A DNA stretch of 35,635 bases from Ureaplasma sp. Hg2 (GTDB lineage Bacteria; Bacillota_I; Bacilli_A; Mycoplasmatales; Mycoplasmoidaceae). Below the pieces are notes generated by a model. That model was not told the DNA's origin, searched no databases, and was given only the letters and a program-made list of their open reading frames with translations. This document shows, in pieces, positions 1 through 35,635 of this stretch. How positions within the stretch are numbered: position 1 is the stretch's first letter; each line of letters opens with the position of its first letter. A program made the position numbers and the translations under genes. The stretch is taken from positions 1 to 35,635 of the forward strand of contig JAACJW010000010.1 of the NCBI GenBank assembly GCA_021378525.1, written 5' to 3'.

Positions 1-2
1 AT

Positions 3-146
3 AACGATGGCATTAATGAATGAAAAGCTATTTTAAGTCATCATTCGTCCGGTAAACTTAACGATGTTACTATTAATTACGTTGAAGTTGGAAATCCTAG
101 TATAAGAAGTAGCTATTCAATAAGTTTTACATTACATTGCGGATAG
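3..146 (+). CDS. C-terminal fragment of a CDS entering the window (unknown, surface-protein-like)
   Basis: Code-4 frame reads NDGINEWKAILSHHSSGKLNDVTINYVEVGNPSIRSSYSISFTLHCG then TAG; includes one TGA Trp. Truncated by the window edge. Confidence 0.45.
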
Positions 147-362
147 TTTGTGTAAATTCACTTTTTACAAATCTTAATAATAATGTTTTAGGATCAAACT
201 TATATCTAATTATAACCTATCTTCAAATAGGACGTACGATTGGTTTGGGAAAGGACCTCAACTTGCGATAGTTGTCATTCATTTATTAGCTTGATTGATA
301 ATGGATAGAAATAGAATTGATTCATATGAGTTTTTAAACATGCTGTGTAACACGTTAAATAC

Positions 363-391
363 TTGAGAAGAAAATTAAAGCAAGTTATAAT
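363..391 (+). promoter_or_regulatory. Sigma70-type promoter, TTGAGA-17 bp-TATAAT
   Basis: TTGAGA at 363-368, TATAAT at 386-391; the same extended sequence recurs at 1494-1522 before the paralogous gene. Confidence 0.7.
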
Positions 392-497
392 ATAATTATA
401 GAAAATTATATTTGGGTATTTATTTTATTATAAATTTTTAATAATTATATTAAGTTTATCACTCGTTTAATTAATTAAAAAAATGGAGGGGTATTAT

Positions 498-1379
498 ATG
501 AGCAGCCGTTCTTCTAGAAACTATGATAATAATCGTTCTTCTAGAAACTATGATAATCGTTCCAATAGAAACTATAGTAGTCGTTCTTCTAGAAATTATA
601 ACGAAAGTTTTTCTAGAAATGACCCAAGAATTATTGAACCGGGCCAATTGCCACCACCACCACCTAGAAAAAGTGCAAAGTGAAAATGAGTTTCATTAGG
701 TGTTTTATCATTAACATTTGTAATTGCTGTTCCAGTTGCAACATTTGTCACGATTTCAATATTATCACCCGTCAATGAAAAAGATGGTGTGGAATATAAA
801 TTAACTTGAATTGGTCCTAGCGACAATGACAAAACAAGAATTGCTAACGATACAATGTTTACTTCAACATACATTTTAAATCATTGGATGCAAATAGATA
901 AAAACTATATTTCTAAATACGGTAACCCTGACGTTAAAATTAACATAGATGAGAGTGCAGGAAAATTCACGACAACACTAATTTTTGACAAAGGTGCCAA
1001 TGTTTCTTACAATGGTGAAAAAATAATTGATAGTAAAATTGTATTTAGAACACCTGGATTTAATACCAGTTATATTGTAAACATCAATACGGATCATGCT
1101 AGTGTCAAAGCTAAGCAAAGTGATTTTGCAAAAAGCATTACAACCTTCAATACATCGGTAACCATCCCGGATGCACTTAAGGTGCTTACAAATGATGGCG
1201 TTGTTATCAAAGACGCAAATGATATAATAATTGATTCAACAAATAACAGTTCAATTATTTCAATCAAAGGAACTGTTGTAGGCGGAGATGTTCAAATTGT
1301 AATTGTGTACAAAATTTATCCAGAGTCAGACCTACAAGGTTCAAGTTCTGCAACCATTACAAAAAATAAATTTGTATAA
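498..1379 (+). CDS. Single-pass membrane protein, basic SRNY-repeat cytoplasmic tail plus extracellular domain (paralog A)
   Basis: Frame joins ORFs 483..683 and 855..1379 through TGA codons; GGAGGGG RBS precedes ATG 498; tail SSRNYDNNRSSRNYDNRSNRNYSSRSSRNY, then TM VSLGVLSLTFVIAVPVATFVTISIL. Confidence 0.8.
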
Positions 1380-1493
1380 ATAAAATTTAAATGTCTACTA
1401 ATTAAAATTAATGGTATTAAATATCGTCAGGTATGGCTATTGATATTTTATAGTTCAATTATAAGTTATAAAATATGCTATTAAGTTATTTAC

Positions 1494-1522
1494 TTGAGAA
1501 CTAAATTAAAGAAAGATATAAT
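1494..1522 (+). promoter_or_regulatory. Sigma70-type promoter, TTGAGA-17 bp-TATAAT
   Basis: TTGAGA 1494-1499, TATAAT 1517-1522, near copy of the 363-391 promoter. Confidence 0.7.
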
Positions 1523-1613
1523 ATAAACATATTAATCTTTATACTATTGTATTTTAGTGATTAGATTTCAACAATTTGATTTATTATTTAATTAATGAAG
1601 AAGGAGTATGCGT

Positions 1614-2453
1614 ATGAGAAATTCATCTTATGATGATGATCCAATAAATGAAGATCATTGATATAATAAATCAAAACGATATAAACCACCACATGGTCAG
1701 AGAAAAAAATGAATTGCAGTCGGAATAGTTTCGTTAGCTTTTGTTATTGCAATTCCGATGATAACATATTTCTCAATATCACTCGTTGAACTAAATAAAG
1801 AAAATGATAAATCTAATTCTAATTCTATGAAATATTCGTTAACTTGAAGTGGACCTAGTAGTAATGATAAAAAACGAACCGCCACTGATCCGATTTTTTC
1901 TAAGGAATATGTGTGAAAAAACTGAATTCATATCGATAGTAGCTATATTGAAAGATATGGCGCCCCAAAACAAAATCAAATAAAAATTGTAGGAAATGTT
2001 GAAACTGGAAGACTTACAACTACTATTGATTTTAATGAAGATGCGACCATTTTATATAATAACTCACAAATATATGATCATCAAATTATTTTTCAATCGT
2101 CGGGATTTTATATTGGCGACGTTCTTAATGTAAATTTTGATCAAGCTTACATCACTGCAAGCCAAGGTGATTTTATAAAAAGTATCTCAGCCGGTCATCA
2201 GGAGTCACTAGTAACTGTTGGCGGAGCTTTAGATGTTCTCGCTAAAGACAATATTAAAATAACAGATAAAAACGGCGTAAAAATAGATTCAAATAACGAT
2301 AGTGCAATTATTTCGATAGATGGGAAAATGGAGGGAACCTATACCACCGGTGATGTTGTGATTAGCATAAAACATAAAATAAATCCTTCGTCTGATCAAG
2401 AGGGCATCCAAGAAATATTAATCCCAGAAAATAAATTTATCCCTAAAAAATAA
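1614..2453 (+). CDS. Single-pass membrane protein, paralog B of 498..1379
   Basis: Code-4 ORF missed by the track: MRNSSYDDDPINEDHWYNKSKRYKPPHGQRKKWIAVGIVSLAFVIAIPMITYFSISLVE...KYSLTWSGPSSNDKKRTATDPIF..., aligning with KLTWIGPSDNDKTRIANDTMF in paralog A; AAGGAG upstream. Confidence 0.8.
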
Positions 2454-2495
2454 TAATTTTATAGAATAAACAGAAATTCCAATTATAAAACATAT

Positions 2496-2530
2496 AAAAA
2501 CATCAGAAACAATTAAGTTCTGATGTTTTT
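2496..2530. terminator. Bidirectional rho-independent terminator
   Basis: AAAAACATCAGAA ... TTCTGATGTTTTT between convergent genes. Confidence 0.85.
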
Positions 2531-2533
2531 ATA

Positions 2534-4876
2534 TTATGCGTTTTTCTTTATTTTATCATCTGTAAATAATGCTTTGAAAATTTCATCATAATGTTCAACT
2601 AAATGAATTTTAATTTCTTTTAGGATTTCCTTTGGAATATCGATTAAGAAACGTTCATCTTCAATCGGAAGAAAGATTTCTCTGACACCAGCCCGATGAG
2701 CTGAGATAACTTTTTCTTTTACGCCACCAATGATTCCAACGCGGCCACGCAACGTTATTTCACCAGTCATGGAAATATTCGTATTAATCGCTTTATTGGT
2801 TAAAACTGATATTAACGCAGTTGTTAGAGCAACTCCAGCACTTGGGCCATCCTTCGGAACGCCACCAGCAGGAACATGGACGTGAATATCAATCTTTTGG
2901 AAGACATCTTCATCAATGTTAAAGTGTTTTGCATTAGATTTAACATAACCAATTGCAACACTAACTGATTCTTTCATCGTTTGTTCTAGGTTACCAGTAA
3001 CAATGATTTTGCCTTTACCTTTGAAGAAAGATGCTTCAATCGGAAGCAAATCACCACCGGCTGATGTATATGCCATTCCGTTGACGATTCCAGGAATTGC
3101 TGTCTTTTCTTTTAAAGTTGGATCAAATTTTTCTTTTCCTAAAAATAATTTAACTTCAGGAATCTCAATTTTACTTGGTGTTTTATGACCTTTTAATTCA
3201 GCCACAACAAACTTTCGAATGATTTGACGAATTTGTCGTTCAAGTTCACGAACCCCAGCTTCACGAGTATAATGATTAATAATGTAATCAAGTGCTTCAT
3301 CACTAAAAGGTAAATCCTTTTCGTTCATGGCAGCTTCTTTAAATACCTTTGTAATTAAATGGGTTTTAGCAATTTCTCGTTTTTCATTTGATGTATAACT
3401 AGATAATTCAATAACTTCAAGACGATCAATCAAAGCATATGGGATTTGATTGTAGTAATTTGCAGTTGCAATAAACATTACTTTACTCAAGTCATATTCT
3501 TCTTCAATGTAGTTATCACTAAAACGATTGTTTTGTTCTGGATCTAATACCTCAAGCATCGCTGATGCAGGATCACCCCTGTTGTCACTTGCCATTTTAT
3601 CAATTTCATCTAATAGGAAGATTGGGTTAATGACCCCAGCTTTTTTCATTCCTTTGATGATTCTTCCGGGCATTGCCCCGATATATGTTTTACGGTGTCC
3701 TCTAATTTCAGCTTCATCTCTTACTCCACCCAAACTAACTTTGACATACTTTTTACTTAATGCTTCAGCAATTGATAACGCAAGTGAAGTTTTACCAACA
3801 CCCGGTGGTCCGACTAAACAAAGAATTGGACCTCGCATATTTTTATTTTTAGTCCGAATTGCTAAGTACTCAAGAATTCTTTCTTTAACTTTTTCTAATC
3901 CATAATGGTTTTTATTTAGAATTTTTTCAACTTGTTTAATATTGCTATCATCTTTTTCTTCTTGTCATCAAGGTAAATCAACTAATCAGTCAATATAAGA
4001 TTTAATAATACTAGCTTCATTACTACTCATAGCAGCTTCATATTTATTTAATTCACTAGTAATTTTTTCTTTAATATGTTTAGGGTAGGGAAATTTTGCA
4101 ATCTTTTCTTTGATTTTATCAATTTCAACATCCTTAGTTGAAAGCTCACCTAATTCTTCTTTGATGGCTCGAAGTCGTTCACGTAAGTAAAACTCCTTTT
4201 GTTGCTTACTTAAATTATCATTAATTTTCTTATTAATAGTTGAATCAACATTAGCTGCGATTGTGCCATTGTCTAGTTCTTTAAGTGTTAGCATCACAAC
4301 TAAATCAAGTCGTTTGCTAACGTCTGCTTCAGCCAATACTTTTTGTTGTGTCGCTAAATTAATCAATAAGTTATTAGCTAAAATATCGCCTAATTTTGTT
4401 GGATTTGAATTCGGTGCCATGACATATTTTTTAATATCTTTCATGTTTTGGATATCACCAGTACCGCTTTCAATGGCGTTAAGTAATAATTCAATAATAT
4501 CTTCGGCAACTTTAGTATTGTATTCGTTTTTAACATTCTTTTCTTTAAGAACATGATATTCACAAAGGATGTTGCCGTCTTCTTGAGTTTCATAACTTTC
4601 GATTTTAACTCTTTTAGTTGCTTTGACTTCAACCAATAAAGTAGCGTCATCATACTTTTTGATTTTTTTAATTTTACAAATCGTTCCAACTTTATAAACC
4701 TCATCAAATGATGGTTTATCAATCACCGGATCCTTTTGGCTGATGACAATAATTTCCTTGTCAGTTTGATCTGCAATTTCAATTGATTTAATCGAACATT
4801 CTCTTCCGATTTCAATTGATTTTGTAGTCGACGGGAAAATTAGTATCCCGCGTGTAATAAGTAGTGGTTTAGTCAT
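2534..4876 (-). CDS. lon: ATP-dependent protease La (Lon)
   Basis: ORFs 2534..3838 and 3986..4876 share a frame and join through TGA Trp codons (780 aa); Walker A LVGPPGVGKTS, catalytic-site PKDGPSAGVAL. Confidence 0.97.
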
Positions 4877-4940
4877 TTGTTAAGTCTCCTATTTTTATTC
4901 ATTACATTGTATATTAATACTAACATAAATTTATCTTATG

Positions 4941-4967
4941 TTAGCACTCTTTTTTATAAAGTGCTAA
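4941..4967. promoter_or_regulatory. CIRCE element (HrcA operator) upstream of lon
   Basis: TTAGCACTC-N9-AAGTGCTAA, one mismatch to consensus TTAGCACTC-N9-GAGTGCTAA, located 65 bp upstream of the lon ATG. Confidence 0.92.
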
Positions 4968-4999
4968 TTATTTATAAATTTCCTAAAATATCAAATAAA

Positions 5000-5027
5000 A
5001 ATCTAATACTCCAAAAAGTATTAGATT
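5000..5027 (-). terminator. Terminator downstream of tig
   Basis: AATCTAATACT-CCAAAA-AGTATTAGATT; on the minus strand followed by TTTATTT. Confidence 0.75.
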
Positions 5028-5053
5028 AAAAATGATTATTTATTATTTTTATT

Positions 5054-6337
5054 TCATTCAACTAATTTTTCTAAAGTTTTTTCATTTATTAAGATTTCTT
5101 CAATTTGTTCATCTGAAATTTTTTCTTTTATTTCTTCAACAGGAACATTGTAAACTTTTGAAAGTTTTTCGTAATGTGCTTTGTATTCTTTTTTATCAAC
5201 GGTAATTTTTTCTTGTTCAGCAATTTTTTCCATTAACAATATAGTCTTGATATTCTTTTCAGCTTGTGTCTTAATTTCTTCGTCCATTTTGCTAGTATCG
5301 CCACCCAACATTTTTACATAGTCATCATATTTAATGCCCATTTGTTCAATTTGACGTTTGTTGTCAGCTCGAATTCGTTCGATCTCAGAGCCTAACATTG
5401 ACATTGGTAAGTGTGATAATTTAACACGTTTTACTAATTCATTAATAATTTGGCCTCATAGTTCTTCTTTTTGTTTTTGAAGTTTCATGTCATGAAGTTG
5501 TTTTTTAAAGTATTCACGTAATTCTTTTTCATCTTTAACATTATCTAATTTTAAAGATTTAATAAAGGCAGCATCAATCTTTGGTTTTTTAACTTCTTTA
5601 ATATCTTGAATCGTAACGTGGAAAACTACTTTTTTACCAGCTAGTTCCTTTGCTTGATATTCTTTTGGGAAAGTTAAATCAAGGTCAGCTTCTTCGCCTT
5701 TTTTAAGACCGATCATTTTTTCTTCAAAACCAGGAATGAATTGGTTTGAACCGATTTCTAGTTCATACCCTTCAGCTTTACCACCTTCGAATGTTTTACC
5801 ATCACGGTAACCAACGAAGTCAAAGATTGCAACATCACCCTTAGCGATTGCGCCAGTCTTTTTAGGGACCATCATTGTATCGCGTTTAAGGAACTTTTCT
5901 AATTCCGCATCAATTTCATCTTTTGAAACTTTAATTGCTTCAGATTTTAATTTAACATTTTTGTATTCTTTAATAGTTGTTTTTGGATATAGATCATAAA
6001 TGAATAAAACAGTTATGCTATCTTCTTGTACATCTTTAAAATCAACTGAGGGTTGTTCCATTACGTCAACATCCAATTTTTTAATTTTAGAACTTGCTTC
6101 TAAAAAATCAAAGGCACCTGGGATTGCAAGCTTTGATGCTTTAACAATAACGTCCATTGCATTGATGTTTTTCTTTGCAACTGCAGCTGGTACTTTTCCT
6201 TTACGGAAGCCTTGCACAGTAATGTTTTTAGCTAATTGATTCAATGCTTTATCTTTGCATTTGGTTCAATCTTGACCATCAACCATAACAGCGACATTTA
6301 CGCTCGTTTCAAGTTGTTCAATATTTTTAATTTCCAT
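5054..6337 (-). CDS. tig: Trigger factor (peptidyl-prolyl isomerase chaperone)
   Basis: ORFs 5054..5404 and 5456..6244 share a frame, start ATG 6337 (427 aa); QGFRKGKVPAAV and FKBP-like GDVAIFDFVGYRDGKTFEGGKAEGYELEIGSNQFIPGFEEKMIG. Confidence 0.96.
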
Positions 6338-6564
6338 ATTATTTTTCCTCATTTACTAAAATTTTAATTTATTTAAACTTTATACATTTTAACATTAATT
6401 TATCAAAATAAATAAAAATTTTATTTTGCTCTAATCATAATCTTAAAAAAAATATAAAAACCTAGATTATTGCTACCATAAAAATTTATGATGGCTTTGG
6501 TCTTATATCTTGTGATAACAAATTTATAATTATCAGTTGCTTGTCTTGTTATTGAATAATTACT

Positions 6565-6714
6565 TTATAAAATAACTGAAAGACAAATTCCTAGGACTGA
6601 ACAAATTATCATGATGGCTAGTACTATCGCCATAATTCATTTAATTGTTTTGTTCATCCCCAATTGGTATTTTGCGCTATTTTCGTGTGCTTTTTGTTTT
6701 TCGGATTTAATCAT
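6565..6714 (-). CDS. Small single-TM membrane protein (49 aa)
   Basis: Code-4 ORF MIKSEKQKAHENSAKYQLGMNKTIKWIMAIVLAIMIICSVLGICLSVIL, overlapping the upstream gene by 8 nt (translationally coupled). Confidence 0.6.
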
Positions 6715-7932
6715 TTTTAATACCTTTAAGTGCCCTTTGTAAAATTAGAGTAATCTCATTATCACGATAACCACTACCAGTTAAAAGTGCTTTAGCATAA
6801 TCAATTAAGGTAAAGGTGAAGTTATCAATTGTAAAATCAGGTGGCTCAGGATAAAAGTAACTATACATAATATACATTAAATCAACAATTAAACTTTGCA
6901 ATGACGGATCGTTAAAACATTTCTTGTTAATCAGTTTTAATGATTCAGTAAATAGCGGTATTTTATCTGGTAATAAATGATTCCTTGGATTAATCGTTGA
7001 TGACTCAGAAGTGTAAGAATTATAAAACTTAAAATCATAAGAGATTTTGAATTGATTCAAGTGTTCAATTAAAAATAATTTATCTTCATTACGCATTATT
7101 TTATCTAAGAAGACATCTTGGATATAAAGCATGTCCGGTAATTTTAATTCACTACGATATTTATTTAAGAAATATTGAAATAAAAAAACATCACATGTAT
7201 GGTTTTCAGGCGAATAAAACTTATCTAATAATTCTAGTTTAGACATATTGTTAAAGCGTTTGATATAGTTTTCTTGTTTGGTTTCACTTTCGATCTTTAA
7301 AGCTAATTGTTCAAATAGTTCTAAATATTCTAGCGGCATATAAGGTTGGTCTAATTCTTCACGAATGATTTTTAAGGCGTCATCTTTTTTATTTGCTTTA
7401 TATAAACCGGTTATCTTTTCAATAATTGATTCATAAAAAGCTGACATCTCAGAAACCTCAGGAGCCTTCTTTGTAGCTGGCATACCTTTGAAATTGTTGC
7501 TCTTTTTGGAAGCATCAATCGTATGTGACTTTGGAATTTTATCTTGGTCAACATTGCCTAAAATATCTCGTTTAACAAAAGACGTGTTTATTTGTTTACG
7601 ACCATTAGCATCAAATTTAGGTTGATTTGATTTATTATTTTTATGAGCGCCTGTGACTACTTTGTTTTTCGGTTTATTCTTTGCCCGTTCACGAGCGTCT
7701 TTTAAAATTTTATTAGGATTAATTTCAGTTTTTTTGCGAGCTTCAACTTTATTTTTGGAACTCTTTTTTGCACTTGTTACCTTTGGTTGGGGTTTAACTT
7801 GATTGGTTGGATGTAATTTTTGGGTATTATTAAAGTTACTACTAGGTTGCTTAGGAAGCTGCTTAGTATTTAGTTTATTTAATCTACTGGTTTCATTCTT
7901 ATCAAAATCTGAATCAAATTTTGATAATGCCA
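6707..7932 (-). CDS. DUF3196-like (TPR-type) protein with long K/N/Q-rich disordered N-terminus
   Basis: Start MALSKFDSDFDK at 7932; C-terminal FYESIIEKITGLYKANKKDDALKIIREELDQPYMPLEYLELFEQL resembles mycoplasma DUF3196 proteins. Confidence 0.65.
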
Positions 7933-7943
7933 TATTTAGGGGT

Positions 7944-8555
7944 TTAGTTTCTGCCACTATGAGGCTCCTTCCGTGCTGAGTTAATTTGTAGAACTTTTTG
8001 CTTGTACTCTTCAATTTTTGATTTGCTTGTTAATTTCTCAAAATAACCTTCGTTAATAAGCTTAATAACTTTTGCCTCTACTTCTTTAATAATATCAATT
8101 AATTTACTACCATAGTTGTATTTTATTTGATTAGTTTCAAATTCTTTCATATCAACTTCACGTCATTTACCTGAAGTTAATATTTTAAAATCTAAATCAA
8201 AATCAAAATATTTAAAGGCTTGCTCCTCGTAAATGAATGGGGATGACAAGTTAATGTATAAGCGCATTCCGTCTTTTTCTTCAGTGCATATTACATTAAA
8301 TCATTCATCTGGAAAAAGAAATCAAAAGGTTGGTTTGATAACACCGCTTTGAAAACTACGGGTTGAATTTTCCTCTGATGTTAAAACCCGCGACCCTTGA
8401 CTTGCCATTACAGTAAATTCAGAGTTCGTTTCAATAATTAGCGGATATTCTCAAATCCGATATAATCACCCATTTAGTTTATAGGCGTGGATCATTGCCT
8501 TTTTACCAATGATAATTGGAGCATTTTCCTTGATAAATTTACTATTGTTTTTCAT
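7944..8555 (-). CDS. DUF402 family protein (NtdP-like nucleoside phosphatase)
   Basis: Code-4 frame 8555..7944: MKNNSKFIKENAPIIIGKKAMIHAYKLNGWLYRIWEYPLIIETNSEF...FPDEWFNVICTEEKDGMRLYINLSSPFIYEEQAFKYFDFDLDFKI, DUF402 hallmark. Confidence 0.8.
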
Positions 8556-8683
8556 ACCTATTATTATATAAGAAAAAAGCACTTAATTATTATTAATGAT
8601 TTGATAAATATCATATTTCAATAAAATTAAGATTTATCTGCTTCCAATCCAAACTAATAAACGTTTATTGTATCGTTAAATAA

Positions 8684-9523
8684 TTATGCTTGATTGTTTT
8701 TAAATCAAAAAACAACTTGTTCATATTTAGTTATTAAGGTAACTTGATATTTTGTTTGATCTAGGTATAAGAGACATCAATATAAATCAACTAAGCTAAC
8801 GATAAAACAATAATGGAATAATGTTGTTTTATTAATTGCTCCATAACTGTCAGTTAATACATTAGTTCATTGAGCATGACTGCTAAGTTCTAAATTAAGG
8901 TATAGTGAAGCTAAATCTCAATATGGATTATTTTGACGGACTCATTCAAAATCAATGATATTGATTTGATCGTTATCAACGATAATATTATTAAGGTTTA
9001 AATCATTGTGGGCCAAGACTAGCTGATCATTTGAATGAATGGTTATTAAATTTTGATATAGTTGAAAATGTTCTAAACTAATGAATCGTTTATTTTGTTT
9101 TAATAAAAAATTAAAATTATCTTGATTGATAAATTGTAGGGGATCAAATGATTTAATGTTGGTGCAAAAAGTTTGGTGAATTATCTTTAATTGTTTGATT
9201 AAATTGCTAATCACAGTTTCATTCACTAAAGCAATTGTCAAAGGAACTCCTTCATATCACTTGCGAATCATCATCCCGTTTTGGGGGTCTTGATAAATGA
9301 CCGGCTGCTTTAAAGCGATTAATGCAAGTTGCTCGTTAAAGCGGCCCACCACATCATTATGTTTACCATAACGCATTAGAAACTTTTGCTTATCGTTAAG
9401 TTCGATTCGGTAAACATCATTACTAAGGTTATGGTTGATTTTTTTAATCGCTTTAAAATCTTTAACAACATATTCACTATGCTTAAAAAAATCACTTTTT
9501 ATTTGGTTTAATGGTTTATTCAT
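8684..9523 (-). CDS. APH/choline-kinase-fold phosphotransferase, candidate thiamine kinase
   Basis: ORFs 8942..9241 and 9257..9547 share a frame, extended to TAA 8684; APH motifs HNDLNLNNII...INIIDFEW; overlaps the ThiT-like gene under a TPP riboswitch. Confidence 0.82.
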
Positions 9524-10544
9524 AATAGAATTGCTCCCATGAAGCATCGCGCATTTTTAACATTGGATAAAACAAAGCTAAACCAACCGGTAAAATGATT
9601 GCGGTTGTATAACCAATTCCCATGGCATTTAAACCAATCGAATAAATAAACTTATCATATTGCGTGCTTTGGTCTGGCGCTCAATACATCATTCCAGCTC
9701 AGACATGAATCATCAAACGAATTACCATTAAAATAATAAAACTAAAGGTAAACCAAGTAAAACGGATTGTTCAATATTTATTCTTTTTATCAATGATATG
9801 AAGTTGTTTAGCAATCTGATCGACAATTTTATCAAATCACATCAACGGGAAAAAGACTCACATCACCAAGATGTATTCTAAAAAATAATCAATTGGGTTT
9901 TGGGCAATTTGACCGAACATCGTTAGAATGAACGGGGTAATTACAAAGAACATTAATTTATAACGCATTGAACGAATCAATAATAATGACAAAATAAAAA
10001 CTAAATAATGCAGTTCCAAATGTTCGACCCCGATCATTGGTGTGAACGAAGCAATGTATTTTGCTAGAATACAAAAAGCTAATAGCATCCCCGCTAATGT
10101 TAAATCTAGGATTTGAGCTCTGGTGGATAATTCCTCAAAACCTAAATATGATAAAATAGATTCTCATTTAGTCTTTTTAACTTCATTTAATTCCTGAAGT
10201 TCTTTTAGCGCTAGTTTACTACTACTATATAGTTTTAATGCTTTAATAAAAGCAATCGGCAATAATGTTATGCCTCATTGGGCAGCACTTTTAATTAAAT
10301 GACTTTGGATTTCAGATGAATCGGTTTTATTAATTAATAAATAAAAACTAGTAACTAACTCCATTAATGCCCCAACACTTAAAATAATTCATCCGATTAG
10401 TGCGAAGACACTAATGTTAATGTTGTTGATTGGTGCGTCCAAAGCAAAGGTTCCTGCTAGACCAATAATCAAACCGCAGATAATAATGATTCAACTTCAA
10501 ACTAGATAGTTAGAACTTCGTTTTATTTTTTTAATTTGTTGCAA
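9516..10544 (-). CDS. ThiT-like thiamine ECF transporter S component with N-terminal membrane extension
   Basis: TTG start 10544 after GGAGGA; 342 aa polytopic; C-terminal RLMIHVWAGMMYW...KFIYSIGLNAMGIGYTTAIILPVGLAL resembles the ThiT HxxxGxxxW/YSxxxN region; TPP riboswitch upstream. Confidence 0.7.
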
Positions 10545-10554
10545 TTAAAAATCC

Positions 10555-10570
10555 TCCTTATAAATAAGGA
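10555..10570 (-). promoter_or_regulatory. Candidate SD-sequestering hairpin of the TPP riboswitch expression platform
   Basis: Minus strand TCCTTAT-TT-ATAAGGA, whose 3' arm contains part of the AAGGAGGA ribosome-binding site. Confidence 0.55.
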
Positions 10571-10603
10571 AGACAACATAAAATATTATAATATTTAATA
10601 TTT

Positions 10604-10682
10604 ATAGCTGCTTCCGCTAGTATTAACTAGATCAAGTCATAAGAGTGTTTCTCAACCGTTATAATTAACAGTACCTCCGCTA
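10604..10682 (-). promoter_or_regulatory. TPP riboswitch (THI element)
   Basis: Minus strand AGCGGAGGTACTG...GGTTGAGAAACACTCTTATGACTTGATCTAGTTAATACTAGCGGAAGCAGCT; matches thi-box signatures CTGAGA and GAACCTGATCTGGTTAATACCAGCG. Confidence 0.93.
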
Positions 10683-10726
10683 TAATGACAAAATAATTTT
10701 AGCACGAGATAATGATATAAAATAAA

Positions 10727-10747
10727 AAAAGCACTAGCAGTGCTTTT
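10727..10747. terminator. Terminator downstream of tRNA-His
   Basis: AAAAGCACT-AGC-AGTGCTTTT. Confidence 0.8.
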
Positions 10748-10757
10748 ATTTATAATA

Positions 10758-10835
10758 TGGGGCGATTAACGGGATTTGAACCCGCGCGTGCCTGAGTCAC
10801 AGTCAGGTGTGTTAACCGACTTCACCATAACCGCC
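10758..10835 (-). tRNA. tRNA-His (GUG)
   Basis: Minus strand GGCGGTTATGGTGAAGTCGGTTAACACACCTGACTGTGACTCAGGCACGCGCGGGTTCAAATCCCGTTAATCGCCCCA; anticodon GTG, encoded G-1 pairing C73, encoded CCA. Confidence 0.96.
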
Positions 10836-11024
10836 ATTATTTCGGACGTTAATATTATACATTATTTAAATTTAAAAATTAAAATAATTGCAAATAAATA
10901 TTATTGGAAAGCGATTATCAGATACCTTGGTTAGATTTAAGGAGAAGTCATTAACTTCATAACACTATCTTTACTATCGATAAAAGATAACTAAATATTT
11001 GATTGTTATTTTAAACTTGATTAT

Positions 11025-13322
11025 CTACGTTTTTTTTGATGATTTAGATTCACTAGATATTTCATCTCCTGTTATCTTGTGACTAGTCGGTCGCGATGTT
11101 CGTTTGACATCTGGATATTTAGAAATTTTAACAAATTTTTTATTTTTACTTACCTTTCTAGATGAGTTGATTGAACTTATTTTTAAACCACTATGCTTGT
11201 ACGCTTTTCTAGCTTCGTAGATCAATTTCTTTTTTCGTTTATAAAAATAAAGCACAATTAAACCAATAAGAAATACTACTACAATGCTAGAAGTGACAGC
11301 GATTGCAATTATAGTATCTTGTTTTGATAAACCGGTTGCAGGTATAGCACCAGTTTTAAAGCCGGTATAAGTATGGGTCGCCACTATTTTTGGTCCATCA
11401 TAATCAGTTGGTAAATCTTTAAAATTAATCGTGATTATAATTGTTCCAGTAAGTTGGTTCCTTTTAATTAAAGGTTTGTCAATTTCAAAGGGTTTGACTA
11501 AAGCGCCGATTTGACATCACTTCAGAACATCAGCATCGCTCACACCACCTTTAATGGCATATTGATTTTTATTAATTTTACTATCATCCATCCAAACTAC
11601 ATGTCATGCAGAATCTGTTTTATAAGTTAAGAATCCTTTAAATGTTTCATTACTAGTGAATTCATTCCCGTTTTTATCATGAGCTACCAAACTAACACCT
11701 AATGTTCCTAATTGGTCATTAGGTGTTAGTTTGGTTTTATTTGTATCAATTGTTAAACCCTTAATATCAAATAATTCATTAAGATCTGTTTTAGTTATAT
11801 TGCTTGCTGATTGCTTTGATAACTCTTTATAGTGAATGGTTGTTTGATTAATTGGTGCTATTCCTTTAACTAAGGAATATTTATTGGTATTTAAATCATA
11901 TTGACTAACCATATCATTGCTATCAAATAATAGCATTTTACTCTTATTGACATCAGCATAAGTAAAACCTTTGATTGTAGAAGTCAGATCACTAAAATCA
12001 TAGTAATCGTCTAATGTTCTAGATAATTTAATATCAAGGTTTGGGTTAGTTGAATTGATCGCATTGCTATTGCTATGCAACTCATATACATATTTGCCAT
12101 CAGCTGATCCGTCTTGTTCTAAAATATGTAAGCCCTTTGATTTAGCGTCAACAAATCCATAACCTTTTGGAGCCGAAAGTGATTTAATTGAAGTGCTCGA
12201 TGGCGTTAAATAATGGTCTTCAATTTTTGCTGAGCTCTTGCTATATCCAGCACAATTATAAGTGTTAGCAAAAACATTAGTTAAATCATTCAAGTTTTTT
12301 GAAACCTTATTTGTTGTTAATATTAATTTCTGTAAGCCTTCTTCAAAAATACTATACATTCATCAAGCGCCCAATTGTCAATGTGAAACATTACTGCCCA
12401 TGACCACTTTACCACTAGTATTTAATGAAAAAGGAATTTTAATAAAATTAGCACTATTAAAATCTTGATTATCATAAGCCCGAGTAAACATTATTATTTG
12501 ATATGGATTTGAAGCATCCGATGTTTTTAAAATCATCATATCGACTGGTCTTTGGTAAACCCCAACGCCTGGCACGCTTTGAATGGTGCTATCGTAGGAA
12601 GTGCCCGCTTTGATGTCAACAACATAGTAGGGCAACACTAGGGGACGGCCCGTACCATGCCCACTATAATCACTATAAAAGCCAAATATTTTATCGTCCG
12701 CCTCTGTTTTACCGGGGATGACATCCATTATCCGACTATCTCTTACATTTGTTGTATGACTTTTAAAATCCATAATCTTAGTTAATTTATCAGCGCTTCA
12801 ATCTCATTTATAAAAAGTTGAATAAGAACCATCCTCATTAGTTTTGCCGTATGTACTTAATGTTGAAATATAAATATAACTACCTTGACTTGAAGCAACT
12901 ACGGCTTCGATGATCTGAAATGTTGCACCAGTTTGTTGAACTAATTCTGAACTGCCAAAGGAATTTATGATGTTGCCACTTGAATCATAAACGATTAATC
13001 CCCCAGATTCATTATTAGCAATACTGTAAATGCCTCCCTTATAATTAAACGGTTGCATTGATTGCATATTATTAAAGAAATCATAGTTGCCAATATCAAC
13101 CGATGGAGTGCCCCATCTAATTCTAACGTTTTTAGTATTTTCTACTTTCATGACATTATCTTGATTAATAGTTGCTGCGGCATTAGTTGACGTCTTATTT
13201 ATGGAGGTATGGTTGTTAGATGTAGTTATCTCACCAATTGCAATGGGCATTGACAATAATAAGCTGGTTGTCAATAATATTGAAGGCAATAATGCACATA
13301 AATTGATTTTATTTTTTTTCAT
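11025..13322 (-). CDS. Large secreted/surface protein, signal peptide plus C-terminal TM and basic tail (765 aa)
   Basis: ORFs 11025..11384, 11604..12359, 12378..12773 and 12804..13322 share one frame through TGA codons; N-terminal hydrophobic signal, C-terminal IAIAVTSSIVVVFLIGLIVLYFYKRKKK. Confidence 0.87.
11686..11735. repeat. Perfect 19-bp inverted repeat (12-bp spacer) inside CDS
   Basis: ACCAAACTAACACCTAATG (11686-11704) and exact reverse complement CATTAGGTGTTAGTTTGGT (11717-11735). Confidence 0.95.
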
Positions 13323-13377
13323 ATTTAATTCCTCAATCTTATATATTATAACAATATATAAAGCATAGAAAAGGAAA

Positions 13378-13415
13378 GCGAATGAGTAATTTTAAAAATA
13401 AAATTACTCATTCGC
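13378..13415. repeat. Perfect 17-bp stem / 4-nt loop hairpin upstream of the surface protein gene
   Basis: GCGAATGAGTAATTTTA-AAAA-TAAAATTACTCATTCGC. Confidence 0.95.
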
Positions 13416-13490
13416 CTATTAAATCAAAATGTCATTTTCATTCGTTTCATTAAATGTCTAATTAAATCATTTGATCAAGGATAAATAAAA

Positions 13491-13512
13491 GCACTTGTTT
13501 GATAACAAGTGC
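13491..13512 (-). terminator. Terminator of the BI-1-like gene
   Basis: GCACTTGTT-TGAT-AACAAGTGC; minus strand followed by TTTTATTT. Confidence 0.8.
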
Positions 13513-13533
13513 AATTTAATTGAAAGGATTCAC

Positions 13534-14316
13534 TTATCTTTCAGACATCAAGAATATTCTTGCAATAATTCAGATTAAGTAAATTAAGTCCATTAATAAT
13601 TTGAACCCAAAGAAAGCAGCGATCTTATTAACGTTGTTAGCGCCTTCAAGGTTATGGAACTCGTTATACTTACTTAACATATGCATATCAAAGGCAATAT
13701 ATCCTAAAGCTAATAAACCAGAGAATACAGTGATGCCTCAATACATTCAATCCATGTTGCCGCCTGTTGTAAAAACATTTCAAACGCCAAACATCGAAAA
13801 TAACATCATCATTAAAGACAACCCTAAATAAACCATTGTACCAATCATCAACATTTTCATCAAACTCATCGCAGCTCGTGAGGACAAGGATATTCCGATG
13901 ACTCCCATAATTAAGAAGATACCACCAGCTAAACCGAAAATCCATAATAGTTCGGTGCCATCAAAAATAAGAAACAACGAACCAAAGCCGATTCCTTGAC
14001 CTAAGATATAAACTAAAAACGTTGTACCAATTAAGCCTCAACCCGCTGATTCAAACTTCATCATTCAAAAGATGGCCATAAACATACTAGCAATTAAGCA
14101 TATCCCACCAATAATTCCTAATGTTTGAGAAGACATTCCAGCACTACTACTACCAGCCATTGCTGAATCATAGATTGCTCCAACGCCATAGCCGACACCA
14201 CAAATCGCAGCAAACCCAAGACCGGTAATCATTAATGCTTTTGTCATTAATGATCCCTGGGCTTTATTATATTTAACTACCGGTTCATTAACCGCCATTT
14301 TCTTATTACTATACAT
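13534..14316 (-). CDS. Bax inhibitor-1/YccA-like integral membrane protein
   Basis: 260 aa, seven predicted TMs; MYSNKKMAVNEPVVKYNKAQGSLMTKALMITGLGF...DMHMLSKYNEFHNLEGANNVNKIAAFFGFKLLMDLIYLIWIIARIFLMSER; frames of ORFs 13780..13977 and 14065..14316 joined through TGA. Confidence 0.75.
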
Positions 14317-14691
14317 ATATCCTCCGTATTTAAAACTAGATAATATATATTATAATAACATAATAAAATATCATTCATTATTATACTTAACGTTTTTATT
14401 AACTAAACCTTACAGCCGACACCGGTTTAAAGTAATCAAACTAATGATTGTTATAATATTTTGAAGAATCAAGTATTAATTAAATTCAATGAATCACTAA
14501 TATTTAGTAATCAAATAGCTTATATTAGTTTTCATTTTACCACTATAAATTTAATCGCATAATAATTATATTATTATGGTAATTTATGTTACAATTTCTA
14601 ATACCTTTAATCTAAATGTGAAATTTTAATATATAAGGAAACTTTTGAATGGAAATTCAAAAAATATTCATTCGAAATAGGAGATTTAAAT

Positions 14692-15090
14692 ATGAGTAAA
14701 GAATATAAATTATGTAAGGCGATTACGATCATCGATTGGCTTTTTGTTCCAGTTGTAATAATTTTAATCGCGCTTGAAGTTGTGGCCGCAATTGGCATTG
14801 CCTCTACTATGGATTCATATGGAAACGTAGATACAAGCAGTATCGCTATAATCAATGTAATTGATATAGTGTTTATCTTAATCATTGTTGCAATGATTAT
14901 TGCCGCTGTTGTTTGTAGTATTATTTTATTAGTTAAAAATGATACAACATCGCCAAACAGTGGGTTGACAATTGCTGTTGGCGTTTGTGGGATTGTATTC
15001 CCACCTGCAAACCTAATCATGGGAATTATGTTATGTGGCAAATTAAAAAATGAATCTAGCACTAGTGCTAATTCTAACACCCCATTATAA
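14692..15090 (+). CDS. Small polytopic membrane protein, tandem paralog 1
   Basis: 132 aa; GGAG RBS; shares NSGLTIAVGVCGIVFPPANLIMGIMLCGKLKNES with the next gene. Confidence 0.8.
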   Translation: MSKEYKLCKAITIIDWLFVPVVIILIALEVVAAIGIASTMDSYGNVDTSSIAIINVIDIVFILIIVAMIIAAVVCSIILLVKNDTTSPNSGLTIAVGVCGIVFPPANLIMGIMLCGKLKNESSTSANSNTPL

Positions 15091-15128
15091 TCTTCATTAA
15101 TTAGTTAAAAAATAATTAATATTTAAGT

Positions 15129-15171
15129 AAAAAAAATCCATTCCATTTTAACAACGGGATGGATTTTTTTT
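15129..15171 (+). terminator. Terminator of the 14692..15090 gene
   Basis: AAAAAAATCCATTCC ... GGGATGGATTTTTTT. Confidence 0.8.
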
Positions 15172-15186
15172 AATCAATTTTAACTA

Positions 15187-15221
15187 ATGCCACTTTTATT
15201 AGAAGCTTATAAAAGTGGCAT
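15187..15221. repeat. Perfect 13-bp inverted repeat (9-nt loop)
   Basis: ATGCCACTTTTAT-TAGAAGCTT-ATAAAAGTGGCAT. Confidence 0.9.
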
Positions 15222-15396
15222 GATTATAATAGGGGGCACTAATTACTCAATCAAGTTGCTCACATATCAAGCTAATCACAAAAGCCAATCATAACATGTC
15301 CTTTGATTTGACAATGTTGTGATAAAGTCATAACAATAAATGTGGTACAATATTTATTACTTTAGAAAAATTAAATTAATTATCGGAGATTTATTT

Positions 15397-15804
15397 ATGA
15401 ATACCAAATATAAAATATGCTTAGCACTTACGGTGCTGGATTGAATTTTAGTACCCGTCATAATTCTTATGATAGTGCTTGAGTTTATCTTAGCTTTATC
15501 CATTAACACCACATATGATCCAACAACTGGCGATATAATATCATCAAATTATTGAATCATCACAGTAGTTAGTATCTTGTTTAGTTTAGCTATTGTTGCA
15601 ATCGAAATTGCATGTCTTGTTCTTAGTATTATGATAATAGTTAAAAATGATTCAACTTCACCAAACAGTGGATTGACTCTTGCTGTTGGGATTTGTGGAA
15701 TCGTTTTCCCACCGGCAAATCTAATTATGGGAATTATGTTATGTGGCAAATTAAAAGATGAAGCCCACGGCAATGCTGGTGCAACAGGTCCAACTGTTTA
15801 TTAA
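15397..15804 (+). CDS. Small polytopic membrane protein, tandem paralog 2
   Basis: Code-4 ORF from ATG 15397: MNTKYKICLALTVLDWILVPVIILMIVLEF...NSGLTLAVGICGIVFPPANLIMGIMLCGKLKDEAHGNAGATGPTVY. Confidence 0.8.
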
Positions 15805-15831
15805 ACAAAATCAGCATTATTATTGTAATCC

Positions 15832-15870
15832 AAAAACATCTATTCTCATTTAATGTAAATGGATGTTTTT
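15832..15870 (+). terminator. Terminator of the 15397..15804 gene
   Basis: AAAAACATCTATT ... AATGGATGTTTTT. Confidence 0.75.
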
Positions 15871-15899
15871 TTAATAACGACCTTCGCTAAAGTTATTTG

Positions 15900-16613
15900 T
15901 AAGATTGATTATTAAATAACGTCATGAATTAAAAGCGGAATTAAATAATATTCATAAGGTATTAAAAAATCTAAGCCGTAGTTTAGATTCCTAATATAAT
16001 TAATGATTTGAATTATTTCAAACAAAGGTTTCATCACTAGTGAAAGCAGCGCCTTCAGATAAATAATGATAATCAGCTTGCTATTTGCCTCTAATATCAT
16101 TAGCTCAATTATGAACTACAACAGTATTACTATTGCGTATCTGTCAGATTTGATTAAGTCTGGTGGAACCGAAGCAGGAGTTAGTTTAAAGTTTAAGCTT
16201 AATTTCATTTGAACCAACGCAACACAATGCGGTTGATATTCCCATGATAGCTAACGTCACTGATATACTGACCCCTATAAAGATCTTCAATTTAAAAATT
16301 GGCGTTTACTCTTAGATATAGGCGTATCAACTGTTCTGTTTGCATATCTACTAGCATTAACGTTACTGTGAGTACGCGCTTTATTAACACTGGCAATCAA
16401 AGGAGATTCATTAATACTAGTATTTAGGCTTCTATCATCCCTTTTATTCCCTTTAATGCTTGTTTTTTGAGAATACTTGGAAGCCATTCGTTCCTTTTTT
16501 GTCATGGTACTATTTTTAGTAACTACAGCATAACTAGCAGTTGCTGAATTATAGTTTTTATTGTTTTCTAATTTTGCATTAGCAACAGTCTTTTTATTAT
16601 TTATATTTTTCAT
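15900..16613 (-). pseudogene. Decayed membrane/surface protein gene
   Basis: ORF 16613..16275 gives a basic disordered tail; the adjacent frame continues LKIFIGVSISVTLAIMGISTALCCVGSNEIKLKL(TM) then stops; downstream same-frame pieces NTVVVHNWANDIRGK*QADYHYLSEGAAFTSDETFVWNNSNH* are interrupted by stops. Left boundary approximate. Confidence 0.6.
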
Positions 16614-16658
16614 TTTAACCCTTGAAATTTTATTTTTATATTAAATAAGTTAATAAAA

Positions 16659-16715
16659 TCGTCATGTAGTTATGACGACTCATTAAAGCTACAGGTGGTC
16701 TGAACCCGATAGCTT
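16659..16715 (-). promoter_or_regulatory. Structured leader: hairpin plus intrinsic terminator upstream of ATG 16613
   Basis: Minus strand: TTGATT-18 bp-TATAAT promoter, then AAGCTA-TCGGGTTCAGACCACCTG-TAGCTT hairpin, then TCGTCAT-AACTAC-ATGACGA followed by TTTTATT. Confidence 0.5.
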
Positions 16716-17223
16716 ATTTATCACAAACATAATTATACAATTAAAGGGATACTAAAATCAATAAAAATCAAGTAAAGCGGTGCAAAAATCAATAAAAATA
16801 CCCATTTTTTCACATTCCGTACTTAAATATTGATAAATTAAATAATATATGAATTATTTTATAAAGAAAACAAATACTAATTAAGCAAACCAAAACTAGA
16901 ACTTTCTAATTCTTATTTCCCGTATTTCGTATAGGAATTTTTAAAAATAATACAATGATTTTTAAAAATACTGCAATGATAAAATTATTAATATAACAAT
17001 TATAATTACAATTAATCACTTAATAGAAAGTTTTCGTTTTATACCTGGTAGATAGTTTTGGGTATTACGTGATATAAAATCTTATTATTGTTGCACTAAT
17101 AACAATAGGCAAGCAACTAAAATAATTATCTCAAATTCACTTAATACAAGCTTTAATATGATTGCTCGTCCGGGTATCTTTATAAGTAATTTCATAATAA
17201 TTTAATTACGAATGGAAACTATG

Positions 17224-17243
17224 ATATACTTTCTAAAGTATAT
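17224..17243. promoter_or_regulatory. Perfect palindrome upstream of 17288 gene (candidate operator)
   Basis: ATATACTTT-CT-AAAGTATAT. Confidence 0.4.
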
Positions 17244-17287
17244 TTTTTAAAATATATAAATTTACAAATAATATAAGGAAATAAAAA

Positions 17288-17857
17288 TTGAAAAAGAATT
17301 TAAAAATAAATAAAAAAATTATAAGTCTAATTGCATTAGGAACATTAGGAGTGTCTGGCATCGTTGTTATTGGAACGGCAGCTGGAGCGGGTATAAGTGC
17401 TGTTAATTATAATGAATACAACACACTACACGATATGTATAATTTGGTCCGATCCCAAGAAAATATCCCCTATTACATCGAAAATTATTCTTTTGGTGAA
17501 TTTATAAAAGATCAAAACACTAGCACAGACAATATGAGACCTCAAGATTTTAAAAGCATGAGAGATTCATCTGATGAAGTGTTAGATAGTTTCAATAGAA
17601 TGACATCAACAAAGCAAGATGAACAAGCTGATCATCACGGTTATTCATCAACAACTGATTATCATCAATCATTAGTAGATCAAGCTAACCTAAATTATGT
17701 TAATGCAGAATCAGGAGCCTTTATAGGCTGTATTTCAGTTATGGCTATCTTTTTAGTTGTTGCCGTGGCATCTGCAACAACTATAGGGACGGTAGGCTAT
17801 TCATATTACAAAAATAGAGACCCTAAAGCTAAAAAACAGGAAAAAACTTCTAAATAA
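17288..17857 (+). CDS. Two-TM membrane protein with ~100-aa external loop
   Basis: 189 aa, TTG start after AAGGA; N-terminal TM IISLIALGTLGVSGIVVIGTAAGAG, C-terminal TM AFIGCISVMAIFLVVAVASATTIGTVGYSYY. Confidence 0.7.
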   Translation: MKKNLKINKKIISLIALGTLGVSGIVVIGTAAGAGISAVNYNEYNTLHDMYNLVRSQENIPYYIENYSFGEFIKDQNTSTDNMRPQDFKSMRDSSDEVLDSFNRMTSTKQDEQADHHGYSSTTDYHQSLVDQANLNYVNAESGAFIGCISVMAIFLVVAVASATTIGTVGYSYYKNRDPKAKKQEKTSK

Positions 17858-17918
17858 ATTAAGTTTTATAAAATTCGATATTAAATAATTTTAATTTCGT
17901 TAATTAAATAAGTTCAGT

Positions 17919-17967
17919 AAAAACATTATTTTCAAAAGAATTTTATTCTATAGAAAATAATGTTTTT
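17919..17967 (+). terminator. Terminator of 17288..17857
   Basis: AAAAACATTATTTTC ... GAAAATAATGTTTTT. Confidence 0.85.
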
Positions 17968-18062
17968 TCTTATAACTCTAAATGACTTATATTCTTATTG
18001 CGGCGATTTTGTTCGGTTTATTTATTTTCAATGTTGTTATAAAAAAATTCGTAAAGATTGCT

Positions 18063-19410
18063 TTAGACGATGTTATTTTGATATAGGAAATCCACATAAA
18101 TGCCAATAGCGTATAGGGGTATATGTCTAATATTGGTGGTTTTATCAAAATAAAAATTCGTTGGACTAGTTTTAATTGCAATGATCTTATTAGTGGTTTT
18201 TATAAAGTTATCAAAACTAACCGCCCTTTTATTAATTGACGATTTACATTCGATAATAACTTGATTAAAATTATTACCCTGTAAAACAAAGTCTATTTCT
18301 TTTTGATGGCTTTTCTTGACGTACTTATAACAATATACTTCTCTAATTTTGAATAATTCGTTATACACAAAATTTTCAGTTAACCCCCCTTTAGCGTTAG
18401 TTCAATTATCGTCATCATTATCAATTTGTATTCTGCTCAATGAAATGGTTTCACTAAAAAAGCCGATATCATTTAAAAAAAGTTTAAATGAATTATCCAT
18501 TATATTCACGATTAAAGGATTGTAAATTTTATTAATATATTGCTGTTTATTGATAATTCTAGATAACACTAAATTCATTATCATTGGTTCGTATTCTCTA
18601 TATCTTACAGAGGGCTCTCCTTCGTAATTTATCTTAGACACTTGAAACTTAGTGTTATTTTTTAAAAGTTGATGAATAATATTATCATAAATTTTTAAAA
18701 CTTTTGGGACATTTTTATCATTGAAATATTTACTAATATCTTCTCTATAATCATGTAATATATTTTTTTTAATTCTTATAGCTTCGTTTAATCCTTTTTT
18801 GATATATCTATAAACCGCCTCTGGCATTCCTCCAATAATTAGATAGTCATAATATAGAACCATTAATTTTTGGTGGGCTAATTCATTAATCGGATCTAAA
18901 TTAATTAAATTATTTTTTACTGTTTTTAATAATAAATATTATCAGAATTAATTAAAAATTCTTCAAAATCCATCGGATACATATATAAATGATCTATCTT
19001 ACCGACGGGGTATGATATTTTTGAACTATTGAGTTTGAGGCTAATTAAACTGCCCAGATGCTATTATTTTCAAGTTAGTAATTTCTTCGTTAAAATATTT
19101 TAATAACGTGATGCAATATGGTACGTTTTGAATTTCATCAAGAAATAATATTGTCTCTTTATTTATTTTTTTACTAAAATAAAGTTCTAATGTTGCTAAC
19201 ATTTCCTTTGCATTCAGTCTTTTAGAGTTGAGTAATTTTGTTAAATATAAATCATTTTCTAAATCAACAAATATATAATTATCAAATTCGGTTTTAATAA
19301 ATTTTTTAATAATAGTTGTTTTGCCTATTTGTCTTGCGCCCTCTACTAACAAGGGTTTTGTATTCATCGTTTTTTCAAACAATAAGTTTTTCATAAATTT
19401 TACGTTGCAT
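18063..19410 (-). pseudogene. AAA+ ATPase of the DUF4143 type, frameshifted
   Basis: Pieces in shifting frames: MQRKIYEKLIVWKNDEYK / PLLVEGARQIGKTTIIKKF..ILFLDEIQNVPYCITLLKYFNEEITNLKIIASG / SLISLKLNSSKISYPVGKIDHLYMYPMDFEEFLINSDNIY / LKTVKNNL..YYDYLIIGGMPEAVYRYIKKG...KKSHQKEIDFVLQ. Confidence 0.85.
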
Positions 19411-19477
19411 ATAAATCTCCTCGTTAGTTCATTTATATAACAAATTTAAAAACTAAATATGATTAGAGCGACAAAAA

Positions 19478-19563
19478 ATCACAAAATATCATAGATAAAG
19501 TGTGGAAATATCACAAAATATCATAGATAAAGTGTGGAAGTATCACAAAATATCATAGATAAA
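19478..19563. repeat. 32-bp direct tandem repeat, ~2.7 copies
   Basis: ATCACAAAATATCATAGATAAAGTGTGGAA(A/G)T starting at 19478, 19510 and 19542 (third copy partial). Confidence 0.95.
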
Positions 19564-19779
19564 TTACTATTTAATACTTTAATTTTTGTCCATTCATCAA
19601 CATATCTCTTTCGTAATTAGAATGATTAACTTCTTAATGTTACCGCTATAAACCTAATAACCGACAGTACTTCTAAATAGAGTTATAGAAACGGTGATAT
19701 CCTAGTTAATTATTGATTAATACAAAACAAAAGTCAAAATTTGGTATAATTTAATATTATATGCAATTAAGGACACATC

Positions 19780-21531
19780 ATGAACGAACAAAAATTATCA
19801 AAAACCATGGATGCAAAATTCTTTCAAGAGCTTAATAAATCAACAATTTTAAATTCTGTCTTTAATGTTTCAGCGATGATTACAATACTTGTTTTTAGTT
19901 TTGTTAGAACATTCTTTATTGATAGCACGCCTGGATATGGAGCTGGTGCTTTAGGATTATTATCGATCGCATTAGGAATCCTTCCCTATGTTAGCAATAC
20001 TCATGGTGGAATTAAAAGCATCAGTACTTGAAGATTATATAAACCTTATAATGACGGCGATTATATGCGGGTTAATCATGTTATGAGCGACATTACTCAT
20101 CAATACCGTAAAATGGGTGGCATTTATTTAGTAGTAATTCTAGTTATTGCTTTTGCCTTTCCCTTTATTATTGGTAGTTCAACCGATGATCCATGATACT
20201 ATGGAACATTGTTAATTCTAAGTAATTGTGTCGAAGTAATGGTTACTTATTTTTATGTCCCAATTATTATTCTTTTGTTGTATGTAAAGAAAAAAGCTTA
20301 TTACGCTAATATATTAAGTATCTTTTTAACTGTTACCTTTAATGTTGTCATCATTATCATGTTTGAATTTTTAGCTCAAAAAATGAATCCAACTATTTTT
20401 TTAACAATTATTACAGCAATTTTAGGGACTAAAATTTTTATCTTAATTTTTGTCTTTAATCGATTACGATATAAAATTGCTCCATGATACGTTCCTAGTA
20501 ATCATGTTGATAATGAATTTTGTAAAGAGAAATGAATGTCGATGTTAACGATGTTCTTAGATCAATTCGGAACTGATGTATCAACCATCACCTTTATGAT
20601 TTATGTTGGCGTGCGTCCAAAAACCAACTCTACCGATAGCGGTAACGCATTAGATTATGGCAATTTAGATATTGCTGGACTATATGCCGCTTATTATTTA
20701 ATTGGAACCTCCTTAACGCAAATCTGCCATACAATCCTTGACGCCCCGGTGCCGTCCATTGGCGAGCTCGCCCGGAACCACAACAAGATGCCTTATGACT
20801 TTTTTGATAAGTATCGGAGTTTTGCTTACATTGTCGCTATCTTTAGTTTTGTGAGTTACTTAACAGTTGCGCCATTAGCGGCAAATATTTTATTAGGACA
20901 ACCCGAATTTTCATTAGTAATGGCATTAGGTCTTGGTATCCCAATCTTCTTTGAAAATCTAACAGTGGTTTACACCCACACTCTTCCGGCCTTTGGAAGA
21001 TTTAACGACAACTGTAAATATTCTGGTTATAAAGCAATTACCAATATTTGTTTCACAACCTTTTTCTGTTTGATTTTTGGTTTTGCAACAACTATGGGTG
21101 ATAGTGGGATATTACTTGGGATTGTTTTAGGTTGAACCTTTAGTTCAGTAACTAAATACCTTCTTTTATTTAATTATGGCCGAAAACATTTGGTCGAAGG
21201 GAAACCAACTAAATCAATGTTTAACCGCTGAATTTCAATTCTGGCATTACCTATTGTTGTTTTTGTTACAATGGCTATTGTTTATAACGTTGCACCACCG
21301 GTTGTCTCATACATAATGAGTGACGGTACCGAAGCAATGCGTCTTTCATTAAGTAACACCACAATGTTCTGTTTAACCTTCTTATTACCACCGGCCATTC
21401 TGGTCGTTGATATCGCTTGACTTAGTATTAGTCAAAGAGAGAATTTCAAATACTTCTATGCCAATGGTAAAACAACATTGCATGAATGAAAATTGGAACG
21501 TGCAACAAAACGCGAAAATAAAATAAAATAA
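19780..21531 (+). CDS. MATE/Wzx-like (MOP superfamily) multi-TM transporter or flippase
   Basis: 583 aa; ORFs 19780, 20209 and 20536 share a frame, joined through TGA to TAA 21531; about 12-14 hydrophobic helices and GGIKSISTWRLYKPYNDGDYMRVNHVMSDITHQYRKMGGIYL. Confidence 0.65.
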
Positions 21532-21540
21532 TTTTATATT

Positions 21541-21583
21541 AAAAAAAACATCCCTTATCGTTTTTGATAAGAGATGTTTTTTA
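21541..21583. terminator. Bidirectional terminator
   Basis: AAAAAACATCCCTTATC-GTTTTT-GATAAGAGATGTTTTTT. Confidence 0.85.
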
Positions 21584-21590
21584 ATAGCTA

Positions 21591-22253
21591 TTATTTAAAA
21601 CTAAAAACAACTTTGTTAATGTTTTTATTTAGTTCGTGAAATTTAGTTTCATATTCGGTTGGAACATTATTTTTGTTTAGTGATATATCTAGTTCGTTAT
21701 ATAAATCATTGGTTTGATAAATGATATTATATTTAGTTGGATTAGCTAATAAGACATCATCAATCGTGTATTGATATAAAGCATCGTTATCAGTTTTAAA
21801 TTGAATAATCCCGTCTTTTTTTAAAAGTTTTTGATAGATATCTAAAAAGTTAGGATGAATCAAACGTCTTTTAGCGTGTCGTGTTTTAGGTCAAGGATCA
21901 CTAAAGTTAAGGTATATTTTAGAAATTGAGTCAACTTCAAAAATAGTTAATAAATCTAAGGCATCATAACTGATAACCTTTAAATTATCTAATTGCTTTT
22001 TAGTATGAAACTTTTTTACTGCTTTAGCAATTACCGTATCGAATTTTTCGATTCCTAAATAATTGTTCTGCGGATTCAAGAAAGCCTTTTGATAAACAAA
22101 ATTGCCTTTTCCCATCCCAATCTCAATGATTAATGGTTGGACGGATTTAAAACATTTTGATCAATCTCGTTTTAACGTTTCGGGCTGATTAATAACATAA
22201 AACTTTTCCTCACTTAAATATGGGGCTGCATTGGCATTATAACGTAGACGCAT
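21591..22253 (-). CDS. trmB: tRNA (guanine-N7)-methyltransferase TrmB
   Basis: 220 aa from ATG 22253; [34 protein letters not shown], FKTDN. Confidence 0.95.
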
Positions 22254-22263
22254 AATAACTCCT

Positions 22264-22761
22264 TTATAGTTTTGGTTTAAATGGTTCTAATGATTCTAAA
22301 CCTTGGTAATCATCCTGCCGCACAACTTCATAAGTAGCGATCGCAACAGTATTACTTAAATTCATACTTCGTAGTTGCTTGCTCGTTGGAACTCGCACGA
22401 CATGGTCTTTATGAACTTTTAAGATTTCAACTGGAATCCCGGTTGATTCTTTACCAAAAATTAAATAAATATCCTTTTTGAAATCATATTTAAATTGGTT
22501 TGGCGCTTTAAGTCCGTAACGACTATAAAAATATAAGTTCGCATCGGGCTTGATTGTTTTTATAAAATCTTCATAACAATCATGCTCAATCAATTCTAGA
22601 TCCTGTCAGTGATTAGCTGAAGTTCGTTTAATGATTTTGTCGTTCAGAAAAAAACCATAAGGGCGAATTAAATGCAGGCTTGCGTTAAAACCAACGCAAG
22701 TTCTAGCAATATTACCGGTGTTACCGATAATTTCAGGTTCAAATAAAACAATGTGTAGCAT
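22264..22761 (-). CDS. trmL: tRNA (cytidine/uridine-2'-O-)-methyltransferase TrmL (SPOUT)
   Basis: [22 protein letters not shown]...[17 protein letters not shown]...[28 protein letters not shown]. Confidence 0.94.
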
Positions 22762-22765
22762 TTTC

Positions 22766-23635
22766 TTAATACCTTTCTAAAAATTCGACAACAGCTCTTG
22801 TGATTTTAGTTGGGGTTGACGCCCCTGAGGTAACTGCGACCTTGTTAACGCCCGTTAACCACTTAACATTAAGTTGGTTAACGTCACTTACTAAATGAGC
22901 TTTAAAACCTTGTTTTTGAGCTACCTCGACTAATTTTTTAGAGTTGTTTGATTTTTGGTCACCAACAACGATACATAAATCAATCGAACGATCCATCTTC
23001 ATGACAGCTTCCTGGCGAACTTTGGTCGCGTTACAAATATCATTGCGGAACTCAATGTTTTTAAAGCGTAACCGCAATGCTTGAACAATTGCCTGAAAAT
23101 CATAAAAACTAATCGTTGTTTGATTAGTAACAAATAGTTTGTTATCATCAAGCGTCAATTGAGCGACATCGTCACACGTCGCAACTAATTTAATTTTACT
23201 ATCAATCGCTAAAGCAGCAATAGTTTCAGGATGATTGTTTTTACCCAAATAAATAATTTGATATCCCTCAAGTAATTTTTGTTTAATAATTTCATGGGTC
23301 GCAATTACATAGCGACAAGTCGTGTCAAACATCAAAAAACCACGTTTGGCAATTAATTGATAAACATCACCAGCGGTACCATGAGCACTTAAAATGATGA
23401 TTGGTTCCAAGTTGATATCAAGGTCAGCTATCAATTGATAGCGACTTTTATTAGTATCATCTAGTAACTTAATATTATGATCATACATTTCATCGATTAA
23501 ATGTTGGTTATGAACCAATCAACCTAACATGAAAATATTTCGATCAGGATATTTTTTAGCTATTTTAAGAGCGGTTGCTCACGCTTGGACAACCCCTTCA
23601 CAAAAACCTCTTGGGACAAGTTTGATGACTTCCAT
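22766..23635 (-). CDS. ispH: 4-hydroxy-3-methylbut-2-enyl diphosphate reductase IspH
   Basis: 289 aa; [40 protein letters not shown]: the three Cys ligands and catalytic motifs are present. Confidence 0.95.
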
Positions 23636-26274
23636 TATTTAGTTAATTTTAAACTTTCTAATGATTCATGAGCATTTTTTAATTGTTCCTCATATTTCAA
23701 TAATTTGTTATGTTCAATATCAACCTTGCTTTTAGGCGCTTTACTAATAAAGTTTTTGTTACCTAAAATTTTCTTAGAACGTTCTACTTCGCCATTTAAA
23801 TGATCAATTTGTTTATTAATCTTTGCTACTTCATCCTTGATATTAAGGATTCCTTCCATTGCTACTTCAAGGACATATGGACCGATGATTTGAGTTAGTT
23901 TATTGCCGAAAATACCGACGTTACTAACGTTGCAAATTTTTGCATTTACAATAATTAAGAAAAGGTTAATTTCATTTAACATTAATGAAATTTGTTTAAT
24001 ATTTTTTTTAGTTACCAAATGAATGTTGATTGAAGTTTTATTAGGGATTGCATTATCAGCTCTTAATTTTCTAACGCCTTCAATTAATTGAATAATATTA
24101 TTAGTATTAGTTTCAACTGGTACATCAATTATCTTTGGTCATGTTTCCTTCATGATAGAAATTTTATGGTTCGGTAAAAAACCATATATTTCTTCAGTTA
24201 CGAAGGGACATTGGGGGTGCAATAAAATTAAGATTTCTTTTAGCACATACAACATCACAGCGATGGTGTTATTTTTATGAATTGGGTTCAAAATAATTTG
24301 TTTTGCAAACTCAATGTAAAAATTACAAAAATCATTTCAAATAAAGTCCTCTAAAATTTTTGTTGAAACAACAAAATTATATTCCTTCATATGACGGTTA
24401 ACTTCACGAATTGTTTCGTTTAATTTATGTAAAATTCATTTATCTTGATTAGTGAATAATGAATTTAGCATTCGGTATTTTTTATTATCTTCAATATGGT
24501 TGGTAATAAATCGAGCTGAATTTCACAACTTATTAATAAAGTTTCAATTACTAGCTAATCGCTTCGGTGAATAATTTAGATCTTCACCGATGGTTGAAGA
24601 TGAAGTTAAAAATAATCTTAGAGCATCAGCTCCATATTCTTCGATCACATCCATTGGATCGATTCCATTGCCTAAAGACTTAGACATCTTACGACCTTGT
24701 TCATCCCGGATTAATCCGTGGATCAAAACATCCTTAAATGGTTTTTGACCAAGAAAATAATTTGATTGCATCATCATTCGACTAACTCAAAAAAAGATAA
24801 TATCATAACCTGTAACTAATACATTGGTTGGAAAAAAATCATTAAATTTTTTTGTTTCTTTAGGTCAACCTAAAGTAGCAAAGGGTCAAAGAGCAGATGA
24901 AAACCAAGTATCTAAAACATCAGTATCACGGGTTCATTCATTAATTGGCACAGGTGGTTTTAAGCCGACGTATGTTTCATTACTTTGTTTGTTGTATCAA
25001 ACTGGAATTTGATGACCCCATCATAATTGGCGACTAATACACCAATCATTAATGCCACCTAACCAATTTAATAATGTGTTATTAAATCGTTCAGGATAGA
25101 ATTCAGTTTTCTTTGTTTTTGACTTTTGATTTTTAATGACCTTCTTAGCTAAGATATCCATCTTAACAAATCATTGCATTGATAAATAAGGTTCAACAAT
25201 TGTATTGGTTCGTTCTGAATAACCAACTTGGTTTTCATGGGCTTCAATTTTAATTAAACTATTTTGTTTTTGTAATTGGTTGACTAGTTTCTTCCGACAT
25301 TCAAAACGATCTAATTTATTATAGATGCCTGCTGTTTCATTCATCGTACCATCTTCGTTTAAAATATTAATCATCGGCAGTTTATGACGCATCCCGATTT
25401 CATTATCATGAAAGTCATGGGCTGGAGTACATTTCATCGCCCCAGTTCCAAACTCCATATCAATGTACTTATCGGTAATGATTGGAATAATTTTATCGTT
25501 TGCTGGATTAATTACCTTTTCACCAACTAGTTTACTATAACGTTTATCACTCGGGTTAACAATGATGGCGGTGTCACCAAACATTGTTTCGGGTCGCGTT
25601 GTTGCAATCTCAATAAATTTTCTTGGCTTATTAACAACCCGGTATTTAATATAATACATCTTTGATTTTGTTGGTTTACTAATAACTTCGATATTGCTAA
25701 TAGCTGATTGTAAAACCGGATCTCAGTTTACTAACTTTAGACCACGGTAAATTAATTTGTTGTTATATAGATCGACAAAAACTTTGTTAACAGCTTTTTT
25801 AATACTGTCATCCATTGTAAAGACTTCAGAATTATAATCTAAAGCAAGCCCTAGTTTAGCTCATTGACTATGAATGAAAGCAGCTTGAGTGTCTTTTCAA
25901 ATCATTAATTCTTTTAAAAATTTTTCACGACCTAAATCGTCTTTGCTCAAACCTTTAGTTTCCATTAAAACTTTTTCAAATTTAGTTTGGGTTGCAATCC
26001 CAGCGTGATCAGTACCAGGCACTCATAAAGTACGATAACCCTTTAGTTTCTTATAACGGATTATCGTATCTTGTAGCGCAACATCTCAGGCGTGTCCCAA
26101 GTGTAAATGACCCGTTACATTAGGGGGCGGTAAAATAATGCTAAAGGGGGTTCCTTTACCACTAGGTTTAAATAATTTTAAGTCTAGCCACTTTTCATAA
26201 CGTCCAACTTCAATTTCTTGCGGTGTGTATTTTTTACCTAACTTCTGATCCATTCTCTTCGTCCTCTGATCCAT
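23635..26274 (-). CDS. valS: Valyl-tRNA synthetase
   Basis: Single code-4 frame; [61 protein letters not shown]-terminal coiled coil. Alternative start at 26253. Confidence 0.96.
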
Positions 26275-26893
26275 TCTCTTCGTCCTCGGCTTTTTTAGCT
26301 GCTTTGTTTAATTCTCTTTGTTTATCTCGTTCATCTAAAGCGATTTTCTTTAAAACTTTATTTAGAGCATCTAGATTACTACCTTTAGCTGCACTCAAGG
26401 GAATTAGACGATCAACACTGATGTTTAGATAACTAGCGATTTGGAAACGTTTGTTAAAAAAATGACTCTTAGCTAATTTATCAGTTTTATTTAAAACGAC
26501 ATAATGATTTGGATAGTTGTTTTCAAAAAAACGACTCATTTCGGCATCAATATTAGTAATAACACTAATGTCACAAATTTGAATGACACCTTTTAAATTA
26601 GTTCGTTCACTCAAATATTCTTCGATAATCATTGCTAATTCACGTTGCTTACCCTTGCTTACTTTAGCAAATCCATAACCCGGTAAATCGACAAGGCGAA
26701 AAAATTTAAAATCAAAAAAGTTAACTAATTGGGTTCGTCCTGGAGTATTTGAAGTTTTTGCAATCTTGCCTTTTGCTAAAGCATTAATGACTGAACTCTT
26801 ACCCACATTAGACCGACCGACAAAACAAATTTCACTTACATTATCGTTAATGTAATGACTTGTGTTGACTGCTGATTTTATAAATTTTGCCAT
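26234..26893 (-). CDS. engB: Ribosome-biogenesis GTPase EngB/YsxC with acidic repeat tail
   Basis: [31 protein letters not shown]; tail [17 protein letters not shown] overlapping valS. Confidence 0.95.
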
Positions 26894-26898
26894 TTTAG

Positions 26899-27120
26899 TT
26901 ATTGTTTAACCATGCGGTTGTAAATTTCATTAACTTGTTTTTCGCTTGGTTTACGACCAACTTGTTGATAAATTTGACGAATGGTGTCCTTACTGATTGG
27001 TGGGTTTTCTTTCATTTGTTTTTTAAAAAATTTCATTGAAAGAATGTATCCAATGATTCCACCGACTATAAGTGCAGCGGGAATCCCTACTGCTAGTCCG
27101 ACAATTGCGCCTGTATCCAT
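26899..27120 (-). CDS. UPF0154 (YneF-like) membrane-anchored protein
   Basis: N-terminal TM then FFKKQMKENPPISKDTIRQIYQQVGRKPSEKQVNEIYNRM. Confidence 0.9.
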   Translation of the reverse strand: MDTGAIVGLAVGIPAALIVGGIIGYILSMKFFKKQMKENPPISKDTIRQIYQQVGRKPSEKQVNEIYNRMVKQ

Positions 27121-27281
27121 ACTAAATTCTCCTTTAAGTTTGTCTATTATATTTAATTAATAATATTTATAGTTATAAAAATATATTTTTATTATACTAA
27201 AATATTATACATTTATTAAGTTAAAATTCAACCAATATTATGTTGGTCAGTGATAATGAAAATTATAAAAATTAAAATTAA

Positions 27282-28010
27282 CTATTTTTTTGCTTTTAAT
27301 TTTAAACTTTTTAGACACGTTATTTTAATCCCAATTGTATTTTCCATGAATTGTTTTAAAATCGTAATTAGCAGTTTCGCTTCAGGAACACGGTATCAAT
27401 TATGAACTTCGAATTTTTTTTCATATGTTAAAATATGCCACATTTTCATCATGATCGATGGGAAAACTTTATCATAAAGGGGATCATAACAATTCTTACA
27501 TATTAAACCCATTTCCTGAATTGAAATAGTTTTGATATCACGAATCGAGCCGCACCGGACACAATGACTTAAATTAACACCTGAGCCACTTAAGGTAATA
27601 AGTTTAACCATTGCATAAGCAGTAATTAAATATTGATCTTCATCGTTTAGAACGTGAAATAGCACGTCTTGATAAAGTTGATAATATGGAATATCATAAT
27701 CGTTAATCTTTGAAATAAATTCACTCATCACTAATAAAGGATATTCGTTTTCATATTTTCAATCAATTTGTTTAATCGCAATCACTTTTTTAAGACGGCT
27801 TAATTTATCTGGTTTACTACTACTAAAAACTTGAAATTCAAGATAACTGCCCATAATTAAAGCACGGGCATTCTTACTTACAATCCGTCTTGTTCCAGCG
27901 GCGAAGCAAACAAACTTAACGCCATGTTCATTAATAAAAGTTAGTATTTCGTCGAACACATTATAATCATATCGCGAGACTAAATAACCATTAGTAACAA
28001 CTAACGCCAT
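27282..28010 (-). CDS. recO: DNA repair protein RecO
   Basis: 242 aa joined through TGA; zinc motif HCVRCG...LICKNC; adjacent to era. Confidence 0.85.
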
Positions 28011-28013
28011 TGC

Positions 28014-28910
28014 TTATTTTTTATAACCTAATGATTTAATTAAATAATCACTATCTCTTCATGTGTCTTCAACCTTAACAAATATTTTTAAATTAATCCG
28101 ACAATCATAAATATCAAGTAGTGCCGCTCTTGAGGCGACCCCGATTTTTTTAACCATCGAACCTGCCTTGCCGATTACAATAGGTTTTTGACTTTCCTTT
28201 TCAACGACAATTGTTGCATCGATATTATAAATATTTTTAGTTGCATCAAAAGCTTCGCTTTCAATTTGCACAGCTATTGCATACGGTACTTCTTGGCGTA
28301 AGAAATTAATACAGTTTTCACGAATGATTTCACTAATTACAAAACTATCGGTTAACTCATGCATTGTATTTTCATCATATAGTAATGGACCAGTAGTCAA
28401 ATAAATTTTAATGGTATTGATTAATTTCTCAATATTAATACTGTGTTTACCAGAGATTTGAATGGTGTTAACAAAATTATATTGTTTTTTTAATAAAGCA
28501 ACGCGTTCGTCAATAATTTCTTGTTCTGATGTTTCAGCTTTAGTAATTACCAAAATTACTTGATCGCTATTAAAAGCTTTTAATTTTTTTAAGATTTCCT
28601 CATCTTCTTTATCTACCGGTCGGGTAATATCACTAAGAAATAAAATAACGTCAGCAACTTTAAAACTTCGCTTAACTTCAGAATTTAAAAATAAATCTAA
28701 TTTATTTTTAGGTTCATGATAACCTGGTGTATCGTTAAAAACTAATTGACAAGTATCGTCATTATAAATAGCTCTAATTTGGTTTCTTGTGGTTTGTGGT
28801 TTACCAGAGATAATTGCAATTTTATCTTTCATAATTGCGTTTATTAAAGTGGATTTACCAACATTGGGTTTGCCACAAATGGTGACAGTACCGATTATTT
28901 TTTTAATCAT
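28014..28910 (-). CDS. era: GTPase Era
   Basis: CGKPNVGKSTLIN, DTPGYHEPKN, VITKAE, KH-domain KPIVIGKAGSMVKKIG; extended through TGA to TAA 28014. Confidence 0.96.
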
Positions 28911-28919
28911 GTTTTGCTC

Positions 28920-29297
28920 CTAAACTAATGCGATAATATGGGGGATAAAAATTAATAATCCAACAATCACCGCTGATAAGGTTAATACTAGAGTTGCAGC
29001 GGCGCTAATGTCCTTTATCTTCTTCGCATTAAAATTATATTTAAAGGATACCATATCAACGACGTTTTCAATTGCTGTATTTAATAATTCGGTTCCGATG
29101 ATAATTCCAATAACCAAAATAATAATTGCTCATTCAGTTGTATTGATTTTTAAAACAATCCCTAAAACAATAACAATAATCGCCACTACAAAATGAATAA
29201 CTAATGAAGTCTCTTCTTTTAATGAAGTGGAAAGACCACGGAAGGCATACCCGAACTTACGTCATATGGCCCCTTTATTTTTTCTTTTTTCGCCCAT
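28920..29297 (-). CDS. dgkA: Diacylglycerol/undecaprenol kinase DgkA
   Basis: MGEKRKNKGAIWRKFGYAFRGL...ELLNTAIENVVD...KKIKDISAAATL. Confidence 0.93.
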
Positions 29298-29301
29298 TTT
29301 C

Positions 29302-29748
29302 TTACCTCTTGATATTTGCTAATTCCAATACTTTATTTTGGATTTCAAACATTATTTTTTCGTCTTCTTTTAAAATATGATCATACTGCAACAAATGTAA
29401 AATGCCGTGTACAAAGAGAAAGCAAATTTCTCGTTCAAATGAGTGCCCGTATTCCTTGGCTTGACTTAAAACTTTTTCATAACAAATATAGATTTCGCCT
29501 AGTAAATTTGTTTTGATGCCGCTATCTCATAATGCAAATGAAATAACATCGGTTGTTTTATCTAGTTTTCTAAATTCCCTATTTAAACTTTGAATTTCAG
29601 CTTCATCCACTATAAAACACTCAAACAACAAATCCTTTTTAAGTTTAAGTTCATTGGCAAGATGAACTACAAGATTATCAAATTGATTTTTGATTTGTTG
29701 ATCAAATTGATATGTCGGGTGATTGATTTCTAAATTGTAATTTAACAT
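29302..29748 (-). CDS. ybeY: Endoribonuclease YbeY
   Basis: LNREFRKLDKTTDVISFAL, LGEIYIC, HGILHLLQYDH; 148 aa in code 4. Confidence 0.94.
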
Positions 29749-29758
29749 ATTGACCTCG

Positions 29759-30196
29759 CTAAGATTGTTGACTATGATTTAAAATCATTATTAATGCATT
29801 ATCATTATTATAATAAGATTTACGAATGTTGCTTATTTTAAAATTAAATTTTTGATAAAAGGCAATTGCTTGATGATTGTTTTCATTAACTTCCAAAATA
29901 ATATTTTTAGCTTTATCAAGTTTAATCATAGCGTTCATTAATTTTGTTGCTAAATGTTGGCGACGGTATTTTGTAACTACCGCTACTTTAATTAAGTCAT
30001 TAGCATCCAAGCCCTTTAAAACAAAAATGTAAGCTACTACTTTTTGATTTTCTAATAATCCTAATTTAAGGTAATTATTATCATTCAAGATACTTTTTAA
30101 TTGTTGTAGTGAATATGCTTCTTTTAAAAAAACTTCCTTTTCTAAACTTTCCAATTGAATGAGAAAGTCATTCGTTAAAGTTTGAAGCGAAAACAT
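29759..30196 (-). CDS. rimI: Ribosomal-protein-alanine N-acetyltransferase RimI (GNAT)
   Basis: KVAVVTKYRRQHLATKLMNAMI...ILEVNENNHQAIAFYQKFNFKISNIRKSYY; next to tsaB. Confidence 0.88.
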   Translation of the reverse strand: MFSLQTLTNDFLIQLESLEKEVFLKEAYSLQQLKSILNDNNYLKLGLLENQKVVAYIFVLKGLDANDLIKVAVVTKYRRQHLATKLMNAMIKLDKAKNIILEVNENNHQAIAFYQKFNFKISNIRKSYYNNDNALIMILNHSQQS

Positions 30197-30775
30197 TTAT
30201 AATGCATCCTTAATATAGAATGGTTTTAATTCGTTAATATTTTTAACTTCTTCAAAAAAAGGCAAACGATTAATTAAATTATTGAATATATCATTTGCTG
30301 TTAAATTGCTTTGTTCACGATTTTTAAGTTCAGGATATTGATGATAGAAATTAACAATATCTGCCTTAAGGATCATTTGGGGTTCTACCACAACTTTATC
30401 TTTTACATAAACAGCAATATAAGATTTATTGCCTCGAGCATCAATTAAACTAATACAATTTGGGGTTGCTTGTAATCTCAAACTATCGATTGTGTATAAT
30501 TTAAAGTCGCCTTTAACGTTAGCTCAGGTTTTTGCAACAACAGATCCAACCCGAGTTCCTGTAAAACTCCCTGGGCCCCTATTTAAATAAATGCTTGTAA
30601 TTTCACTCCTTTTTATCTTTTGTTTTTGTAAGAGAAGATAAATATGTTCAACAACTAAATCCGTTAAATTGTTATTAGTCGCAGCACTGTGAGTTCCAAC
30701 AATTTCATTATTTCTAATGATGGCCAAATTACAATATTTGGAACAAACGTCAATAAATAAAATATTTTCTTTCAT
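30197..30775 (-). CDS. tsaB: tRNA t6A biosynthesis protein TsaB
   Basis: ILFIDVCSKYCNLAI, NRGPGSFTGTRVGSVVAK, DARGNKSYIAVY. Confidence 0.92.
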
Positions 30776-30778
30776 GCT

Positions 30779-31705
30779 TTACTCCTTGTGTGAATCAATG
30801 TATTTGGTGAATTCGGTTGGTAAGGGTGTTTCTATATGAATTTTCTTTTTTAAAATCGGATGAGTAAACTTTAATTCATAAGCGTGTAAATATTGACCAT
30901 ACTTGGTTGTTTTGGTTCGTGTTCCATATAATGGGTCATTAATAACTGGGTGATTAATGTAGCGAAGATGAACTCTGATTTGGTGGGTTCTTCCTGTATG
31001 AAGTAAACATTTAATCAAAGCAAATTGATGATAGTTTTTGCATAAGAAAAATTCGGTTGTTGATGGTTTAGCATTTTTGCCTTTACCAACTTGCATGCGT
31101 AATTTGTCTTGGAAACTTCGAGCTATCGGTGCTTCCACAATAACATGATCGTTATTAAAATTATCATTCACTAGTGCATAATAAGTTTTTTCAACTTCAT
31201 GGTTCGCAACCATTGTTTGTAATGAATGCAATGCATTTAAATTTTTGGCAATCATTATTAATCCTGAGGTATCTTTATCTAACCGATGAACGATACCTGG
31301 TTGAAGCTCAGGATAATGTTTTTCAAAATGATACATCAAAACGTTAGCAAGTGTGTCTGGTTCATTATATCCGGTTGGGTGAACTAGCATTCCACTTGGT
31401 TTGTTAACGATTAGCATTTCATCGTCTTCATATGCAATATTAAGTTTTGCTTTAAAAGGTTTTAACGAAATATTAATTTTGTTTGGATCTTCTGTTATTT
31501 TAATCAAAACAAAATCCCCATTTTTAACAATGGAGTTTTTCTTTACTATTTTTTCATTCAAATAAACATTTTCTTGTTCAAATAATAATTGTATTTTAGT
31601 TCTCGAAATATCTAATTTTTGTTGAATAAACTTATCAATTCTAATCGGGGTTTCTATTTTAACTTTGATTTCAATTGGTTTATTTATTGGGTTATTTTGC
31701 TTCAT
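30779..31705 (-). CDS. rluD: Ribosomal large subunit pseudouridine synthase RluD family
   Basis: S4-like N-terminus, GIVHRLDKDTSGLIMIAKN, LHTGRTHQIRVHL; adjacent to lspA. Confidence 0.92.
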   Translation of the reverse strand: MKQNNPINKPIEIKVKIETPIRIDKFIQQKLDISRTKIQLLFEQENVYLNEKIVKKNSIVKNGDFVLIKITEDPNKINISLKPFKAKLNIAYEDDEMLIVNKPSGMLVHPTGYNEPDTLANVLMYHFEKHYPELQPGIVHRLDKDTSGLIMIAKNLNALHSLQTMVANHEVEKTYYALVNDNFNNDHVIVEAPIARSFQDKLRMQVGKGKNAKPSTTEFFLCKNYHQFALIKCLLHTGRTHQIRVHLRYINHPVINDPLYGTRTKTTKYGQYLHAYELKFTHPILKKKIHIETPLPTEFTKYIDSHKE

Positions 31706-34658
31706 ATTGTTTTGTTTGTCTATCTTTTTCACGTTCTTTAACCCTAATCATTACTGTAATTTCATTAGCTATTTCATTTAATCTTCTATCGAGTGTTTGG
31801 ATTTCGTCTTCTAATATTTTTATTTCACCTTCAAACATATCAGGGTCTTCATAAGTTGTATTGTTATTTAAACTAATTAACTCCTTGTGAACATCAATTT
31901 GTCTAAGTTGAATTTCATATGTTTCGTTGTTAATTTCCTTAAATTTTCTTATAAATTCAGTATGTTCATTCGCATTTTCTAATGAAATATTACTAATTAT
32001 ACTTTCGGCTCGCTCTAGAACAATATCAATCTTCTTTCTTTCGACTTTATTATTTGGCACATGAATTATTTCATCAATTGGACGATGGCCCATTTTCCGC
32101 ACTCTTCTACTTGAACGTAACTCACGGTCCTCAGCCACTATTAATTCTCTGGTTTTTTCTTCTAACTTAATCTCAGCATTCTCTTTGCCTACAAGCGCCC
32201 TTTTAAGTTGGGCCTCTAAATATTTAGTTTTTTCTTCCATTTCTGATGCAGCATTTTTTGCGCGATCAGCTTCCATAAGATCGGCTTGAATTCGAGCTTT
32301 TTCCATAGATAATTTTTCACGGTCAATTTCTAACTGTTTAGCTGCAAGTGCTTTGTTAAGTTTAATTTCTAATTTCTTAGCTTCAAGTTTTCCTTTAGCT
32401 GCAACTTCTTTATCGTGTTGAATTTCAAGTTGTTTAGCTGCAACTTCTTTGTCGTGTTGAATTTCAAGTTGCTTAGTCGCAAGCGCTTCTTTTGCTGCAA
32501 CTTCTTTATCATGTTTAATCTCTAATTTTTTAGCTTCAAGTTTTTCTTTGTTAGCAACTTCTTTATCGTGTTGAATTTCAAGTTGTTTAGCTGCAACTTC
32601 TTTATCGTGTTTAATCTCTAATTTTTTAGCTTCAAGTTTTTCTTTGTTAGCAACTTCTTTATCGTGTTTGATTTCTAATTTCTTAGCTTCAAGTTTTTCT
32701 TTGTTAGCAATTTCTTTAACGTGTTGAATTTCAAGTTTCTTAGTTGCAAGTGCTTCTTTTGCTGCAACTTCTTTATCATGCTTGATCTCTAATTTTTTAG
32801 CTTCAAGTTTTTCTTTGGCAGCAATTTCTTTAACGTGTTGAATTTCAAGTTGCTTAGTCGCAAGTGCTTCTTTTGCCGCAACTTCTTTATCGTGTTTAAT
32901 CTCTAATTTTTTAGCTTCAAGTTTTTCTTTGTTAGCAACTTCTTTATCGTGCTTGATTTTTAATTTCTTCGCTTCTAATTTTTCTTTTGCTGCAACTTCT
33001 TTATTGTGTTTAATTTCTAATTTTTTAGCTGCAAGTTTTTCCTTGGCAGCTTCTCTTTTTTCATCAGCAAGTTTTTCAAGTTCTGATTTTTCATAGTTTT
33101 CAATTTCTACATTTTTTGAAGCCGCTTCTCTTTCTTGCTTAATTTCCAATTTCTTAGCTGCAAGTTTCTCTTTGGCAGCTTCCTTTTTTTCATCAGCAAG
33201 TTTTTCAAGTTCAGATTTTTCATAGTTTTCATAGTTTTCAATTTCTACATTTTTTGAAGCTGCTTCTCTTTTAGCTTTTAATGCTTCAAGTTTTTGAGTT
33301 CTAATAGCTGCCAATTTTTTAGTTCTTTCAGCTGCTGTTTCCGGTTTTTCTTCAGATGCTATTTCTGGTTTGTCTTCGGGTGCCGCTTCTGGTTTGTCTT
33401 CGGGTGCTATTTCTGGTTTGTCTTCAGAAACTTTAGGAGTTTCTTTTTCACTATCACTCATATCACTAAGTAACTTTTTATCGGCTTCTAATTGTGCACG
33501 TCGCGCTTCTAACTTTGCCATTTCAGCAGCCATTTCACCTTGTTCTTTGTCCACTGGTGCTTCTGATGCTTTTTCGCTTTCACGTTTATCAGCTAAAACT
33601 GTTTCACTTTCGTGTTGATCCTCTAATTCTTGTTTTTCTTTTAATTCTTTAAGTTTCGCCAAATGTTTTTCACGCGGTGATAATTCATCATCGTTTAAAG
33701 TTGCTGCTTGGGCGCGTTCCAATTCTTTAATTTTTGCCAAATGTTTTTCACGCGGTGATAATTCGTCATCCAAAGCTACTGTTTGAGCATGCTCCGACTC
33801 TTTAAGCTTTGCTTCTCGCATTTTTCTAGCTTTAATTTCTTCTGCACCGCTAGTCGCAACCGCAGCAACAAACTTATGAGGCGAATAATTATTGTTGGTA
33901 TTAAAATTAGGTTTACCAACGTTAGGTTCAACATCATATTCTTCGTCTTCGTCTTCTTCGTATTCTTCGTCGTATTCAAGATTTTTATGATCACTAAAAA
34001 AGCTATAAATCAATTCCGCAATAAGCGCGACGATTGTTATTGCAATTCCACCAACAACAAAACTATCTGCTCAATTAAAAACAAAAGTTGGCCACTTGAA
34101 ATAGTCAATTACTTGATTAGTTAAATTTAGAGGTCCATCGGATATATTAATTGTATCAACAACAGAACGGTCGACAACATTCCCTAATCCTCCAAAGAAA
34201 ATAGCATAAACAGTTAAAATGTATCATCATTCGGTAATAAAGAAACTAACTATCAAAGATATAAACACAGGTATTATTTGAACAACCAATACAATTGTAG
34301 GACTGGCGTCATTCAACATACTAAAACCTACACCGCTGTTGGGAACAAACCAAAAACCTCATTCAGGCCCTGCTGAACTTCAATTAAAGTGGGCCTGTTT
34401 TACCATTTCGTGTGTCAAACCCTTAACACCAAACTTATCAAAATTTTCAAGAAAATATTCTCTTAAAAAATATCAACCGACTCAAAAAATAACACCTAAT
34501 AAAATGAAGGTGACGATTTTAGTTATCAAAACCTTACAAGAAAATAGTTCATTAAAATATTCACGCCGTGAATCATTTTCAATTCGATCTCATAAGTTTC
34601 CAAGCAATACTTTATCTAAAAAATATGTACTTGTATCTTCGTTAAATTGTTCTGCCAT
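31692..34658 (-). CDS. lspA: Lipoprotein signal peptidase LspA fused to a ~770-aa charged repeat coiled-coil C-terminal region (988 aa)
   Basis: I read codons from ATG 34658 down to 34013 without TAA/TAG: MAEQFNEDTSTYFLDKV...NSGVGFSMLND...FFGGLGNVVDRSVVD...PTFVFNWADSFVVGG...AELIYSFFSDHKNLEYDEEYEEDEDEEYD..., continuing into track ORF 34013..31692 (645 nt = 215 codons upstream). Confidence 0.93.
32345..33060 (-). repeat. 57-bp (19-aa) imperfect tandem repeats with some 39-bp (13-aa) units in the LspA tail
   Basis: Units KEVAAKEKLEAKKLEIKHD / KEVAAKEALATKQLEIQHD / KEVAAKQLEIQHD repeated about 12-13 times. Boundaries approximate. Confidence 0.88.
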
Positions 34659-34830
34659 ATTACCCTCAAAATTTAGTTTAATATATTATTATAAGTCATA
34701 TTACTTACTATAATACGTATATGTATATATTATAGTTAAAATATATTAATAATTCAAATATTTGTGTAAAACATTCGTATCATTAATATATTTTTAAAAT
34801 CATTTTTTGTAGAAATAGATGAAACTATAA

Positions 34831-35382
34831 CTAATCAGTATATTTTTCTGGATGGTCTTTCTTCATTTTAGCAATGAATTTATCCTTGTCCATCGTACCG
34901 TATTGCTTCATTAATTGAACACACTCAGCATATTCTTTTTGAGCTCACTTTTCATCTTGAAAACCCTTAATTACAACTTTTTTCTTTTGTAAGTTTTTGT
35001 AAGTTTGAAAAAAATCCTTGATCTCAAGTAAAAGATGTTCTGGCACATCACTTAGTTTTTGCATTTGATTATAACGGGGATCACAATCAATCACACCGAT
35101 TAACTTGGTGTCGGTTTCGCCACCATCAATCATTTCCATTGCCCCAAGAATTCTAGTTGGAACATTAACACCTGGTTGGAATGCTTGATCAGCAATTACT
35201 AAAACGTCTAGTTCATCGCCATCTCAATCTAAAGCATCTTTAATAAACCCATAATTTTGGGGGTATCCACTAGCTCCATAAAGAATCCGATCAACGTTTA
35301 TTGATTTTGTTTTACGATCAAATTCGTATTTAATTTTACTAAACTTTGGAATTTCGATTGTTACATTTAATTTATTACTCAT
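34831..35382 (-). CDS. ppa: Inorganic pyrophosphatase
   Basis: [53 protein letters not shown]; 183 aa in code 4. Confidence 0.96.
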
Positions 35383-35484
35383 ATTTACTACCTTTTTTAA
35401 AATTTATAATGAATGTTAACCTTATCCCTGCATTATAAATAATTAAAAATTTGATAAACATTATAATATTCTAACATTTAAAAA

Positions 35485-35635
35485 TTAATTACTTGCAATT
35501 ATATTGGTATATCAATCCATGATTAAGACATAATTTAAGCCTTCTCCAATATCGGTAGCACTTCCAATTTTTACTTGTCTCGCTAATCTTTTAACTTCTC
35601 ATGAAATTCTTTTTTTATTAATATTTTGTCATTCG
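35485..35635 (-). CDS. C-terminal fragment of a CDS leaving the window (unknown)
   Basis: Code-4 frame EWQNINKKRISWEVKRLARQVKIGSATDIGEGLNYVLIMDWYTNIIASN*. Confidence 0.5.

Follow-up and report, generated by a model that had tools for sequence, protein, structure and literature searches.

A perfect 19-bp inverted repeat in a surface-protein gene of Ureaplasma sp. Hg2 is probably a footprint of replication template switching

The stretch of Ureaplasma sp. Hg2 DNA analysed here (the window, 35,635 nucleotides) carries a perfect inverted repeat with 19-bp arms and a 12-nt spacer inside the coding sequence of a surface-type protein. The repeat had been described in an earlier note, whose coordinates and sequence were reproduced exactly. 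The palindrome is true and statistically striking, and mutation of a kind already known most likely left it behind. Specifically, we consider it probable that a quasi-palindrome inherited with several pairing registers was homogenised by template switching during replication, differently in each lineage, and on this reading the palindrome would be a mutational footprint that serves no dedicated function. The positions of the repeat, its host gene and the related pairing registers are collected in Table 1.

Table 1 Positions of the inverted repeat, its alternative pairing registers, the host gene and the syntenic ortholog. Positions are those of the window unless a contig is named.
Feature	Position	Strand	Sequence or remark
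Host gene, 765-aa surface-type protein	13322..11025	-	code 4, TGA = Trp
Arm, plus-strand reading	11686-11704	+	ACCAAACTAACACCTAATG
Spacer, plus-strand reading	11705-11716	+	TTCCTAATTGGT
Arm, plus-strand reading	11717-11735	+	CATTAGGTGTTAGTTTGGT
5' arm of hairpin, mRNA sense	11717..11735	-	ACCAAACTAACACCTAATG; codons T-K-L-T-P-N
12-nt spacer/loop, mRNA sense	11705..11716	-	ACCAATTAGGAA
3' arm of hairpin, mRNA sense	11686..11704	-	CATTAGGTGTTAGTTTGGT; L-G-V-S-L-V
Alternative (ortholog) register	11690..11724	-	13/14 pairs in ortholog, only 9/14 in Hg2
Short inner register	11707..11723	-	CCTAAT-GACCA-ATTAGG; ortholog CTAAC-GACAA-GTTAG
Syntenic ortholog	G001:C23:28547-30979		same neighbours, Lon to Bax1-I family gene

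The repeat falls within codons 530-546 of the host gene and encodes the residues TKLTPNDQLGTLGVSLV. By inspection, the N-terminus of the host protein is signal-peptide-like, and its C-terminus bears a transmembrane segment followed by a basic tail. A Pfam search of the protein matched no family, and no relatives were found among the wider genome contigs; within its own genome the gene belongs to a family of surface-type paralogs. The source is a Ureaplasma-like MAG (the Hg2 genome, G000) whose nearest relative by Lon is the MAG 'Ureaplasma sp. Hg1'. The sister genome used for comparison (G001) is most likely this Hg1 MAG, and the genus is covered by these two genomes. Read as mRNA, the repeat forms a hairpin with a folding energy of -30.5 kcal/mol (z -8.5), the lowest among 7,289 sampled 70-nt coding windows of the Hg2 genome.

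Chance and coding constraint were evaluated at two levels. Coding inverted repeats with loops of 3-20 nt were counted, with the first 30 codons of each coding sequence left out because start codons are uncertain. In about 305 kb of sampled Hg2 coding sequence, the focal repeat is the only one with an arm of at least 17 bp, and 30 synonymous-codon shuffles of the same sequence produced none. At the site itself, the protein was held fixed and codons were drawn by genomic usage. All 19 positions paired in 5 of 100,000 draws (P about 5e-5), although random synonymous codons already average 13 of 19 pairs. Coding constraint thus makes pairing at the site easier but is not enough to explain the palindrome, and the earlier note, which doubted that either chance or coding constraint could readily produce the repeat, is borne out on this point. 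A chance build-up of independent substitutions, aided by an amino acid sequence that favours complementarity, draws on that same high average; it is already disfavoured by the rarity of full pairing and by the empty shuffles, as well as by the near-palindrome that the ortholog independently has at this place (see below), and we regard it as improbable.

The ortholog aligns with the host gene codon for codon across the repeat, with the same length and no gaps. This shows that the palindrome did not come about by insertion of an inverted copy, and it makes a fold-back artefact of the assembly very unlikely. Of the recent inverted duplication suggested in the earlier note, the form by insertion falls away, and homogenisation of the arms by substitution is what remains. 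In the focal register the ortholog pairs at 11 of 19 positions. The two arms differ from their ortholog counterparts by 5/19 and 6/19 substitutions, so that both arms are affected, and arm identity between the orthologs is 71% over 38 positions, from which about 10 pairs are expected by arithmetic if the arms diverged independently. With 11 pairs kept against about 10 expected, the focal pairs show no sign of conservation. Within the 19-bp register one pair has changed on both sides (C:G in Hg2, T:A in the ortholog).

The ortholog nevertheless possesses a near-perfect hairpin of its own, AGCTAACG-A-CAAGT / ACTTG-A-CGTTAGCT, with 13 of 14 positions paired around a loop of 7. The centres of the two species' palindromes lie 3.5 nt apart, and their pairing registers differ. 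The earlier note had counted a lack of symmetry in orthologs among the findings that together would speak against its proposals; the 19-bp register is indeed missing from the ortholog, while a symmetry in another register is present. Near-palindromes as good as this one occur at 9 sites in 201 kb of Hg1 coding sequence, which puts the chance of finding one at the focal spot at about 1e-3, and pairing of 13/14 in the ortholog register was reached in none of 100,000 synonymous draws (a register chosen post hoc). An inner register (CTAAY/RTTAG) is present in both species, where a T:A pair in Hg2 corresponds to C:G in the ortholog. Judged from the two sequences, both species have a site that is quasi-palindromic in more than one register, and the register that was perfected appears to differ between them.

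Fold-back copying that rewrote the arms is the account best supported by these features. The starting point would be an inherited quasi-palindrome in a fast-evolving surface-protein gene, with CTAA/TTAG motifs on either side of a turn. On one such seed the nascent strand may fold back during replication, copy the opposite arm and return, and several bases in one arm would thereby become perfectly complementary to those of the other. In Hg2 the 19-bp register was most likely produced in this way, a different register would have been homogenised in the sister species, and the protein presumably tolerated the changes. That a template switch took place, in which direction and when, is what we infer. 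A perfect repeat stands in Hg2 where its relative has an imperfect one, with no net insertion, and the repeat is commoner than coding constraint predicts. Together with the gap-free ortholog, the two registers, the lack of strong stems in the paralogs, the surplus of coding palindromes and the repair genes that escaped detection (both described below), this points to template switching. As a counter-point, selection for a hairpin would likewise leave one at this spot in both species. In one arm, 4 of 6 bases differ between the species in a cluster (CTTGAC/TTAGGT), which is not significant alone and for which the outgroup is too distant. Neither arm clearly exceeds the local divergence of the gene (about 24%), so a single arm-copying event is not directly visible, and with two species no change is polarised. 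Paralogs were considered as an outgroup for this purpose and rejected as too distant (about 35% protein identity).

Template switching of this type has precedents. Quasi-palindrome mutations were mapped in coding DNA of Saccharomyces cerevisiae (PMC8604942) and assayed with reporters in E. coli (PMC7202029). The Hg2 repeat resembles both in being a perfect in-gene repeat that is imperfect in a relative, arose with no insertion and entailed tolerated amino acid changes; it differs by its 19-bp arm (7-16 bp in the yeast cases), by its unpolarised direction and by the separate palindrome, in another register, that its relative carries. To account for the surplus of inverted repeats in prokaryotic coding sequences, Ladoukakis and Eyre-Walker (cited in PMC4060949) also proposed this mechanism. 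As in that survey, coding inverted repeats of the Mollicutes sampled here exceed the codon-preserving expectation, and next to the arms of 6-9 bp for which it is cited the focal repeat stands at the long extreme. For coding palindromes in the mitochondria of Nematomorpha, template switching has likewise been suggested (PMC6649704). These are also perfect repeats in conserved protein-coding sequence that are gained or lost between species, though they are numerous and reach 284 bp, compared with one 19-bp repeat here.

The main rival is a selected mRNA hairpin that would act in translation pausing, mRNA stability or as an internal processing site, and for which the presence of a stem matters rather than its register. 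The earlier note had offered a hairpin that pauses translation; its thermodynamic strength and the presence of a hairpin in the ortholog hold, and the register of that hairpin is another one. A stem at the same place in the one available relative, the extreme stability of the Hg2 fold, codon choice that favours pairing in both species and the paired change in the inner register are all compatible with such selection. Against it stand the 19 pairs themselves, which are kept no better than independent divergence would leave them and include a single compensatory change, and the occurrence of excess palindromes in unrelated genes. No obvious landmark adjoins the hairpin, and the transmembrane segment lies roughly 130 codons downstream. 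An Rfam scan gave no family at its gathering score; the weak matches, far below gathering scores and mostly to eukaryotic miRNA models, are meaningless. On balance, a selected hairpin seems unlikely, if still the most serious competitor of template switching. A broader formulation, in which selection or biased mutation maintains a strong coding hairpin across species while its pairing register turns over, can be advanced only tentatively. Because such a process would preserve a stem at the place and not its particular pairs, ordinary covariation tests would miss it. The register difference between the sister species makes template-switch mutagenesis and a selected hairpin testable against each other, and this is the part worth following.

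Paralogous copies of the region speak further against a functional element. The repeat region is part of a repeated domain (..ND..GTL.V....D..G......T..GF), found in 60 copies in the sampled contigs of both genomes. Strong stems are confined to the focal copy and its ortholog; the other 58 fold at background energy, and the mean over all copies is -9.3 kcal/mol, compared with coding backgrounds of -8.9 and -8.0. Neither the domain nor a family-wide element therefore explains the hairpin, and coding constraint from the repeated domain was rejected as the cause of the palindrome since the paralog copies fold at background. The unnamed domain is spread over many contigs of both genomes (e.g. contig C12 of Hg2), and the multi-gene surface-protein family that carries it appears almost confined to the genus.

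Coding palindromes were further counted in sampled contigs of both genomes and in 80-kb stretches of five relatives. Repeats with arms of at least 14 bp numbered 4 in Hg2 and 2 in Hg1, compared with 0.10 in the synonymous shuffles of each, and an excess was also seen at arms of at least 11-12 bp in two of the relatives (G005 and G007, samples of the same order). Coding palindromes are thus in excess in Hg2, Hg1 and some other Mollicutes samples, as is known for prokaryotes. At 2 of the 7 palindrome sites with an aligned ortholog position, the other species also has a palindrome, compared with 2 of 1,104 random positions. One of the two is the focal site; the other lies in an ABC-transporter-type gene, where both species have a perfect 14-bp coding palindrome (G000:C1:69633-69665 and G001:C12:52065-52095, or L091 9933-9965 and L107 12265-12295 in the sampled stretches). 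Here one pair is C:G in one species and A:T in the other, a compensatory change, and A/D and Q/H replacements accompany it. A uridine-kinase-like gene of Hg2 contains a 15-bp perfect coding hairpin with a loop of 3 (G000:C1:42870-42902; L090 3070-3102), whose arm ACCAAACGACGAATG begins like the focal arm; a search of Hg1 for an ortholog of this gene (G000 C1:42680-43300) found none.

In E. coli, single-strand 3' exonucleases including ExoVII limit quasi-palindrome mutations. MutS, the large subunit of ExoVII and SbcD had no match in either genome, in searches whose controls worked and which covered incomplete MAGs (79% and 85%), so that these negatives serve as supporting evidence. The Hg2 repeat is an unusually long and clean coding palindrome in a lineage where none of these three was found.

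Surface genes of Ureaplasma are known for phase variation, and the earlier note had proposed that the repeat might be an inversion or recombinase site. In Ureaplasma parvum, phase or antigenic variation at the mba and UU172 loci involves inverted repeats and XerC (PMC3599477, PMC3047005), and in Hg2, too, a surface-protein gene, here one of a paralog family in a Ureaplasma-like organism, contains an inverted repeat. Inversion of its 12-nt spacer would stay in frame and change DQLGT to VPNWS, an inverted form that was not observed in the two genomes, and the genome encodes a tyrosine recombinase (one match). Nevertheless, the known inversions join repeats that flank gene segments (PMC3599477, PMC3047005), while here just two arms enclose a 12-nt spacer, and no pair of inverted copies flanks an invertible promoter or gene segment. 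The search for other genomic copies of the 19-mer that the note had called for returned none at up to 2 mismatches. The mba/UU172 core ATTTRAATTA(TCAAACAG) is absent from the host gene, its matches in the genome do not exceed those of a reversed-pattern control, and no serine recombinase was detected. In the ortholog the arms are not conserved, and the spacer is identical at 9 of 12 positions in the same orientation, compared with 2 of 12 if inverted. A site for inversion is therefore very improbable, and the tempting claim of phase variation for a Ureaplasma-like surface gene is removed as unsupported.

Equally remote is a rho-independent terminator of antisense transcription, in which the stem would be followed by TTTATTTG on the plus strand. 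This T-rich stretch directly past the stem would suit a terminator, and several intergenic stems of the Hg2 genome are similar to the A/C-rich 5' arm. Yet there is no plus-strand gene nearby upstream, the stem of the ortholog is not followed by a T-run, the loop, at 12 nt, is long and G:C pairs make up only 7 of the 19.

Several other features of the window were observed alongside the repeat. The region 14400-18050 holds small membrane-protein genes and has no blastn match to contig C23 of Hg1, and from 19725 onward synteny shifts to C23:78-93 kb, with the orientation reversed. An AAA_14/DUF4143 ATPase gene (18063-19394, minus strand) is split into the ORFs 18063-18863 and 19041-19394 by an in-frame interruption, while its ortholog (G001:C23:15863-17212) is one intact frame. 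Finally, in a 988-aa protein (31692-34658, minus strand), residues 99-213 form a signal peptidase II (LspA) domain, and a charged, repetitive, coiled-coil-like extension of about 750 residues follows it.
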